Origin: Propioniciclava tarda
Lineage (GTDB): Bacteria > Actinomycetota > Actinomycetes > Propionibacteriales > Propionibacteriaceae
Assembly: GCF_900182665.1 (NCBI RefSeq)
Contig: NZ_FXTL01000009.1
Span: 1-64,000, forward strand
DNA length: 64,000 nucleotides
Direction of reading: 5' to 3'
Of this stretch, positions 1 to 64,000 are shown piece by piece. A program made the position numbers and the translations under genes. The notes under the pieces were generated by a model. The model worked only from the letters and a program-made list of their open reading frames with translations, searched no databases and was not told the DNA's origin. Numbering within the stretch: position 1 is the first letter of the stretch; every line of letters starts with the position of its first letter.

Positions 1-462
1 CCTTCACGCAACCCCAGGGCAGGGGCAGGACGATTCGCCATACCCCATCATCCCAAGAACCCAACCATAAAGGAACTAACGACACACACCACTAGAGTCT
101 CCGATCAGTGCCCCAGGCTACCGCCCCCTTCCCCTCGTTCTGGGGCGAGTCATGGGTATATCCAGCGATGCAGTCGAGCGCCTGGCAACTCAGCGCGACT
201 TGACCCACCTCTGGCGTTGAGGGGCGGACTCCCAGAGTGTCATGGCTAGAGCCTTCGAAACCCGGGAGGCCACCTGCCGAGCTTGCGGTCGTCCCACCGC
301 ACTCGAGCGATCTGAGCGGTCGATCCCAGGGGGTGAGACGGGCGAAGGTTGAACTTTCAACGCTCTGTATCGCCCTGTGACAAGGGGTTTCACCTCGCAT
401 CGGCACCGTCGAGAGGCCGCCGACGTGCGACAGGCGCCGCGGCGTCCAATATCGTTCAACTC
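1..462. other. Non-coding region upstream of the sulfate operon
   Basis: No open frame here resembles a protein I know, and codon patterns look random. The first ~120 bases are visibly less GC-rich than the rest of the window. A perfect 14-base palindrome, GTTGAACTTTCAAC, lies at 348-361 and could be an operator for the downstream sulfate operon, but a single copy is weak evidence. No convincing -10/-35 pair was found. The region probably contains the promoter and 5' untranslated leader of the operon that starts with the small leader peptide at 463. Confidence 0.4.
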
Positions 463-549
463 ATGAGCAGCACCAACACCGTCATCCTCGTGGGCCGCGC
501 CCACGTTGATTTCGGTCGCGTTTTGTCTGCCATGTGTCGCGCGTCCTGA
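463..549 (+). CDS. Putative cysteine/sulfur-responsive leader peptide (28 aa)
   Basis: A 28-codon frame starts ATG AGC AGC and ends CGC GCG TCC TGA. Its C-terminal half reads RAHVDFGRVLSAMC, which fits the HVD-x-x-R-x-x-SA-x-C pattern that I recall from short 'putative leader peptide' entries upstream of sulfur genes in Actinobacteria (family recollection, not searched). The only Cys codon (TGT, 535-537) is four codons before the stop and just upstream of the 539-554 hairpin; a terminator-like stem-loop follows at 567-587. This is the geometry expected for ribosome-mediated attenuation: starved for cysteinyl-tRNA, the ribosome would stall at the TGT and alter downstream folding. The ATG has no obvious Shine-Dalgarno sequence, so a downstream internal ATG (532) is an alternative start. 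The gene precedes the sulfate-binding lipoprotein by 114 bases. Confidence 0.6.
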   Translation: MSSTNTVILVGRAHVDFGRVLSAMCRAS

Positions 550-593
550 CGCGCCCGCACCTTTTCGCCGGGCCATCGTCGCCCGGCTCTTTT
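539..593 (+). terminator. Attenuator: leader hairpin plus intrinsic-terminator-like hairpin
   Basis: Two stem-loops follow the leader peptide. The first is GCGCGT-CCTG-ACGCGC (539-554), overlapping the peptide's stop codon. The second is GCCGGGC-catcgtc-GCCCGGC (567-587), a perfect 7-bp stem followed by TCTTTT (588-593), typical of an intrinsic terminator. A competing pairing is possible between GCCCG at 553-557 and CGGGC at 569-573, which shares bases with both hairpins and could serve as an antiterminator when a stalled ribosome covers the first. The structure is seen directly; the regulatory mechanism is inferred. Confidence 0.6.
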
Positions 594-663
594 CATGTCC
601 AGAGCCAATCGGACGCCGCTGGCCCCTGTCCTGCCCAGCTGTCGCTTCACGAAAGGCCCTTCG

Positions 664-1689
664 ATGAACTCCCGTCGCGTCCGCCCGTCCCGCATCGCCG
701 CGCTCGCACTGGCCTGCGCGATGATGCTGACCGGCTGCGCGGGCGGTGGAGCCAGCGACGCCACGGGCGGCGCGTCGGCGTCCACGAAGCCAGGGACGGC
801 GCTGAACGTGTACGCATTCTCCGTAGCCAAACCCGCTTTCGACGCGCTGGGTCAGGGCTACGCCGCCTCGGGCGGCGGGACGGTCCAGGCGTCGTACGGC
901 CCGTCCGGGGACCAGTCACGCAAGGTCGCGGCCGGCGCCCCGGCCGACGTCGTCGCCTTCTCGCTCGCCCCCGATGTCACCCGCCTCGTGACGGCCGGGC
1001 TGGTGGCGTCCGACTGGAATGCCGGCACCCTGCACGGGACGCCGTTCGGCTCGGTCGTCGTGATGGTGGTCCGGAAGGGCAACCCCAAGGGCATCAAGGA
1101 CTGGCCCGACCTGCTCGCGTCCGGGGTGTCGGTGGTGACGCCGAACCCGCTCAGCTCGGGCTCGGCTCAGTGGAATCTGCTCGCCCCTTACGCGGCGGCG
1201 TCCGACGGCGGCAAGAACCCGGCGGCGGGGCTCGCGTACGTGTCCTCCCTTGTCAAGGACCACATCCACAGCCAGCCGGCGTCCGCGGCGGAGGCGTCCG
1301 AGTCGTTCCGCCAGGGTACCGGCGACGTGCTGCTGAGCTACGAGAACGAGGCCATCGCGGCCATCAAGGCCGGGGAGGCGGTCGAGTACGTGGTGCCGCA
1401 CCAGACCTTCAAGATCGAGAACGCGGTCGCGGTCGTCAGCAAGAGCAGCCATCCGGACGCCGCGAGGGCTTTCGTGGCGTACGTCGAGTCGCCGTCCGGC
1501 CAGGAGGCCGTCGCGAGGGCTGGCTACCGGCCGGCGGACGCGTCCGTGCTGGCGGCCCACCCCGAGTTCGTCCAACCCGCCAAGCTCTGGACCATCGCCG
1601 ACCTCGGCGGCTGGCCCGCCGTCACGGCGTCCCTGTTCGACAAGTCGACCGGCGCGATCACCCAGCTGTACTCGAAGGTGACCGGATGA
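664..1689 (+). CDS. sbp: Sulfate-binding lipoprotein of ABC transporter
   Basis: The extracytoplasmic receptor that delivers sulfate (or thiosulfate) to the CysTWA importer. The protein is 341 residues from the ATG at 664, preceded by a purine-rich AAAGG. The N-terminus has an RR-containing basic stretch, a hydrophobic core and a lipobox LTGC with the lipidated Cys at residue 25. The body contains the typical Sbp features, such as NVYAFSVAKPAF near the start, the GPSGDQSRKV anion-binding loop and NPLSSGSAQWN. An in-frame ATG at 595 exists but would place 23 unrelated residues before the signal peptide and overlap the terminator region, so 664 is preferred. It overlaps the cysT start by an ATGA and is the first structural gene of the sulfate operon. 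Expression is probably set by the leader peptide/attenuator upstream. Confidence 0.9.
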   Translation: MNSRRVRPSRIAALALACAMMLTGCAGGGASDATGGASASTKPGTALNVYAFSVAKPAFDALGQGYAASGGGTVQASYGPSGDQSRKVAAGAPADVVAFSLAPDVTRLVTAGLVASDWNAGTLHGTPFGSVVVMVVRKGNPKGIKDWPDLLASGVSVVTPNPLSSGSAQWNLLAPYAAASDGGKNPAAGLAYVSSLVKDHIHSQPASAAEASESFRQGTGDVLLSYENEAIAAIKAGEAVEYVVPHQTFKIENAVAVVSKSSHPDAARAFVAYVESPSGQEAVARAGYRPADASVLAAHPEFVQPAKLWTIADLGGWPAVTASLFDKSTGAITQLYSKVTG

Positions 1690-2663
1690 CCGCCACCTTG
1701 ACCCGACGTCCGGACGCCGCGGCGAACGTCGCGGCGGCGTCCGGTCGGCCTGGGGCCGGTGGACGCCCCGGCCTGGCGGTCGGGGTGGTCGTGCTGTGGC
1801 TGGGCGTCGTGGTGGCGTTGCCGTTGGCGGCGCTGACGGTCGCGTCGTTCGGGGAGGGCGTGGGTGGGTTCGTCCGGGCCGCCACGAGCCCGGGGGCGGT
1901 CGCAGCCTTGCGGACGACTCTGCTGCTGTCGGCAGCGGTGGCGATCCTGAATGCCGTGGTGGGCACGGTGATCGCCTGGGTGCTGGCCCGCGACGAGTTC
2001 CCCGGCAAGCGGATCGTGGACGCCCTCATCGACCTGCCGTTCGCACTGCCGACGATCGTCACGTCGATCGTGCTGCTGTCGCTCTATGGGCCGAACAGCC
2101 CGATCGGCGTCCGGTTGAACGCGACGCCGCTCGGGGTCGCGGTCGCCCTGGCGTTCGTGACGCTGCCCTTCGTGGTGCGATCCGTGCAGCCGGTGCTCGC
2201 CGAGCTCGACCGCGAGGCCGAGGAAGCGGCGGCGTCGCTGGGGGCGTCCAATCTGGTGACCTTCAAGACGGTGATCTGGCCGGCGATCCGTCCGGCGGTG
2301 TTGGGGGGCGCGGCGTTGGCGTTCGCGCGGTCGGTCGGCGAGTTCGGGTCCGTGGCGCTCATCGGCGGCAACCTCCCCGGACGCACCCAGGTGGCCAGCC
2401 AGTACATCGCCCAGCGCATCGAGATCGGCGACCCCGCTGGGGCTGCGGCCGTGTCGGTGACGCTGCTGGCGATCGCCGCGCTGGTGCTGGTGGCGATCCG
2501 GTACGTGACCCGGGATCGACGGGTTACGACGGTGGCGTCGCCAGACCGCTCAGATTCCGACGCCCTGACTGGTTCGCGGGTCAGGTTGGCAGACGTCAAC
2601 GGCGTTTCGCCGTCAGCGCCGGGCCTGAAGAGTGGCTCCCGGGACTCGGGGGGCGTCGGATGA
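1686..2663 (+). CDS. cysT: Sulfate ABC transporter permease CysT
   Basis: An inner-membrane permease that forms the sulfate channel together with CysW. The 325-residue protein has about six hydrophobic segments and the EAA loop of binding-protein-dependent permeases ([21 protein letters not shown], where EAA and G-x(9)-P-type spacing are visible). The conserved [20 protein letters not shown] segment is typical of CysT. ATGA overlap with both neighbours (1686-1689 and 2660-2663) indicates translational coupling. The last ~50 residues after the final membrane segment are low-complexity and unusual for the family; the DNA beneath them contains two hairpins (CCTGAC...GTCAGG and ACGGCG-TTT-CGCCGT at 2599-2613), so the tail may have arisen by read-through into intergenic repeats. 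Confidence 0.93.
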
Positions 2664-3466
2664 GGCTCTCGACCCCCGCCAGGCTCACCCTGCGCACGAT
2701 CGCGATCGCCTACCTCGCCGTCCTGGTCGTGCTGCCGATCGCCACCGTGCTGACCAAGGCGCTGGGACCGGGCCTCGCGTCCTTCTGGGCCTCGATCACC
2801 ACCCCGGCGGCGATCTCGGCGCTCAACCTGACCCTGCTGATCCTCGCGATCGTCGTGCCGCTGAACGTGATCCTGGGCACGGTCGCCGCGCTGGCCCTCG
2901 TCCGCGGACGCTTCCGCGGCAAGGCGGTCATCCAAACGCTGCTCGACCTGCCGTTCGCCGTGTCGCCGGTGGTCGTGGGTGTGGCCCTGATCTCGCTGTG
3001 GGGCGCGTCCGGCTGGTTCGGCGCCCTCGCCGGTGCGGGCGTCAAGATCGTCTTCGCGGTGCCCGGCATGGTGCTGGCTACGGCATTCGTCACGGTGCCG
3101 TTCGTGGTGCGCGAGCTCGAACCGGTGCTGCGCGAGCTCGGCGACGACCAGGAACAGGCCGCGGCCACCCTCGGCGCGACGCCCTGGCAGACGTTCTGGC
3201 GGATCACCCTGCCGTCGATCCGCTGGGGCCTGCTCTACGGCACCCTGCTCACCATCTCCCGTGGCCTCGGCGAGTACGGCGCGGTGCTGCTGGTCTCGTC
3301 CAACCTGCCCGGCGTGAGCCAGACGCTGACCCTGCTCGTCCATCACCGCTACGTGGACGCCGCCAACGCCTACGGCGCCTACACGGCCGCCACCCTGCTG
3401 ATGGGGCTGTCGCTGGTCACCCTGCTCGCGACCGCCCTGCTCGAACGCTCCCGGAGGACCGCATGA
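2660..3466 (+). CDS. cysW: Sulfate ABC transporter permease CysW
   Basis: The second membrane subunit of the sulfate importer. The 268-residue protein has six predicted membrane segments, the [20 protein letters not shown] segment characteristic of CysW, and an EAA loop ([21 protein letters not shown]) that contacts CysA. The C-terminal part contains [19 protein letters not shown] and the family-typical [10 protein letters not shown] stretch. ATGA overlaps with cysT upstream and cysA downstream show tight coupling. No abnormal features were seen. Confidence 0.95.
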
Positions 3467-4560
3467 TCACCGTCACCGGCGCTACCAAGACCTACGGCGC
3501 CTTCCGCGCCCTCGACGACGTCACGCTCGACATCCCCGCAGGCTCGTTGACCGCCCTGCTCGGCCCGTCCGGCTCGGGCAAGTCGACGCTGCTGCGCGCC
3601 CTCGCCGGACTAGAAACCCTGGACGCCGGCCGCGTCACCATCAACGGCATCGACGTCACCGCTGAGCCGCCGCAGCGCCGCGGCATCGGCTTCGTCTTCC
3701 AGCACTATGCCGCCTTCAAGCACCTCACAGTCCGGGAGAACGTGGCGTTCGGCCTAGCCATCCGCAAGAAGCCCAAGCCCCAGACGGACGCCCGGGTCGC
3801 CGAACTGCTCGAGCTGGTGGGCCTCACCGGCCTCGCCGGACGCTTCCCCGATCAGCTCTCCGGAGGCCAGCGCCAGCGCATGGCCCTGGCCCGCGCGCTC
3901 GCGATCGAGCCGTCCGTGCTCCTACTGGACGAGCCCTTCGGCGCCCTGGACGCCCACGTCCGGGCCGACCTTCGGGCCTGGCTGCGGCGGCTCCACGACG
4001 AGGTTCACGTGACGACCGTGCTGGTGACGCACGACCAGGAGGAGGCCCTGGAGGTCGCCGATCGCGTCGCCGTCCTCAATCACGGACGCCTCGAGCAGGT
4101 CGACGAGCCGCTCGCCGTCTACGACCGGCCAGCCAACGCGTTCGTGATGGGCTTCGTCGGATCAGTCGCCCGCCTCGGCGGCGCGCTGGTGCGTCCGCAC
4201 CGGATCGCGCTGCGGCGGCCGGAGGAGTCCAGCGGCGTCGCTTCGAGCGTCCGTTCGACCGCCTCGGCTTCGGTCGGCTCGGCTTCGACAAGCTCCCCGT
4301 CGACGAGCTCAGGAGCCGGAACCGGGACCGGAACCGCGGAGTTCGGCGAAGCGTCCGTCACGGTCGACGCCACCGTCGACCGGATCGCGCGACTGGGCTC
4401 CGAGACAGTAGTCGAACTGCTGGACGCCGACGGCGTCCGGTTCGTTGCGCGGCTCAACCGTGCCGACAGCGAGAGACTCGGACTGGCGCGCGGTGAGCGC
4501 GTCTCGGCCTCGGCCCCCCTCGACCCTGCGACCGCCGACTTCGGCGACTACGTCATCTGA
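3463..4560 (+). CDS. cysA: Sulfate ABC transporter ATP-binding protein CysA
   Basis: The ATPase that powers sulfate import. The 365-residue protein has Walker [11 protein letters not shown]-loop [14 protein letters not shown], signature [15 protein letters not shown], Walker [12 protein letters not shown] and H-loop LVTHDQEEA. The C-terminal TOBE-like regulatory region (about residues 225-365) carries a Ser/Thr/Gly-rich low-complexity segment at about residues 255-290. That segment corresponds in the DNA to the CTTCGACAAGCTC-type repeat (4282-4313), so the repeat has been inserted in frame between the nucleotide-binding domain and the TOBE strands. It begins by ATGA overlap with cysW; the sulfite reductase gene follows after 13 bases. 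Confidence 0.94.
4282..4313. repeat. CTTCGACAAGCTC repeat inside cysA
   Basis: GCTTCGACAAGCTC is followed after three bases by a variant, GTCGACGAGCTCAGG. It lies in the linker between the ATPase and TOBE parts of CysA and is translated as a Ser/Thr-rich string ([10 protein letters not shown]). One of at least nine loci of this repeat family in the window; the reading frame is preserved. Confidence 0.75.
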
Positions 4561-4573
4561 AGGAAGGACAGCG

Positions 4574-6244
4574 ATGACCACGACGACCAAGAGCAACGGC
4601 CAGTGGGCCGTTGACGGGCGCGCACCGCTCAATCCGAACGAGGTGTTCAAGGCGGCGGACGGGCGTCCACTGGACGTCCGCGAGCGGGTCGAGAAGATCT
4701 ATGCGGTCGAGGGCTTCGACTCGATCCCGGACGAGGACCTGCACGGACGCCTCCGCTGGTGGGGCCTGTACACGCAGCGCAAGCAGGGGATCGACGGCGG
4801 ACGCACCGGCTCGCTGGGCCCGGATGAACTCTCGGATCGCTACTTCATGATGCGCGTGCGCTCGGACGGGGGCGCGCTCACCACCGAGCAGCTGCGCGTC
4901 ATCGGACGCATCAGCGAGGAGTTCGCCCGTAACACCGCGGACGTCTCGGATCGCCAGAACATCCAGCTGCACTGGATCGAAATCGAGGCCGTGCCCGAGA
5001 TCTGGCGCCGCCTCGAAGCTGTCGGGCTGATGACGACCGAGGCCTGCGGCGACACCCCCCGCGTGATCCTCGGCTCGCCGCTCGCGGGCGTGGCCGCGGA
5101 CGAGATCATCGACCCGACGCCGGCGATCCGCGAGATCGTCGACACCTACATCGGCGACCCCGAGTTGGCCAACCTGCCCCGCAAGTTCAAGACGGCGATC
5201 ACGGGGCATCCGAGCCTCGACGTGGTGCACGAGATCAACGACCTCTCGCTGGTCGGCGTGGTGCATCCCGAGCTGGGTCCGGGCTACGACCTCTGGGTCG
5301 GCGGCGGACTCTCGACGGCCCCCCGGCTGGCCGAGCGGCTCGGCGCCTTCGTGCCGCCCGAGCGGGCGGCTGAGGTCTGGTACGGAGTGGTCCGACTGTT
5401 CCGTGACTACGGGTATCGCCGCCTGCGCAACAAGGCGCGGCTCAAGTTCCTGCTGGCCGACTGGGGGACTGCTCGGTTCCGCGAGGTGCTGGAGAGCGAG
5501 TTCCTGGACGCCCCCCTGCCGGATGGTCCCGCGCCCGCGCCGTCCACGTCGCCGGGCGATCACGTCGGTGTCCATGAGCAGAAAGATGGACGCCGTTACG
5601 TCGGCTTGGCGCCGACGGTCGGACGCCTGTCCGGCTTGTCCCTGCTGGCGCTGGCGGACGCGGCGGAGGCGTCCGGATCGAGCAGGCTGCGCCTGACGCC
5701 GCACCAGAAGCTGGTCGTCCTGGATGTCGAGCCCGAGAAGGTGGACGCCCTCCTGGCCGCCGCCGCGCCGCTCGGGCTCACGGCGAACCCGTCGCCGTTT
5801 CGGCGGCACACCATGGCGTGCACCGGCATCGAGTACTGCAAGCTCGCGTTCGTCAACACCAAGGACACCGCGCGCGAGACGATCGCTGAATTGGAGTCGC
5901 GGTTGGCGGGGGTCGAGCTCGACACCCCGATCTCGCTGCACGTGAACGGCTGCCCGAACTCGTGCGCCCGCATCCAGGTCGCCGACATCGGACTCAAGGG
6001 TCAGGTCGCCAAGGCCGCGGACGGCTCGGACGAGTTCGCGTTCCAGGTGCACCTGGGTGGCGGGCTGGCGTCGGACGAGCGCGATGAGGCCGGGCTCGGA
6101 CGCACCGTGCGCGGGCTGAAGGTGCTGGCGTCCGACCTTCCCGACTACGTGGAACGCGTGGTGCGCGGGTTCGTCGCCGAGCGCGAGGCGGGCGAGACGT
6201 TCTCCACGTGGGTCGCCCGAGCGGACGAGGGGGCGTTGCGATGA
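4574..6244 (+). CDS. sir: Ferredoxin-dependent assimilatory sulfite reductase
   Basis: Reduces sulfite to sulfide with six electrons from ferredoxin, using siroheme and a [4Fe-4S] cluster. The 556-residue length matches the monomeric actinobacterial/plant-type enzyme. The four cluster/siroheme cysteines are visible as C416 and C422 (ACTGIEYC) and C460 and C464 (NGCPNSC). The first sulfite/nitrite reductase ferredoxin-like half carries LSDRYFMMRVR and DVSDRQNIQLHW, and TTEACGDTPR contains a Cys at the position that forms a Tyr-Cys crosslink in the Mycobacterium enzyme (recalled). ATG 4574 has a strong AGGAAGGA site. The stop overlaps the start of cysH. It cannot be excluded that nitrite is also a substrate, but the sulfur context makes sulfite the likely one. 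Confidence 0.93.
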   Translation: MTTTTKSNGQWAVDGRAPLNPNEVFKAADGRPLDVRERVEKIYAVEGFDSIPDEDLHGRLRWWGLYTQRKQGIDGGRTGSLGPDELSDRYFMMRVRSDGGALTTEQLRVIGRISEEFARNTADVSDRQNIQLHWIEIEAVPEIWRRLEAVGLMTTEACGDTPRVILGSPLAGVAADEIIDPTPAIREIVDTYIGDPELANLPRKFKTAITGHPSLDVVHEINDLSLVGVVHPELGPGYDLWVGGGLSTAPRLAERLGAFVPPERAAEVWYGVVRLFRDYGYRRLRNKARLKFLLADWGTARFREVLESEFLDAPLPDGPAPAPSTSPGDHVGVHEQKDGRRYVGLAPTVGRLSGLSLLALADAAEASGSSRLRLTPHQKLVVLDVEPEKVDALLAAAAPLGLTANPSPFRRHTMACTGIEYCKLAFVNTKDTARETIAELESRLAGVELDTPISLHVNGCPNSCARIQVADIGLKGQVAKAADGSDEFAFQVHLGGGLASDERDEAGLGRTVRGLKVLASDLPDYVERVVRGFVAEREAGETFSTWVARADEGALR

Positions 6245-7128
6245 GCAACCACGTGCTCCCGGTCCCGGTCCCTGAGCTTGTCGAAGGGGAGCTTGTCGAA
6301 GGGGCTTCGACAAGCTCAGCCAACGGGGGGCTCGTCGGAGGGGAGCCAGCCGCCGATCCGTTCGCGCCGCACGGTCCCGGACGCGCCCGAACGGAGGCCG
6401 ACCTGCACGACCTCGCGGCGCAGGGCGCCGAGCGGTTCGCCGACGCGAACACCGCCGGACGTGACCCCGAAACCGTCGCCCGCGAGGTCCTCGCCTGGGC
6501 GTCCCAGACGTTCGGCACGAGCATCGCCGTCGCCTGCTCCATGGCCGGCGACACGGTCGTGGCGCACCTGGCGGCGCAGGCGTCCCCGGGGGTCGACGTG
6601 CTGTTCCTGCAGACCGGCTACCACTTCCCCGAGACCATCGGCACCCGGGATGCCCTTGCGGCGACGATCGACGCCCACGTCATCGACGTCCTGCCTCGCC
6701 AGAGCGTCGCCGAGCAGGACGCGACGCACGGCCCGAAGCTCCACGACCGCGACCCCAGCCTGTGCTGCGCCCTCCGCAAGACCGAGCCGATCAACCGCGA
6801 GTTGGCGTCCTACGAGGCCTGGATCACCGGCCTGCGCCGCGAGGACTCGCCGCTCCGCGCCGCCACCGCACTCGTCGAATGGGACGCCGTTCACGCCATG
6901 GTGAAGATCAACCCGATCGCCACCTGGACCTTCGATCAGCTCGCCGACTACGCCGGACGCCACGCCGTCCCGATCAACCTGCTGCTCGGCGAGGGCTACC
7001 CGTCGATCGGCTGCGCCCCCTGCACCCGACCCGTCGCGCCCGGCGAAGACCCCCGCGCCGGACGCTGGGCCGGACTCGCCAAGACCGAATGCGGACTCCA
7101 CGTCGCCCCGACCTCCAAGGACGCCTGA
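6241..7128 (+). CDS. cysH: Fe-S type adenylylsulfate (APS) reductase
   Basis: Reduces APS to sulfite with thioredoxin. The 295-residue protein belongs to the PAPS/APS reductase family; it has the cluster cysteines C175-C176 (SLCCALRK) and C258/C261 (GCAPC) plus the catalytic Cys284 in KTECGLH. These mark it as the [4Fe-4S] APS-using form, consistent with the absence of an APS kinase in the operon. Residues about 10-27 ([18 protein letters not shown]) are encoded by the CTTCGACAAGCTC-type repeat and explain why the N-terminus is longer than the usual ~240 residues. The ATG overlaps the sir stop (ATGA), and cysD begins at the last base of this gene's stop codon. Confidence 0.93.
   Translation: MSNHVLPVPVPELVEGELVEGASTSSANGGLVGGEPAADPFAPHGPGRARTEADLHDLAAQGAERFADANTAGRDPETVAREVLAWASQTFGTSIAVACSMAGDTVVAHLAAQASPGVDVLFLQTGYHFPETIGTRDALAATIDAHVIDVLPRQSVAEQDATHGPKLHDRDPSLCCALRKTEPINRELASYEAWITGLRREDSPLRAATALVEWDAVHAMVKINPIATWTFDQLADYAGRHAVPINLLLGEGYPSIGCAPCTRPVAPGEDPRAGRWAGLAKTECGLHVAPTSKDA
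6270..6321. repeat. GAGCTTGTCGAAG/CTTCGACAAGCTC repeat in cysH 5' end
   Basis: Two direct GAGCTTGTCGAAGGGG copies are followed by the inverted copy GGCTTCGACAAGCTCAGCC, so the segment could fold into a hairpin. It is translated in frame as the N-terminal extension of CysH. Confidence 0.8.
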
Positions 7129-8057
7129 TGCCCCCGACCACGACGCAGGCCGCGCCGGCGGCGTCCGCGCTCGATCAACTGACCCTGCTGGAAGCCGAAG
7201 GGATCCACATCATCCGCGAAATCGTCGCGGAGTTGGAGCGGCCGGTGCTGCTGTTCTCCGGCGGCAAAGACTCGGTCGTCATGCTGCACCTGGCGCGTAA
7301 GGCGTTCTGGCCGGGGCCGATCCCGTTCCCGGTGCTGCACGTCGACACCGGCCACAACTTCGCCGAGGTGCTGGCCTACCGCGACGCCGTCGTCGCCGAG
7401 CTCGGGCTGCGGCTGATCGTGGCGCGCGTCCAGGACTACATCGACGACGGACGCCTCCTGGAGCGTCCGGACGGGACGCGTAACCCGCTGCAGACCGTCC
7501 CGCTGCTGGACGCCATCGTCGACGGCCGCTTCGACGCGGTCTTCGGGGGTGGACGCCGCGACGAGGAGAAGGCGCGCGCCAAGGAGCGCGTCGTGAGCCT
7601 GCGCGACGAGTTCGGGCAGTGGGATCCGCGCAACCAGCGTCCTGAGCTGTGGAGCCTCTACAACCCGCGGCATCGTCCGGGTGAGCACGTGCGCGTCTTC
7701 CCGCTCTCGAACTGGACCGAGCTCGACGTCTGGCGCTACATCGAGCGCGAGCGAATCGCCTTGCCAGAGCTGTATTACGCCCACCAGCGCGACGTCTTCC
7801 GCCGCGACGGGATGTGGCTCGCGGCGTCCGAGCTGCTGCCGCTACGTCCGGGAGAGACGGTCGAGCGCAGGGTCGTCCGGTACCGGACCGTCGGCGACAT
7901 CTCGTGCACGGGAGCCGTCGAGTCGGACGCCGCGTCCGTCGCCGACGTCATCGCCGAGGTCGCCGCCGTCCGGATCACCGAGCGCGGCGCGACCCGCGCC
8001 GACGACCGCCTGACCGAGGCCGCCATGGAAGACCGCAAGAAGGAGGGCTACTTCTGA
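7128..8057 (+). CDS. cysD: Sulfate adenylyltransferase subunit 2 (CysD)
   Basis: The catalytic subunit of ATP sulfurylase, forming APS from sulfate and ATP together with the GTPase CysN. The 309-residue protein has the PP-loop LLFSGGKDSVVMLHL, the VLHVDTGHNFAEV motif, the FDAVFGGGRRDEEKARAKER segment and the FPLSNWTELDVWRYI motif that are diagnostic of CysD. The C-terminus DRLTEAAMEDRKKEGYF is typical. TGATG junctions (one-base overlap) at both ends show coupling with cysH and cysN. Confidence 0.96.
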   Translation: MPPTTTQAAPAASALDQLTLLEAEGIHIIREIVAELERPVLLFSGGKDSVVMLHLARKAFWPGPIPFPVLHVDTGHNFAEVLAYRDAVVAELGLRLIVARVQDYIDDGRLLERPDGTRNPLQTVPLLDAIVDGRFDAVFGGGRRDEEKARAKERVVSLRDEFGQWDPRNQRPELWSLYNPRHRPGEHVRVFPLSNWTELDVWRYIERERIALPELYYAHQRDVFRRDGMWLAASELLPLRPGETVERRVVRYRTVGDISCTGAVESDAASVADVIAEVAAVRITERGATRADDRLTEAAMEDRKKEGYF

Positions 8058-9346
8058 TGAGCACCCTGTTGAGGCTGGCCACCGCCGGCTCGGTCGACGA
8101 CGGCAAGTCCACCCTCGTCGGACGGCTCCTGTACGACAGCAAGTCCGTGCTCGCCGACCAGTTGGACGCCGTCCGCCGCGTCAGCGAGGACAAGGGACTC
8201 GGCCACGTCGACCTGGCGCTGCTGACCGACGGACTGCGCGCCGAGCGCGAGCAGGGCATCACGATCGACGTCGCCTACCGGTATTTCGCCACGCCGAGGC
8301 GGGCGTTCATCCTCGCCGACTGCCCGGGGCACGTGCAGTACACGCGCAACACGGTGACCGGCTCATCGACGGCCGACGTGCTCGTGCTGCTGGTCGACGT
8401 GCGCAAGGGCGTCCTGGAGCAGACGCGTCGGCACCTGTCGGTCGGACGCCTGCTCCGCGTCCCGCACGTGATCCTGGCCGTGAACAAGATCGACCTGGTC
8501 GACTACTCGGCCGACGCCTACGAGGCCGTCGCCGAGCAGGCTCGCGCGCTGGCGTCCGGACTGGGGGTCGACCTGCACACGATCCCGGTCTCGGCGCTCG
8601 CGGGCGACAACATCGTGGAGCGGTCGGAGCGGACGCCGTGGTACGCGGGTCCGTCGCTGCTGGAGTTGCTGGAGACGCTGTCGCCCGAGGACGTGGCGGA
8701 CGCCGACTTCCGCTTCCCCGTGCAGCTGACGATCAGGCCGCAGGCGGCGGCGTCCGGGTTCGAGGAGTACCGCGGCTACGCGGGCCGCATCTCCTCGGGG
8801 CGGGTCGCCGTGGGCGACGAGGTGGTGGCGCTGCCGTCCGGACGCCGCACGCGCGTGGTGGGCATCGACCTGTTCGGCGAGGAGCTTCCGGACGCCGTCG
8901 CGCCGTTGTCGGTGACCCTGCGGTTGGCGGATGAGCTCGACCTGGCGCGCGGCGAGGTGCTCGCGTCCGGGACGCCCGTCGAGCCGACTCAGGACTTGGA
9001 CGGAACCGTGGCTTGGCTAGGGATGAGACCGCTGCGGGCGGGCGCGCGTGTGCTGCTCAAGCACGGCACGAAGACGGTTCAGGCGATGGTCCGCGGGGTG
9101 CACGGACGGCTGGATCTCGACACGCTGACGCCGGTTGCGGCCGCTGCGCTGGAGCTCAACGACATCGGACGCGTCGAGCTGCGGCTCGCGTCCCCGATCG
9201 CGGCGGAGGAGTACGCCTCATCCCGGACCGGCGGGTCGTTCCTGCTGATCGACCCGCAGACCGGCGAGAACCTGGCGGCGGGGATGATCCGGGCCACGAA
9301 CGTGGACGCCTTCGCCGCCGGCGACCAGCTGGACTGGGTGATCTGA
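8057..9346 (+). CDS. cysN: Sulfate adenylyltransferase subunit 1, GTPase (CysN)
   Basis: The regulatory GTPase of ATP sulfurylase; GTP hydrolysis drives APS synthesis. The 429-residue EF-Tu-like protein shows G1 [10 protein letters not shown]3 DCPGHVQY, G4 NKID and a G5-like SAL. It lacks the C-terminal APS kinase domain found in the CysNC fusion of mycobacteria, which fits direct use of APS by the Fe-S CysH. It is coupled to cysD by TGATG and abuts the next gene (TGA directly followed by ATG). Confidence 0.96.
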
Positions 9347-10870
9347 ATGCCGCGTCCGCTGGTGATCGCGCTGCACGGGTCCGAGCACCCGGGCGCCGCG
9401 GCGCTGGCGGACGAGCTGGTAACGCTGGTCGGGGCCGAGTTGCCTGGTGTCCAGGTGAGCACCGCGTGGGTGGACGCCCGCGCGCGGGCGTTCTGTGTGG
9501 ACCAACTCCCGGTCCCTGAGCTTGTCGAAGGGGAGCCTGTCGAAGGGCCGATCCGGACCGCGGTTCCTGAGCTTGTCGAAGGGGAGCTTGTCGAAGGGCC
9601 GATCCCGAGCCCGGTCCCTGAGCTTGTCGAAGGGGAGCTTGTCGAAGGGCCGATCCCGACCCCGGTTCCTGAGCCTGTCGAAGGGGAGCTCGTCGAAGGG
9701 CCGATCCCGGTCCCGGTCCCTGAGCTTGTCGAAGGGGAGTTTGCCGAAGGGGAGCCTGTCGGAGGCGACCCTGTAGAAGGGCCGACCGTGGTCCCCGCCT
9801 TCCTGACGGCCGGCTACCACGTGCTCGAGGACCTGCCCGCCCTGGTGGACGGCGGGGTCGTCACCGGCCACGTCGGCCCGGACTTGCTGGACGCCGTCGC
9901 CGATCGGGTAACCGAAGCCGGGGGGCCCGGAGATGCGATTCTGCTTGCCGCAGCGGGATCGAAGCATGCCGAGGCCCGCGCCGAGGTCGAGGCGGCGGCG
10001 TCCGAACTGGGGGTTCGCTTCGGCGTGCCCGTCCGGGTCGGCTACCTCTACGGCGACGGCGCGAGCATCGAGGCCGCCGCCGCAGCACTGATCGCCGATG
10101 GTGCCCGCGACGTCACGGTTGCCACCTACTTCTTGGCCGACGGGCTCTACACCGCCCGATTGCAGGGGCTGCCCGTGGCGCGGCTGAGCCGTCCGATAAG
10201 CGCGCATCCGGTGTTGGTGGACGCGATCGTTCAGCGCTACGCGCACAGTGTCGGGACAACTGATCCCCTCAACGACCCAGCGCCACTGGGTGCTCATCGT
10301 CTCGGTTTTGCGGGAGGTTCAGCACCCAGTCAGCAGGGTTGTGTGCAGCCCGTAACCGCCCAGGGCGCGGAAGAGTTCTTAGCCGGCGTGCCCGCACCGG
10401 AGCCCTACCTGCTCGGCCTGCACCTGAACGGACGCCGCGTCGTGGTCGCGGGCGCGGGTGCGGTCGCCTCGCGGCGCATTCCCCAACTGCTGGACGCCGG
10501 CGCGCGCCTCCACGTCGTCGCGCTCGCCGCGTCCGAGCAGATCAGGACGTGGGCGGCCACCGGACGCCTCACCTGGACGCCTCGCGAGGTGACCACCGCC
10601 GACCTCCAGGGCGCCTGGGTCGTGCTCGCCGCCACGAACGACGCGGACGCCAACGCGCAACTCGCGCAGGCAGCAGAGGCCCAGCGCATCTTCTGCGTCC
10701 GCGCGGATGACGTGGACGCCGGCACCGCCCGGACCCCCGCGACCGGACGCAGCGCGGACCTCCGCGTCGGCGTCCTCTCGGACACACCCAACCCACGACA
10801 CACCGCCGCGGCCCGCACGGTCGCGGTCGAGGCACTGGACGCGTGGGCGTCCGGCAAGGAGCAACCATGA
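9347..10870 (+). CDS. Sirohydrochlorin ferrochelatase / precorrin-2 dehydrogenase fusion with tandem-repeat insert
   Basis: Probably performs the last two siroheme steps: NAD-dependent oxidation of precorrin-2 and Fe insertion. Residues 1-~345 are CbiX/SirB-like, with a first metal-binding His in [11 protein letters not shown] and a second in [15 protein letters not shown]; residues ~350-507 are a CysG-N/Met8-like Rossmann domain ([13 protein letters not shown]). Between the first two strands, at about residues 55-146, lies a striking insert made of five 17-residue units ([17 protein letters not shown]-like), encoded by a 51-bp tandem repeat. The insert falls in a loop, so the fold may survive. 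The gene sits between cysN and the methyltransferase, with an ATGA overlap downstream, and supplies cofactor for the sulfite reductase. Which of the two activities remains functional cannot be told from sequence. Confidence 0.85.
9508..9784 (+). repeat. 51-bp in-frame tandem repeat (five units)
   Basis: The TGAGC core of successive units begins at 9517, 9568, 9619, 9670 and 9721, an exact 51-bp (17-codon) period. Each unit contains two GTCGAAGGG boxes (GAGCTTGTCGAAG family). The last unit decays into GTTTGCCGAAGG and CTGTAGAAGG variants. The unit length keeps the frame, so it behaves like a coding minisatellite. Confidence 0.9.
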
Positions 10871-11628
10871 CTGGCCACGTCACCCTCGTCGGCGGCGGAC
10901 CCGGCGACCCCGACCTCATGACCGTCGGCGGCCTCCGGGCGATCCAGAACGCCGACGTCATCGCCTACGACCGCCTCGCCCCCCTCGAGGTGCTGGCCGA
11001 GGCCCGCCCGGACGCGCTCCTCATCGACGTCGGCAAGGAGCCCCACGGCCGCCAAACCTCCCAGGACGCCATCAACGAGCTCCTCATCACCCACGCCCGC
11101 GCCGGACGCCACGTCGTCCGGTTCAAGGGCGGCGACGGCTACGTCTTCGGACGCGGCGGCGAAGAGGCCCTCGCCTGCGCTGACGCCGGCGTGCCCGTAC
11201 GCGTCATCCCCGGCGTCAGCTCAGCGATCGCCGGACCAGCCCTGGCCGGCATCCCCGTGACGCACCGCTCGCTGACCCAGGGCTTCACCGTGGTTTCGGG
11301 GCACGTCCCGCCGGGTGACGAGCGCAGCACCCTGGACTGGTCGGCGCTCGCGCGCCTCAACACGACCCTGGTGATCCTGATGGGCACGACGCACCTCGCC
11401 GCCATCGCCGCGGCCTTGGTTTCCGACGGCAAGCCCGCCGCCACCACGGCCGCCATCGTCCAGCAGGCCGGACGCCCCGAGCAGCGCGTCCTCCGGGCCA
11501 CGCTCGGCTCGATCGCGGACGCAGCCCGCGCCCACGGCGTCCGGCCGCCGGCGATCGTCATCGTCGGGGACGTCGCCGCCCTGGACGTCACCGCCGCCTC
11601 GCTGGCGGCGTCCGTCACTGCGGCCTGA
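10867..11628 (+). CDS. cobA: Uroporphyrinogen-III C-methyltransferase
   Basis: SAM-dependent methylation of uroporphyrinogen III to precorrin-2, first committed step to siroheme. The 253-residue length and motifs fit SUMT: VTLVGGGPGDPDLMTVGG at the N-terminus, VVRFKGGDGYVFGRGGEE, the VIPGVSSAIAGPALAGIPVTHR substrate loop, and TLVILMGT. It starts with an ATGA overlap with the chelatase/dehydrogenase and closes the sulfate operon; the lipoprotein gene downstream is convergent, 9 bases away. Confidence 0.95.
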   Translation: MTGHVTLVGGGPGDPDLMTVGGLRAIQNADVIAYDRLAPLEVLAEARPDALLIDVGKEPHGRQTSQDAINELLITHARAGRHVVRFKGGDGYVFGRGGEEALACADAGVPVRVIPGVSSAIAGPALAGIPVTHRSLTQGFTVVSGHVPPGDERSTLDWSALARLNTTLVILMGTTHLAAIAAALVSDGKPAATTAAIVQQAGRPEQRVLRATLGSIADAARAHGVRPPAIVIVGDVAALDVTAASLAASVTAA

Positions 11629-11637
11629 CTAGGCCAC

Positions 11638-12813
11638 TCAGGTGCCGGGCGTCGGCATGGGACGCTTCGGGTCCAGCACGGCCTTCGGGTCGAAGAAGCC
11701 GTCCAGGATCTTCGTCTTGCCCTGAATCGCCCGCGACAACGTGATGCCGTCGATGTTGATCCGCCCCTGGCGCAGGGAGCTCGGCTGCAGCTGCATCCAG
11801 GCGGGCGTGCTGCCGTCCACGTTGAAGAAGTAGTCGAAGCCGACGCTGCTCAGATAGGCGTACTTCGGGTTCGCCTTCGTGTACGGCTTGACGTCGGAAA
11901 TGTCGGCCCCGAACGCGTAGATCAGCATGTCGGTCTTGCCGATGATCGGGCTGACGTCGGCCAGCCACGTCCCCATGTCCTTCTGTATGGCCCCCACCGA
12001 GAACTTCGTGTAGTTGCGGTGCCCGTAGCTGTGGCTGGCGAACTTCCAGCCGGACGCCTTGAGGGCATCCGCGACCGCCTTGGCCTTCGCGGCCTCGGCC
12101 TTCGTGGTGTCGTTATCGCCGTAGACGTACGGCGAGCTCTTGTAGCCCAGGACGCCCTCGTAGCCGGTCAGCGCGATCGTGCCCTTGTCGCCCTCGAAGC
12201 TGAAGTCGGGGTGCTTGGCGACGAACTCGTCCAGGACGGTGGTGACGTCGTAGGCGCCCTGGGTGGTGTTGCCGGCGGCGTCCGTGTAGTCGTTGGTGAC
12301 CTTGCCGTCCGGGGTCAGGGTGAGGCGGGTCGCGAAGCCGTTGCCGACGGTGACCTTGTTGTAGCTCATGTCGTCGACCGAGAGCACCAACGGGGTCTTG
12401 CCGGCGGGCAGGTAGAGGGGCGTCCACTTCATGACGCCGGACGCGTCCTTGGCGGCGAGGCGTTGCGGGTGGACGAGCACGTAGCCCTTGGCGTACAGCG
12501 AGTCCAGGATCTTGTTGAACTCGTACTGGGTCACCATGTACTGCTCGATGCCCGCCGACGTCGACCGCTTCGGGTCGAAGCCGCGGTCGGTGTCGACCAC
12601 CAGCGAGTGGAAGAAGATGTGCGAGACCTTGCTGTTGTCCGGCCACTTGACCAGCCCGTCGGCCCGCGGGGTATCGGACGCCGACGGCTGGCCCGTCGCG
12701 GACGGCCTGGGCGGCGGGGACACGGGGGTGGTCGGCGAACTCGGTGCGGACGGTGTCGAACAGCTGACAAGGGCAAAGACCAGCGCCAGGGTGGCAAGGG
12801 CGCGACGACTCAT
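11638..12813 (-). CDS. Secreted polysaccharide deacetylase-like lipoprotein
   Basis: A 391-residue exported lipoprotein: MSRRALATLALVFALVSC gives a basic start, hydrophobic core and lipobox, followed by a long Pro/Ser/Thr-rich linker. The body resembles the NodB/polysaccharide deacetylase fold: an SVDDMSY segment matches the catalytic Asp-Asp motif, and SHSYGHRNY supplies the metal-binding His residues, with VSHIFFHSL preceding. It likely trims or de-acetylates a cell-wall or capsular glycan outside the membrane, though substrate is unknown. The open frame extends upstream, but the signal peptide and ATG at 12813 set the start. It is transcribed towards the sulfate operon. Confidence 0.75.
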   Translation of the reverse strand: MSRRALATLALVFALVSCSTPSAPSSPTTPVSPPPRPSATGQPSASDTPRADGLVKWPDNSKVSHIFFHSLVVDTDRGFDPKRSTSAGIEQYMVTQYEFNKILDSLYAKGYVLVHPQRLAAKDASGVMKWTPLYLPAGKTPLVLSVDDMSYNKVTVGNGFATRLTLTPDGKVTNDYTDAAGNTTQGAYDVTTVLDEFVAKHPDFSFEGDKGTIALTGYEGVLGYKSSPYVYGDNDTTKAEAAKAKAVADALKASGWKFASHSYGHRNYTKFSVGAIQKDMGTWLADVSPIIGKTDMLIYAFGADISDVKPYTKANPKYAYLSSVGFDYFFNVDGSTPAWMQLQPSSLRQGRINIDGITLSRAIQGKTKILDGFFDPKAVLDPKRPMPTPGT

Positions 12814-12998
12814 GGTCGAAGGATATGCGCGATTCTGTGAGGATCCCGTGAGCCGCGCGGTCGACCGCCCACGGCTTGCCGGACGCCACTGGCTTGGGGA
12901 GGCCGATCGATGAATCCCCCCGGCGTGTCCGGAGGCTCCGATCCTTGGGAAGGTTGGAGTTCGCCGGTGGGCTGGCAATGCCCCCACCGCAGGGTTGA

Positions 12999-13200
12999 AG
13001 AGCCATCAAAGCCGCCCGCAACATGCCGGTCGATCCGGGGCTGACGTTCGAGGAGACCGGCATCGACTACTTGTGCGTCGACGAGCTGCACGGCTACAAG
13101 AACCTGGTGACGGTGTCCGAGATCCCGGACGCCAACATCACCGGCTCCAAGCGTGCGTTCGATCTTTACGCCAAAGCCACCTATCTACGGCGCACGACCC
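12999..13200 (+). pseudogene. Fragment of a large SNF2/DEAH-type helicase-methylase
   Basis: An in-frame stretch begins right after a stop codon and reads DPGLTFEETGIDYLCVDELH followed by GYKNL, then GSKRAFDLYAKATYLRRT. The pattern of [F-E-E/Q-T-G-I-D-Y-L-x-V-D-E-x-H-x-Y-K-N-L] is the Walker B region of the giant helicase/N6-methylase proteins carried by actinobacterial plasmids and phages (from memory). The Walker A region and everything else are missing, so only about 65 residues survive. It probably marks an old mobile-element insertion. Confidence 0.5.
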
Positions 13201-13309
13201 AGAGTGGTCGGGTGATGTGCGCCAACAGGAGTTCCCCATGGATTTGCGCTGCCCCAGTTGACGCCCGCAGCAAGGACGCCGCTGGCTTGGGGCGCGTTGA
13301 TGGATCGCT

Positions 13310-13363
13310 GGCTGAGCCTGTCGAAGCCGCTGCTGCTCGGGGCTTCGACAAGGTCAGCCACCG
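13310..13363. repeat. Inverted pair of the CTTCGAC-type repeat
   Basis: GGCTGAGCCTGTCGAAGCC and its near-complement GGGGCTTCGACAAGGTCAGCC lie about ten bases apart and could form a stem of about 20 bp with few mismatches, a REP-like intergenic hairpin. Confidence 0.75.
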
Positions 13364-13462
13364 GCGTCCATGAATCGGCCAGCCGGATTGGCCGCAGCGG
13401 TCGGCGCGTTTCCGTAGGTTGGCCCTGGCGGCTGGCGCCCGGCCGCGTGAGGAGGACCGAGC

Positions 13463-14290
13463 ATGCGTCATCTGGTGCGACTGACCGACTGGACGGCCGA
13501 CGAGGTCCAAGTCATCTTCGACCTCGCCGACGCCTACTCACGCGGCGAGGGCCCGCGCACCGAGGGCTGCGCCGTGCTGTTCTTCCCGGCGTCCAGCCTG
13601 CGGACCCGCGTCACCTTTGAGCGGGGCGCCCACCTCATGGGCCTGCAGCCGATGGTGTTCCCGCCCGAGACCCTCGACAAGCCCGAAAGCCTCGCCGACG
13701 TCGCCGGCTACCTCGCGAACTGGGCGTCGCTGCTGGTGGTCCGGCACGGAGACATCACCAAGCTGGACGCTCTCGCCGCCGCCCAGCAACTGCCGGTCAT
13801 CAACGCCATGACCAGCGCCAACCACCCCTGCGAAGTGCTCGCGGACGTGTACGCCCTGCGGGGGTTGCGTCCAGAGCTGGGACGCCTTCGGTTCCTGTTC
13901 GTCGGCGCGGACGGCAACATCGCGCGGGCGTGGGCCGAGCTGGCGTCCGTGCTGGGACTCTCGCTCACCCAGTGCTGCCCGGCCGAGTTGGCCGTCCCGG
14001 GACTCACCTGGACCGACAACCTGGACGCCGCCATCACGACGGCCGACGTCGTGCTCACCGACGGGGTCGGACCCCACCGCGACGCGCTCGCGCCGTACCG
14101 CGTGACTCGGGAGAAGCTGCGTCTCGCGAAGCCCGACGTGCTGCTCAACCCGTGCCCGCCGTTCATCCGCGGCAACGAGATCTCAGCGGACGCCGTCGAG
14201 TCGCCTGGTCCGTTCGTGGGCTACGGCTTCAAGAGGTCGTTGCTGCCGGTGCAACAGGCCGTGATGGCGTACTGCCTCGGTCTCGGCTGA
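13463..14290 (+). CDS. Atypical aspartate/ornithine carbamoyltransferase-family protein
   Basis: A 275-residue protein of the carbamoyltransferase fold. The carbamoyl-phosphate loop SSLRTRVTFERG replaces the usual S-x-R-T-R-x-S-F, HPCEVLADVYAL corresponds to HPxQxLxD, and a second-domain FVGADGNIARAWAELASVLG fits the ornithine-type nucleotide-like fold. The ornithine-binding HCLP motif is replaced by NPCPPFIRGNEIS, and the protein is about 50 residues shorter than the true ornithine enzyme at 41153. It has a perfect AGGAGG site and stands just before hutU. Substrate is unknown; it may be a carbamoyltransferase for another amine. No functional guess beyond the family is justified. Confidence 0.7.
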   Translation: MRHLVRLTDWTADEVQVIFDLADAYSRGEGPRTEGCAVLFFPASSLRTRVTFERGAHLMGLQPMVFPPETLDKPESLADVAGYLANWASLLVVRHGDITKLDALAAAQQLPVINAMTSANHPCEVLADVYALRGLRPELGRLRFLFVGADGNIARAWAELASVLGLSLTQCCPAELAVPGLTWTDNLDAAITTADVVLTDGVGPHRDALAPYRVTREKLRLAKPDVLLNPCPPFIRGNEISADAVESPGPFVGYGFKRSLLPVQQAVMAYCLGLG

Positions 14291-14362
14291 CGACTGCTCA
14301 GCATCAGGTCCGTCTTGCGCGTCGGATCCTGCCCGTTCCTTCATCGTTGAGGTCGGTTCCCA

Positions 14363-14426
14363 GATCCCATGCTCGATCGCCGAAACGCCGGGCGAGTGCT
14401 GCGGATCACTCATCGAGCATGGGATC
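14363..14426. repeat. Perfect 15-bp inverted repeat downstream of the carbamoyltransferase-like gene
   Basis: GATCCCATGCTCGAT (14363-14377) and ATCGAGCATGGGATC (14412-14426) are exact complements around a 34-base loop. A related element (CATCCCATGCGAT ... ATCGAGCATGG, followed by GAAACGCCGG as here) lies upstream of FTCD at 23568-23648. It may end transcription or be a dispersed repeat. Confidence 0.6.
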
Positions 14427-14511
14427 CGGTTCCGCCCCCTGCCCGCGCCGGGCTGACGGCGGCGATTCGTTCCGAGCTGTCAAGAGCGGCCCCTCACGCC
14501 TTCCGACCGGG

Positions 14512-14525
14512 TCTCGGATCACAGA
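14512..14525. promoter_or_regulatory. Candidate hut operator upstream of hutU
   Basis: TCTCGGATCACAGA, an imperfect palindrome TCTnnGATCnnAGA. The identical 14-mer lies before hutH and a two-base variant before FTCD. It ends 98 bases before the hutU ATG. Sharing among three separated hut units suggests the binding site of a common regulator, perhaps the IclR protein encoded next to hutH. Confidence 0.6.
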
Positions 14526-14623
14526 TGCCCCGATCGCGGGACGCCGCCGCGTCCTCTGATTCGGCAAACCTGAGACCGGACGCCAGCGCGACGTGCGCGG
14601 CGGCGTCCGAACCGGAGGTGGAC

Positions 14624-16312
14624 ATGGACTGGACGGGGGCGCGCCCGGTGCGGGCGCCGCGCGGGGCGGAGCTGACCTGCAAGGGCTGGCCGCAGGAGGC
14701 CGCGCTGCGGATGCTGATGAACAACCTCGACCCCGAGGTGGCGGAGCATCCCGACGAGCTGGTGGTCTACGGCGGCTCCGGGCGGGCCGCGCGCGGCTGG
14801 GCGGCGTTCGACGCGATCGTGGCGTCGCTGCGGGACTTGGAAGCGGACGAGACGCTGCTGGTGCAGTCCGGGAAGCCGGTCGGGATCTTCCGGACCCACG
14901 AGTGGGCCCCCCGCGTGCTGATCGCCAACTCGAACCTCGTCGGCGACTGGGCGAACTGGGAGCACTTCCGATCCCTGGAGCGGCAAGGGCTGATGATGTA
15001 CGGCCAGATGACCGCCGGGTCGTGGATCTACATCGGCACCCAGGGCATCCTGCAGGGAACGTACGAGACGTTCGGGGCAGTGGCGCGGAAGCGGTTCGGC
15101 GACCCTTCGACAGGGTCAGGGACCTTGGCCGGGACGATCACCCTGACCGCCGGGCTGGGTGGCATGGGCGGAGCGCAGCCGCTCGCGGTGACCATGAACG
15201 ACGGCGTGGCGATCTGCATCGAATGCGATCGCTCCCGGATCGAGCGGCGCATCGAGCACCGCTACCTGGACGTCATGGCGTCCGACCTGGACGACGCGCT
15301 GCGGCTGGCGAACGAGGCGAAGGCCGCGAGACGTCCGCTGTCGATCGGACTCGAGGGCAACGCGGCCGAACTCGTGCCGGCGATCCTGGCGCGGCACCTC
15401 GCCGGCGACGTGACGATCGACGTCGTCACGGACCAAACGTCCGCGCACGACCCGCTGCAGTACCTGCCGGTGGGGGTGGCGTTCGCCGACTGGAAGGACG
15501 CTGCTGCCGCCGACCCGGCCGGCTTCACCACGCGCGCGCAGGCGTCCATGGCCGCCCACGTCGCAGCGATGGTCGGCTTCGTGGACGCCGGCGCCGAGGT
15601 CTTCGACTACGGGAATTCCATTCGGGACGAGGCCCGCAAGGGCGGTTTCGCGCGGGCGTTCGAGTTCCCGGGGTTTGTGCCGGCGTACATCCGGCCGCTG
15701 TTCGAAGAAGGCAAGGGACCCTTCCGTTGGGCCGCGCTGTCGGGCGACCCCGAGGACATCGCCAAGACGGACGCGGCGATCCTCGAGCTGTTCGGCGACG
15801 ACGCGCACCTGCGCCGCTGGATCACGATGGCCCAAGAACGCGTCCACTATCAGGGCTTGCCAGCACGCATTTGCTGGCTGGGCTACGGCGAGCGGGCGCG
15901 GGCCGGCGTCCGGTTCAACGAGCTGGTCGCGGCGGGCGAGATCGGCCCGATCGCCATCGGCCGCGACCACCTGGACTCGGGCTCCGTGGCGTCCCCGTAC
16001 CGCGAGACCGAGGGCATGCTCGACGGCACGGACGCCGTCGCCGACTGGCCGCTGCTCAACGCGCTGCTGAACACGGCGTCCGGTGCGAGCTGGGTGTCGA
16101 TTCATCACGGCGGTGGCGTCGGGATCGGACGCTCCATCCACGCGGGCCAGGTCTGCGTCGCCGATGGGACGCCGCTGGCGGCGGAGAAGCTCGCGCGGGT
16201 GCTCACGAACGATCCGGGCACCGGCGTCATGCGTCACGTGGACGCGGGCTACACCCACGCCCGCGACGTGGCCCGCGAGCGCGGCGTCCGGATCCCGATG
16301 CTGGACGCCTGA
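14624..16312 (+). CDS. hutU: Urocanate hydratase
   Basis: Second step of histidine catabolism: urocanate to 4-imidazolone-5-propionate with tightly bound NAD. The 562-residue length is normal. Hallmarks are [30 protein letters not shown] (NAD binding), the catalytic Cys417 in [12 protein letters not shown], and the C-terminal [18 protein letters not shown]. The ATG at 14624 follows a GGAGG site. A CTTCGAC-type repeat (15102-15122) is translated as DPSTGSG at about residues 160-166, in the spot where homologues read a short HFGG-D loop, so it lengthens that loop. The imidazolonepropionase gene follows 250 bases downstream. Confidence 0.95.
15102..15122. repeat. CTTCGACAGGGTCAGG repeat inside hutU
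   Basis: CCCTTCGACAGGGTCAGGG is a variant of the dispersed repeat; it is inserted in frame within a surface loop of HutU just before the NAD-binding glycine-rich segment. Confidence 0.65.
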
Positions 16313-16478
16313 CCGCCCCAGCACCTCGATCTCTCCTTCGTCCACGACCCGCAGTGGAGCCCGCGCGACTACAAGGCCTGTGAACGGCGACTACAGGTCG
16401 CGGGTCCCGGCTATCGCAGCGAGGTGGCTGCGGCCGGGGGGTGGAGCGAGAGTTCACGCCGGCGAACCCGGATTTGCG

Positions 16479-16548
16479 CACTCTCAGCGTCCAGAATGGG
16501 CGAAGGATGCGCCTGGGCGTCCGTGAGAGTGACGAAAACCGTGTTGAC
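16479..16548 (+). repeat. Inverted-repeat leader element upstream of hutI
   Basis: CACTCTCA (16479-16486) and TGAGAGTG (16524-16531) bracket 37 bases; the right arm continues ACGAAAACCGTGTTGA. The same right-arm string occurs before the APH-like gene (57227-57243) and, on the minus strand, before the HAD gene (42868-42892). In each case it lies shortly upstream of a start codon in the gene's own orientation. Confidence 0.6.
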
Positions 16549-16562
16549 GAGAGGAGGAGGCG

Positions 16563-17714
16563 ATGTCGCTGAGGGTCGTCAACATCGGCGAGCTGGTCAC
16601 GAACGATCCGAGCATGGGCGACGGCACGCTGGGCCTGCTGCATGACGCCGCGCTTGTCGTCGAGGACGGACGCGTCGCCTGGGTCGGACCCTCGTCGCGC
16701 TGCCCTGACGCCGACGAGAACCTGGACGCCGCGGGCGCGGCCGTGATCCCGGGGTTCGTCGAGAGCCACAGCCACCTGGTGTTCGCGGGCGAGCGGGCGG
16801 CCGAGTTCGAGGCCCGGATGACGGGCCAGCCGTACGCCGCGGGTGGCATCCGGACCACGATCGCAGCGACGCGGGCGGCGTCCGATCTCGCCCTCGCGAC
16901 CAACGTCACGCGCTTGCTGGGGGAGTACCGCCGAGCCGGCACCACGACCGTCGAGTGCAAGTCGGGCTACGGGCAGACGGTGCACGACGAACTCCGATCG
17001 GTCAGCATCGCCCGTTGTCACGCTGACGATGCGACCTTGCTCGCAGCGCATGTGCCGCCGCCCGAGTACGCCGGACGTGCGGACGACTACGTGCGGATGG
17101 TCGTCGACGAAATGATCCCGGCCTGCGCTCCGCACGCCGCCTGGATCGACGCCTTCTGCGAGCGCGGGGCGTTCAGCGCCGAGCAGACCCGGGCCGTCCT
17201 CGAGGCCGGACGCGCCGCCGGGCTGGGCGTCCGGGTGCACGCGAATCAGCTGACCCCCGGCGACGGCGTCCGGATCGGGGTCGATTTGGACGCGGCGTCC
17301 GTCGACCACTGCTGCCACCTCACCGACGCGGACGTGGACGCGCTGGCGCAGTCGACCACCGTTGCCACGCTGCTGCCAGCCGCCGACTTCTCGACCCGTA
17401 ACGCCTACCCGGACGCGCGCCGCCTGCTGGACGCCGGCGTCACCGTAGCGCTGGGCGCCGACTGCAACCCGGGCACCAGCTACACGACGTCGATGCCCTT
17501 CGTGATCGCACTCGCGGTGCAGGCCCTGCGGATGTCGCCGGCTGAGGCGCTCTGGTCGGCCACCCTCGGCGGCGCCCGGGCGCTGCGCCGGACCGACGTG
17601 GGCCATCTCAGCCACGGCGCCCGCGCCGACCTCGTCCTTTTGGACGCCCCGAGCTATCTCCACCTGGCCTACCGGCCGGGCGTGCCCTTGGTGGCGCGCG
17701 TGCTCAAGGCGTGA
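16563..17714 (+). CDS. hutI: Imidazolonepropionase
   Basis: Third step of histidine degradation: hydrolysis of imidazolone-propionate to N-formimino-L-glutamate. A 383-residue amidohydrolase with the metal-binding [12 protein letters not shown] (usually DxHTHxxxxGxR), the KSGYG motif, the HANQ metal site and the terminal GADCNPGT aspartate motif. A strong GAGGAGG site precedes the ATG at 16563. The product feeds the FTCD enzyme encoded at 21666-23492. It ends in a long hairpin (17720-17765). Confidence 0.93.
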
Positions 17715-17719
17715 CGTCG

Positions 17720-17765
17720 GATACGTGCGCTTTTGGTCGGTGGTCGAACCAAAAGCGCACGTATC
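17720..17765. terminator. Long hairpin after hutI
   Basis: GATACGTGCGCTTTTGGT (17720-17737) pairs perfectly over 18 bp with ACCAAAAGCGCACGTATC (17748-17765). It starts six bases after the hutI stop. There is no U-tract, only T4 within the stem, so it may stop transcription as a pure hairpin or be a mobile palindrome. Confidence 0.6.
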
Positions 17766-17800
17766 TGGCGCTAGCTCAATACTGGACGCATGACAGGGGT

Positions 17801-18607
17801 ATGCGCGTGACAGCCGAAGCGTGGGTGTGCCTGGCGCTCGCGGTCGTCGCCGGCGCCACCGCCGCGTTCGTCGCCCTCCGCTGGCGTGTCGACCGCCGCG
17901 CATTAGCCCTCGCCAGCGCCGCGCGGGCGTCCGCGATCGACGCCCAACATCGCACCGCCGAACTGGCCGTGGCGGCCGAACGCATCCGGATTGTCCGCGA
18001 GATGCACGACGTGCTCGCCCACAGCCTCGCGATCATGATCGCCCAGGCGGACGGCGGCAGCTTCGTCACGGCCAACGCGGACGCGTCCAAGCGCGCCTTC
18101 GTCACCATCGCCGAGACCGGACGCGCCGCGCTGACCGACACCCGCCGGATCCTGGGCCTGCTGCGCTCCGGCGAGGACGCCCCCGATCTGGCCCCCATGC
18201 CGGACGACGCCTCCACCGACGCGCTCGTGGATCGCGCCCGGGCGGCGGGGCTGGCGGCGTCCGTGGTGCGGGTCGGCCAGCCGCGCAACCTGCCCGCCGG
18301 CACCCGGATGGCCCTGTTCCGCATCTGCCAAGAGGCGCTCACGAACACGTTCAAGCACGCCGGCGCCGGCGCCCGCGTGATCGTCGCCGAGGACTGGCGC
18401 GACGATCAGGTCGTGCTGACCATCACCAACGAAGGCGGGTCCTCGCCGGCGCCCGCCGACGACCCGATGGGCGGCCACGGCCTCGGACTCATCGGCATGC
18501 GCGAGCGCGCCGAAATCGTCGGCGGACGCTTCACCGCCGGCCCGTCCGAGGGCGGCTTCCGCGTGCAGGCTGTCCTGCCGATCACGTCCAAGGAGGGCGA
18601 TGTCTGA
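17801..18607 (+). CDS. NarL-type sensor histidine kinase
   Basis: A short 268-residue sensor kinase anchored by one N-terminal membrane segment (about residues 8-26). The HisKA_3 dimerisation region has the phosphoacceptor H69 in REMHDVLAH; the ATPase domain carries EALTNTFKHA (N box) and GHGLGLIGMRERA (G box). There is no periplasmic sensor domain, so the signal is probably read in the membrane or from a partner. It overlaps the response regulator by 8 bases, and with the convergent ABC-2 exporter at 19321-21587 resembles antibiotic/envelope-stress modules of Gram-positive bacteria. ATG 17801 was chosen because the membrane segment begins just after it. Confidence 0.88.
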   Translation: MRVTAEAWVCLALAVVAGATAAFVALRWRVDRRALALASAARASAIDAQHRTAELAVAAERIRIVREMHDVLAHSLAIMIAQADGGSFVTANADASKRAFVTIAETGRAALTDTRRILGLLRSGEDAPDLAPMPDDASTDALVDRARAAGLAASVVRVGQPRNLPAGTRMALFRICQEALTNTFKHAGAGARVIVAEDWRDDQVVLTITNEGGSSPAPADDPMGGHGLGLIGMRERAEIVGGRFTAGPSEGGFRVQAVLPITSKEGDV

Positions 18608-19262
18608 GATCACGGTGGTGCTCGTCGACGACCAGGAACTGGTCCGCGCCGGGCTGGCGATGGTGGTCGGCGCGCAGGCCGACATGCGGGTCGTCGGGCA
18701 GGCGTCCGACGGTCAGTCCGCGGTCGCGTTGCTCAGCCGGACGCCGTGCGACGTCGTCCTCATGGACGTCCGTATGCCCGGCCTGGACGGCATCGAGGCC
18801 ACCCGTCGCATCCTGGCCAGCGCGGACGCCGCGGCGTCCGAGGGGCCGAAGATCATCATGCTGACGACCTACGACCTGGACGAGTACCTGCTGGACGCCA
18901 TCAACGCTGGGGCGTCCGGGTTCCTGCTCAAGAACGCCCCGCCCGACGACCTCCTGAGCGCCATCCGGACCGTCCACGCCGGCGACGCCGTCATCGCACC
19001 CTCGGCGACCAAGCGCCTGCTCAGCCGCGTGGCGGCGTCCCCCACCCCGACGCCGGTGCCGCAGCTCGACCTGATCACCGAGCGCGAGCGCGAGGTGCTG
19101 CTGCTGATCGCGCAGGGGGCGTCCAACGGCGAGATCGCCGGGCAGCTGTTTTTGTCGGAGACGACGGTCAAGACCCACGTCCGGCATCTGCTGAGCAAGC
19201 TGCGGGCCCGGGATCGCGTCCAGTTGGTAGTGCTGGCTCACACGTCGGGCCTGCTCCGGTAG
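18600..19262 (+). CDS. LuxR/NarL-family response regulator
   Basis: A 220-residue partner of the kinase at 17801. The receiver has D56 in LMDVRMPGLDG, the acidic pair DD near residue 10 and the K in FLLKNAPP. The C-terminal helix-turn-helix (TEREREVLLLIAQGASNGEIAGQLFLSETTVKTHV) is a typical LuxR-type DNA-binding domain; only the ends are given here as landmarks: TERERE and TTVKTHV. It likely regulates the ABC exporter genes, which converge on it. The start overlaps the kinase gene by 8 bases. Confidence 0.9.
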   Translation: MSEITVVLVDDQELVRAGLAMVVGAQADMRVVGQASDGQSAVALLSRTPCDVVLMDVRMPGLDGIEATRRILASADAAASEGPKIIMLTTYDLDEYLLDAINAGASGFLLKNAPPDDLLSAIRTVHAGDAVIAPSATKRLLSRVAASPTPTPVPQLDLITEREREVLLLIAQGASNGEIAGQLFLSETTVKTHVRHLLSKLRARDRVQLVVLAHTSGLLR

Positions 19263-19275
19263 GGGCTAACAAGCC

Positions 19276-19308
19276 GAACGCCGGACGCCTCGGCGGCGTC
19301 CGGCGTTC
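19276..19308. terminator. Bidirectional hairpin built from inverted GGACGCC motifs
   Basis: GAACGCCGGACGCC (19276-19289) and GGCGTCCGGCGTTC (19295-19308) form a perfect 14-bp stem with a 5-base loop between two convergent genes. Both arms contain the hexamer GGACGC that is over-abundant in the window, as paired uptake sequences do in Neisseria and Haemophilus. Confidence 0.75.
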
Positions 19309-19320
19309 AGCGGAGGTGGG

Positions 19321-20634
19321 TCAAGCGACGCGCGTGCCCTTCGGCAGGACGCCGTACGGCACCGACAGCCGGCGCACGGCCACGTAGAACATGCCCGCTC
19401 CGAGCAGCAGGCTGAACCCGAGCCCCCACGGCCAGATCGGCGTGTTCGCCGTGATGATGCGGCGCGGCACCGGGCTGCCCGTGTCGAGGACGTTGCCCTT
19501 GGCGTCCACGACGAACGCCGAGCCGTCGGAGGTCGAGCGGACCTCGTAGTTCCGCGAGGCCGGGTTGTCGCTCATCAGGGCCCAGGAGCACTGGTCCTGG
19601 TCGTTGCTCGGCGGCAGCGAGAGCGACCGCGTGAGCAGGCTCAGGAAGGCCAGCGGGTCGCCGGACCTGCCCGCCCACGTCTCGAGGTTGCCGCGCGCCT
19701 CGGGCGGCAGCGGCGCCGCGTCGGCGACGATCACGAACGGGTTGGGCGCGATCAGCCACCAGATGGACTCGACGTGCGGGCGCGTGATGACCTGGTTCTC
19801 GGGGTGGCAGGCGGACCAGTCCGGCCTCTTGCTCGGGGCGAATCCGGACGCCGCCCAGTCGTTGGCCTGCGTCGTCAGCACGGTCGGGTCGCCGGCGTAG
19901 TTCCAGATGCGGACCGTGTCGTCGCGCATGGTGAGCATCGACGCGAAGCCGAGCGCGATCGGCAGGATGGCGCTGAGCAGCGCCACGCTGGCGTACGTCA
20001 TCACGGTCGACCCGGCCGGGCGTCCGATGAGGGCCGACCAGCCCAGCCCGATGGCGCAGACGATGGCGACCTCGACGAACATGACCAGGAAGCACACGAC
20101 GACCTGCAGCGGCGAGATGCCGCCCATGACGGTCGTGACGATGATCCAGGGCAGGGCCGCGACCAGGAACCCCAGCGCCAGCAGCCAGGCCGCCAGCAGC
20201 TTGCCGCCCGCGATCTGGACGGCCGTCAGCCGCGTCGCCTGCAGGATCGCGAGCGTGCCGGCGTCCCGGTCACCGTTGATCGACAGGGCGGTGAACGTGG
20301 GGGTGACAAGCAGCGACAGTCCCAGGACGAAGAGCGTGATGGTGCCGAACGCCGCCGGCCCGAACGACGCTGACGAGACGCCCTGGCTGCGAGAGCGCTC
20401 GAACGCCGCAAGCATCAGCAGGGTTACCGCGCCGATGACGACGAACCAGATCGCGAGCGCGACGTAGAGCTTCCGCGACCGGATGCGCTGCGCCAGTTCG
20501 AGGCGCGTCACGATCCAGAGCCCGCGGAAGAACCCGAGGGACGCCGACGCGCCGGGCGCTGCCGTGCCCGGACCCGTGGCCGGACGCGCAGCGGAGGGTG
20601 CCGCGGTCGCGCCGGGGGTGGTGGGGGTGGTCAT
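19321..20634 (-). CDS. ABC-2 type exporter permease
   Basis: A 437-residue membrane subunit with about seven hydrophobic segments. After a Pro/Ala/Thr-rich cytoplasmic N-terminus it starts LGFFRGLWIVTRLELAQRIRS, typical of ABC-2 permeases. A large extracytoplasmic domain (about residues 245-395) separates the membrane core from the last segment. It overlaps the ATPase gene upstream by an ATGA (20631-20634), so the two form one exporter. Substrate is unknown; the neighbouring NarL-type two-component system suggests stress or antimicrobial response. Confidence 0.8.
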   Translation of the reverse strand: MTTPTTPGATAAPSAARPATGPGTAAPGASASLGFFRGLWIVTRLELAQRIRSRKLYVALAIWFVVIGAVTLLMLAAFERSRSQGVSSASFGPAAFGTITLFVLGLSLLVTPTFTALSINGDRDAGTLAILQATRLTAVQIAGGKLLAAWLLALGFLVAALPWIIVTTVMGGISPLQVVVCFLVMFVEVAIVCAIGLGWSALIGRPAGSTVMTYASVALLSAILPIALGFASMLTMRDDTVRIWNYAGDPTVLTTQANDWAASGFAPSKRPDWSACHPENQVITRPHVESIWWLIAPNPFVIVADAAPLPPEARGNLETWAGRSGDPLAFLSLLTRSLSLPPSNDQDQCSWALMSDNPASRNYEVRSTSDGSAFVVDAKGNVLDTGSPVPRRIITANTPIWPWGLGFSLLLGAGMFYVAVRRLSVPYGVLPKGTRVA

Positions 20635-21587
20635 TTCCGCTCCTCGTCCAGGGCCAGGTAGGCCTCTTCGAGCCGCCCGGCGACGGGGGCAATGGTGTGC
20701 AGGGCGACCCCCGCTGCGACCGCAGCCCGGACCAGTTGCATGGCCGAGTCCGTGCCCGCGAGCTGGACGATCACCTCGCCCCCGGACGAGCGCGCCCATG
20801 GGATGCCCGCGTTAGCCAGGAAGGTGCGCAGCGCGACCGGGTCGAGGGCGTCCAGTCGCCAGCCTCGCTCGGCGGTGCGGGCGTCGACGGCGGTGGCCTC
20901 GACGGTGCGTCCCTTCGACAGGAAGACCGCGTGGTCGTAGACCTCTTCGAGCTCCGAGAGGACGTGCGAGCTGACCAGCACCGTCTTGCCCTCCTGGGCG
21001 AGGTCGCGCAGCAGATCGCGCAGTTCGATCCTTGAGCGTGGATCCAACCCGGACGCCGGCTCGTCCAGCAGCAGCACGCACGGGTCGTGGACCAGCGCCC
21101 GCGCGAGCCCGAGCCGCTGCTTCTGCCCGCGCGAGAGCACCCGCGCGGGGCGCTCTGCGAACTCGGTGAGGTGCAACTGCTCGAACAACGAAGCCGCGCG
21201 TCGGCGTCCAGCCTCGGGCGATAGCCCGTAGGCAGAAGCGAACGTCAGCAGGATCTCGCGGCAGGTGAGGGCGTCCCAGGTGCCGAAGCTGTCGGGCATC
21301 CAGCCGACGGACGCGCGCGCAGCCAGGTTCTCGGTGACGATGTCGAAGCCGCCGACGCGGGCGGTGCCGGCGTCCGGACGCAGCAGCCCCGCGAGCACGA
21401 GCAGCAGGGTCGTCTTGCCGGAGCCGTTCGGCCCGATCAGGGCCGTCACCGCCCCGGACGGTGCCGAGAACGTCACGCCGTCGACGGCTCGCACATCGCC
21501 GAAGGCGCGCTTCACGCCCTCGGCGACGATGCCGGTGCAGCCGACGACGACCGACGGCCCCGGTGAGGTGGGGTGGGCAATGCTCAT
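20631..21587 (-). CDS. ABC transporter ATP-binding protein
   Basis: A 318-residue ATPase that energises the ABC-2 permease at 19321. Visible are Walker A GPNGSGKT, signature LSRGQKQRLGLARAL, Walker B LLLDEPASGLD and the H-loop VSSH. The domain is of the CcmA/ABC-2 class (gliding/bacitracin/heme-like exporters), with a C-terminal extension of about 90 residues typical of that class. Transcribed with the permease, convergent with the two-component genes. Confidence 0.88.
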   Translation of the reverse strand: MSIAHPTSPGPSVVVGCTGIVAEGVKRAFGDVRAVDGVTFSAPSGAVTALIGPNGSGKTTLLLVLAGLLRPDAGTARVGGFDIVTENLAARASVGWMPDSFGTWDALTCREILLTFASAYGLSPEAGRRRAASLFEQLHLTEFAERPARVLSRGQKQRLGLARALVHDPCVLLLDEPASGLDPRSRIELRDLLRDLAQEGKTVLVSSHVLSELEEVYDHAVFLSKGRTVEATAVDARTAERGWRLDALDPVALRTFLANAGIPWARSSGGEVIVQLAGTDSAMQLVRAAVAAGVALHTIAPVAGRLEEAYLALDEERK

Positions 21588-21665
21588 GGTCCCAACCTAG
21601 GGACGCCGACGCGCGGCCTCGTCCTTCCGTGCGGCGGTGCGGGTCCTCCCGGGGGATGATCCGGC

Positions 21666-23492
21666 TCAGGCGAGCTTGGCGTCCGCGTAGTCGCCGTTGG
21701 CCGCCAGCACCTCGCGGGCGCGGGCGACGAGGTGATCGCACTCGGCCCGGACGCCGGCCGCGTAGTCGGCGTCCGTGATCTGGGCGAGGTTGATGAGGGC
21801 GTTCCAGACTGCGCCCCGGACGCCGGCGAAGCCCAGCTGCACCCCGACCGCGCCGTCCGTCAGGGACGCCTGGTTGCCCTCGCGGGTGACGCGATCGGCG
21901 AGCTCCATCGCCCGCAACGAGGCGCGCGCGGTGCCCATCGGGACGTCGATGGCGACCTTGAGCCCGTCCTGCATGGCGGCGGCGCGGGCCGCCTTGGCCT
22001 CCGGGGTCGCCTGGGGCAGGCGGCGGGCGTCCATGTAGGCCGTGAACGCGTCGGTGTCGGCGTCCACGGCGGCGATCAGTTGGTTCTTGACCGACTGCGC
22101 CTCGACCGAGATCTCGACCATCGCCGCGTCTACGTCGGACGCCGCCCCGCGGCCCTGCGTCAGCGCCGCGACCATGGACGCCAGCGCCGCGGCCAGCGCG
22201 CCCGCGAGGGCCGCGATCGAGCCGCCGCCGGGGGCGGGCGTGTCGCGCGAGACCTCGTCGGCGAGCCCGGCGACGGTCAGGTTGACCAAGGGTCCGGCGT
22301 CCGTCTTGGGGGCGCCGAGCACCTTGGTGGCGACGTCGAACGGCGACACGTCCGAGAGCCCCATCGACTGGACCGCGGTCGCCAGCAGGTCCGAGGTCGG
22401 GACGCCGGGCGTCCGGCCCTGCGTCTGCAGGTAGTAGCGGCCGGCGTCCGCGAGGGCCTCGTACGGGATCAGCCCGACCAACTCGGACCCCGTCACGACC
22501 AGCCCGCGCTCGGTCGCCAGCCGCCGCGCGGCCTCGAGCACGAGGTGCGGCGGGGTGACCGTGAAATCGGTCAGGTTGATGGAGATCTGCGCGCGGTCGT
22601 ACTCGGGGACGACCCAGCCGATGGCCTTGCAGTGGCTGAAGAGTCCGGGCTTGTAGACCTTTTGGCCCACGACGGCGTCCGGGACGTCGTTCAGGTCGAG
22701 CAGGTGCCGCAGGTCGTAGCCGTGGGCGTCGCTAGCGTGGGCCGCCGCCGCGGCGAACGTCTCGCCGACGAACCCGCACGTCCCGCACGGGTACGCGCCC
22801 TCGGCGTACTTCAGGATCGCCCCGCGCGAGTAGATCGGGGACGGGTTGGGCGTCCGGGCGACGCGGCCCTTCTCGCGCAGCTCGAAGGCGATATCCGTAG
22901 CCAGGGCCTTGTCACGGGTGTTCAGGGTGACGTTGTACGCGATCAGGAACGGACGCGCCCCGATGATCAGCGCGCCCGCGCGCGGGTGCGGGGTGGTGGG
23001 ACCGAAGTCCGGACGCCAGTGCGGGTCGGCCAGCTTCGCGGCCAGCCCTTCGTACTCGCCGCGGCGCACGGCGGCCAGATTCTGCCGCTCGGGCGTCGAC
23101 GCCGCCGCCTCGTACAGATAGACCGGCATGCCGAGCTCGTCGGCGGCGCGGCGTCCGACCGTGCGGGCGATCTCGGCGCATTCGTCCAGCGTGATGCCCT
23201 GCACGGGCACGAACGGGCACACGTCCGTCGCGCCCATCCGCGGGTGCGATCCGGTGTGGGTCGTCATGTCCAGCACGGACGCCGCCGTCGCGATCGCCGC
23301 GAACGCGCCCTCGGCCACGGCGTCCGGGGAGCCGATGAACGTCACGACCGTGCGGTTGGTGTCAGCGCCGGGATCAACGTCCAGCAGCGTCACGCCAGAG
23401 ACTGCCTCGATGGCGTCGGTGATCTGCTTGATCTTCGCGAGGTCGCGTCCTTCGGAGAAGTTGGGGACGCATTCGACGATCTGGGCGCTCAT
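21666..23492 (-). CDS. ftcD: Bifunctional glutamate formimidoyltransferase / formimidoyl-THF cyclodeaminase
   Basis: Converts N-formimino-glutamate plus tetrahydrofolate to glutamate, 5,10-methenyl-THF and ammonia, the final stage of this histidine pathway. The 608-residue protein begins IVECVPNFSEGRD and has the transferase motifs DMTTHTGSHPRMGATDVCPF and LIAYNVTLNT; the cyclodeaminase occupies about residues 415-608 (PAPGGGSIAALAGALAAAL). Between them is an insert with a CGTC pair and HASDAH (about residues 245-270), which could bind zinc; similar inserts occur in other bacterial FTCDs as I recall. Start chosen at 23492. The hut operator-like motif lies 53 bases upstream, the same spacing as at hutH. 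Confidence 0.92.
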   Translation of the reverse strand: MSAQIVECVPNFSEGRDLAKIKQITDAIEAVSGVTLLDVDPGADTNRTVVTFIGSPDAVAEGAFAAIATAASVLDMTTHTGSHPRMGATDVCPFVPVQGITLDECAEIARTVGRRAADELGMPVYLYEAAASTPERQNLAAVRRGEYEGLAAKLADPHWRPDFGPTTPHPRAGALIIGARPFLIAYNVTLNTRDKALATDIAFELREKGRVARTPNPSPIYSRGAILKYAEGAYPCGTCGFVGETFAAAAAHASDAHGYDLRHLLDLNDVPDAVVGQKVYKPGLFSHCKAIGWVVPEYDRAQISINLTDFTVTPPHLVLEAARRLATERGLVVTGSELVGLIPYEALADAGRYYLQTQGRTPGVPTSDLLATAVQSMGLSDVSPFDVATKVLGAPKTDAGPLVNLTVAGLADEVSRDTPAPGGGSIAALAGALAAALASMVAALTQGRGAASDVDAAMVEISVEAQSVKNQLIAAVDADTDAFTAYMDARRLPQATPEAKAARAAAMQDGLKVAIDVPMGTARASLRAMELADRVTREGNQASLTDGAVGVQLGFAGVRGAVWNALINLAQITDADYAAGVRAECDHLVARAREVLAANGDYADAKLA

Positions 23493-23544
23493 GGCTGGCA
23501 ACGTAACGTCCCGGGTGGGGTCCCGCGCGAGGGGTCGGGGCCGG

Positions 23545-23558
23545 TCTCGGATGCCAGA
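23545..23558. promoter_or_regulatory. Candidate hut operator upstream of ftcD
   Basis: TCTCGGATGCCAGA, differing at two positions from the exact 14-mer found before hutU and hutH, keeps the TCTnnGAT...AGA half-sites. It lies 53 bases from the ftcD start codon. The PBP4 gene is divergent and could be affected too. Confidence 0.55.
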
Positions 23559-23567
23559 CGTCCCGGG

Positions 23568-23648
23568 GCATCCCATGCGATGCAGGGTCGGTCCGCCTCG
23601 GCCGACGTGTCGTCGATCGAGCATGGTTTCTGGAAACGCCGGATGCGA
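23568..23648. repeat. Intergenic repeat related to that at 14363
   Basis: CATCCCATGCGAT, then ATCGAGCATGGTTTC and GAAACGCCGGATGCGAG share blocks with the inverted repeat at 14363-14395 (ATCCCATGCTCGAT, GAAACGCCGGGCGAG). Both copies sit beside hut operators. Arms are diverged here. Confidence 0.45.
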
Positions 23649-23755
23649 GACGCCTGCGGCGTCCGACACCGTCAGGCGAAACCCCTCCCGCGCACGGCCG
23701 TCGCTGCATTAGCGTCGTGCCACCGAGCAGCCAACGGGGGAAGAAGGCGCGGAGC

Positions 23756-25231
23756 ATGTCCAGAATCGTGAAGTCATTCGCCGCGTCGCTGCTGGCGGTC
23801 GCGCTGGTGCTGACCGGCGGGACGCACGCCCTCGCGGCCTCGCCTGATCCGGCCCTGACAAGCAGGATCGAAGCGCTCATGACCGATCCCGCCGTCACGA
23901 ACGCCACCGTCGGCGCCGTGGTCGTCGACGCGGACACCGGCGAGGAGATCTACGCACGCAACCCGGACGCGATGCTCGTGCCGGCGTCCAACATGAAGAT
24001 GCTGACCACCGCGGCCGCCCTCGCCACTCTCGGACCCGACTACCAGGTGCCGACGAAGGTGCTGGCGTCCAAGGCGCCGGCGCGCGGCGTAATCGGCGGC
24101 AACCTGTACTTGAAGGGCTTCGGCGATCCGACCCTGACCGAGGCCGACCTGATCGGCCTGGCCGGGCAGCTGCGGGCGTCCGGGGTGAAGAAGATCACGG
24201 GCACGCTCGTCGCGGACGCCTCCTTCTTCGACGACAGCCGCTACAACGCCGGCTGGCCCGCCCGGATCTTCGAGCAGTCGGACGCCGCCCAGGTCGCCGC
24301 CCTGACCGTGACCTCCAACGCCGACGGCGCCGCGGGCACGACGATCGTGACGGCGTCCGGCAAGCGCGTGGGATCGAGGGCGACGATCACGCTGTCTCCG
24401 GCCCCGGCGTCCGGCTACGTGACGATCGTCAACAAGACCACCACCGGACGCGCCGGCACCGGCACGTCGATCAGCGTGCACCGCTCGGCGTCCGGCACGA
24501 TCACCGTCAGCGGACGCGTCGCCGTTCGTAGCTCGGCGTCCCAGCTGATCACCGTCAACTCCCCGGCGCTGTACGCCGCCGCGATCTTCCGCAAGGCGCT
24601 GGCGGCCAACGGCATCAAGGTCGTGGGCAAGACGACGACCGGCGCGGCGCCCGCGGGGGCTCCCGTCCTGCAGACGCACTACTCGTGCGCGATGAGCTGC
24701 GTGATCTACAAGCTGATGAAGTTCTCGAACAACACCCAGGCCGAGCAGGTCATGAAGATGGTCGGGGCGACCTCCGGCGGGCAAGGGACGTGGGCGAGCG
24801 GCGCGGCGGTCACGAAGGCGGTGCTCGCCAAAGCTGGCATTGGTGCGGGTGAGCTGACGATCGGTGACGGGTCGGGGCAGTCCTACGCCGACCGGATCAC
24901 CCCGCGGGCGCTGATGAAGCTCCTGCTGTGGGCGCGCGGCCAGTCCTGGTACGGCGCCTGGTACAACGCGCTTCCGGTCGCCGGCCACCCGGACAAACTC
25001 GTCGGCGGCACCATCCGCGACCGCTTCCTCGGCACCCCGGCCGCCTACAACCTGCGCGCCAAGACCGGCACCCTGTCGGACTCCTTCCGCGTCACCGCGC
25101 TGTCGGGCTACGTCACCGGACGCGACGGGCGCCACTACGCCTTCGTGGGCATCAGCAACTACTCAGGCGCCTCGCCGAGGTCGGTGGTCGACAGCATGGG
25201 CGTCCTGCTGGCGGGCTGGACGAAGCCCTAG
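23756..25231 (+). CDS. dacB: D-alanyl-D-alanine carboxypeptidase/endopeptidase (PBP4, DacB type)
   Basis: A secreted class C penicillin-binding protein of 491 residues that trims peptidoglycan peptides. A signal peptide (SFAASLLAVALVLTGGTHALAA, cleavage about residue 28) precedes the catalytic domain. Active-site motifs are S78-x-x-K81 (ASNMK), SNN (KFSNNTQ) and KTG (RAKTGTL). The long insertion between SxxK and SxN that characterises DacB proteins is present (residues ~95-330). The ATG at 23756 follows a GAAGAAGG site; a GTG in the same frame 39 bases upstream would add a hydrophilic extension before the signal peptide. Confidence 0.9.
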   Translation: MSRIVKSFAASLLAVALVLTGGTHALAASPDPALTSRIEALMTDPAVTNATVGAVVVDADTGEEIYARNPDAMLVPASNMKMLTTAAALATLGPDYQVPTKVLASKAPARGVIGGNLYLKGFGDPTLTEADLIGLAGQLRASGVKKITGTLVADASFFDDSRYNAGWPARIFEQSDAAQVAALTVTSNADGAAGTTIVTASGKRVGSRATITLSPAPASGYVTIVNKTTTGRAGTGTSISVHRSASGTITVSGRVAVRSSASQLITVNSPALYAAAIFRKALAANGIKVVGKTTTGAAPAGAPVLQTHYSCAMSCVIYKLMKFSNNTQAEQVMKMVGATSGGQGTWASGAAVTKAVLAKAGIGAGELTIGDGSGQSYADRITPRALMKLLLWARGQSWYGAWYNALPVAGHPDKLVGGTIRDRFLGTPAAYNLRAKTGTLSDSFRVTALSGYVTGRDGRHYAFVGISNYSGASPRSVVDSMGVLLAGWTKP

Positions 25232-25448
25232 CGGACCCCAGGCGCCCCTCACGGTCCTAGCGGCAGCGGACTTGCCAAAGTGAAGAGGAAGTCTCGCCTC
25301 AAGCTCCCGCGGCCCTAACAGTTCTCGCGCTTGGGTCGAATCGCCGTACTAACGTGGGCGCAGGACGACCGGCTGACACGGAAGTCAGCGCCCGGACGCC
25401 GCACCACCAACGCGGCGCTCGGCCCGGCGTCCACAACATCGCACGACG

Positions 25449-26609
25449 ATGATGACGAACGCGACAGGCCCAGAGACCCTGGCCACGACCGAACGCCGCT
25501 CGCCAGCAGGCGCTGCTGGACCCGAGCGGGCCGTCGCGCACACCATCCTCGCCATCGATCCCGGCTCGACCTCGACCAAGATCGCCCTCTTCTCCGGACG
25601 CGATCAGCTCGCGTCCATGACACTTCGCCACGCGTCGGCGGAGTCGGCCACCTTCGACGGACGCCTCGCCGCGATCGTCGACTGGCTCGCGTCCCAGCCC
25701 GGTCACACGCTGGACGCCGTCGTCGGACGCGGCGGGCTGCTGCGGGCGATCCCGTCCGGCACGTACGCCGTCTGTGACACCATGCTCGCCGATCTGCGCG
25801 CTGGCGTCCGGGGTGACCACGCGTCCAACCTGGGCGGCCAACTGGCGCGGGCGCTGGCCGACCCGCGAGGCGTCCAGGCCCTGATCGTCGACCCCGTGGC
25901 GACCGACGAGTTCGCGCCCGTCGCACGGGTCGCGGGCCTCGCGGACCTGGAGCGCATCTCCCTCGTCCACGCCCTCAACGTGCGGGCGGTCGCGCGCCGC
26001 GACTGCGCGGCCCGCGGCGTCCGGCTGGACGACGCCCATCTCGTGGTCGCCCACCTCGGCGGCGGCATCTCGATCGTCGCCATCCAGGCCGGACGCATGG
26101 TCGACGCCAACAACGCCAACGAAGAGGGACCCTTCTCTCCCGAGCGCACCGGCAGCCTGCCGTGCGGCCAGTTGGCGGAGTTGATCCACTCCGGACGCCT
26201 GCCGAACTGGGCGTCCGCCAAAACGTTCTTGCACCGCGAGGGCGGCGTCAGCGCCTACCTGGGCACCAACGACCTGGTCGAGGTCGAGCGCCGGATCGCC
26301 GCCGGCGACCAGGCCGCCGCCGAGGTGTTGGACGCCATGGCCTACCAGGTCGCCAAGGCGATCGGCGCGTACGCGACGGTGCTGTCCGGACGCGTCGACG
26401 CGATCCTGATCACCGGCGGCGCGGCCCATTCGACGATCCTCACCGAGGCGATCATCGACCGCATCGGCTGGATCGCGCCCGTTCGCGTCCACCCCGGCGA
26501 GGACGAACTCACGGCGCTCGCCGAGGGCGCCGGACGCGTCCTGGCCGGCGAGGAAACCCCACGCGACTACGCCTCTTCCATCATTACCACGGATCAGGAG
26601 CACGCATGA
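25449..26609 (+). CDS. buk: Butyrate kinase family protein (first copy)
   Basis: An acetokinase-family enzyme making ATP from acyl-phosphate. The 386-residue protein has the phosphate-binding signature AIDPGSTSTKIALF; the usual Asn (NPGSTSTK) is Asp here. It also has VVGRGGLLRAIPSGTY, HASNLGGQLA, AHLGGGISI and the terminal ITGGAAHS/VHPGEDEL motifs shared with Buk. About 30 extra residues precede the first strand. It overlaps the phosphotransbutyrylase gene by an ATGA and begins an eight-gene operon. A second paralogue lies after ptb, so the two copies may prefer different acyl-phosphates (for example isobutyryl and isovaleryl) or form a heteromer. Confidence 0.88.
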   Translation: MMTNATGPETLATTERRSPAGAAGPERAVAHTILAIDPGSTSTKIALFSGRDQLASMTLRHASAESATFDGRLAAIVDWLASQPGHTLDAVVGRGGLLRAIPSGTYAVCDTMLADLRAGVRGDHASNLGGQLARALADPRGVQALIVDPVATDEFAPVARVAGLADLERISLVHALNVRAVARRDCAARGVRLDDAHLVVAHLGGGISIVAIQAGRMVDANNANEEGPFSPERTGSLPCGQLAELIHSGRLPNWASAKTFLHREGGVSAYLGTNDLVEVERRIAAGDQAAAEVLDAMAYQVAKAIGAYATVLSGRVDAILITGGAAHSTILTEAIIDRIGWIAPVRVHPGEDELTALAEGAGRVLAGEETPRDYASSIITTDQEHA

Positions 26610-27514
26610 TCACCCATTTCGCCGAGATCCTCGCCCGCGCCGTCCAGCTGCCCAACCGCAAGATCGCGGTGTGCGGCGGCGACAACGCCGAGGCGCTGGA
26701 GGCCGTCGAGAAGGCGCGCGCGCTGGGCATCGCGTCCTCGATCTTGGTGGGGGACGAGGCGACGATCCGCACCGAACTGGACGCCCTCGGCATCGACCCC
26801 GAGCCCTACGAGATCGTCCACGCCCCCACCCTGCAGGACGCCGCCGTGACGGCCGTCCGGCTGGTCGCCGAGGGTCAGGCCGACATCTTGATGAAGGGCA
26901 ACATCGACACCAACATCATGTTGCACGCGGTCCTCGACAAGGAGCACGGCCTGCGCCACAACAAGGTGCTGAGCCACGTCGCGCTGTTCGAACTGCACCA
27001 CTACGACAAGCTGCTCGCGATGACCGACGGTGGCATGAACATCGCCCCGGACGCCGACACGAAGGCCGAGATCATCAAGAACTCGCTCCAGGTGACACGC
27101 GCGCTCGGCATCGACATCGCCAAGGTCGCGGTCGTTGCGGCCAAAGAGAAGGTCAACCCGAAGATGCAGGCCACCACAGACGCCGCCGACCTGCGCACCC
27201 GCGACATCCCCGGCGCGCTCGTCGACGGACCGTTCGCCATCGACAACGCCATCAACCGCGAGGCCGCCCTGGCCAAGGGCATCACCAGCGAAGTCGCCGG
27301 CGACTGCGACGTACTGCTGATGCCGCAGATCGAGTCCGGCAACGCGTTCTACAAGGCGTTGGTCTTCCTCGGCCACGCGTGGGTCGCGGGCATCATCGTG
27401 GGCGCGCGGCGTCCGATCGTGTTGACCTCCCGGGTCGATACCGAGCAGGCCAAGCTGTACTCGATCGCCCTCGCCATGCTGGTCTCGGACCGCCTCCAGC
27501 AGGACGCCACATGA
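26606..27514 (+). CDS. ptb: Phosphate butyryltransferase
   Basis: Converts acyl-CoA plus phosphate to acyl-phosphate. The 302-residue protein belongs to the phosphotransacetylase/Ptb family: GGDNAEALEAVEKARALG, ILMKGNIDTNIMLHAVLDKE, MTDGGMNIAPD, and VAGIIVGARRPIVLTSR are typical of Ptb. It stands between two butyrate-kinase genes with ATGA overlaps on both sides, so the three are translationally coupled. In context with the VOR genes it probably acts on branched-chain acyl-CoAs. Confidence 0.93.
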   Translation: MITHFAEILARAVQLPNRKIAVCGGDNAEALEAVEKARALGIASSILVGDEATIRTELDALGIDPEPYEIVHAPTLQDAAVTAVRLVAEGQADILMKGNIDTNIMLHAVLDKEHGLRHNKVLSHVALFELHHYDKLLAMTDGGMNIAPDADTKAEIIKNSLQVTRALGIDIAKVAVVAAKEKVNPKMQATTDAADLRTRDIPGALVDGPFAIDNAINREAALAKGITSEVAGDCDVLLMPQIESGNAFYKALVFLGHAWVAGIIVGARRPIVLTSRVDTEQAKLYSIALAMLVSDRLQQDAT

Positions 27515-28704
27515 GTCGAGTCCTGTGCATCAACCCCGGCAGCACGTCGACGAAGATCGCGGTCTTCGACGACGAAGCCGAGGTGTGCGCAGTGACGGTC
27601 CGGCACCCCGCCGAGGAGCTGGCCGCCTTCGGACGCGTCGCCCAGCAGGCGTCCTTCCGGCGCGACCTGATTCTGGACGCCCTCGCCCAAGCGGGCTTCG
27701 GCCTCGACACCCTGGACGCCGTGGTCGGACGCGGCGGGCTGATCCGTCCGGTCGCGGGCGGGACCTACCTCGTGGACGCCGACCTGCTCGACGAGCTGCG
27801 GCACCCCACCGGTGAGCACGCGTCCAACCTGGGCGGCATCTTGGCCGTCGAGTTGGCGGCTGCGGCTCACGCTGCTCCCCGGCCCAACGGACCGGTCCCT
27901 GAGCCTGTCGAAGGGGCGCATGGGGCTTCGACAAGCTCTGCCAGCGGAGAAATCACCAGCACAGGACGTGATGGCGGTCAGGTCCAGGCGTTCATCGTGG
28001 ATCCGGTCGTCGTGGACGAGTTCGAGCCGCTGGCGCGCTACAGCGGGCATCCAGAGATCGAGCGGCGGTCGATCTTCCACGCGTTGAACCAGAAGGCCGT
28101 CGCCCGGCATGACGCGTCCGACAAGGGACGACGCTACGAGGATCTCAACCTCATCGTCGCCCACCTCGGCGGCGGCATCTCGGTGGGCGCGCATCGCCGC
28201 GGACGCGTCATCGACGTGAACAACGCCCTCGACGGTGACGGACCCTTCGCCCCCGAGCGAGCCGGCGGGCTGCCGACGGCGTCCTGGGCGAAGCTGGTGC
28301 TGTCCGGGCGCTACACCCCCGCCGAGACCAGGCGACTGCTGGCCGGGCGCGGCGGGCTCGCGTCCCTGCTCGGCACCAGCGACGCCCGCGAGGCGGAGGC
28401 CCGCGCGACGGCCGGCGACGAGCAGGCCCGCCTGGCCCTCGACGCCATGGCCTACCAGGTCGCCAAGGAGATCGGGTCCGCCGCGGCGGTGCTCGCCGGT
28501 GACGTGGACGCCATCGTCCTCACCGGCGGGCTCGCCCACGACCACGCCTTCGTCGCCGCCATCACGGCCTGCGTCTCCTTCATCGCCGACGTTGTCACCT
28601 ACCCCGGCGAGGACGAGATGCCCGCCCTGCGCGACGGAGCCCTCCGGGTGCTGCGCGGTATCGAACCCGCCAAGCTCTTCGCGGACGAGGTGCTACTCCG
28701 ATGA
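27511..28704 (+). CDS. buk: Butyrate kinase family protein (second copy)
   Basis: A 397-residue paralogue with the canonical CINPGSTSTKIAVF, VVGRGGLIRPVAGGTY, HASNLGGIL, AHLGGGISVGAH and LTGGLAHD motifs. At about residues 128-145 a CTTCGAC-type repeat (27896-27945) adds VPEPVEGAHGASTSSASG between the GGI helix and QAFIVDPVVVDEF, making it some 30 residues longer than typical. It follows ptb by ATGA overlap and overlaps the P-loop ATPase gene by 4 bases. With Ptb it would yield one ATP per acyl-CoA. Confidence 0.9.
   Translation: MSRVLCINPGSTSTKIAVFDDEAEVCAVTVRHPAEELAAFGRVAQQASFRRDLILDALAQAGFGLDTLDAVVGRGGLIRPVAGGTYLVDADLLDELRHPTGEHASNLGGILAVELAAAAHAAPRPNGPVPEPVEGAHGASTSSASGEITSTGRDGGQVQAFIVDPVVVDEFEPLARYSGHPEIERRSIFHALNQKAVARHDASDKGRRYEDLNLIVAHLGGGISVGAHRRGRVIDVNNALDGDGPFAPERAGGLPTASWAKLVLSGRYTPAETRRLLAGRGGLASLLGTSDAREAEARATAGDEQARLALDAMAYQVAKEIGSAAAVLAGDVDAIVLTGGLAHDHAFVAAITACVSFIADVVTYPGEDEMPALRDGALRVLRGIEPAKLFADEVLLR
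27896..27945. repeat. GAGCCTGTCGAAG/CTTCGACAAGCTC inverted pair inside buk
   Basis: CCCTGAGCCTGTCGAAGGGG followed by GGGGCTTCGACAAGCTCTGCC can fold as a hairpin. Translated in frame as an added surface loop of the second butyrate kinase. Confidence 0.75.
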
Positions 28705-29429
28705 ACGCGTCCCGCTTCTCCACGATCGGCTCCCTGACGGGTCAGACGCCGAGCGGGGCCGAGCCGGTCCGGATCATCTGCGGCCACTACGGCAGCGGCA
28801 AGACCGAGTTCGCCGTGAACCTCGCCCTCCGCGAGGCGCACGCCGGACATCGCGTCGCCCTCGCCGACCTCGACATCGTCAACCCCTACTTCCGTTCGCG
28901 CGAGCGCGCCGACCTCCTGGAGGCGTCCGGCATCCGGGTGATCAGCTCGAGCCTCGGCCACATCACCACGCTCGAGATCCCGGCGATCTCGGCCGAGATC
29001 CGCGGACCCCTCGCCGAGCCCGACACCCAGGTCATCCTCGACATGGGCGGCGACTCGACCGGCGCCAAGATCCTGGCCCAGTTCTACGCGGACGTCCACC
29101 GCCGCGAGTCCGAGCTGCTGCTGGTCGTGAACGCGTACCGCCCAGAGACCACCACGCTCGAGGGCGTCCTGGGCCACCTCGAACAGATCGAGTTCACCAC
29201 GCGGCTCACCGTGACCGGCCTGGTGTCGGCCACCCACCTGCTCCGGGACACCACGGTCGACGACGTCCGCGTCGGCCTGGAACTCTGCCGGGAGGTCAGC
29301 CGCGCGTGCGGCGTCCGACTGGCCTTTGTCGCCGCGATACCGGACGCCCTCGCGGCACTTGACCCCGGCGAGGCCGGGGACGCGGAACTGCTCCCGGTGG
29401 GGATGCACCTACGAGATGAATGGATGTGA
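28701..29429 (+). CDS. P-loop ATPase of the VOR operon
   Basis: A 242-residue SIMIBI-class NTPase (MinD/CobQ/CooC-like) with P-loop CGHYGSGKTEFAVN, DLDIVNPYFRSRE, and Walker B ILDMGGDSTGAK. Similar ATP-binding proteins are commonly found beside 2-oxoacid:ferredoxin oxidoreductase genes of anaerobes (recalled); they may help cofactor insertion or assembly, but no role is proven. It overlaps buk and the ferredoxin gene. Confidence 0.75.
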   Translation: MNASRFSTIGSLTGQTPSGAEPVRIICGHYGSGKTEFAVNLALREAHAGHRVALADLDIVNPYFRSRERADLLEASGIRVISSSLGHITTLEIPAISAEIRGPLAEPDTQVILDMGGDSTGAKILAQFYADVHRRESELLLVVNAYRPETTTLEGVLGHLEQIEFTTRLTVTGLVSATHLLRDTTVDDVRVGLELCREVSRACGVRLAFVAAIPDALAALDPGEAGDAELLPVGMHLRDEWM

Positions 29430-29434
29430 GGCAG

Positions 29435-29692
29435 ATGGCCAAGGGTTCTGCGGCTTTCGAGGGTGAGCTCTGCAAGGGCTGCGGCTTGTGCGTCAACGCC
29501 TGCCCGCAGCATGCCCTCGAGATGGACCAGACGGTGATCAACCGCAAGGGCTACCATCCGGCGCATTTCATCGCCGGACGCGAGCACGAGTGCATCGGCT
29601 GCGCGATGTGCGCGGTCATGTGCCCGGACCAGGGGATCGAGGTCGAGAAGTTCGACCGCGTGACCCCATCGGACGCCGAGGCGAAGGGCTAG
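29435..29692 (+). CDS. vorC: 2-oxoacid:ferredoxin oxidoreductase, ferredoxin-like subunit
   Basis: An 85-residue 2x[4Fe-4S] protein. The two cluster motifs are CKGCGLCVNACP and CIGCAMCAVMCP, each followed by hydrophobic residues as in KorD/VorC. It shuttles electrons from the TPP subunit to external ferredoxin. ATG 29435 (MAKGSAAFEGELCKGCGLC) fits the family start; an in-frame ATG at 29420 would overlap the ATPase stop. Two bases separate its stop from vorB. Confidence 0.9.
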   Translation: MAKGSAAFEGELCKGCGLCVNACPQHALEMDQTVINRKGYHPAHFIAGREHECIGCAMCAVMCPDQGIEVEKFDRVTPSDAEAKG

Positions 29693-29694
29693 CC

Positions 29695-30807
29695 ATGACG
29701 AAGATCCTGATGAAGGGCAACGAGGCCATCGGCGCCGCCGCGATCGCCGCAGGGTGCCGGTACTTCTTCGGCTACCCGATCACGCCGCAGAGCGAGCTGC
29801 CCGAGTACATGAGCCGCCACCTGCCGGGCGCGGGCGGGGTGTTCGTGCAGTCGGAGAGCGAGGTGTCCGCGATCAACATGTGTTACGGCGCCTCGGGCGC
29901 GGGCGCGCGGGTGATGACGGGATCGTCCTCGCCGGGCATCGCGCTGAAGCAGGAGGGCATCTCCTACCTTGCCGGCGCCGAGTTGCCGTGCGTCATCGTG
30001 AACATCGTCCGCGGCGGCCCGGGGCTCGGCGGCATCCAGCCGGCGCAGAGCGACTACAACCAGGCCACGCGTGGCGGCGGCGACGGCGACTACAAGCTGC
30101 TCGTCTACGCCCCCTCGACCGTGCAAGAGATGGTCGACCTGGTGGGCGAGGCCTTCGACAAGGCCGACCTCTACCGCAACCCCGTGATGATCGTCGGCGA
30201 CGGCATGCTCGGCCAGATGATGGAGCCCGTCGAGATCGGACGGACGCCCGCGGCGTCCCCGATCGAGAAGCCTTGGGCGACGACGGGCGTGGCGACCCAT
30301 CCCGGACGCCGCAACATCATCAACTCGCTGTTCCTCAAGCCCGAGGAGCTCGAAGCCCACGTCAAGCACCTGTTCGACAAGTACGAGGCGATGAGGGCCA
30401 ACGAGGTCCGCGTGGAGGAGCTGGGCGTCGAGGGCGCCGACCTGGTGCTCGTGGCCTACGGTACAACCGCCCGCATCGCGAAGTCGGCGATCGCGCACCT
30501 GGCCGACGAGGGCATCAAGGTGGGGCTGATCAGGCCGATCACGCTCTTCCCGTTCCCGATGGGGTCGTTCGCCACGCTGCCGGAGCGCGTCAAGGACCTG
30601 CTCGTCGTCGAGATGAGCATGGGCCAGATGATCGACGACGTCCGCATCGCGAACGAGGGACGCCGTCGCATCCACTTCGTCGGACGCACCGGCGGCATGA
30701 TTCCGACCCCGGCGCTCATCGTGGACGCCGTGAAGTCCATCCTGGACGGCCAGCCGGGCGATGCGCCCCTCAACGCCGTCGGACCCCAGAAGGGAGACAG
30801 GCGATGA
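29695..30807 (+). CDS. vorB: Branched-chain 2-oxoacid:ferredoxin oxidoreductase, alpha subunit VorB
   Basis: The 370-residue alpha (pyrimidine-binding) subunit. Its start MTKILMKGNEAIGAAAIAAG, the FFGYPITPQSELPEYMSR stretch, the GASGAGARVMTGSSSPGI motif and IVRGGPGLGGIQPAQSDY match the 3-methyl-2-oxobutanoate dehydrogenase VorB group as I know it, rather than pyruvate or 2-oxoglutarate forms. It catalyses, with VorA and VorG, CoA- and ferredoxin-dependent decarboxylation of 2-oxoisovalerate and its analogues. It overlaps vorA by ATGA. Confidence 0.9.
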   Translation: MTKILMKGNEAIGAAAIAAGCRYFFGYPITPQSELPEYMSRHLPGAGGVFVQSESEVSAINMCYGASGAGARVMTGSSSPGIALKQEGISYLAGAELPCVIVNIVRGGPGLGGIQPAQSDYNQATRGGGDGDYKLLVYAPSTVQEMVDLVGEAFDKADLYRNPVMIVGDGMLGQMMEPVEIGRTPAASPIEKPWATTGVATHPGRRNIINSLFLKPEELEAHVKHLFDKYEAMRANEVRVEELGVEGADLVLVAYGTTARIAKSAIAHLADEGIKVGLIRPITLFPFPMGSFATLPERVKDLLVVEMSMGQMIDDVRIANEGRRRIHFVGRTGGMIPTPALIVDAVKSILDGQPGDAPLNAVGPQKGDRR

Positions 30808-31655
30808 CCACCGCCTTCAAGCGCACCCTCGGCCTCACCACCCACGAGACGCACTACTGCCCCGGCTGCACGCACGGGATCGTCCACCGGCTCGTCGGCG
30901 AGGTGCTCGAAGAGCTCGGCGTCATCGACATCTCTGTCGCCGTGGTGCCGGTCGGCTGCTCGACGCTCGCGTACGACTACTTCAACTGTGACGTGAGCCA
31001 GTCGTCTCACGGACGGGCGCCCGCGGTGGCCACCGGCATCAAGCGGGTGCTGCCCGACAACGTCGTGTTCACCTACCAGGGCGACGGCGACCTCGCGTCC
31101 ATCGGGACGGCCGAGATCGTGCACGCGGCGCACCGGTCCGAGAACATCACGGTGATCTTCGCCAACAACGCCATCTACGGCATGACGGGCGGCCAGATGG
31201 CCCCCACGACGCTGATCGGCCAGAAGACCACGACGTCGCCGTACGGGCGCGATCCGTACGCGGCCGGCTACCCGCTGCGGGTCTCGGAGATGCTGGCGCA
31301 GATCCCGGGGGCGTCCTTCGTCGAGCGGGTGGCGTCCGACACGCCGCCGCACGTGAAGGCGGCGAAGAAGGCCATCAAGCGGGCCTTCGAGGTGCAGCTG
31401 GCCGGCGAGGGGTTCTCGATCGTCGAGGTGCTCACCACCTGCCCGACGAACTGGGGCATCGACCCCGTCGAGGCGCTCACCTGGCTCAAGGAAAACATGA
31501 TCCCGTACTACCCGCTGGGCAACCTGCGGGACCCGAAGAAGGAAGCCGCCGCGCTCGCCGGCATCGCCCGCCGCGAGCCGACGCCGATGGCCCAACAGCC
31601 GATCCCTGAGCAAGGACGCGCAGCGTCCGCGTCGAAGGAGAGCGACCATGCATAA
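30804..31655 (+). CDS. vorA: 2-oxoacid:ferredoxin oxidoreductase, beta (TPP) subunit VorA
   Basis: The 283-residue TPP-binding subunit. Cluster/TPP landmarks are YCPGCTHGIVHRL, GCSTLAYDYF and the TPP motif GDGDLASIGTAEIVHAAHR...NNAIYGMTGGQ (broken here). The C-terminus is extended by a polar tail. It oxidatively decarboxylates the branched-chain 2-oxoacid. The gene overlaps vorB by four bases and vorG by eight. Confidence 0.92.
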   Translation: MTTAFKRTLGLTTHETHYCPGCTHGIVHRLVGEVLEELGVIDISVAVVPVGCSTLAYDYFNCDVSQSSHGRAPAVATGIKRVLPDNVVFTYQGDGDLASIGTAEIVHAAHRSENITVIFANNAIYGMTGGQMAPTTLIGQKTTTSPYGRDPYAAGYPLRVSEMLAQIPGASFVERVASDTPPHVKAAKKAIKRAFEVQLAGEGFSIVEVLTTCPTNWGIDPVEALTWLKENMIPYYPLGNLRDPKKEAAALAGIARREPTPMAQQPIPEQGRAASASKESDHA

Positions 31656-32211
31656 CGAGCGCATCATCCTGGCCGGGTTCGGCGGTCAGGGGATCATGAC
31701 GATGGGCCAGCTCCTCGCCCAGGCGGCCCTCGACGAGGGACGCCAGACCTCCTGGCTGCCCAGCTACGGACCCGAGATGCGCGGCGGCACTGCCAACTGC
31801 GACGTCATCGTGGACGACGCCCCAGTGGCGTCCCCGATCATCCACGGGGACGCGACGAGCGTCATCATCATGAACCTGCCGTCGATGAAGTTCGTCGAGG
31901 ACCTGATCCCCGGCGGCGCTGCGCTGATCAACTCGTCGCTCATCGACGACCGCGTCGACCGCGACGACGTCCGCGCGTTCTACGTGCCGGCGAACGAGCT
32001 GGCCGATCGGGCGGGCAACCTCAAGACGACCAACATGGTCATGCTGGGCGCGTTCTGCGAGATGACCAGCTGCGTGGACGCCGAGAGTGTCCTGCACGCC
32101 ATGCAGGCCAAGCTCGGGGAGAAGAAGGCCCACCTGATGACCGTGAACCGCGCGGCCTTCGCCGCGGGCGCGGACGCGGTGCGCGAGCAGCTGGCCTTGT
32201 CGCCGTCGTAA
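31648..32211 (+). CDS. vorG: 2-oxoacid:ferredoxin oxidoreductase, gamma subunit
   Basis: A 187-residue gamma subunit with the conserved start IILAGFGGQGIMTMGQLLAQAA, PSYGPEMRGGTANCDVIV and the NMVMLGAFCEMT motif. It completes the VOR complex. This is the last gene of the buk-ptb-buk-vor operon; a strong inverted repeat follows at 32272. Confidence 0.93.
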   Translation: MHNERIILAGFGGQGIMTMGQLLAQAALDEGRQTSWLPSYGPEMRGGTANCDVIVDDAPVASPIIHGDATSVIIMNLPSMKFVEDLIPGGAALINSSLIDDRVDRDDVRAFYVPANELADRAGNLKTTNMVMLGAFCEMTSCVDAESVLHAMQAKLGEKKAHLMTVNRAAFAAGADAVREQLALSPS

Positions 32212-32271
32212 CGGACCCCTGATCACGCCACGTGCGGACCGGCGCCAGCGGCGTCCGGGGGGTTAAAAGTG

Positions 32272-32306
32272 GCGGTCCGATCGGTGCTGAGTTCCGATCG
32301 GACCGC
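32272..32306. terminator. Hairpin after the vor operon
   Basis: GCGGTCCGATCGG (32272-32284) and CCGATCGGACCGC (32294-32306) form a perfect 13-bp stem with a nine-base loop, 60 bases past the vorG stop and before the regulator gene. No U-tract follows on the plus strand; on the minus strand it is followed by ACTTTTAA. Could be terminator or operator. Confidence 0.55.
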
Positions 32307-32474
32307 GGGGCTCGGAGAACCAGTCCGAACCGCATGACGCACAGGGACGCGTCTGACGTGAAAGCTGGTCGGTGGCTTCGCGGGCCACCCCTGCCCAGGC
32401 GGCCGCCGGGATTGTTCGATGCAATTACCCAACTCTTGATCAGGGGCTGCCACCGCAGACGCTACGGTGCGGGA

Positions 32475-33272
32475 GTGGCGACGGAGTCAAGCACCTCCCC
32501 GGCGGTGGGCCGGGCGCTCGACATCCTCACGTACCTGGCGCACCGCACCGGGACGGTCGAGGCGTCCTCCATCGCGCGCGATCTGGGGCTGCCGCGTTCG
32601 TCGACCTATCACATCCTCACGGTGCTGGCGGCGCGCGGTTTCGTCGTCTACGTGCCGGAGGCGCGCGGCTACGCGCTGGGCGCCGCCGCGCATCATTTGG
32701 GCAACCCCTACGACGCCCACGATCAGCTCGAGCGGCTGGCGCGTCCGGTGATGCAGGGCCTCGCTGAGCGCCTCGAGATCGTCGTGCATCTCGGCGTCCT
32801 GCGCGGCAATCACACGCTGTACTTGCGCAAGGAGCATCCGTCCCGCGACCCCGAACTGGAGCCCGCGCTGATCACGGCGGTCGGCGTCCTGCTGCCCGCG
32901 CACCTCACCGCCAACGGACGCGCGATGCTCGCCCACCTCGGGTCCGCCAACCTGGACGCGTTGTATGCGCGGCCGTCCGACTTCGTCACCCGCACCGGAC
33001 GCGGCCCCCGCTCGCTGCCGGAGCTGGCGTCCGAGCTGGCGGTCGAGCGCCAGCGCGGCTGGTCGGAGGAAGTCGGGCTCGTCACCCCCGGCCTGCGCTC
33101 GGCCGGCGCTGCGGTGTTCGACCTGCACGGTCTGCCCGTGGCCGCGTTGAGCTGCACGTGGCGGTCGCGTGTGGCCCTGCGCACCTCGGACGCCGTCGTC
33201 GCGGCGCTGCGTGCGGGGGCGTCCGAGTTGACGCGCCGGATGCAGGGCCGCGAGCCAGGGCGTCCGGCATGA
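32475..33272 (+). CDS. IclR-family transcriptional regulator
   Basis: A 265-residue regulator. The N-terminal winged helix (VGRALDILTYLAH, LGLPRSSTYHILTVLAARG) is followed by an IclR effector-binding domain (LEIVVHLGVLRGN, LLPAHLTANGRAMLAHL, VGLVTPGLRSAGAAVFD). The GTG start at 32475 is chosen as it leads straight into the domain; its ribosome site is weak. It is convergent with hutH, and IclR proteins commonly bind palindromes of 12-15 bases, so it is a reasonable candidate for the TCTCGGATCACAGA motif seen before three hut genes. It could instead control the vor operon upstream. Confidence 0.85.
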   Translation: MATESSTSPAVGRALDILTYLAHRTGTVEASSIARDLGLPRSSTYHILTVLAARGFVVYVPEARGYALGAAAHHLGNPYDAHDQLERLARPVMQGLAERLEIVVHLGVLRGNHTLYLRKEHPSRDPELEPALITAVGVLLPAHLTANGRAMLAHLGSANLDALYARPSDFVTRTGRGPRSLPELASELAVERQRGWSEEVGLVTPGLRSAGAAVFDLHGLPVAALSCTWRSRVALRTSDAVVAALRAGASELTRRMQGREPGRPA

Positions 33273-33302
33273 GCCAGGCGCCGGTGGGAGCCGGACGGCA
33301 CG

Positions 33303-33410
33303 GACCTGCGGACCTGGTCGCTGACGCTGGACGCCTCGGAGTCGGCCGAGTCGCTCTACGAGCGGTGGGACGCCGCGGTCGCCCGGTCTCGGGCGCTAAC
33401 CCTCTCAGGC
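33303..33410 (+). pseudogene. Short remnant resembling a DinB/DUF664 protein
   Basis: One frame reads DLRTWSLTLDASESAESLYE then RWDAAVARSRALT, reminiscent of the C-terminal part of DinB/DUF664-type mycothiol-dependent proteins (E-S-x-E-x-L-x-x-x-W-D-x-A-V-A-R-S-R). No start codon or N-terminal half exists. Only about 36 residues are recognisable; the resemblance is from memory. Confidence 0.35.
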
Positions 33411-33425
33411 TTCCGGGCCCGAGGC

Positions 33426-34964
33426 CTACGCCAGCGGACCCGTGACCCTCTCGGCGGCCGCTACGAGGCGTCCGGACTTCACGAACTCGACCGTCGCCTC
33501 GATCTCGGGCGACAGGAACCGGTCCGGTCCCGGGCCGGCCACGCCCTCGCGCAGGGCCGCGACGACGGCGGCCGTCGCGGGGGCGGACCCGAGCCCGCGC
33601 AGGTCGATCGACCGGGCCGCGCTCAGGGCCTCGCACGCCAACACCCGAGCGAGGCCGTCCAGCGAGCGGCGCAGCTTGCGTCCGGCGTGCCAGCCGAGGG
33701 AGACGTGGTCCTCCTGCATCGCCGAGCTCGGGATCGAGTCGACGGACGCCGGCGCGGCCAGCCGCTTCAGCTCGGCGACGATGCCGGCCTGGGTGTACTG
33801 CAGGATCATGTGTCCGGAGTCCACGCCGGGGTCGTCGGCGAGGAACGGGGGCAGCCCGTTGGACCGCTTCACGTCGAGCATCCGGTCGGTGCGGCGCTCC
33901 GAGATGGACGCCAGGTCCGCGGCGGCGATGGCGAGGAAGTCGAGCACGTACCCGACCGGCGCGCCATGGAAGTTGCCGTTCGACTCGACCCGCCCGTCTG
34001 GCGTGACGACCGGGTTGTCGATCGCCGAGGCCAGCTCGTGGCCGGCGATTCGGCGGGCGTGATCGAGCGTGTCGCGTCCGGCGCCTGCGACCTGCGGGGC
34101 GCACCGCAGCGAGTAGGCGTCCTGGACGATGGGGCAGTGCGGGTCGTCGCGGTGCGAGGCCACGATCGGCGAATCGGCCAGCGCGAGCCGCATGTTGGCC
34201 GCCGCCGCCTGCTGCCCGGGCTGCGGACGCATCCCGACCAGGTCGGGGGCCAGCACGTGGTCGGTGCCCAGCAGCGCCTCGACCGACATGGCCGCGACAA
34301 CGTCGGACGCCGTGAGCAGGCGTCCGAAGTCGTGGCAGGCCAGGACGAGCATCCCGAGCATGCCGTCGGTGCCGTTGATGAGGGCGAGTCCCTCCTTCTC
34401 GGCGAGGGTCAGCGGATCGATGCCCGCCGCGGCCAGCGCCTCGCCGGCCGGACGGACCGCTCCCGAGGCGTCCCGGACCTCCCCCTCGCCCAGCAGGGCC
34501 AACGCGCAATGCGCGAGCGGCGCGAGGTCGCCCGAGCACCCCAGCGAGCCGTACTCACGCACGATCGGCGTGATGCCGGCGTTGAGCGCGGCGGCGTAGG
34601 TTTGAACGACGATCGGCCGGACGCCAGTCCGCGCGGTGCACAGCGTCGACAGCCGCAGCAGCATCAGCGCCCGGACCACCTCCCGCTCGACCTCCGGCCC
34701 CGACCCCGCCGCGTGCGACCGGATCAGCGACAGCTGCAACTGCGCACGCCGCTCGACCGGGATGTGCTTGGTCGCCAACGCCCCGAATCCGGTCGACACC
34801 CCGTACACCGGACGCTCCGCCGCAGCCAGCGCCTCGACGTGCCGCCGGGTCGCGCCGACGGCGTCCAGGCACTCGTCCGTGACCTCGACCCGGACGCCGT
34901 CGCGGGCGACCGCGACGACCTCAGCTGGGGTGAGGGGACCGATTCCGAGGCGCACGACGTCCAT
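33426..34964 (-). CDS. hutH: Histidine ammonia-lyase
   Basis: First step of histidine breakdown: histidine to urocanate and ammonia. The 512-residue protein has YGVSTGFGALATKHI, the MIO prosthetic-group tripeptide C143-S144-G145 in SLGCSGDLAPLAH (Cys instead of the common Ala; the family signature permits it), INGTDGMLGML, SLRCAPQVAGAGRDTLDHA and the SSAMQEDHVSLG loop. The ATG at 34964 gives the family N-terminus; an in-frame ATG at 35078 would cover the operator motif. The hut box lies 53 bases upstream. It is convergent with the IclR gene. Confidence 0.95.
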   Translation of the reverse strand: MDVVRLGIGPLTPAEVVAVARDGVRVEVTDECLDAVGATRRHVEALAAAERPVYGVSTGFGALATKHIPVERRAQLQLSLIRSHAAGSGPEVEREVVRALMLLRLSTLCTARTGVRPIVVQTYAAALNAGITPIVREYGSLGCSGDLAPLAHCALALLGEGEVRDASGAVRPAGEALAAAGIDPLTLAEKEGLALINGTDGMLGMLVLACHDFGRLLTASDVVAAMSVEALLGTDHVLAPDLVGMRPQPGQQAAAANMRLALADSPIVASHRDDPHCPIVQDAYSLRCAPQVAGAGRDTLDHARRIAGHELASAIDNPVVTPDGRVESNGNFHGAPVGYVLDFLAIAAADLASISERRTDRMLDVKRSNGLPPFLADDPGVDSGHMILQYTQAGIVAELKRLAAPASVDSIPSSAMQEDHVSLGWHAGRKLRRSLDGLARVLACEALSAARSIDLRGLGSAPATAAVVAALREGVAGPGPDRFLSPEIEATVEFVKSGRLVAAAERVTGPLA

Positions 34965-35016
34965 GGTGGTCACTGTGTCGTCCGGACGCCGCGGGCGCGA
35001 GTCGGCGTCCGGGGCA

Positions 35017-35030
35017 TCTCGGATCACAGA
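35017..35030. promoter_or_regulatory. Candidate hut operator upstream of hutH
   Basis: TCTCGGATCACAGA, identical to the 14-mer before hutU, 53 bases from the hutH start (as at ftcD). An inverted CCGGACGCC/GGCGTCCGG pair (34982-34990 and 35004-35012) lies between operator and start. Confidence 0.6.
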
Positions 35031-35142
35031 CTGGTGGGCCTGGGTGGGGCGGCCTTCACCGGGGGTCGTGGGGGTCATGGGCCGGGTTGTCGCACTAGCC
35101 GAAGATCACCCACGGGTTCGCTGACGCGCTCTGGAGGCGACC

Positions 35143-35198
35143 GACGCGGTTTGAGAGCCCGCCGCTGCGAACCCACCCAGCAGCCTCCAAACCGCGTC
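35143..35198. terminator. Hairpin downstream of the TetR gene
   Basis: GACGCGGTTTG (35143-35153) and CAAACCGCGTC (35188-35198) make a perfect 11-bp stem with a 34-base loop between the TetR gene and hutH, both on the minus strand. Probably ends the TetR transcript. Confidence 0.5.
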
Positions 35199-35231
35199 CG
35201 TCTAACCGCCGACCCGAGGCAGCCGGATGAA

Positions 35232-35804
35232 TCACCTCAGCAGCTTCGCCACCGCGAGAGCCACGTCGGCACGGACGGCGCCCTCGGGGCGAGGCGCGTA
35301 CAGCAGTTGGCTGGCCAGGCCCTGGGCCAGCGCCAGCCAGAGCCGCGCGACGGCGTCCGGATCAACCGTGCTCGGCACCTCCCCCTCGCCGATCGAGCGA
35401 CGGACGAGCAGCGCGAGTTGGCTTGTCAGTTCGTGGTCGCTCGCGGCGATGGCGGCGCCGATCGCGGGGTCGTAAGCGGCCAGCTCCGAGAAGGCGTTCG
35501 CCTGCAGTTGGGAGTCGCGGCGGACGGCGTCCAGGGGCAGGACGGACAGGAGCAACTCGGTCAGCCAGCCGTGGAGGGTGGGGCGTCCGGGCTCGCCGAG
35601 GGCGGCGGACGCCGCCGTGGCGCGGAGGCGGGAGACCATGGCGGCGAGCATCACGTTCTTGGAGGGGAACGCCTTCTGGACCGCGCCCACCGACAACCCG
35701 GCCTCGGCGGCGACTGTTCGGAAGGTAACGCCCGCGAGACCGTCCCGGGCCAGCAACGCTAAAGCGACGTCGGCGAGCCCGGTTTGGCGCGGGGTCAGGT
35801 CCAT
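35232..35804 (-). CDS. TetR-family transcriptional regulator
   Basis: A 190-residue repressor. The N-terminal helix-turn-helix VTFRTVAAEAGLSVGAVQKAF is TetR-like; the C-terminal ligand domain is divergent. It lies four bases downstream of a small membrane-protein gene, and two tandem palindromes (36166-36200) stand before that unit, so autoregulation is likely. Function of the controlled membrane protein is unknown. Confidence 0.85.
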   Translation of the reverse strand: MDLTPRQTGLADVALALLARDGLAGVTFRTVAAEAGLSVGAVQKAFPSKNVMLAAMVSRLRATAASAALGEPGRPTLHGWLTELLLSVLPLDAVRRDSQLQANAFSELAAYDPAIGAAIAASDHELTSQLALLVRRSIGEGEVPSTVDPDAVARLWLALAQGLASQLLYAPRPEGAVRADVALAVAKLLR

Positions 35805-35808
35805 GGGC

Positions 35809-36105
35809 TCAGACTGCCAGACCCCGGAGAGTGGTCGCTTCGGGCAAGCGCCGCCACAGGACCACCGCGTACCAGCCCAGCACCGCGCACTCGAGCGCCA
35901 GGCCGGCCAACGAGGCGGAGTCGAGCGCGTCGCCCCCGAGGTAGGACGTGAAGTCGTAGGCGATGTGCCAGGCGATTCCGACCCAAAGGGTGAGAAGCAC
36001 GATGAGCGGGATCACGGCCAGCGGCAGCGCCCACCAGACGGCGCGCAGAGCCCGGGGGCGCCGGAATCCGTAGTGGGCGAGCGGCCGTCGGCTGGCGAGC
36101 ACCAA
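35809..36105 (-). CDS. Small membrane protein, possibly truncated or frameshifted
   Basis: A 98-residue frame starting with TTG, containing two or three hydrophobic segments (WWALPLAVIPLIVLLTLWV, SLAGLALECAVLGWYAVVLW). RRPLAHYGFRRPRALRAVWW resembles the start of CPBP-type intramembrane proteases but the catalytic EExxxR and HxxxN motifs are absent. A better ATG with an AGGAGA site lies at 36139 in another frame and reads MHQPNSTTPALLGARQP before diverging, so a frameshift near 36100 may have separated start and body. Could be a decayed gene or a real small protein. Confidence 0.45.
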   Translation of the reverse strand: MVLASRRPLAHYGFRRPRALRAVWWALPLAVIPLIVLLTLWVGIAWHIAYDFTSYLGGDALDSASLAGLALECAVLGWYAVVLWRRLPEATTLRGLAV

Positions 36106-36165
36106 GCAGCGCTGGCGTTGTGCTGTTGGGCTGGTGCATCGCTATCTCCTGCGCGGACACCAGGG

Positions 36166-36200
36166 GAATACGAGCGTATTCCCAGAATACGCAAGTATTC
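36166..36200. promoter_or_regulatory. Two tandem 16-bp palindromic operators
   Basis: GAATACGAGCGTATTC (36166-36181, perfect) and GAATACGCAAGTATTC (36185-36200, outer 6+6 perfect) are spaced 19 bases apart start to start, about two helical turns. They precede the minus-strand membrane protein-TetR unit, as expected for cooperative TetR-dimer binding. Locally AT-rich, so likely overlaps the promoter. Confidence 0.7.
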
Positions 36201-36240
36201 GCATGGGCGCTCTGGTGGGTGGGGCTCTGCGAAGTGCGTG

Positions 36241-37083
36241 TCAGGCCCGGAGGAGAGTGTGCACCGCCACCTCGGGAGGGCAGTTGATCCGGATCGGGAC
36301 GATCGCGTGACCGACGCCGGGGCAGACGTAGAGGCGGCGTCCGCCGTCGATCTCGAACTCGCCGGACGCGTACCAGCGGTTCACGATCGGCAGCATCGGC
36401 GGCGGCCCGATCGGCGGACGCACCTGGCCGCCGTGCGTGTGGCCCGACAGCACCCAGCCCCGGTAGCCGCCCCACCCGCCCAGGTCGATCGCGTCGGGGT
36501 TGTGCACCAGCCCGACGGCCGGGGAGTCCGGGTCGATGCCGCGCAGGGTCGTGCGCAGGCTCAACTGCTCGGACCACAGGTCCTCGGTGCCGAAGAACCG
36601 CAGCCCGTCCACCTCGATCGACTCGTTGCGCAGGAACCGCATCCGGTCGCTCAGCGCGGCCACCAGCGCATCGGCGTGGGCGAGGTCCTTCCAGTCGCGT
36701 CCGTAGTCGTGGTTGCCAAGGATGGCCAGCGTGGCGAGCCGTCCGGCGGGCAGGTGGGCGTAGATGCGCTGCGCGTGCTCGACGATGCCACGCTCGTCGC
36801 TGGTCAGGTCGCCGGTGACGACCAGCACGTCGGGGGCCAGCCGAGCGACCGCGTCGAAGGTGCGTAACACGTAGTCATCAGCCACATGCGGCCCCACGTG
36901 CACATCGGTCAGCTGGACGATCGTCCGGCCGACCCACGCGTCCGGCAGGTTCTCGACGGGCAGCGGACGCCGCACGAGCCGCAGGCCGTGCAGCTCGACC
37001 AGCGAGCCGTACGCCGCCCCGCCGCCAAGCCCGAGCGCCGCCACCCCGCCGGACAGCTGCAGCAGTCGGCGGCGGGTGAGCAT
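36241..37083 (-). CDS. Metallophosphoesterase (YkuE/YaeI-like)
   Basis: A 280-residue calcineurin-like phosphoesterase with an N-terminal membrane or Tat-like leader (MLTRRRLLQLSGGVAALGLGGG). Metal-binding motifs are TDVHVG (DxH), VTGDLT (GDx2), LGNHDYG (GNHD) and SGHTHGGQ. Such proteins hydrolyse phosphodiesters or lipid head groups at the membrane; the substrate is unknown. Confidence 0.88.
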   Translation of the reverse strand: MLTRRRLLQLSGGVAALGLGGGAAYGSLVELHGLRLVRRPLPVENLPDAWVGRTIVQLTDVHVGPHVADDYVLRTFDAVARLAPDVLVVTGDLTSDERGIVEHAQRIYAHLPAGRLATLAILGNHDYGRDWKDLAHADALVAALSDRMRFLRNESIEVDGLRFFGTEDLWSEQLSLRTTLRGIDPDSPAVGLVHNPDAIDLGGWGGYRGWVLSGHTHGGQVRPPIGPPPMLPIVNRWYASGEFEIDGGRRLYVCPGVGHAIVPIRINCPPEVAVHTLLRA

Positions 37084-37165
37084 GTCAGCGAGAGTACGTC
37101 GATCGGACGCTGCGGGCGTCGGCCCGCGGTCGGTCGGGTGGCCGACCGGAGTCGCAGCGCAGGGA

Positions 37166-37486
37166 CTACAGCATCGTCCGGATGAGCGCGTCGGCGTCCG
37201 CCTTGGTCAGCTTCGGCTGTGCCTTGATCAGGATGCCGGCCGCGTACGACGGGTCGGCGTCGGCGTCCACCCCGGCCTCGTGCAGGACGCCGTACGCCCA
37301 GGTCCGCGCCCGCGGACCCGGGAACGGGACGCCGGGGGCGTCCCCGAACAGCTCGCCGTTGCCGCCGAGGGTGAGGGCGAGGAACTCCTCGGCCGTGTCG
37401 GGGATCTTCGCCGCCGGACGCCGTTGCTGCAGCATCACGGACGCGGCGACGCCCGCTACGGCGATCGCGATCAGCAGCCACTCCAT
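37166..37486 (-). CDS. Small membrane-anchored hypothetical protein
   Basis: A 106-residue protein with an N-terminal membrane segment (MEWLLIAIAVAGVAASVML) followed by a soluble region with PDTAEEFLALTLGGNGELFG and LTKADADALIRTML. I do not recognise the family. It lies between the phosphoesterase and a remnant of an AarF-like kinase on the same strand. Confidence 0.65.
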   Translation of the reverse strand: MEWLLIAIAVAGVAASVMLQQRRPAAKIPDTAEEFLALTLGGNGELFGDAPGVPFPGPRARTWAYGVLHEAGVDADADPSYAAGILIKAQPKLTKADADALIRTML

Positions 37487-37490
37487 ACGC

Positions 37491-37812
37491 TCAGTGTGCC
37501 GCGGACTGGGGAGGCCACGCGGGCGTGTTCGCGTCCACCCAGTCGGCGAGCTGCGACAGCGACTCGAGGTCGGCCCGGACCACCTCGCGCGCATCCGGAC
37601 GCAGCACCTTCACGACCACGTCCTTGCCCGTCCGGGTCGTCGCCCGGTGGACCTGCGCGAGGGACGCCGACGCGAGCGGCTTGTCGTCGACCTCGGTGAA
37701 GAGCGTCGAGACGGACGCCCCCAACTGGTCGGAGATCGCGGCGCGGATGTCCTCGACCGGGACAGCCTCGACCTTGTCCTGAAGGCGCTCGAGCGCGGCG
37801 GTGTACGCCGTC
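37491..37812 (-). pseudogene. Internal fragment of an AarF/UbiB-type kinase
   Basis: A ~100-residue open stretch reading VEAVPVEDIRAAISDQLGAS, then LASASLAQVHRATTRTGKDV, VVVKVLRPDAREVVRADLES. The A-S-[IL]-A-Q-V-H-R and V-V-K-V-x-R-P motifs are the nucleotide-binding N-lobe of ABC1/UbiB proteins. The N-terminal extension and the C-lobe are both missing. Its upstream end is joined directly to a CTTCGAC-type repeat (37813-37843), suggesting recombination at the repeat. It ends ADWVDANTPAWPPQSAAH and a stop. Confidence 0.6.
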
Positions 37813-37843
37813 GGGCCTCGACAGGCTCAGCCTTCGGGCTTGG
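37813..37843. repeat. CTCGACAGGCTCAG repeat at the aarF fragment junction
   Basis: GGGCCTCGACAGGCTCAGCC followed by TTCGGGCTTGG is a diverged copy of the dispersed repeat, placed exactly where the kinase homology breaks off and shortly after the sensor kinase gene's stop (37860, minus strand). Confidence 0.55.
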
Positions 37844-37859
37844 ACAGAATCAGCCCGCG

Positions 37860-39320
37860 TTAATCGACGAACCTCGGGAGGCTGCCGGTGTCCCAGTCGG
37901 ACGCGTCGGCGTCCGAATCTTCGGGGGGCGTGAGCGATCCGGGGAGCCGAACCTGGAACTCGGCGCCGCCCTCGGGGGCTCGTCCGGCTTTGACCCAGCC
38001 GCCGTGCGCCTCGATGGTCTGGGCGACGATCGACAGGCCGAGGCCGGATCCTGGGGCGGTCCTGGCCTGATCGGAGCGGTAGAAGCGCTCGAAGACGTGC
38101 GGCAGGTCGGCCTCGGTGATGCCCGGACCCTCATCCGCGACCCGCAGTCGATCGCCGACGAGCGACACGTGAATCGTGCCCTCGGGCGGTGAGAACTTGA
38201 CCGCGTTGTCGAGCAGGTTGGTGGCGGCGCGCTCGAGGGCGTCCGGCTCGCCGAGCAGGTAGAGCCCGTTCTCGATCGAGACGTCCCAGCCGATGCCGGG
38301 CCCGCCGCGGCGCTTCACGCGTGCCAGCGCGCTGTTGAGCACGTCCCGGAAGTCGATGGGCTCCGGGTGCGGCTGGACCTCGTCCTCGCGTGACAGCTGC
38401 ACCAGGTCGCCGATCAGCGTCGTGAATTCACCAAGCTGGGCGGCCACGTCGCGCAGGATTTCGCCTCGCGCGCCCGGCGGGAGCATGCCCGACTTCTCGT
38501 CCGCGACCAGCAGCTCGACGTTGGTGCGCATCGAGGTGAGGGGCGTCCGGAGCTCGTGGCCGGCGTCCGCGATGAGGCGGCGCTGCCGCTCGCGGGACGA
38601 GTCCAGGGCCTTGAGCATGCGGTTGAAGGTGCGGCCGAGGTCGGCGACCTCGTCGTTGCCGTCCACCGGCACCGGGACCAGCCGGTTCGTCGCCGTCACC
38701 TGCGCGACCGCGACGCCGAGCTGACGCAGCGGGTCGATGGACGCCCGCGCGATGACGTATCCGACGGCCGCCGCCGCGACGATCGCGAGTGCGCCGACCA
38801 GCAACAGCGAGAGCAGCAGGCTGTTCATGACCGCGATCGTCGACCCCAGCGGACGCGCCAGCACCAGCGCGTACTGATAGTGCGACTTGGTGTCGACCAG
38901 CGGCACGGCGACGATCCGGTAGGGGACGCCGGTCTTCGAGTAGCCCGTCCGCGTGGACGATCCCTCGCCCGTCATCGCGATCGCGCGCTCGGCAGGCGTC
39001 ACGAAGCTGGGCTTGCCGGGCAGCTGGAACAGCCGGTTGTCGGCGCGCAGCACCTCGAGGTTGACGTTTGCCGCCTGCAACGCGGACTCGTTGATGCCGC
39101 CCATCGTCTCGATGTCGTCGTGCAACATCTCGGCCGTGATGTTGCCGACCTGGGTCAGCTCGGCATCGAGTTGGGAATTCACCGCGGTGAGGGTGATCAG
39201 GTAGGCGGCTGCGCCCGTGACGGCAACGGAACAGAAGACGGCGACGGCGATGAGCAACGCCAGCCGGTCCTGCAGCCCGCGTCGGTGATCCGACAGGCGG
39301 GCGCGCAGCCGTCCGATCAC
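37860..39320 (-). CDS. MprB/OmpR-type membrane sensor histidine kinase
   Basis: A 486-residue sensor with two membrane segments (about residues 20-43 and 168-192) flanking an extracytoplasmic domain, a HAMP domain, and a kinase core. The phosphoacceptor H255 lies in [21 protein letters not shown] box [11 protein letters not shown]1 VADEGPG and GSGLGLSIV follow. This matches MprB/TcrY-type actinobacterial kinases responding to envelope stress. The GTG at 39320 overlaps the response-regulator stop; the open frame continues far upstream out of context, but that part is a shadow of the regulator gene. Confidence 0.9.
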
Positions 39321-40027
39321 GGCGCGGTTTCGCGCAGCACGTAGCCGATCCCTCGCACGGTGTGGAGCAGGCGAGTCTCGTCCGGCCCCTCGGTCTTGCG
39401 GCGCAGGTAGCCGATGTACACCTCGAGCGAGTTCGCGGTCGTCGGGAAGTCGAAGCCCCACACCTCGTTGAGCAGCCAGCCGCGTTCGAGGACGCGGCGC
39501 GGGTTCTCCAGGAACGTCTGCAGCAGCGCGAACTCGGTCCGCGTGAGCGAGATGCGGCGTCCGTTGCGGGTGACTTCGCGGGTCTGCAGGTCGAGCGTCA
39601 GGCCCTCGAACGACAGCACCTGAGCGCCAGCCTGGACGCCGCCGGCCGCCTCCGCGGCCGCCTCGGCCTTGGTGCGCCGGGTCAGAGCGCGCAGGCGCGC
39701 GAGCAACTCGTCGAGCGCGAACGGCTTGACCATGTAGTCGTCGGCGCCGGCGTCCAGGCCGTCGACGCGATCGCCCACGGCGTCCCGCGCCGTCAGGATC
39801 AGGATCGGCACATCGTTGCCGGACGACCGCAGCATGCGCGTGGTTTCGAGGCCGTCGAGCCGCGGCATCATCACGTCCATGATCACCGCGTCCGGACGCG
39901 CCGCCGACAACTGGGCGAGCGCCGCCACGCCATCCGGGGCCGTGACGACCTCGTAGCCGGAGTAGCTGAGCGACCGCGCCAACGAGTCGCGGACCGCCTG
40001 GTCGTCGTCGACAACGAGAATGTGCAT
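39317..40027 (-). CDS. OmpR/MprA-type response regulator
   Basis: A 236-residue regulator with receiver D51 ([12 protein letters not shown]), acidic pocket DDD at 7-9 and K in YMVKPFA, then a winged-helix domain ([41 protein letters not shown]). An Ala-rich linker of about 20 residues is longer than usual. First gene of the pair; overlaps the kinase gene by four bases. Confidence 0.94.
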
Positions 40028-40036
40028 GCCGCGATG

Positions 40037-40501
40037 CTACTTCTGCAGTCCGCGGACGCGGGCGATGATGCCCGGCATGGCGGCTTCGATCGAGGCCAGG
40101 GTGTCGTTGAAGCCCTCGGCGTCGCCGTACCAGGGGTCGTCGATGCCGGAACCGGGGGCCGCGTCCGGATCGAAGTCCGTGACCAACGCCAGCTGGGACG
40201 CCTCCGGTGCGATCGCCCTCATGCGGCTCACATGGATGGGCTCGAAGCCGAGGACGAGGTCGGCGCCCGCGATCTCGGCGGCGGTGATCTTGTGGGCACG
40301 GTGGCCGCCGGAATCGAAGCCGTGGCGGTCCAGGACGGCGCGGGCGCGGCGGTCGATGGGGTTGCCGAGCTCCTCGGTGCTGACGGCGGCCGAGGTGATG
40401 TCGACGTGGCCCAGACCGGCCTCGGCGAAGCGCTTGCGGGCCACCCGCTCGCCCATCGGCGAGCGGCAGATGTTGCCCCAGCAGACGAAGATGACCTTCA
40501 T
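40037..40501 (-). CDS. Low-molecular-weight protein-tyrosine phosphatase
   Basis: A 154-residue phosphatase with the active-site loop C7-WGNI-C12-R13-S at the N-terminus (VCWGNICRSPMGE) and the general-acid Asp in DDPWYG. Usually acts on tyrosine kinases of capsule biosynthesis or in secretion. It overlaps the holin-family membrane gene upstream by an ATGA (40498-40501). Confidence 0.93.
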   Translation of the reverse strand: MKVIFVCWGNICRSPMGERVARKRFAEAGLGHVDITSAAVSTEELGNPIDRRARAVLDRHGFDSGGHRAHKITAAEIAGADLVLGFEPIHVSRMRAIAPEASQLALVTDFDPDAAPGSGIDDPWYGDAEGFNDTLASIEAAMPGIIARVRGLQK

Positions 40502-40890
40502 CGGTGGACCTCGCCACGGCGTCCGAACAGGGCGTTGACCAGGAACGACACGGTCGCCACGACCAAAGCCCCGAGGAGCGCGGCCAGGATGCCGTCCACG
40601 CGCCAGGGGATGTGGGCCTGGGTGCAGACCCACGAGGTCAGCAGCAACAGGGCAGCGTTCACGATCAGCAGCGCGATGCCGAGGCCGATCAGCGCGAGGG
40701 GTGCGTGGGAGAAGCGGAACAGCGGCTTCACGGCGGCGTTCACGATGCCGAAGATGACGGCGACGCCGATGAGGGCTCCGACGTCGGCGGTCGGGTTCTT
40801 GCCGCTGATCGAGATGCCGGGGACGACCAACGTCGCCGCGCCGAGCGCCAGGAACGTCGCGAAGAAGCGAAAGATGAAGCCGCCGATCAT
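40498..40890 (-). CDS. Phage holin-like family IV membrane protein
   Basis: A 130-residue protein with four hydrophobic segments (FIFRFFATFLALGAATLVV, LIGVAVIFGIVNAAVKPLF, LIGLGIALLIVNAALLLLT, LLGALVVATVSFLVNALF) of the PF04020-type family common in actinobacteria; function unknown. The ATG at 40890 has an AGGA site eight bases ahead; another ATG at 40899 is possible. Confidence 0.8.
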   Translation of the reverse strand: MIGGFIFRFFATFLALGAATLVVPGISISGKNPTADVGALIGVAVIFGIVNAAVKPLFRFSHAPLALIGLGIALLIVNAALLLLTSWVCTQAHIPWRVDGILAALLGALVVATVSFLVNALFGRRGEVHR

Positions 40891-41085
40891 GCCGAGCATC
40901 CTGTCACGACGGCCAAGAGGGACGTTTTCACCCGGAGACCCGTGGCTGGTGCACCCGCGTGCGCGCGGGTGTGAATGGTGAAGGGTCGCCGGGGCGGCGT
41001 CCGTCGTGTTCTGGGTGCTCAAGCGTCCGGATTTCCGGCAGGCTGGGCTGTCACACTGTGCGGCGTCCAGGAGCAACCGGACACG

Positions 41086-41125
41086 AAGCATGGATATGTA
41101 TGATGACCCATACTTATGTAACCGC
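41086..41125. promoter_or_regulatory. AT-rich segment upstream of the ornithine carbamoyltransferase gene
   Basis: An unusually AT-rich stretch (GCATGGATATGTATGATG, then CCATACTTATG) with a short GTATG/CATAC inverted repeat. It is probably the promoter, and could hold an ArgR-type site, but the match to known ArgR boxes is not good enough to name. Confidence 0.35.
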
Positions 41126-41152
41126 TGTTGAGGCGGGTGGAAAGGATCAGAC

Positions 41153-42157
41153 GTGACCATCGACCTGCACGGCCGCGACTTCCTCAAGGAAGTCGACTTC
41201 AGTCCCGCCGAGTGGACCTACCTGCTCGAGCTGTCGGCCCAGTTGAAGGCTGACCGCAAGGCCGGACGCGAGCGCCGCCGCATGGAGGGCATGAACGTCG
41301 CGCTGCTGTTCGAGAAGACGTCCACGCGCACGCGCTGCAGCTTCGAGGTCGCCGCCAACCACCAGGGCGCCGGCTCGACCTACCTGGACCCGTCCGGCTC
41401 GCAGATGGGCCACAAGGAGTCCACGGCCGACACCGGACGCGTCCTGAGCCGCTATTACGAAGGCATCGAGTTCCGGGGTTCCGCGCAGGCGACCGTCGAG
41501 GCGCTCGCGGCCGCGGCGTCCGTGCCGGTCTGGAACGGACTCACTAACGAATGGCACCCCACCCAGGCGCTGTGCGACGGCCTGACGATGCTGGAGGCGT
41601 CCGGCAAGCCCGGCGCCCAGCTTTCCTACGCCTACCTCGGCGACGCGCGCTACAACATGGGCAACTCGCTGCTGGTCCTGGGCGCGCTGATGGGCTCGGA
41701 CGTCCGGATCGTCGCGCCCGAGTCGCTGCAGCCCGGCGCGGACGTGGTGGCGCAGGCCCAGGCGATCGCGTCCGAGACGGGCGCGCGCATCCTCCTCACC
41801 GATGACGTGAAGGCCGGCGTCAAGGGCGTCGACTTCGTGCACACCGACGTGTGGGTCTCGATGGGCGAGCCCAAGGAGGTCTGGACCGAGCGCATCGCGC
41901 TGCTCGGCGACTACCAGGTCAACGCGTCCGTGATGGCCGCGACCGGCAACCCGCACGCGAAGTTCATGCACTGCCTGCCGGCGTTCCACGACCTCGGCAC
42001 GTTGGTCGCCAAGGACATGCTCGAGCTCACCGGACGCGCCGACGGCTACGAGGTGACGCATGAGGTGTTCGAGTCCGACGCGTCGATCGTGTTCGACCAG
42101 GCCGAGAACCGGATGCACACCATCAAGGCGGTCATGGTCGCGACCGCTGGTCGCTGA
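41153..42157 (+). CDS. argF: Ornithine carbamoyltransferase
   Basis: Canonical enzyme forming citrulline from ornithine and carbamoyl phosphate, or the reverse. The 334-residue protein has the STRTR carbamoyl-phosphate loop ([15 protein letters not shown]), [10 protein letters not shown], the catalytic HCLP and the DVWVSMGEP motif. [22 protein letters not shown] is closer to catabolic ArcB-type proteins. No other arginine gene is nearby, so the direction is open. GTG start with an AAAGGA site. It should be compared with the divergent family member at 13463. A long cruciform hairpin follows. Confidence 0.93.
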
Positions 42158-42159
42158 GT

Positions 42160-42217
42160 CCAAACAACGGGCGGGTTTGGTACTGGTACTCCAGTACTGA
42201 ACCCGCCCCTTGTTTGG
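42160..42217. terminator. Cruciform hairpin between convergent genes
   Basis: Arms at 42160-42177 (CCAAACAACGGGCGGGTT) and 42200-42217 (AACCCGCCCCTTGTTTGG) pair over 18 bp with one mismatch, and an inner TACTGG-TACT-CCAGTA stem continues the hairpin. It lies three bases after argF and seven before the end of the convergent HAD gene, so it likely stops both. Confidence 0.75.
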
Positions 42218-42224
42218 GTCGGCT

Positions 42225-42827
42225 TCAGGCCAGGACGCCGATCTCGCGCAGCCAGGCGCGCGTGTCGGAGTCGTCCACGTACAGGTGCGCCTGCCAGCCG
42301 ACCTGGCGCGCCCCGAAGACGTTCGCCGGCCGGTCGTCGATGAAGGCCAGTTCGGACGCCGTCAGCTCGGTCACCTCTTCGACGCGGTTGTAGGCGGCCG
42401 GATCTGGCTTGGTGACCCCCATGGACGCCGAGACGAACCAATAGTCGGCGGCGTCCGCGTAGGGGGCGTCCGCGAGGGCCAGGTCGAGGGCGAACGGGGC
42501 GTTGCTCAGGATCGCTACGAGGCGTCCGGCTGCGCGCACGTCGCGCAGGAGTTGCAGGGCGGTCGGACGCATCCCGTCGACCCAGAGGCGGGCGTCCAGC
42601 TGGGCGAGGGCGCGGACGGACTCGGGCGTGTCCGGACGCCCCAGGTCGCGCAGCAGCGGACCCCAGTAGGCATCGTCCGTGCCGCCGCGGTCGTAGGCGA
42701 CGCGGCCGTCCCAGTAGCGTGCCTCGTAGGCCGACGGCTCGACGCCCAGCAGGGCGGCGGGCTCGGTGTGAAGGCCGGCGGGGGACGAGAGCACCTGGCC
42801 GAGATCAAAGACGACGCAGCGGATCAT
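42225..42827 (-). CDS. HAD-superfamily hydrolase
   Basis: A 200-residue HAD phosphatase: motif I VVFDLGQVL (D for nucleophile, second Asp replaced by Gly-Gln as in YihX-type proteins), motif II LSNAP, motif III K in GVTKPDPAAYN and motif IV FIDDRPANV. Substrate unknown; likely a sugar-phosphate or epoxide-hydrolase-like phosphatase. A TGAGAGTGACGAAAA element lies upstream. Confidence 0.85.
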   Translation of the reverse strand: MIRCVVFDLGQVLSSPAGLHTEPAALLGVEPSAYEARYWDGRVAYDRGGTDDAYWGPLLRDLGRPDTPESVRALAQLDARLWVDGMRPTALQLLRDVRAAGRLVAILSNAPFALDLALADAPYADAADYWFVSASMGVTKPDPAAYNRVEEVTELTASELAFIDDRPANVFGARQVGWQAHLYVDDSDTRAWLREIGVLA

Positions 42828-42867
42828 GCCGTCAGTCTGGCAGGCGTCAGCGTGGGCCGTCGTCCGA

Positions 42868-42892
42868 CCCGATTTTCGTCACTCTCAGCGGC
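42868..42892 (-). repeat. TGAGAGTGACGAAAA element upstream of the HAD gene
   Basis: On the minus strand the sequence is TGAGAGTGACGAAAATCGGG, matching the leader elements before hutI and the APH-like gene. The CACTCTCA/TGAGAGTG pairing seen in those is not retained here. Confidence 0.55.
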
Positions 42893-43072
42893 AGCATCCG
42901 GGCCCGAGCTCGCCCATCGCTGCATTGGGAGGGACGGAATCGGTGTTCAGGACCCGGGCCAGCCAGTCAGCCCGACACCGACCGGGTGGAATGTCGCCGA
43001 AGGTCGGACGCGGCGCAGGGCAGCCCTTGGGCGACGTCTCGTCATCGCCGGTTTCGCGGTAAAACTGTCCCT

Positions 43073-44212
43073 GTGCTGTACGACACCACCGCCACGACCC
43101 ACCTGGGGGCGATCCGGCGCAATCTGGAGCGCATCCGTGCGCGCGTGACGGCCGACCGGCCGGACCGCCGGGTCCTGCTCGCCGTCAAGGCGGACGCCTA
43201 CGGGCACGGCGCCGCCGCGGTCGCGACCATGGCGCAGGCGACGGGGACCGCCGACTGGTTCGGCGTCGCCACCGTCCCCGAAGCCCTCGAGCTGCGGGAC
43301 GCCGGCGTGACACTGCCGATCATGAAGCTCTCGCCAGCCGTGACGGCGGGCGAGCGGGAGGCTGCGGTCGCGTCCGACATCACGCTGACCGTCGTGGACG
43401 CCGACACCATCGACGCCGCCGAACTCGCCGCGCGGAAGGCCGGACGGACGGCGTCCGTGCACCTCAAGGTCGACACGGGCATGCGGCGCATCGGCTGCGA
43501 GCCGGACGTCGCCGCCGACCTGTGCCACCGGATCGACGCCGCCGGCAACCTGAGCCTGGGGGGCGTCTACTCGCACCTGCCCGTCAGCGACGTCGAGTCG
43601 GGGCGGTCGTTCACGGCCGGGCAGATCGCCGAGTATCGGCGCGTCGTCGAGGCCTGTGAGGACGCCCGCGGCCCGATTCCGCTGAAGCACCTCGCCAACA
43701 GCGGAGGCGTCCTGATGCATCCGGACTCGTGGTTCGACATGGTGCGCCCCGGCGTCCTCGCGTACGGGTACCTGCCCGACGCTGATAGCGAACCGACCGT
43801 CGACGTCGAGCCCGGCATCTCGTGGACGACGTACGTCACGTTCGTGAAGCGGGTCCGCGCGGGGGAGTCCGTGAGCTACGGACGCACCTGGTCCGCCCCT
43901 CGCGACACCTGGATCGCCACCGTGTCGGTCGGCTACGCCGACGGCTTCAGTCGGCTGTTCAGCAACAACGGACGCGTCCTGATCCGCGGTCGCTCGTACC
44001 CGATTGTGGGCCGGGTTTCGATGGACCAGACCATGGTCGATCTCGGCCCCGACCTGCCGGCCGTGGCCGTGGGCGATCGGGTCGTCCTGCTCGGAACCTC
44101 GGGGCACGAGTCCATCGGCTGCGCCGAGTTGGCCGCGCGCATGGGGACCATCACCTACGAGGTGACCTGCCTCATCGGCCCGCGCGTCACGCGCGAGTTC
44201 GACGACGACTGA
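43073..44212 (+). CDS. alr: Alanine racemase
   Basis: PLP-dependent interconversion of L- and D-alanine for cell-wall synthesis. The 379-residue protein has PLP-Lys39 in AVKADAYGHG, LKVDTGMRRIG, the SNGG-like NSGGVLMHP, and the C-terminal MDQTMVDLG with the catalytic Tyr region SVGYADGFSR. GTG start at 43073. The promoter lies in the 245-base gap after the divergent HAD gene. Confidence 0.94.
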   Translation: MLYDTTATTHLGAIRRNLERIRARVTADRPDRRVLLAVKADAYGHGAAAVATMAQATGTADWFGVATVPEALELRDAGVTLPIMKLSPAVTAGEREAAVASDITLTVVDADTIDAAELAARKAGRTASVHLKVDTGMRRIGCEPDVAADLCHRIDAAGNLSLGGVYSHLPVSDVESGRSFTAGQIAEYRRVVEACEDARGPIPLKHLANSGGVLMHPDSWFDMVRPGVLAYGYLPDADSEPTVDVEPGISWTTYVTFVKRVRAGESVSYGRTWSAPRDTWIATVSVGYADGFSRLFSNNGRVLIRGRSYPIVGRVSMDQTMVDLGPDLPAVAVGDRVVLLGTSGHESIGCAELAARMGTITYEVTCLIGPRVTREFDDD

Positions 44213-44257
44213 CGCGCTCGGCGCGGACGGTGGCCCAGTTCTGAGGCTTCCCACAAC

Positions 44258-44497
44258 CTACGCGCTGTCGGACGCCGCGGGCTCGCTCGCGTCGGCGTCC
44301 GACTTCGGTGGACGCCCCCGGCGCGGCAGGGGACCCGCGTCGCCGGGGAGGCGTCCGGCCTTCTTCAGGGCATCGCGCACGAGCGACTCGACCTGAGCGT
44401 TGAGGCTGCGCAGGTCGTCGGACGCCCACCGCGCCAGGGCGTCGTGAACGGACGGATCCAGGCGCAGCAGGACGGCCTTTCGCTCGGGCTTGCCCAT
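44258..44497 (-). CDS. Ribbon-helix-helix (Arc-like) DNA-binding protein
   Basis: A 79-residue protein. KAVLLRLDPSVHDALARWAS followed by SLNAQVESLVRDALKKAG is the Arc/MetJ fold: a beta strand and two helices. The C-terminal tail is acidic and its DNA holds an inverted pair of GTCGGACGCC (44267-44276/44294-44303). It begins three bases downstream of the SPFH gene, with which it forms an operon; it is likely an autoregulator or partner of the SPFH protein. Confidence 0.7.
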   Translation of the reverse strand: MGKPERKAVLLRLDPSVHDALARWASDDLRSLNAQVESLVRDALKKAGRLPGDAGPLPRRGRPPKSDADASEPAASDSA

Positions 44498-44499
44498 GC

Positions 44500-45477
44500 T
44501 TACGTGTACAGGCTGCCCGTGTTGACGACCGGGGTCGCGCGCGAGTCGCTGCACAGGACGACGAGCAGGTTCGAGACCATGGCGGCCTTGCGCTCGTCGT
44601 CGAGGGTGACGATGTCGTCCGCTTCGAGCTTGGTCAGCGCGTTCTGGACCATGCTGACCGCGCCCTCGACGATCTTCTCGCGGGCCGCGATGACGGCCGT
44701 CGCCTGCTGGCGCTGCAGCATCGCCTGGGCGATCTCGGCTGCGTAGGCGAGGGACGAGATGCGGGCCTCGATGACTTCGAGCCCGGCGATGGCGATGCGG
44801 GCGGCGACCTCTTCTGCCAGCTCGCGGGCGACCAGGTCGGTCGAGCCTCGCAGGGTTTCCTCGCCGGGGGCGGCGTTGTCGTAGGGGTGCGAGGTGGCGA
44901 CGTGACGCAGCGCCGACTCGGACTGGACGGCGACGAAGTCCGCGTACTGCTCGACCGCGAACACGCTCTTGGCGGTGTCCGCGACCTGCCAGACGATGAT
45001 CGCGGCGATGTTGACCGGGTTGCCGTCCGCGTCGTTGACCTTCAGCTCGTGGGTCTCGAAGTTGCGCACCTTCACCGAGACCTTGCGCTTCAGGGTGAAG
45101 GGCAGGGTCATCAGCAGGCCGGTCTTGCGGATGGTGCCGACATAGCGTCCGAAGAGCTGGACGACCTTGGTGTCGCCGGGGCTGACGATCACCAGCGAGC
45201 TGCCGATCAGGCCGGCCAGCAGGAACAGCAGCAGCGCGCCGCCGATGGTCGCCAGCACCTTGCTGGGCTCGCTGACGTCGCGCACTGCCGCGTTGACGAT
45301 CAGGGCGGCGCCGCCGATGGCCGAGGCCAAGGCGACCAAGAAGGCGAGGTAGCCGTTCATGGTCCAGGCGCGAAACTCGCTGACCTCGACCCTGGTGCCG
45401 TCGTGGCCGACCGGACGTCCCGCGGCCTCTCCGCCGCTGGATTCCTGGTCGTCGATGCGTTCGATGGTGGTGGACAT
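44500..45477 (-). CDS. SPFH/band-7 domain membrane protein
   Basis: A 325-residue protein with two N-terminal membrane segments (about residues 41-62 and 77-95) followed by an SPFH domain (VVQLFGRYVGTIRKTGLLMT, KVNDADGNPVNIAAIIVWQV) and a long helical region rich in Ala/Glu (ISSLAYAAEIAQAMLQRQQA). Such proteins oligomerise as membrane scaffolds. It is paired with a ribbon-helix-helix gene, an arrangement I recall from other actinobacteria. Confidence 0.85.
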   Translation of the reverse strand: MSTTIERIDDQESSGGEAAGRPVGHDGTRVEVSEFRAWTMNGYLAFLVALASAIGGAALIVNAAVRDVSEPSKVLATIGGALLLFLLAGLIGSSLVIVSPGDTKVVQLFGRYVGTIRKTGLLMTLPFTLKRKVSVKVRNFETHELKVNDADGNPVNIAAIIVWQVADTAKSVFAVEQYADFVAVQSESALRHVATSHPYDNAAPGEETLRGSTDLVARELAEEVAARIAIAGLEVIEARISSLAYAAEIAQAMLQRQQATAVIAAREKIVEGAVSMVQNALTKLEADDIVTLDDERKAAMVSNLLVVLCSDSRATPVVNTGSLYT

Positions 45478-45504
45478 GGTGACCTCCGCTGTGGGGTGAC
45501 TGCT

Positions 45505-45530
45505 ATCTATATGATATCACTTTATCGCCG
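45505..45530. promoter_or_regulatory. AT-rich promoter/operator of the SPFH-RHH unit
   Basis: TATCTATATGATATCAC with a TGATATCA palindrome (45512-45519) is far more AT-rich than its surroundings and stands about 30 bases before the SPFH start codon. It is probably the minus-strand promoter, and the palindrome a possible site for the ribbon-helix-helix protein. Confidence 0.4.
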
Positions 45531-45628
45531 CGGGTGGTCAACGGGTCACAAGTAAGTCGGACGCCGTCGCGCTGCCTCGCCTGTGGTCAGTTGGCCGCGT
45601 GGTCTCAGTGCCAGGTTCCGGGGATCTG

Positions 45629-45653
45629 TTGGCTGAGCCTGTCGAAGCCCCTG
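45629..45653. repeat. GAGCCTGTCGAAG repeat (intergenic)
   Basis: TTGGCTGAGCCTGTCGAAGC followed by CCC is a single intergenic copy of the dispersed repeat between the SPFH and EcsC-like genes. Confidence 0.7.
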
Positions 45654-45757
45654 GGGCATGTCGGCTTACGAGCTCGGGTAGCCACGGCAGTGCCCTCCTG
45701 GGCAACTCGGCCCGGGAGCGCCCAGGCGAACTCGGACCGGCGCCCGCGGCGTCCGGT

Positions 45758-46462
45758 CTAGTCAGACGGGGTCGACTCGGACGCCTTCGCCGGACCAGCC
45801 GTCAACCGCCGCCGGGTCGGGAACTGCTCGCGGCAGTAGGCGCCGACCGAGCTGGTGAACCAGCCGTCCAACGCGCCAGAAACGCCGCCGCCCAACACCG
45901 GAATACGCCGCGCCAACAGGACGACGGCCTGGCGGCCGCCGAGGCGTCCGGACAGATCGCCGAAGACTTCGGCGGCCACGAGCTGGTCCAGGGACGCGTC
46001 GAAGATCGGGGCGGTCGCGATCGCCAGCGGCGTGGTCGGGATCTCGTTGCGCTCGATCATGCCGGTCACGCCGACCTCGCCGAGCAGGCACAGCGCCATG
46101 GCCGTGCGGACGCGGGAGTCGTCCACGTCGTAGCCGCGCAGGTGCGCGATGGACGCCACGAGGCGGCTCTGGACCATGGCTAATCCGGCGATGTTGGCGG
46201 GCAGAAGGAGAGGAGCGGTCCAGAGTCCGCCGAGGTTGGTGATGACGCCTTGGGCCGTCGCCATGCGCACGTGGGTGCTGACCAGGGCGTCGATGGCGGG
46301 CTCGGCCGACCCGTGCTTGACCAGCGCGTGGGCCGCCGTCGCCTTCGCGCCCGGCACCTTGCCGATGCCGTTGATGGCGGCGTCCAGCAGTTGGCGGAGC
46401 ACGTTGCCCCCGACTTCGGGGCCGCGCGTCGCCAGGATCTTGCTGGCTTCTTGGGCGTCCAT
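45758..46462 (-). CDS. EcsC-like membrane-associated protein
   Basis: A 234-residue protein with Gly/Ala-rich hydrophobic stretches (ITNLGGLWTAPLLLPANIAG, VVLLARRIPVLGGGVSGALDG) and VQSRLVASIAHLRGYDVDDSR, a pattern that resembles the EcsC family. Function is unknown. It is divergent from aat. Confidence 0.55.
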   Translation of the reverse strand: MDAQEASKILATRGPEVGGNVLRQLLDAAINGIGKVPGAKATAAHALVKHGSAEPAIDALVSTHVRMATAQGVITNLGGLWTAPLLLPANIAGLAMVQSRLVASIAHLRGYDVDDSRVRTAMALCLLGEVGVTGMIERNEIPTTPLAIATAPIFDASLDQLVAAEVFGDLSGRLGGRQAVVLLARRIPVLGGGVSGALDGWFTSSVGAYCREQFPTRRRLTAGPAKASESTPSD

Positions 46463-46571
46463 GTCCCCAGGGTAGGCGGCGCGGGAAGGGCTGTGGAAGG
46501 ACGGCGTCCGGCGGCGGCTCGTGCGGCGTCCGGGGCGAGTCTTGTCGGACGCGTCTGCGAGGATGCGGGCT

Positions 46572-47249
46572 GTGCGGTTGTCGGGGGTGTTGGGTCCGTG
46601 GTCGGAGTGGCCCGATCAGGATCTCGTCGCGCTCACGGCCGAGTTCGACGCCCCCCTGACGCTTGAGGCGTACTGTGCCGGCGCGTTCCCCATGCCCCTG
46701 CACGACGCCGGGCTGCCCGAGGGGGTGATGGGCTGGTGGTCGCCGATGCGCCGGGCGATTCTGCCGCTCGGGGACCTGCGGGTCACGCGGTCTTTGCGAA
46801 AGTCGGCGCGGCATTACCGGGTGAGCGTCGACCGGGCGTTCGACGAGGTCATCGCCCGGTGTGGCGACCCGAGGCGTCCGGACGGCTGGATCGACTCCGA
46901 CATCGTCCGGGTCTTCACCGAACTGCACGCCGCCGGCGCGGTTCATTCGGTCGAAGTCTGGACGCCGTCCGGCCAGTTGGCCGGTGGTCTGTACGGGGTC
47001 AGCCTGGGCGGATTGTTCGCTGGGGAGTCGATGTTCCACGACCCGGTGATCGGTCGGGACGCCTCGAAGGTCGCGCTGCTGGCACTGGTGGCGTTTCTGT
47101 CGGACGGGCACGAGAGGCTCTTGGATGTGCAGTGGCTGACCCCGCATCTCGAGTCGTTGGGCGCCGTCGAGGTCGACCGGGTGGACTACCTGCGCCTGCT
47201 GAGCGAGGCTTTGGACGTGCCCACGCCTGATTGGGGGAGAGTTGCCTGA
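46572..47249 (+). CDS. aat: Leucyl/phenylalanyl-tRNA-protein transferase
   Basis: Adds Leu/Phe to N-terminal Arg/Lys of proteins for N-end-rule degradation by ClpS/ClpAP. The 225-residue protein has AYCAGAFPM, WWSPMRRAILPLGDLRVTRS, WIDSDIVRVFTELHAAGAVH, YGVSLGGLFAGESMF and WLTPHLESLGA. The start is uncertain: GTG 46572 has GAGGA eight bases before it; the ATG at 46563 is an alternative. The 3' end overlaps the glycosylase gene by eight bases. Confidence 0.92.
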   Translation: MRLSGVLGPWSEWPDQDLVALTAEFDAPLTLEAYCAGAFPMPLHDAGLPEGVMGWWSPMRRAILPLGDLRVTRSLRKSARHYRVSVDRAFDEVIARCGDPRRPDGWIDSDIVRVFTELHAAGAVHSVEVWTPSGQLAGGLYGVSLGGLFAGESMFHDPVIGRDASKVALLALVAFLSDGHERLLDVQWLTPHLESLGAVEVDRVDYLRLLSEALDVPTPDWGRVA

Positions 47250-48177
47250 GTTGCCCGAGGTTGAGGGGCTGCGCCGATTCCTGGCGGGCGAGTTGGTCGG
47301 CGCGACGGTCGCGCGGGCGGAGTTGGCGGCCTTCAGTGCTCTCAAGGCGTTCGCGATGCCGCTGTCGTCGCTGCTCGGCCAGGAGGTCGAGCGGGTCGAA
47401 CGGCGCGGCAAGTTCATCGGCATCGGCGTCGACGGCGCCTGGCTCGCGTTCCACCTTGCCAGGGCCGGTTGGTTGCGCTGGTACGACACGGTGCCGGTCG
47501 CGCCGGCGCGTCCGGGCAAGGGTCCTATCGCGCTGCGGATGGGGTTCGACCCTTCGACAGGCTCAGGGCAGGCTCCTGAAGGCTTGGACGAGGGGGCACC
47601 GTTGGCTGAGCCTGTCGAAGCCTCCCCTATCGGCTTCGACCTGACCGAGGCGGGCACCCAGAAGAAGCTCGCGATCTACGTCGTCCCGCGGCTCGAGGAT
47701 GTGCCCGGAATCGCCACGCTGGGCGCTGATCCGCTGGCGTCCGACTTCACGGTCGACGACTTCGGGGAGGTCCTGGGCGAGCACGGCCGGACGCAACTGA
47801 AGGGCGTCCTGCGCGATCAGCGCATCTTCGCGGGCATCGGCAACGCGTACTCGGACGAGATCCTGCAGGCGGCGGGGCTGAGCCCGTTCAAACTGGCCGG
47901 CACGCTGGCGTCCGAGGACGTTGACCGGCTCTACAGCGCGATGCGCGACGAGTTGGCGGGGGCGATCGAGCGCGCGTCCGGGCTGCCGCCCAAGGAGTTG
48001 AAGGACGACAAGCGCAACAGCATGCGGGTCCACGGCAAGAAGGGGCAGCCGTGCCCGACGTGCGGCACGACGGTCGCCGAGGTGTCGTTCGCGGACTCGT
48101 TCCTCAACTACTGCCCCACCTGCCAGACGGGCGGCAAGATCCTGGCCGATCGGCGCATGTCGAAGCTGCTGAAGTAG
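47242..48177 (+). CDS. Fpg/Nei-family DNA glycosylase
   Basis: Removes oxidised bases. The start codon is TTG: the sequence TTG CCT GAG gives MPELPEVEG, whose Pro2 (nucleophile after Met removal) and Glu3 are essential. The 311-residue protein has the H2TH region (GVLRDQRIFAGIGNAYSDEI) and a C-terminal zinc finger CPTC-x16-CPTC (about residues 270-295). A CTTCGAC-type repeat (47551-47626) inserts DPSTGSGQAP...PLAEPVEASP at about residues 103-128. Overlaps aat by eight bases. Confidence 0.93.
   Translation: MPELPEVEGLRRFLAGELVGATVARAELAAFSALKAFAMPLSSLLGQEVERVERRGKFIGIGVDGAWLAFHLARAGWLRWYDTVPVAPARPGKGPIALRMGFDPSTGSGQAPEGLDEGAPLAEPVEASPIGFDLTEAGTQKKLAIYVVPRLEDVPGIATLGADPLASDFTVDDFGEVLGEHGRTQLKGVLRDQRIFAGIGNAYSDEILQAAGLSPFKLAGTLASEDVDRLYSAMRDELAGAIERASGLPPKELKDDKRNSMRVHGKKGQPCPTCGTTVAEVSFADSFLNYCPTCQTGGKILADRRMSKLLK
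47551..47626. repeat. Two repeat copies inside the Fpg/Nei gene
   Basis: CCTTCGACAGGCTCAGG and, 38 bases on, GGCTGAGCCTGTCGAAGCC, in opposite orientation, form a potential hairpin. Both arms are read in frame. Confidence 0.75.
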
Positions 48178-48383
48178 GTCAGCGTCGCGTGCCGACTCCG
48201 GGGTTGCGCTGTTCGCCCTCGCGAACAGCCACCGCGAAGGCGCTGTGACGAGGACGCTTCCCAGCAATCGCGCGAAACGGCGTCCACAGCTCACCACACA
48301 CTCGGTGGCGAGCGGAGCGGTGGCGGGCATGCGGCGCAGGGCGTACGAAGTAGCCTGATGCCCGCGAGGAGCGGAGGATCCCA

Positions 48384-50027
48384 GTGAGGGTGAAGGCGGT
48401 GGTCGAACGCGCTGCGCGCTGGCCGGACGCCGTCCCGCGGCTCTCCTCCCCGCGGGTGGGGCTGTCGCTCGTGGTGGCGTCCGCCCTTGTCACGATCGTG
48501 GTCGCGGCGCTGGGGCCGTCGGTGGTGACGCTGAACCTGGGTCCGGAAGGCTGGCTGCCGCCGTGGCGGCTTCCGGTCGGGACGCCGCACGAGTGGCCGG
48601 TCACGGTGGCTTTGTGGTGGGGGATCATCCTCGGCGGGCTGGGCCTGTGGGTGCTTCTGCGGGCGTTGGACGCCGGCTGGCGTCCGGGCTGGAAGCGGCT
48701 GTTCGGGCTCGGCGCGGCGCTGAACGTGCTCACGGTGTTAGTGGCGCCCCTGACGTCCGCGGACGTGCTGATGTACGCGGCGTACGGACGGCTGGTCCGG
48801 CTGGGGGTGGACCCGTACGCGGTGACGCCGGCGGCGGTGCTGTCGCGCACGTTCGACCCGCTGTTGGCCTGGACGGAGGGCCCGTGGCAGGACACGCCCT
48901 CGGTCTACGGGCCGCTCGCGACGGCGTCCCAGTGGTTGGCGAACGTGCTCGGCGGGGAGTCGATGCACGACGTCGTCTGGTGGCTCCAGGTCTTCGGGAT
49001 GGTGCCGCTGCTCGTCATCGGCGCGGTGCTGGTGGCGATGGCCGGCGGCGACGAGGTCCGGCAGGCGCGGGCGGTGCTGTTCACGGTCCTGAACCCCCTG
49101 GTGATCTGGGCCGTCGTCGCGGGGGCGCACAACGAGGCGCTGTGTGTGGTGTTCGCGGTGTGCGCGCTGGCGTCCGTGCGGCGGAGCGCGTTCGTCACGG
49201 GCGTGTTCATCGGGCTGGCGGGGACCGTGAAGGTGACGCTGGTCTTCTACGGTCTCGCGCTGGCGTGGGGCTACCGGCGGGATTGGCGGCGGCTGTTGGC
49301 GCTGGGGCTAGGGGCGTTGCTGCCGTTGGCCGTGGCCTACGGGCTCGTGCCGCAGGCGCTGTTCGCGGCGTCCCGGAATACGGGGTACATCTCGCAGGGG
49401 TCCTGGGGGCTGCCGGTGGTGTTCGTGCTGCAGGGGCTCACGGGCGAGGAGTTGGCCCGATCGATCGTCACGAAGGTCGGCTGGGTGCTGCTGGTCGTCA
49501 TTGCCTGGATGCTGTCACGGGTCCTGCCGTGGGACGGGGTCTCGGAGGACTTTTCGGTACAGCGTGGTTCTCGATCCGAAATTCGGGCCGAAAACCCCGA
49601 AAAGCCCAATCGAGAACCACGCCATACCCAGGTCGACACCTTGACACCGGTGGTGGCTGAGACCGACCAGCAGGCCGTGGCGGTGCGCACGGCGGCCGTG
49701 CTGAGCGCGGCGTGGGTGATCACGTCCCCTTGGACGCTGCCCTGGTACGACCTGATCGCCTGGGCGCCGCTGGCGCTGCTGGCCGCCAACCGGGTCGACC
49801 GGATGCTCATCTGGCGCGGGGTGTCGTTGTCCGTCGCTCATGTCACGGCCCGCGCGGTCGTGCTCGGACCCGAGCTGACCTGGATGTCGTGGCTGCTGCG
49901 GGAAATGCTCTGCTCGGTCGTCCAGTGGGGCGTCCTGGTGTGGATCGCGGTGTGGTGGTGGCGCGCCGGACACGAGTTGCCGACTGGGGCTTTCGTTCGG
50001 CGAGGCTGGGCACGCCTCAGGGGCTGA
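48384..50027 (+). CDS. Polyprenyl-phosphomannose-dependent alpha-mannosyltransferase (MptB-like GT87)
   Basis: A 547-residue integral membrane protein with about 12 hydrophobic segments. The first extracytoplasmic loop carries SADVLMYAAYGRLVRLGVDP, matching the D-x-x-x-Y-A-x-x-G motif of MptA/MptB-type lipomannan or polysaccharide mannosyltransferases. It would extend alpha-mannan outside the membrane using decaprenyl-phosphomannose. The loop near residues 393-415 is encoded by a palindromic insertion (49562-49622). GTG start at 48384. Confidence 0.8.
   Translation: MRVKAVVERAARWPDAVPRLSSPRVGLSLVVASALVTIVVAALGPSVVTLNLGPEGWLPPWRLPVGTPHEWPVTVALWWGIILGGLGLWVLLRALDAGWRPGWKRLFGLGAALNVLTVLVAPLTSADVLMYAAYGRLVRLGVDPYAVTPAAVLSRTFDPLLAWTEGPWQDTPSVYGPLATASQWLANVLGGESMHDVVWWLQVFGMVPLLVIGAVLVAMAGGDEVRQARAVLFTVLNPLVIWAVVAGAHNEALCVVFAVCALASVRRSAFVTGVFIGLAGTVKVTLVFYGLALAWGYRRDWRRLLALGLGALLPLAVAYGLVPQALFAASRNTGYISQGSWGLPVVFVLQGLTGEELARSIVTKVGWVLLVVIAWMLSRVLPWDGVSEDFSVQRGSRSEIRAENPEKPNREPRHTQVDTLTPVVAETDQQAVAVRTAAVLSAAWVITSPWTLPWYDLIAWAPLALLAANRVDRMLIWRGVSLSVAHVTARAVVLGPELTWMSWLLREMLCSVVQWGVLVWIAVWWWRAGHELPTGAFVRRGWARLRG
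49562..49622. repeat. Palindromic insertion inside the mannosyltransferase gene
   Basis: GCGTGGTTCTCGAT (49562-49575) and ATCGAGAACCACGC (49609-49622) are perfect 14-bp complements around a 33-base loop, in a region encoding a polar loop (RGSRSEIRAENPEKPNRE). The insert preserves the frame. Confidence 0.65.
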
Positions 50028-50073
50028 GGCGGCCAGCCGAGGGGGTGGCCCGCCTGGTTGGCTGGCTGTCACC

Positions 50074-50582
50074 ATGGCGATGCTCGAACTGCGCATCAGC
50101 CTGCCGACTGCGGCGTCCGACGAGGTCATGACGATCCTGCAGGCGTCGGACGCCGTCGGCACGCTGTCCAGGTTTCCCGGCGCTTCGGTGCGTCCGGAAG
50201 GCGATGTCATCGTCGCTCATGTCGCCCGCGAGGGCGCCGACGCCTTGGTCTCGACCCTGGTCGCCCGGGAGTTGCACCATGAAGGAGGCATCGCCCTCCA
50301 GCCGATTCAGGCGGGGGCCTCGCGGTTGGACTGCCGCGCCGAACACGATGCCCCGGGAAGCGGCAGCGATGCCATGGTCTGGCTGGACGTCACGCAACGC
50401 GCCTACGACGACTCGGAGTTGAACTGGACGTTCCTCGCCTTCATGGTCCTGGCGACCTTGATCGCCGGGGTTGGGATCATCCTCGACTCAACCGTCCTGA
50501 TCGCGGGGCCATGGTCCTCGGCCCGGAGTTCGGCGCCATCGCTGCGCGGACTGCTTCGACGCCGTACAACTGTTGCTCGTAG
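50074..50582 (+). pseudogene. DUF389-family membrane protein, frameshifted and truncated
   Basis: The N-terminal half (MLELRISLPTAASDEVMTIL, DAMVWLDVTQRAYDDSELNW, TFLAFMVLATLIAGVGIILD) is clearly DUF389-like. At 50505-50510 the frame is lost: expected LIAGAMVLGPEFGAIAA is found only after shifting by one base, as AMVLGPEFGAIAA in the next frame. That frame ends in a stop at 50580-50582, far short of the family's multi-membrane-span domain. A one-base deletion and loss of the 3' two-thirds explain this. Confidence 0.8.
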
Positions 50583-50645
50583 CGCCCACCCGCGCCCCGT
50601 GGACGCGACGGTCGGCGTCCGAACGGCCCTCACTACACTGCGGAC

Positions 50646-51554
50646 GTGCTCGGCTACTTCGGACCCCCTGGGACCTTCACCCAACAGGCCCTCCTGCGCA
50701 TCAACGACGGCGAAGAGACGATGCCGTTCGACACGGTGCCGCTGGCCCTGAACGCGGTGCGACAAGGGGTGGTGCGCGCGGCGCTGGTGCCGATCGAGAA
50801 CTCGGTCGAGGGTGGGGTGTCGGCGACGCTGGACAACCTGGCCGGGGACGATCCGCTGATGATCGTGCGCGAGGTGGTGATCCCGGTGGCGTTCGTCCTG
50901 TGCGCGCGTCCGGGGACGAAGTTGGCGGACGTCCGCAAGATCCTGACCCATCCGCATGCCCACGCGCAGACGCGCGACTGGCTGGCCAAGCACGTCAAGG
51001 GCGCGCACGTCACCGAGGGTGGGTCGACCGCGGCGGCGGCCGAGGAGGTCGCGAACCCGGAGTCGCGGTACCAGGCGGCGGTGTGTGCGCGGGTGGCGTC
51101 CGATTTGTACGGGCTCGAGGTGCTCGCCGACAACATCGCCGACAACAAGCACGCGCTGACGCGGTTCGTGCTGGTGGCGCGTCCGGGACGGCCGCCGGCG
51201 GCGTCCGGCTCGGACAAGACGACCCTGGTGGCATTCATGCACGCGGATCATCCGGGTGCCTTGTTGGAGATCTTGGAGCAGTTCGCTGGACGCGGGGTCA
51301 ACCTGTGCCGCATCGAGTCGCGTCCGACCAAGAAGTCGCTCGGGGACTACTGCTTCTCCATCGACGCCGAGGGCCACGTCCTCGAGCCCCGCATGGCCGA
51401 GGCGCTGAAGGGCCTGCATCGGGTCTGCAAGAAGGTGTCGTTCCTGGGCTCGTACCCCCGCGCGGACGCCGTCATGCCGCGCATCGCCCGCGGTTTCACC
51501 GAAGAAGATTTCGAGGACGCCGACCGCTGGCTGGATTCGATTCTGGGGCAGTAG
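50646..51554 (+). CDS. pheA: Prephenate dehydratase
   Basis: Converts prephenate to phenylpyruvate for phenylalanine synthesis. The 302-residue, mono-functional protein begins GYFGPPGTFTQQAL; the substrate motif ALVPIENSVEGGVSATLDNL and TRFVLVARPG follow, and the C-terminal ACT domain shows the regulatory GALLEILEQFAGRGVNLCRIESRP motif (feedback by Phe). The GTG at 50646 is used. The decayed DUF389 gene lies just upstream. Confidence 0.95.
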   Translation: MLGYFGPPGTFTQQALLRINDGEETMPFDTVPLALNAVRQGVVRAALVPIENSVEGGVSATLDNLAGDDPLMIVREVVIPVAFVLCARPGTKLADVRKILTHPHAHAQTRDWLAKHVKGAHVTEGGSTAAAAEEVANPESRYQAAVCARVASDLYGLEVLADNIADNKHALTRFVLVARPGRPPAASGSDKTTLVAFMHADHPGALLEILEQFAGRGVNLCRIESRPTKKSLGDYCFSIDAEGHVLEPRMAEALKGLHRVCKKVSFLGSYPRADAVMPRIARGFTEEDFEDADRWLDSILGQ

Positions 51555-51767
51555 TCCGGACGCCGGGGCGCCGGCCGATGTGGGTGCCGGTGTGGACTAT
51601 GGATCGATCGTCTCGAGAACTCGGACGCCGTGAACTGACTCTGGGTTTGTGGTCTCGGATCCGCACGGCAGAGCGAAGTTCGGGGCTGTGGATAAGTCGG
51701 CTTGCGCGTTTCATTCCGTGAAGCGCGTGCAAGACTGATCGCCCCGATCCGTACCCCAGGAGTCGAG

Positions 51768-52379
51768 ATGCACAGCAACCCTGGTGCCGTCGCAGGAGCA
51801 GCGCTCTTACTGATGCTGCTCGCCGCCTGTCAGCCGGTGCCGACGGGGTCGCCCTCGGTGACGGTGAGTCCCGTGGCGACGGGGCCAGCGCCGGTGTGCA
51901 CGGCGACGCCCGGTGCCACGCCCACCCCCTGCACCGCGGAGCAACAAGCCGCCCAGCAGGCTGAGCAGCAGAAACAGGACGCCCTCTACCGCGAGGCTGA
52001 GCGCGTGTACCGAGCCTTCCTCGCGGAGGACGAGAAGATCTCGCGTGCGGGGTCACTTATGACGCCGGAGATGAAGGACCTACTTGGCGGACCTATGGTG
52101 GCGAGTTTCGCGTCTGTCTACGAACGTCACAAAGCGCAGAACATCCGCGTAGTTGGCGGCGAGTACGTGTTGAATTACATCCGACCCGCTCCCGGCAAGA
52201 CCTATCCGGAGACTGTCGTGGCTATGGAGTCATGCGTTGACGGAACGACGGTGGAGACCTACTCAGGATCAAAGAAGATCGGCAACGGTCGTGCTGTCCA
52301 CGTCTTCACGTTCTACAGCAACGCGGATGGTCCCCTGAAGCTCTGGCATCAGGAGGGAACCGTGGGGGATACATGCTGA
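51768..52379 (+). CDS. Secreted lipoprotein of unknown function
   Basis: A 203-residue lipoprotein: signal peptide with lipobox LLAAC, a Thr/Pro/Ser-rich linker, a Gln/Ala-rich helix (EQQAAQQAEQQKQDALYRE) and a ~110-residue domain with PEMKDLLGGPMVASFASVYE and KLWHQEGTVGDTC. It overlaps the next secreted-protein gene by seven bases. CAGGAG precedes the ATG. I do not know the family beyond its recurrence as a pair in actinobacteria. Confidence 0.7.
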   Translation: MHSNPGAVAGAALLLMLLAACQPVPTGSPSVTVSPVATGPAPVCTATPGATPTPCTAEQQAAQQAEQQKQDALYREAERVYRAFLAEDEKISRAGSLMTPEMKDLLGGPMVASFASVYERHKAQNIRVVGGEYVLNYIRPAPGKTYPETVVAMESCVDGTTVETYSGSKKIGNGRAVHVFTFYSNADGPLKLWHQEGTVGDTC

Positions 52380-53227
52380 CTTACAAGACGAAAGGACTCG
52401 CGGCGGCTGTCGCAACTGTCCTCTTCTTCCTCCTCGCGCCGGCCAATGCTGCATCGGCTTCTCCCAGCGCCACATGCACGGAAGGTGTCTGCATCGTTCT
52501 GGATGGGGTGCCCGAAACTGTGGGGGCGAAAGGCGGTGGAGGGAGCGGAAGTTCAGGTTCGTCGGGTTCCTCCGGGCCAAAGCCGCACCCGCTCTACGGG
52601 TGGTACGGCTGGGACTGGGTGTACGTCGACGAGCATATCGGGACGATCATCCCGGAGTGTGTGGTGGGTCCGCTGTACACCTGCCCGACGGCCCGGGACA
52701 TCGCGGCGGTCCAGGCGGCGTCGCCGCAGCCCTTGCGGCCGTCGTTCTCGGACGTGTCGGCGATCGCCCGCCAACTGGTCCTCACCATGAGCGTCGATCG
52801 GCCGGTGATCCGGGTCGGCCCGGACCCGTCGGCCAACGAGTGGAACATGGCCGTGGTCGGACACCCACTCTGGCTGTGGACCACCGAGCCCGGGACGAAG
52901 TCGGCGACCATGACGAGCAGCGGCTATCGCTTCACCCTGGCGGCGACTCGCACGTCGGTCACGTTCGATCCGGGCGATGGAACCGGCGCCATCACGTGTC
53001 GAAGCATGAGCGCCTACCCCGGGTCCTCGGCCGTCGGTCGCACCTCGCCGACCTGCGGACACACCTATCAACACGCGTCCCCGGCCGGCGGGTCGTTCAC
53101 CATCACGGCCACCGGAACCTGGGAGGTCGACTGGTCGGCCATGGGCTACAGCGGCACCATCCCGCTCACCCTCAGCCAGACCAGGGCGCTCAAGGTCGGC
53201 GAACTGCAGGCGGTCCGGGTCGGCTAG
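52373..53227 (+). CDS. Secreted protein with Gly/Ser linker
   Basis: A 284-residue exported protein. A signal peptide (AAAVATVLFFLLAPANAASA) is followed by a Gly/Ser linker (GGGGSGSSGSSGSSG) and a domain with IRVGPDPSANEWNMAVVGHP, SVTFDPGDGTGAITC and TWEVDWSAMGYSGTIPLTLS. The V-T-F-x-x-G-D-G pattern recalls PKD-like extracytoplasmic beta-sandwich domains. Two cysteines near C-terminal CGHTY could form a disulfide. It is translationally coupled to the lipoprotein gene. Confidence 0.65.
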   Translation: MLTYKTKGLAAAVATVLFFLLAPANAASASPSATCTEGVCIVLDGVPETVGAKGGGGSGSSGSSGSSGPKPHPLYGWYGWDWVYVDEHIGTIIPECVVGPLYTCPTARDIAAVQAASPQPLRPSFSDVSAIARQLVLTMSVDRPVIRVGPDPSANEWNMAVVGHPLWLWTTEPGTKSATMTSSGYRFTLAATRTSVTFDPGDGTGAITCRSMSAYPGSSAVGRTSPTCGHTYQHASPAGGSFTITATGTWEVDWSAMGYSGTIPLTLSQTRALKVGELQAVRVG

Positions 53228-53490
53228 CGGCACCGGCCGGGACGCCAGGGCGCAGGCCGTCGGCGACAAGGTCGGCCAGCAGTCGCCCGGACGACTGCGC
53301 GTTAGAGCGTCGGCGATCCGAGGCGCCTGGCCAGATTGCCGTGATGCCTCCGCGCACAATGGGGGGACTGGATCGACGGACCAACGCCGTTGACGGCGCA
53401 AGATCGTTGGACCTACCCGTTCACACCCGACAGATCTGCCCGCCATGGCCGGAGAAAGGTCCGCGCGGAGCGTCCGGATAGGATCGCCTC

Positions 53491-54765
53491 GTGATCGATC
53501 CGAAGCTTCTGCGCACCGACCCTGACCGCATCCGGCGCTCGCTGGAGGCCCGCGGTGAGGCGTCCGGCCTTGTCGACGACCTGATCGCCGCCGACGAGCG
53601 GCGCCGCGAGCTGATCGCGTCCAGCGAGACCATGCGCGCCGAGCAGAAGGACCTGTCCCGCCAGGTGCCCAAGGCGTCCGCCGAGGAGCGCCCCGCCCTC
53701 CTCGAACGCACCAAGGACCTCGCCCAGCGGGTCAAGGACGCCACCGCCGAGGCCGACGCCGCCAAGGCCCGCTTCGACGAGCTGATGCTGCGCCTGCCCA
53801 ACCTGGTGATCGACGGCGTCCCGACCGGCGGCGAAGACGACCTCTACGTCATCGAGACCCACGGCGCCCCGCGCGATTTCGCCGCCGAGGGATTCACCCC
53901 GCGCGACCACATCGAGCTCGGCGAGGCGCTCGGCGCCATCGACATGGACCGGGGCGCCAAAGTCTCCGGCAGCCGCTTCTATTTCCTCACCGGCGTCGGC
54001 GCGCAGCTCGAATTCGCCCTGCTCAACCTCGCCATGCAGAAGGCCGCCGAGTGGGGCTTCACGCCGATGATCCCGCCGGCGCTGGTCAAGCCCTCCGCGA
54101 TGGAGGGAACCGGCTTCCTCGGACAGGCCGCCGAGGACGTCTACTACCTCGAACGCGACGACCTCTACCTCGTCGGCACGTCCGAAGTGGCTCTGGCCGC
54201 GTACCACTCAGACGAGATCCTGGACGCCGCCACGCTCCCGCGCGCCTACGTCGCCTTCAGCCCGTGCTTCCGCCGCGAGGCCGGCTCGTACGGCAAGGAC
54301 ACCAAGGGCATCTTCCGCGTCCACTGGTTCGACAAGGTGGAGATGTTCGTCTACTGCCGTCCCGAGGACGCCGAGGAGTGGCATCAGAAACTCCTCGGCT
54401 TCGAGAAGGAATTCATCAGCCTGCTCGAGATTCCGTTCCAGGTGCTCGACGTCGCGTCCGGCGACCTCGGCCTGTCGGCCGCCCGCAAGTTCGACTGCTA
54501 CGGCTACGTCCCCAGCCAGGATCGGTACCGCGAGATCACGTCCACCTCGAACTGCACCGAGTTCCAGGCCCGCCGACTCAACATCCGCATGCGGGACGCC
54601 TCGGGCGTCAGCTCGCTCGCGACCCTCAACGGCACGCTGTGCTCGATGGCGCGGCCCATCATCATGATCCTCGAGAACCACCAGCAGGCGGACGCCTCCG
54701 TCCGCGTCCCGGTGGCACTGCGCCCGTTCCTCGGCGGACGCGAGGTCCTGACGCCGATCGCTTAG
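53491..54765 (+). CDS. serS: Seryl-tRNA synthetase
   Basis: Charges tRNA-Ser and, in selenium users, tRNA-Sec. The 424-residue class II synthetase has the N-terminal antiparallel coiled-coil (residues ~25-100), motif 2 [37 protein letters not shown], and motif 3 ([28 protein letters not shown]). GTG start. A hairpin follows directly after the stop. Confidence 0.96.
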
Positions 54766-54808
54766 ACGTGTGACTTTGTCGGCGTAGTCGCCAACAAAGT
54801 CACACGTC
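54765..54808. terminator. Hairpin after serS
   Basis: GACGTGTGACTTTGT (54765-54779) pairs perfectly with ACAAAGTCACACGTC (54794-54808); the inner GGCG/CGCC extends the stem. It begins at the last base of the serS stop codon. Style (long perfect stem, no U-run) matches those after hutI and argF. Confidence 0.7.
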
Positions 54809-54902
54809 GAGCGGGCGGTGCATGCCTGGTCATCTCAGTTTCCACCCGTCCCAACGCGGGCAGGAGCACGATGGGGGTGCTCATCCGATCAACGAGGCAG
54901 CC

Positions 54903-56306
54903 ATGGTCAGCGACCAACCCGGACCCATCCCGAACGCCACCGTCATCGCGGACGCCGTCCGCTCCGGACGCCTCACCGCGCGAGCAGCCGTTGAGCACTC
55001 CCTCGCCCGGATCGCCCGCCACGACCCGGCCCTGAACGCGTTCACCGTTGTCCGCGCCGACCAAGCCCGAGCAGAAGCCGACGCCCAGGATGCGGGCGGC
55101 CGCGGCCACCACGGACCCCTCGCCGGCGTCCCGGTCGCCGTCAAAGAGGAGTACGACGTCGCCGGCCTCGTCACCACCCTCGGCGGACGCGGCAACTCGA
55201 CGCCCGCGGCGTCCGACTCGGACGTCATCAAACGACTCAGGGACGCCGGCGCCATCATCGTCGGCAAGACGGCGATGCCTGAGTTCGGGCAGTTCCCGCA
55301 CACCGAGGGCCTCGACCGGGGTCGCACGCACAACCCCTGGGCTCTCGACCGATCGCCCGGCGGCTCGTCGGGAGGGTCGGCGGTTGCCGTGGCGTCCGGG
55401 ATGGTGCCGATCGCCCTCGGCGCGGACGGTGGCGGCTCGATCCGGATCCCGGCGTCCGCGTGCGGGCTCGTCGGCCTCAAGCCCCAGCGCGGACGCATCA
55501 CCCCGTCGCCGCTGATCGAGCACTGGTTCGGCCTCGTCGTCCTCGGCGCGCTGACGCGATCGGTCGCCGACCAGGCACTCGTCCTGGACGCCATCGCGGG
55601 CTCCCTGCCCGCCGACCGCTACCGCGCCGCACCCCTGAAAGAGCCGCTGACAAGCGCCATCACCGGACGCCCCCGGCTCCGCGTCGGCTGGACCACCAAA
55701 CCGGTCATGCCCGGAGCCAAGGTCGATCCCGAGGTCTCGGACGCCATGGCGGCCTTCGGCTCTCGGCTCGCCGGACTCGGGCATGCGGCGTCCCCCATCG
55801 AACCCCGCTGGCCCGTGCCGACCCCGGCCTTCCTGCCGCAGTTCTTCGCCGGCATGCGGGTCGAGGCGGGCCAGGTGGAGCATCCCGAACGCCTGGAACC
55901 GCGCACTCGCGCGACGGTGGCCATGTCCGGCTGGGCGACGCCCAGGGTCGTCGAGGCCGCCTTGGCGGCAGGTCGCCGGGTGACCGCGGCCCTGGACGCC
56001 CTGCTCGCCGACTGGGACGTGATCGCCGTCCCGACGATGACGGTCCCGCCCCCGAAGCTGGGCCTCCTGGACGGCCTGGGCGCCGTGCGATCGCTGCTGA
56101 AGTCCACGCCGATCGTGGGCAACACGGCGATCTTCAACGTCTCGGGCCACCCCGCGCTGTCGATCCCGATGGGCCTCACGAGCGACGGCCTGCCGCTCGG
56201 CGTCCAACTGCTCGGACCCTACGGCGGCGAAGGACGCCTCCTCGCCCTCGCCGCCGAGTTGGAAGAGGCGCAGCCCTGGGACGCCGTCGCTCCGGCCTAC
56301 CGGTAG
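54903..56306 (+). CDS. Amidase signature family hydrolase
   Basis: A 467-residue amidase with the Ser-cisSer-Lys triad: Lys in VAVKEEYDV, the Ser pair in RSPGGSSGGSAVAVASG and the GGGSIRIPAS nucleophile-loop. Length and motifs place it among amidases that hydrolyse small amides or nylon-type oligomers rather than GatA (no GatB/C nearby). ATG 54903 chosen; an ATG 81 bases upstream overlaps the hairpin region less plausibly. Substrate is unknown. Confidence 0.9.
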   Translation: MVSDQPGPIPNATVIADAVRSGRLTARAAVEHSLARIARHDPALNAFTVVRADQARAEADAQDAGGRGHHGPLAGVPVAVKEEYDVAGLVTTLGGRGNSTPAASDSDVIKRLRDAGAIIVGKTAMPEFGQFPHTEGLDRGRTHNPWALDRSPGGSSGGSAVAVASGMVPIALGADGGGSIRIPASACGLVGLKPQRGRITPSPLIEHWFGLVVLGALTRSVADQALVLDAIAGSLPADRYRAAPLKEPLTSAITGRPRLRVGWTTKPVMPGAKVDPEVSDAMAAFGSRLAGLGHAASPIEPRWPVPTPAFLPQFFAGMRVEAGQVEHPERLEPRTRATVAMSGWATPRVVEAALAAGRRVTAALDALLADWDVIAVPTMTVPPPKLGLLDGLGAVRSLLKSTPIVGNTAIFNVSGHPALSIPMGLTSDGLPLGVQLLGPYGGEGRLLALAAELEEAQPWDAVAPAYR

Positions 56307-56401
56307 GGGCTGTCACCCGCGCGAGTTCTTCACGCCCGCCGCGCCCGGGGCGGAGGATGAGTACGGTCAGCAACAGCTCGCCCGCCAACCCCAGGAATCC
56401 G

Positions 56402-57022
56402 ATGGAAGCCCCACCCCCCAGCACCCCTTGGCGCGTCGAACGCCAGTTTGAGCCGGTCGAGCGCGTCTGGGTTCTGGACGCCGACGCGCTGCTCGTCGGC
56501 ACCTATGACTTGGCCACGGGGGCGGTCCGCTGCTGCCGGGTCGGGGCGCACGCGGGCCTGGACGCCTTTCTCGCGGGGTGGTTCGCAGCCACGTTCCCGG
56601 GCGGTGGAGACCATCGTTCCGTAGGCTCGGGTCTGCCCGCCGACCAGCAGATCCCGTCGACGCCACCCGACGAAGGGCCAGTGCTCCTGGCGCAGTTCCC
56701 GCCGCCCGAGGGGGAGCCCCTGCTTGAGCCCCACGCTGGTCCCGAGTGGCTCAACCCGTGGCGCGGACCGGTCGAGAAACAGATCGCCGTACTGCCCGCG
56801 GGGACCGTCCCAGCCGCGGCTCCTTACGCCGTCCCGACGAGGGCGTGGTCCGAGATCACCGTGGATCCGCTTGCCGGGCCCTGGGAGACCGTCGACCCGA
56901 GCCAGGTGCCCGCCCAGGGCCGCCGCAAACGCGGGGCTCCCCAACCGGACGACACTGCCGCGGTCTTCATCAGCCGCATGTTCAAGTCAGGCACGGCGGC
57001 GCTTCCACGCAAAGAGCGCTGA
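56402..57022 (+). CDS. Hypothetical protein
   Basis: A 206-residue, mostly soluble, Pro-rich protein without recognised domain. It has VWVLDADALLVGTYDLATG near the start and a basic C-terminus (GRRKRGAP, MFKSGTAALPRKER). The ATG at 56402 has an AGGA site; an in-frame ATG at 56357 has GGAGG immediately adjacent. It is not similar to neighbours. Confidence 0.5.
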   Translation: MEAPPPSTPWRVERQFEPVERVWVLDADALLVGTYDLATGAVRCCRVGAHAGLDAFLAGWFAATFPGGGDHRSVGSGLPADQQIPSTPPDEGPVLLAQFPPPEGEPLLEPHAGPEWLNPWRGPVEKQIAVLPAGTVPAAAPYAVPTRAWSEITVDPLAGPWETVDPSQVPAQGRRKRGAPQPDDTAAVFISRMFKSGTAALPRKER

Positions 57023-57181
57023 AGGTACCGAAGAGCGCATCCGCGAGGCACCTCAGCGATCCCCTCGATCGGGGTGGCTTACCGAGCCGTCGAGTTCATC
57101 GATTGCCGTCTGCGCCAGCGCTGAACGTCGGAAGGCCGCCGCCGCGGCGGGCCGCCTTATGGCTGGCAACCCGGAAACCGT

Positions 57182-57243
57182 CACTCTCATGGTCGTTGGG
57201 CACCGGATAGGCGCGTCGAGGTGGCGTGAGAGTGCTCAAAACC
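57182..57243 (+). repeat. Inverted-repeat leader element upstream of an APH-like gene
   Basis: CACTCTCA (57182-57189) and TGAGAGTG (57227-57234) flank 37 bases, then CTCAAAACCGGGTTGA. Same spacing and right-arm motif as the hutI leader (16479). Confidence 0.6.
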
Positions 57244-57270
57244 GGGTTGAGAGGGAGGATGGCGTCCGTG

Positions 57271-58158
57271 ATGCATCCTCGGCAGGTGGAGGTGAGCGTG
57301 GACGCCGTCGCTCGGGCGATCGAGGACCAGGTGCCCGAGTTGGCCGGGCTGCGGATCGAGCGCGTCCCTTCGGCGGGCACGGAGGTGGCGCCGTTTCGCG
57401 TCGGGGAGGCGTTCGTCGCCCGCGTCCCCCTGGTGCCGAGTGCGGACGCCGACGCGCGAGTCCGGCTGCGGGCCGCGGCCGAGCATGCGCTGTTCCTGAC
57501 GCGCAGGATCCCGGTCGAGGTGCCGCGCCCGATCGCCGTCGGCGAGCCCTGGGACGACTATCCGGGCTTGTGGTCGCTGTGGACTTGGGTCGACGGCGAC
57601 TCGCTGGACGCGGCGCCCCAGCTAGACCAGCAGTCCTTGGCTGGCGACCTCGCCGCCCTCGCCAACGCGTTTCACGCCCTGCCGATCGGCGCCGACTGGA
57701 CGCATAACGGACGCGGCGGCCGTCCACTGGCCGACACCGACTGGGTGCGCACCTCGATCGCCCGCACGGCTCACCTGATCGACGCCGTCGCCGCGACCGC
57801 CGTCTGGGAGCGCGCCCTCGCGGCCGAGCCCCACGCGGGGCCAGCCCTCCACCTCAGCAGCGACGCCGTGCCGGGCAACCTGATCGTCCGCGACGGACGC
57901 CTCGCCGGGCTGATCGACATCGGCGCGCCGATGTTCGGCGACCCCGCGTCCGATCTCGCGCCCGCCTGGTCCGTCCTGGACGAGCCGGCCCGCTCGGCCT
58001 TCCGCCACCTGACAAAGCTGGACGCCGCCGCCTGGGAGCGCGGCAGGGGCTGGGCGTTCGAGATGGCGATCGGCGGACTGCACTACTACGAGCACACCAA
58101 CCAGACCTTCTTCGAGATGGCCCGCCGCACCCTGGCCCGCCTGCTGGAGACCGCGTGA
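57271..58158 (+). CDS. Aminoglycoside phosphotransferase-like kinase
   Basis: A 295-residue kinase-fold protein: VPRPIAVGEPWDDYPGLWSL, LHLSSDAVPGNLIVRDGRL (the usual HGDxxxxN reads SSDAVPGN, so the catalytic His is replaced) and LIDIGAPMFGDPASDLAP (DxG-like). Because the catalytic loop departs from consensus, activity is uncertain. It overlaps the next kinase gene by a GTGA. The start at 57271 or GTG 57268 cannot be separated. Confidence 0.72.
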   Translation: MHPRQVEVSVDAVARAIEDQVPELAGLRIERVPSAGTEVAPFRVGEAFVARVPLVPSADADARVRLRAAAEHALFLTRRIPVEVPRPIAVGEPWDDYPGLWSLWTWVDGDSLDAAPQLDQQSLAGDLAALANAFHALPIGADWTHNGRGGRPLADTDWVRTSIARTAHLIDAVAATAVWERALAAEPHAGPALHLSSDAVPGNLIVRDGRLAGLIDIGAPMFGDPASDLAPAWSVLDEPARSAFRHLTKLDAAAWERGRGWAFEMAIGGLHYYEHTNQTFFEMARRTLARLLETA

Positions 58159-59081
58159 TCGCGATCCCGCCCGGGCTCGCCGAGCGGGCCGAGCTCGGCC
58201 CCGATTGGGCGGCCTGGCTCGACGGACTGCCGCGGCTGGCGTCCGAGGTCTGCGCCGACTGGGACCTGACCCCCGATGGCCCCCCGCAGCACGGCTTCTG
58301 CGCGCTGGTCCTGCCGGTGACGGGCGCCGACGGCGTCCGACTGATGTTGAAACTGTCCATGGGCGAACGCGACAACGCCGGCGAGGTCGAGGCGCTGAAG
58401 GCCTGGCGCGGGCTCGGCGCGGTGCGGCTGGAGGCTGCGGATCCGCACCGCGGGGCGCTGCTGCTCGAGCGACTGGAGCCGGCCGACCTGAACGCGCTCG
58501 ATCCGCTGGACGCCTGTGAAATCGTCGGACGCCTCATGTCGCGTCTGCACGTGCTGCCCACGCCGCGCCTGCCTCGGCTGACGGGGTTCGTGCTCGAGTG
58601 GCTGGCCGACCTGGCGGCCCTCGGGCGAGACGTTCCGGCCCCGCCGCGGTTCGTCCAGCAGGCGCTCAGCGCGGGCCGCGCGCTGGCGTCCGATCGGGCG
58701 ATGACCAGCGCGATCGTCCACGGGGACCTGCACTACGACAACGTCCTGGCCGGACGCCGCGAGCCCTGGCTGGCGATCGATCCGAAGGGATTCGCGGGCG
58801 ATCCGGCCTACGAGCTGGCGCCGATGCTGTGGAACCGCTGGGACGACCTGGTGGCGTCCGGCGACCTCGGCAACGCGCTGCGCGAGCGCTTCTACACGCT
58901 CGTGGACGCGTCCGGGCTCGACGAGCGGCGGTGCCGCGATTGGGTGGTGGTCCGGTCGATGATCGGGGTGAGCTGGGAGGTCCGGGACGCCCGCGCCGCG
59001 GGGCGTCCGCTCAGCGCCGAACAGCGCGACTGGATCACCCGCTGCGTGACCACGGCGAAGGCGATGCAGGCCGTCGAGTAG
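58155..59081 (+). CDS. APH(6)/hydroxyurea phosphotransferase-family kinase
   Basis: A 308-residue protein of the streptomycin 6-kinase family. It has GAVRLEAADPHRGALLLERL, the catalytic HGDLHYDNVLAG and the metal-binding IDPKGFAGDPAYELAP. Related enzymes phosphorylate streptomycin or hydroxyurea, but many chromosomal copies act on unknown metabolites. GTG start overlapping the preceding stop (GTGA), so the two kinases are probably co-expressed. Confidence 0.85.
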   Translation: MIAIPPGLAERAELGPDWAAWLDGLPRLASEVCADWDLTPDGPPQHGFCALVLPVTGADGVRLMLKLSMGERDNAGEVEALKAWRGLGAVRLEAADPHRGALLLERLEPADLNALDPLDACEIVGRLMSRLHVLPTPRLPRLTGFVLEWLADLAALGRDVPAPPRFVQQALSAGRALASDRAMTSAIVHGDLHYDNVLAGRREPWLAIDPKGFAGDPAYELAPMLWNRWDDLVASGDLGNALRERFYTLVDASGLDERRCRDWVVVRSMIGVSWEVRDARAAGRPLSAEQRDWITRCVTTAKAMQAVE

Positions 59082-59143
59082 CCCGTGGCGCTCAGGCGCT
59101 GACTCGATGTTGTCGCCGACGGTGCGCCGCGTACCGTTGAGGC

Positions 59144-59518
59144 ATGCACACCCCCGGCGACGACGCCTTCCCCACCCCGGGTCCTTCGGCGTACGGCCGG
59201 ACGCCTGCGCCGCAGCCGTACCCCGTGCAGCAGTGGAACGCGTACCCGCAGGCCACCCAGGTCCCGATGGGCTGGGTGGGCCCGCCGCCGATCGTCGCCC
59301 CGACGAACGTGCTGGCGATCATCTCGCTGGTGTCGGCGCTGATCGCCATTCCGCTCCTTCCGGTGATCCTGGGGCACCTGTCGCTCGGTCAGATCAACCG
59401 GACCGGCGAGGGCGGCCGCGGCATGGCCATCGCGGGCCTCGTGCTCGGCTACCTGTCCATCGCGGGGTGGTTCCTCCTGTTCCTGCTGGTGCTGGCGGTC
59501 GGGCTGTCCGGTATCTGA
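59144..59518 (+). CDS. DUF4190 membrane protein
   Basis: A 124-residue protein: a Pro/Gln/Tyr-rich cytosolic N-terminus, then two membrane segments (NVLAIISLVSALIAIPLLPV, AIAGLVLGYLSIAGWFLLFL) separated by the LGHLSLGQINRTGEGGRGMA signature of DUF4190. Function unknown. Confidence 0.8.
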   Translation: MHTPGDDAFPTPGPSAYGRTPAPQPYPVQQWNAYPQATQVPMGWVGPPPIVAPTNVLAIISLVSALIAIPLLPVILGHLSLGQINRTGEGGRGMAIAGLVLGYLSIAGWFLLFLLVLAVGLSGI

Positions 59519-59568
59519 GCGTCCCGCGCGGCGTGGGTCGGTCGAGTTCGGCCGCGTACTGTGGCACG

Positions 59569-60357
59569 GTGACAGTCGTGTGGAAGCCGAAACTCGTCGC
59601 CCTCGATCTCGACGGCACCCTCGTCCGGCACGACGACACCGTCCCGGACGAGATCGCCGCGGCGGTACGGGACGCGGCGGCGTCCGGTGTGCACGTCGTC
59701 ATCGCGACCGGACGCGGCTGGCACGGGACCGTCCATCACGTGGACGCCCTGGGGCTGCCGCCCGGGCCGCACGTGTCGAGCAACGGGGCGGTGCTCGTCA
59801 CCTACCCGCCGCTGCACGTCGACGAGGTGGTGACGTTCGATCCGCGCGAGGCGATTGCGCGCGTCCTGGAGGAGCACCCGTCCGCGCTGCTCGGCGTCGA
59901 GGAGGTCGGGCGCGGCTACCTCGTCTCGAAGCCCTTCCCGCCGGGCGAGCTGGGCGGTCAGGTGGAGGTCGTGACGCTGGAGCGCATGGCCGCCCACCCG
60001 GCGACGCGCCTCATCGTGCGCGATCCGGAGGGCTCGGACGACGACTTCATCAACCTCGCCCACCGGCTCGGACTCAACGGCGTCGGCTACTCGATCGGCT
60101 ACACCGCCTGGCTCGACATCGCGCCCGAGGGGGTCAACAAGGCGACCGGGCTGGCGTCCGTGGTGGGACGCCTCGGCGTCCGTCCCTCCGACGTCCTCGC
60201 CATCGGCGACGGGCGCAACGACATCGAGATGCTGTCCTGGGCCGGACGCGGTGTCACCTTCGCCGACTCCCCGCCCGAGGTGATCGCGGCTGCGGACGCC
60301 GTCGTGCGGCCGTTCGCCGAGGGCGGCACCGTCGACGAGCTGCGTCGCTGGTTCTGA
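59569..60357 (+). CDS. Cof-type HAD phosphatase
   Basis: A 262-residue HAD (subfamily IIB) hydrolase: motif I ALDLDGTLVRHD, motif II IATGRG, motif III K in EGVNKATGLA and motif IV AIGDGRNDIEML. Likely a sugar- or nucleotide-phosphate phosphatase. The GTG at 59569 was taken as start; a second GTG at 59578 is possible. Confidence 0.88.
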   Translation: MTVVWKPKLVALDLDGTLVRHDDTVPDEIAAAVRDAAASGVHVVIATGRGWHGTVHHVDALGLPPGPHVSSNGAVLVTYPPLHVDEVVTFDPREAIARVLEEHPSALLGVEEVGRGYLVSKPFPPGELGGQVEVVTLERMAAHPATRLIVRDPEGSDDDFINLAHRLGLNGVGYSIGYTAWLDIAPEGVNKATGLASVVGRLGVRPSDVLAIGDGRNDIEMLSWAGRGVTFADSPPEVIAAADAVVRPFAEGGTVDELRRWF

Positions 60358-60573
60358 CATTCGAGACGCCGTCGGCGTCGGTTTGTTGGTGATGCGGACG
60401 CGGTCGGCGCAAGGTTGTTGTTGACGCACGTGATCGACGCGGGCCTCACCGTCGGCGCCTGGTGCGGTAGGTCCATCGCGGGGCGCGGCCTCCTCGGCGC
60501 GCTCGGTGCTGTCGACGCCCGTGACGTTGCGACTCGGCTAGCGTGAGCACGCACCACCACGACAGGACCACCG

Positions 60574-61914
60574 ATGCTGCAGTCGTTCCGCCACACGCCC
60601 GAGTACCTGAGCACGATGGCCGACGGCACGGTCAAGCAGCTCAACCCGTTCAGCGGCACCGAGGTCTGGACGGTTCCCGGGCGCGGCAACCGTCCGCTGG
60701 GCATCATGACCGCAGACCCGAAGCCGCTGGACCCGGCCGATCACGCCCGGCACTGCGCCTTTTGCGCCGAGCGCTACCTGGAGACGCCGCCTGAGAAGTC
60801 GCGGGTGGTCCAGCACGAGGACGGCCGTTACGAGACCCTCTACCGGCTGCCTGCGGCCAACCTGTTCGATACGGTCGCTGAATTTCGACGCATCCCGAAC
60901 CTGTTCGAGATCCTGAGCTTCGACTACTGGAACGCCAACTACGGCTACGTCCTGCCCGACCGGATCGCCGAGCGCAAGGCCGCCTACCTCGCAGACCCGA
61001 AGGGGCTCGCCCACGTCCTGGCCGTGATCGACAACAAGCTCAAGGCGTCCGGCAAGACGCCGGCGCAGATCGACGAACTGAGCGTCGAGGAGAAGGTCGC
61101 GGCGGCGTCCGGATTCTTCGGCGGCGGCCACGACGTCATCGTCGCGCGCCGGCACTATGTCGACGGGGCTACGGACGATACGCAAACGGCGGCGTCCGGA
61201 ACCCTCACGATGGACGAGCATCACCAGTTCACCGCCTTCACGATCGACGGGATCAAGGGCCTGTACGACCTCAACCGGTACGCCCGGTACGTGGCCGTTT
61301 TCCAGAACTGGCTGAAACCCGCGGGGGCGTCCTTCGACCACCTGCACAAGCAGCTGGTGGCGATCGACGAGCGGGGCGTCCAGCACGAGAACGCGCTGAT
61401 GCGGCTGCGCGGCAACCCCAACGTCTTCAACGAGGATGCGGTGAATTACGCGTCCTACAAGAACCTGGTGATCGCCGAGAACGAGCACGCGATCATGTTC
61501 GCCGGCTTCGGGCATCGCTACCCGACGATCGAGATCTACTCCAAGAGCGAGACGTCCGACCCGTGGGAGCAGACGGACGCCGAGGTGCGTGGGATGTCCG
61601 ACCTGATTCACGCCGCCCACGCGGCGACCGGCGTCGACGTGCCGTGCAACGAGGAGTGGCACTACCGGCCGGCGGACGTCGACCTCGCGATGCCCTGGCG
61701 CGTCATGCTCAAGTGGCGGGTGTCGACGCTGGCCGGCTTCGAAGGTGCGACGAAGATCTACCTGAACACGATCGATCCGGCGAACGTGCGCGACCGCGTC
61801 GTCAACAAACTGTTCGCGCTGCGGGCGCAGGGCAAGGTCGCCGAGAACCTCCAGATCGCGTTCGAGGCGGCGTGCCGCCCGAACTGCCTGCGCTACAACA
61901 AGGTGGCGCGCTGA
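60574..61914 (+). CDS. DUF4921-family protein (GalT/HIT-like)
   Basis: A 446-residue protein with a CAFC pair near residue 62 (HARHCAFCAERYL) and a HIT-type active-site region FDHLHKQLVAI. These resemble galactose-1-phosphate uridylyltransferases; the DUF4921 family assignment is from memory. Probably a nucleotidyl transferase or hydrolase on an unidentified sugar-nucleotide. ATG 60574 with AGGA nearby. Confidence 0.75.
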   Translation: MLQSFRHTPEYLSTMADGTVKQLNPFSGTEVWTVPGRGNRPLGIMTADPKPLDPADHARHCAFCAERYLETPPEKSRVVQHEDGRYETLYRLPAANLFDTVAEFRRIPNLFEILSFDYWNANYGYVLPDRIAERKAAYLADPKGLAHVLAVIDNKLKASGKTPAQIDELSVEEKVAAASGFFGGGHDVIVARRHYVDGATDDTQTAASGTLTMDEHHQFTAFTIDGIKGLYDLNRYARYVAVFQNWLKPAGASFDHLHKQLVAIDERGVQHENALMRLRGNPNVFNEDAVNYASYKNLVIAENEHAIMFAGFGHRYPTIEIYSKSETSDPWEQTDAEVRGMSDLIHAAHAATGVDVPCNEEWHYRPADVDLAMPWRVMLKWRVSTLAGFEGATKIYLNTIDPANVRDRVVNKLFALRAQGKVAENLQIAFEAACRPNCLRYNKVAR

Positions 61915-61992
61915 TCAGAGCTCGGCGACGAGCGGCGTCGCGGCGGTGGCCAGGATGACCACGATCGCGACAAGGCAGAAGATGATCGTCAT
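61915..61992 (-). CDS. Possible single-span membrane micropeptide (25 aa)
   Basis: Minus-strand ATG at 61992 opens a 25-codon frame MTIIFCLVAIVVILATAATP then LVAEL and a stop next to the DUF4921 stop. The peptide is a near-perfect membrane helix, which is unusual for random sequence. There is no clear Shine-Dalgarno. Not predicted by ordinary ORF length limits. Confidence 0.35.
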   Translation of the reverse strand: MTIIFCLVAIVVILATAATPLVAEL

Positions 61993-62142
61993 CGCTCAAG
62001 GGTGCGCGGCGGTGGGGGTCCGCACCATCGTCCTGCAGGACCGTTCTTGATCAGTCCCTGGGCCTATTCGGCGTCTCGCGCCGTGCAGTGATCGCGGTCG
62101 GCAGTCCTGGCGCCAGAGGCGAGGTCAGGTCCGGACGCCGCC

Positions 62143-63000
62143 TCAGGAGCCGGCTGCTTGGCCGATCAAGGCCGTCATCGCGGACGCCAGCGCGGCGGCG
62201 TCCGGACGCCCGCGCAGCGGCTCCCCGACCACGAGCCGCGGGCGGATGGTCCGGTCGCGGAGGAGGATCTGCAGGGTCGCCGCCGCGAGTTCGCGGTCGT
62301 CGCGGGTGCGCTGGCGCCGGGCCAGCGGCGAGCGCAGCGCCCGCTGCGAGACGACGCCCTCCACAGCTACCGGGACCACGACCGTGCCCGGCACCAACCG
62401 CGCCAGTAGCTCGGGACTCCGCGACCAGGACGCGAGCGCGGCTACGGCGTCCGCCCTTCTCAACGCGGGGTCGGGCTCGATCTCGCCCGCGGGGAAGGTC
62501 AGCACGGCGCCCCCGGAGCGCAGGTGGTCGGCCGCCCGCCGGACGAGGCTGCCGCGGTGGCCGACCGACTCCCCGACGTAGAGCAGGTGCGCGGCGAGAT
62601 GGGGGACGGCGCGCAGGAACGGCCGGTCCAGGGCGAGCACCTTGAGGTCGCGGCGCACCGCCAGGGACGCCATCACGGCCGGGGTGTCGACGGTGCCCGG
62701 GTGGTTCGCGACGACCACCAGCGCCCCCTCGGCCGGGATACGCTCCAGCCCGCTGTACGCGACCGGGCCCGAGTAGACGCGCAGCAATTGATCTGCGCCG
62801 GCGGCGAGGCCGAGGCGCCCGATGAGCTCGTCGGCGTCCTCAATCTCGCGGCGAAACCGCCGTGCCAACGGCATCAGCCCTAGCCGGAAGGCGGCACGGG
62901 CGGCGCGCGGGCGTCCGGCGGCGAGGCCTTTGACGGCATCGTCCAGCGTCGTCTTCAGCAGGACCTCGTGGTCGCGCCGATCCGGCGCCGGATGGGGCAC
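62143..63000 (-). CDS. PlsC-like 1-acylglycerol-3-phosphate acyltransferase
   Basis: A 285-residue acyltransferase with the catalytic NHPGTVD (NHxxxxD) motif, a second block VLALDRPFLRAVPHLAAHLL, and FPAGEIEPD (FPEG-like). It likely transfers acyl chains in phospholipid or mannosylated-lipid synthesis. GTG start at 63000. Lone gene, divergent from the ABC ATPase. Confidence 0.8.
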   Translation of the reverse strand: MPHPAPDRRDHEVLLKTTLDDAVKGLAAGRPRAARAAFRLGLMPLARRFRREIEDADELIGRLGLAAGADQLLRVYSGPVAYSGLERIPAEGALVVVANHPGTVDTPAVMASLAVRRDLKVLALDRPFLRAVPHLAAHLLYVGESVGHRGSLVRRAADHLRSGGAVLTFPAGEIEPDPALRRADAVAALASWSRSPELLARLVPGTVVVPVAVEGVVSQRALRSPLARRQRTRDDRELAAATLQILLRDRTIRPRLVVGEPLRGRPDAAALASAMTALIGQAAGS

Positions 63001-63109
63001 GGGGCGAGCGTAGGCGACGGCGTCCGGTCTGGTCCCGGAACTGAAGACTGAATCGGATGCCGCAGCCTCGGGTTAAGAAATGTCGGAGGCCGGGTTTAGG
63101 TTGCTGGAT

Positions 63110-64000
63110 GTGTCTGTGATCCACGCGTCCGAGCTGCGGAAGAACTACGGCGACTTCGCTGCCGTCGACGGCATCTCGTTCGATGTCGCGCCGGGGGAGT
63201 CGTTCGGGCTGCTCGGGCCGAACGGCGCCGGCAAGTCGACGACCATGCGGATGATCGGTGGGACGCTGCTGCGCACGTCAGGCACGTTGGAGGTGCTGGG
63301 GCTCGACCCCGAGACCCGCGGGCCCGAGGTGCGGGCGTCGCTGGGTGTGGTGCCGCAGTCCGACAACCTGGACGAGGAGCTGCGCGCCCGCGACAACCTG
63401 ATCGTCTACGGGCGCTACTTCGGCCTGCCGCTGTCGTACCTGAAACCGAAGGCCGACGAGCTGCTCGAGTTCGCCCAGCTGACCGAAAAGGCGAACGCGA
63501 AGGTGAACTCGCTGTCGGGAGGCATGAAGCGCCGCCTCACGATCGCGCGCGGGCTGGTCAACGAGCCGCGGGTGCTGCTGCTGGACGAGCCGACCACGGG
63601 GCTGGATCCGCAGGCGCGGCACATTCTCTGGGACCGGCTGTTCCGCCTCAAAGAGCAAGGCGTCACCCTGGTGGTGACGACCCACTTCATGGACGAGGCC
63701 GAGCAGCTCTGCGACCGCCTCGTCGTCATGGACCACGGCCAGATCGTCGCCGAGGGCTCCCCGTCGTCACTGATCAAGCAGTACAGCAGCCGCGAGGTGG
63801 CGGAGGTCCGGTTCGGGTCCGAGCGCAACGCCGCGATGGTGGACGAGCTGCGCGACCTCGCCGGGCGCATCGAGGTGCTGCCCGATCGCATCCTGATGTA
63901 CGCCGACGATGGCGAAGGGCTGTTGGAAGAGGTGCATCGCCGGGGGCTCAACCCGGTGACGTCGCTGGTCCGGAGGTCGTCGCTGGAGGACGTGTTCCTC
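63110..64000 (+). CDS. ABC transporter ATP-binding protein (partial, right edge)
   Basis: An ATPase of the DrrA/CcmA class running off the window. Visible: Walker A GPNGAGKST, Q-loop VVPQSDNLDEELRARDNLIV, signature LSGGMKRRL, Walker B LLLDEPTTGLDP, H-loop VTTHFMDEAEQLCDR. About 297 codons are present. GTG at 63110 is the likely start; GTG 63116 is also in frame. A permease gene is expected just beyond the edge. Confidence 0.88.
   Translation, partial: MSVIHASELRKNYGDFAAVDGISFDVAPGESFGLLGPNGAGKSTTMRMIGGTLLRTSGTLEVLGLDPETRGPEVRASLGVVPQSDNLDEELRARDNLIVYGRYFGLPLSYLKPKADELLEFAQLTEKANAKVNSLSGGMKRRLTIARGLVNEPRVLLLDEPTTGLDPQARHILWDRLFRLKEQGVTLVVTTHFMDEAEQLCDRLVVMDHGQIVAEGSPSSLIKQYSSREVAEVRFGSERNAAMVDELRDLAGRIEVLPDRILMYADDGEGLLEEVHRRGLNPVTSLVRRSSLEDVFL

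Follow-up and report, generated by a model that had tools for sequence, protein, structure and literature searches.

Attenuator leaders of enterobacteria are translated from a Shine-Dalgarno sequence, and their peptide is otherwise free to vary. A different kind of leader occurs in mycobacteria, for which the work of Canestrari in 2020 (Mol Microbiol) reportedly described polycysteine-encoding leaderless short ORFs. According to Shell in 2015 (PLoS Genet, PMC4633059), mycobacterial polycysteine leaders are leaderless short ORFs with Cys near the end and several per genome; the leader from Propioniciclava tarda that we describe here also has its Cys near the end and is one of several in its genome, and it is predicted to be leaderless. 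The mycobacterial leaders lie upstream of cysteine and sulfur genes, and the same is true of the P. tarda leader, which precedes sbp-cysTWA-sir-cysH-cysDN. The trp, his and leu attenuators of enterobacteria, as presented in sections of PMC1183508, follow a logic of alternating 1-2-3-4 segments, and a comparable set of segments is present here.

The window, by which we mean the whole analysed stretch of 64,000 nucleotides, contains a leader ORF of 28 codons plus stop at 463..549 (plus strand, as are the leader elements and genes of the window given below), with ATG at 463, TGA at 547-549 and the translation MSSTNTVILVGRAHVDFGRVLSAMCRAS. The sole Cys codon, TGT at 535-537 (Cys25), lies within C-R-A-S-stop and is the proposed sensing codon, 11 codons past His14 of a conserved motif, His14 to Cys25 (HVDFGRVLSAMC, 502..537), which was delimited by leader alignment and codon counts. 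A hairpin of six Watson-Crick pairs extends over the stop codon (1:2, GCGCGU-CCUG-ACGCGC, 539..554) and is followed by segment 2 (GCCCG, 553..557, located by comparison of leaders), segment 3 (GCCGGGC, 567..573) and segment 4 (GCCCGGC, 581..587). Segments 3 and 4 are the 5' and 3' arms of a terminator-like stem with seven G-C pairs and a loop of 7, and the U-tract TCTTTT stands at 588..593. The first structural gene, sbp, has a Shine-Dalgarno-like GAAAGG at 651..656, seen by eye and outside the hairpins. An earlier sequence-only reading of this DNA had proposed a 28-codon leader with a single Cys near the stop, hairpins at 539-554 and 567-593, and a shared GCCCG able to pair with the terminator arm. 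All three proposals are borne out, the GCCCG at 553-557 being able to pair with CGGGC at 569-573. The pairings 2:3 and 3:4 are mutually exclusive because both use segment 3.

It is fairly likely that the region is a ribosome-mediated attenuator sensing charged tRNA-Cys before the sulfate operon, and low cysteine probably switches on the sulfate-assimilation genes through the leader and its competing hairpins. The steps that we infer, from a leaderless start through UGU stalling and termination to a cysteine response, would run as follows. Transcription would begin at the leader ATG, as suggested by the −10 box, and the first ribosome would load on the 5' AUG. With Cys-tRNA plentiful, the ribosome would pass the UGU at 535-537, reach the stop and cover segment 2, upon which the 3:4 terminator hairpin would form and transcription would halt near 593. 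With Cys-tRNA scarce, the ribosome would pause at the UGU and cover segment 1, and segment 2, left free, would capture segment 3 and let RNA polymerase continue into the sulfate genes. As a type, cysteine-linked ribosome-mediated attenuation has good support. The leader ORF with its Cys25 codon stands before genes leading from sulfate to sulfide, the pairings 2:3 and 3:4 are exclusive, and the window has a terminator-like hairpin with U-tract (567-593); these elements, their conservation and their linkage to sulfur genes are present in the DNA itself.

The peptide is conserved among relatives. Using the leader as a protein query, matches were obtained in 36 of 57 genomes, its own included, at the lenient threshold of E up to 1. 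With a profile built from 21 leaders, 70 of 198 genomes of the family matched at E up to 0.01, as did 24 of 396 drawn from the whole phylum at E up to 1e-4, its own again included in both. R12, H14, D16, R19 and C25 are invariant in the alignment of the 21 leaders, and the consensus is RxH[VIL]D[LF]xRxxSxxC. The HVD..R..SA.C pattern that the sequence-only reading had given was right, and the alignment of relatives that it had called for found a conserved peptide, the lack of which it had named as speaking against attenuation. Four leaders are encoded in the P. tarda genome, before the sulfate cluster, cysK (contig C2), an oxidoreductase-like gene on contig C4 and a DUF4395 gene (C9:86612). Codons were read in 121 distinct leaders, that is, 130 records minus 9 with identical DNA; the weak own-genome matches L035-L037 and L120-L125 were left out of the leader readings. 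Ser at +8 uses AGY codons in 64 of these leaders and TCN codons in 40, and six different codons serve for Arg at +5, which indicates that selection acts at the amino-acid level. Folding also revealed a hairpin, P1, inside codons 10-14 (GUGGGC-CGC-GCCCAC, 490..504), which is more stable than most synonymous resamples: a fraction of 0.033 of these equalled or surpassed it in the window, and 0.000-0.215 over nine leaders. The peptide conservation was not put down to P1, as it covers only about codons 10-14 of Propioniciclava-type leaders and not D16, R19 or S22.

The codon used for the conserved Cys is also nearly invariant. In leader searches that were codon-blind, Cys at +11 from the motif His was TGT in 120 of the 120 distinct leaders with Cys there (121 examined). 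A further 12 loci had TGT at +11 in 11 of the 11 with Cys there, L176 being without Cys and in a long frame, and TGT was found in 50 of 51 places with Cys at +11 among the last 64, which may repeat earlier sequences (L302 is on the same contig as the named L069). This gives TGT at 181 of 182 +11 Cys places in total, and the single TGC, in L343, belongs to a long open frame without the motif. The named leader L041 has TGT at +11 and TGC at +9, and in L033 (HIDLLLVAGCCCR) the Cys codons are TGC, TGC and TGT, of which only the last sits at +11. Background ORFs had 35 TGT against 287 TGC; these ORFs were picked by GC3 above 0.85, which depresses TGT, and three controls internal to the 121 leaders are independent of that choice: Cys at +4 (12 TGC against 1 TGT), Asp (88 GAC against 33 GAT) and His (91 CAC against 17 CAT). 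Kinship of the leaders inflates any p-value for TGT; the neighbouring codons nevertheless drift. Gly at +4 shows a weaker second codon preference, GGT in 25 of 50 cases among these 121 leaders against 8% in the GC3-selected background.

Neither the spacing nor the codon at +11 is absolute. Among the last 64 places, 13 have another codon at +11, and four of these are long frames without Cys (L311, L336, L337, L344). In L309 and L340 TGT is one codon off, a register shift of the ungapped reading. An extra residue before the Cys places it at +12 in L297, L313, L307, L312 and L321, and also in L043, and there TGT is not strict: of the first five, L307, L312 and L321 have TGT and L297 and L313 only TGC. 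L289 has TGT at +13 and +15, and L285, which lacks a Cys at +11, has TGC at +7 and TGT at +9. Among the 121 leaders read first, L205 carries Gly at +11. A literature search whose scope lay outside the text of the 2020 mycobacterial study returned no report of a TGT rule, and what appears to be new here is TGT at +11 despite a TGC preference. A reason in RNA structure was judged unlikely, as the flanking bases vary among 114 distinct sequences. The P. tarda genome has one tRNA-Cys, with anticodon GCA, among 45 tRNA matches, and UGU must therefore be decoded by wobble. Since this one tRNA-Cys reads both UGU and UGC, selective charging cannot favour UGU; in the account of it given in PMC1183508, selective charging as a reason for codon choice works between isoacceptors.

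The near-invariance of UGU with a single tRNA-Cys(GCA) would point to decoding rate or peptide-ribosome coupling in the sensing. In such a sensor RxHVDxxRxxS in the exit tunnel would make the UGU an arrest site at low Cys-tRNA, or upon another sulfur signal. We put forward tentatively, as less likely than not, that the conserved RxH[VIL]D[LF]xRxxS primes the ribosome and that the wobble-read UGU at 11 codons sets the stalling threshold. This would be compatible with either a transcriptional or a translational output. It is consistent with the conservation of residues beyond Cys despite synonymous variation, and with TGT at +11 and the single Cys codon from +8 onward in 85 of 121 leaders. It is weakened by the profile searching, which partly imposes the fixed motif-to-Cys spacing, by P1, which accounts for part of the nucleotide-level conservation in the nearest relatives, and by the exceptions noted above, L297 and L313 with only TGC at +12 and L285 without Cys at +11.

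An attenuator that senses charged tRNA-Cys in the manner proposed would have its transcript start at the leader itself. A −10 box TATCGT (450..455) lies 7 nt 5' of the ATG, a possible −35 hexamer GCGACA (427..432), read by eye, lies 17 nt 5' of the −10 box, and no Shine-Dalgarno sequence was seen before the ATG at 463. The leader mRNA is thus predicted to be leaderless, starting at about 463. A transcription start downstream of 593 had been named in the sequence-only reading as evidence that would count against it, and the start at 463 predicted from the position of the −10 box lies well before that point. A promoter scan of this region of the window, run at a higher threshold than the −35 call by eye, reported no promoter-like site. 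Of the 121 leaders, 45 carry TAnnnT 5-8 nt 5' of an ATG or GTG that is in frame (6-7 nt in 43; 270 in-frame starts tried), compared with 0 of 131 control starts that are out of frame in these stretches, and all four leaders of the P. tarda genome are among the 45; no box of this leaderless type was seen in the remaining 76 of 121 leaders. Inverted-repeat-like words were noticed by eye 5' of the leader ATG in L013 (GAGACGGTCGTCTCG) and L018 (CCCACATGGTGGG), and also in L016 and L030, and may be candidate transcription-factor operators.

The RNA structure past the stop codon was compared among 50 leaders. The fold of 463-595 is far stabler than its shuffles (z −4.98, 0 of 200 equally stable); the terminator pattern alone is weak evidence, with 2 in 1.7 kb against a shuffle mean of 0.7 (sd 0.9), and the recurrence of peptide and segments among relatives is the stronger test. 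The order GCCCG/CGGGC/GCCCG occurs just past the stop in 16 of the 50 leaders tested, which come from three genera of the family and include the window. In a second family of the order Propionibacteriales the same order of segments is kept with exchanged words, seven leaders having GCGCC, GGCGC and GCGCC and one having CGCGC, GCGCG and CGCGC; some of these segment-exchanged leaders are close relatives. The 2-3-4 arrangement is present in 24 of 50 leaders in all, with per-leader shuffle fractions of 0.003-0.06. By the exact-match test 26 of 50 leaders have no consistent 2-3-4 (two with five-base words elsewhere, 12 with four-base words and 12 with none), and the cysK and DUF4395 leaders of P. 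tarda are among these. The 1:2 hairpin across the stop codon recurs in relatives with different sequences. The joint exchange of three segments is the best evidence supporting 2:3 and 3:4 as real alternatives.

Folding was also done with modelled ribosomes, as had been suggested in the earlier reading. On a transcript of 463-580 the 2:3 pairing was 0.90 with the ribosome at Cys25 (0.89 with tighter cover) and 0.00 with the ribosome at the stop. Once segment 4 was present, 3:4 reached 0.88-1.00 in each of the seven states folded as far as nucleotide 595. With no ribosome on 463-580, 2:3 pairing was 0.81, hardly different from the stalled state, and in transcripts extended to 664 the 3:4 pairing was 0.36-0.98, in a pattern that does not match the attenuation model. 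As 3:4 dominates in every state up to 595, antitermination would be only kinetic, if it occurs at all, and the modelled folding is evidence against a simple equilibrium model.

Translational control is the main rival to the transcriptional form of the attenuator. A stalled ribosome would then open a structure that hinders initiation at the first gene, the blocker being either 3:4 or segment 3 paired with 620-625. Segment 620-625 (TGGCCC) can indeed pair with segment 3, as GGGCCA with UGGCCC in the window and GGGCACC with GGUGCCC in L141. Combined over 17 leaders that are not independent of each other, this downstream pairing reaches p 1e-4, but p is 0.24 in the window. Translational attenuation has been reported for mycobacteria, including the polycysteine leaders of M. 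smegmatis, in parts of PMC9031893 and PMC13236596. Of the 24 leaders that show the 2-3-4 arrangement, only the window, L003 and L004 have at least five T among the ten bases past the stem, and the other 21 have fewer. As the U-tract is mostly absent in relatives, transcriptional control appears likelier than translational control only for the window, L003 and L004. In the window translational control is opposed by the T-run and by the Shine-Dalgarno-like 651-656, which lies outside the hairpins and is unpaired at 0.38-0.48 in all seven states modelled. We consider translational attenuation unlikely on balance, at roughly one chance in a handful.

The genes downstream link the proposed attenuator to sulfur. 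The cluster after the leader consists of ten genes, sbp-cysT-cysW-cysA-sir-cysH-cysD-cysN and two siroheme-type genes, and 7 of the 9 later starts overlap the preceding stop. The first, sbp, encodes a sulfate ABC transporter substrate-binding protein (664..1689; TIGR00971, 156.9 bits, cut-off 155.5) and is followed by cysT (1686-2663), cysW (2660-3466) and cysA (3463-4560). The sulfite/nitrite reductase-type gene sir (4574..6244) matches NCBIfam sulfite and nitrite reductase models, all below their cut-offs, and its role is inferred from the neighbouring genes. Then come cysH (6241-7128), cysD (7128-8057), cysN (8057-9346), a gene for a protein with a CysG N-terminal-type domain (siroheme; 9347-10870) and one for a uroporphyrinogen-III C-methyltransferase (siroheme; 10867-11628). 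A repeat, CCTGAGCTTGTCGAAGG, has 8 matches with up to 1 mismatch in the window and none in 100 shuffles, at 6271-6287, at 9515-9735 (five copies, 51 nt apart), at 27898 and at 47551; within cysH and the CysG-type gene it is in the reading frame and gives PELVEGE-like stretches.

Across the 121 distinct leaders, pattern matching placed a sulfite-reductase-type N-terminus at most 600 nt after the leader in 62. Other leaders, from translations read over part of their neighbours, precede cysK, TauE-type exporters, cysteine dioxygenase, ThiS-family proteins and Sulf_transp-type transporters, as well as dicarboxylate-type symporters and flavin reductases; a Pfam check on ten non-sir downstream genes gave matches for nine, in two cases short of the gathering score. 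Two of the P. tarda leaders precede genes that are not obvious cysteine-synthesis genes: L032 (G000:C4:182470-182553, minus strand), before a gene read as a 2-oxoacid:ferredoxin oxidoreductase that matches Pfam POR only below cut-off, and L033 (on G000), before the DUF4395 gene. The leader does not accompany every sir gene. Among named sir loci with at least 1 kb upstream, 3 of 78 carry one no farther than 700 nt away (P. soli L038, an uncultured Propionibacteriaceae L043 and Propionibacterium australiense L069), one more, L041, has a leader at −1276, and the others, mostly from Arthrobacter, Knoellia, Oerskovia and similar, have none within 700 nt by either pattern. The cysteine-linked attenuation put forward in the sequence-only reading is supported by the linkage to sulfur genes together with the conserved alternative pairing. 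That the small ORF encodes a trans-acting peptide, the hairpins being incidental, would fit the conserved peptide but is highly improbable given its position before sulfur genes in many genomes, its several copies per genome and the conserved non-coding segment after the stop; equally improbable is that the ORF is a coincidence and the region a plain untranslated leader or a riboswitch for a metabolite, which would fit the stable structure, as conservation is at the peptide level, the −10 box fits a leaderless ORF and an Rfam search of the window found no family at gathering score.

The P. tarda leader belongs, as a variant, with the leaderless cysteine leaders already known. Its peptide had only two matches in NCBIfam, of 19 residues each and both below cut-off: NF042936, the Ms4527A family Cys-rich leader peptide (21.8 bits, cut-off 45), and NF042934, a putative leader peptide (16.1 bits, cut-off 27). 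At E up to 1, NF042936 and NF042934 match 18 and 16 of the 21 aligned leaders, respectively; NF042936 matches all four leaders of P. tarda and NF042934 three of the four, the leader on C4 exceeding the NF042934 cut-off of 27 with 27.9 bits. Leaders such as HVDFKRVCSCCCLP, in genomes inferred to be mycobacterial, share the motif. Mycobacterial leaders have a run of Cys codons, in contrast to the one Cys codon of the P. tarda leader, and PMC13236596 speaks of translation attenuation for them, whereas a terminator-like hairpin with a T-run is present in the window. The uORFC-8-2 motif before cysS in Rhodobacterales, as covered in an excerpt of PMC8632094, is alike in that Cys-codon attenuation with an intrinsic terminator is proposed, but differs in its phylum and gene and in its tandem Cys codons, with UGC dominant, where P. 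tarda has one UGU. The trp, his and leu attenuators of enterobacteria likewise have several regulatory codons, the leaders treated in the relevant pages of PMC1183508 having two or more, and the single Cys codon here counts against the proposed attenuator. Cysteine-linked leaders are thereby extended to the Propionibacteriaceae in a single-codon, terminator-bearing design, and one leader type is found ahead of many sulfur genes in several families of actinobacteria. The TGT rule falls outside selective charging as that process is described in the same part of PMC1183508, and it lends itself to testing how the choice of codon and the nascent peptide determine how sensitive an attenuator is.
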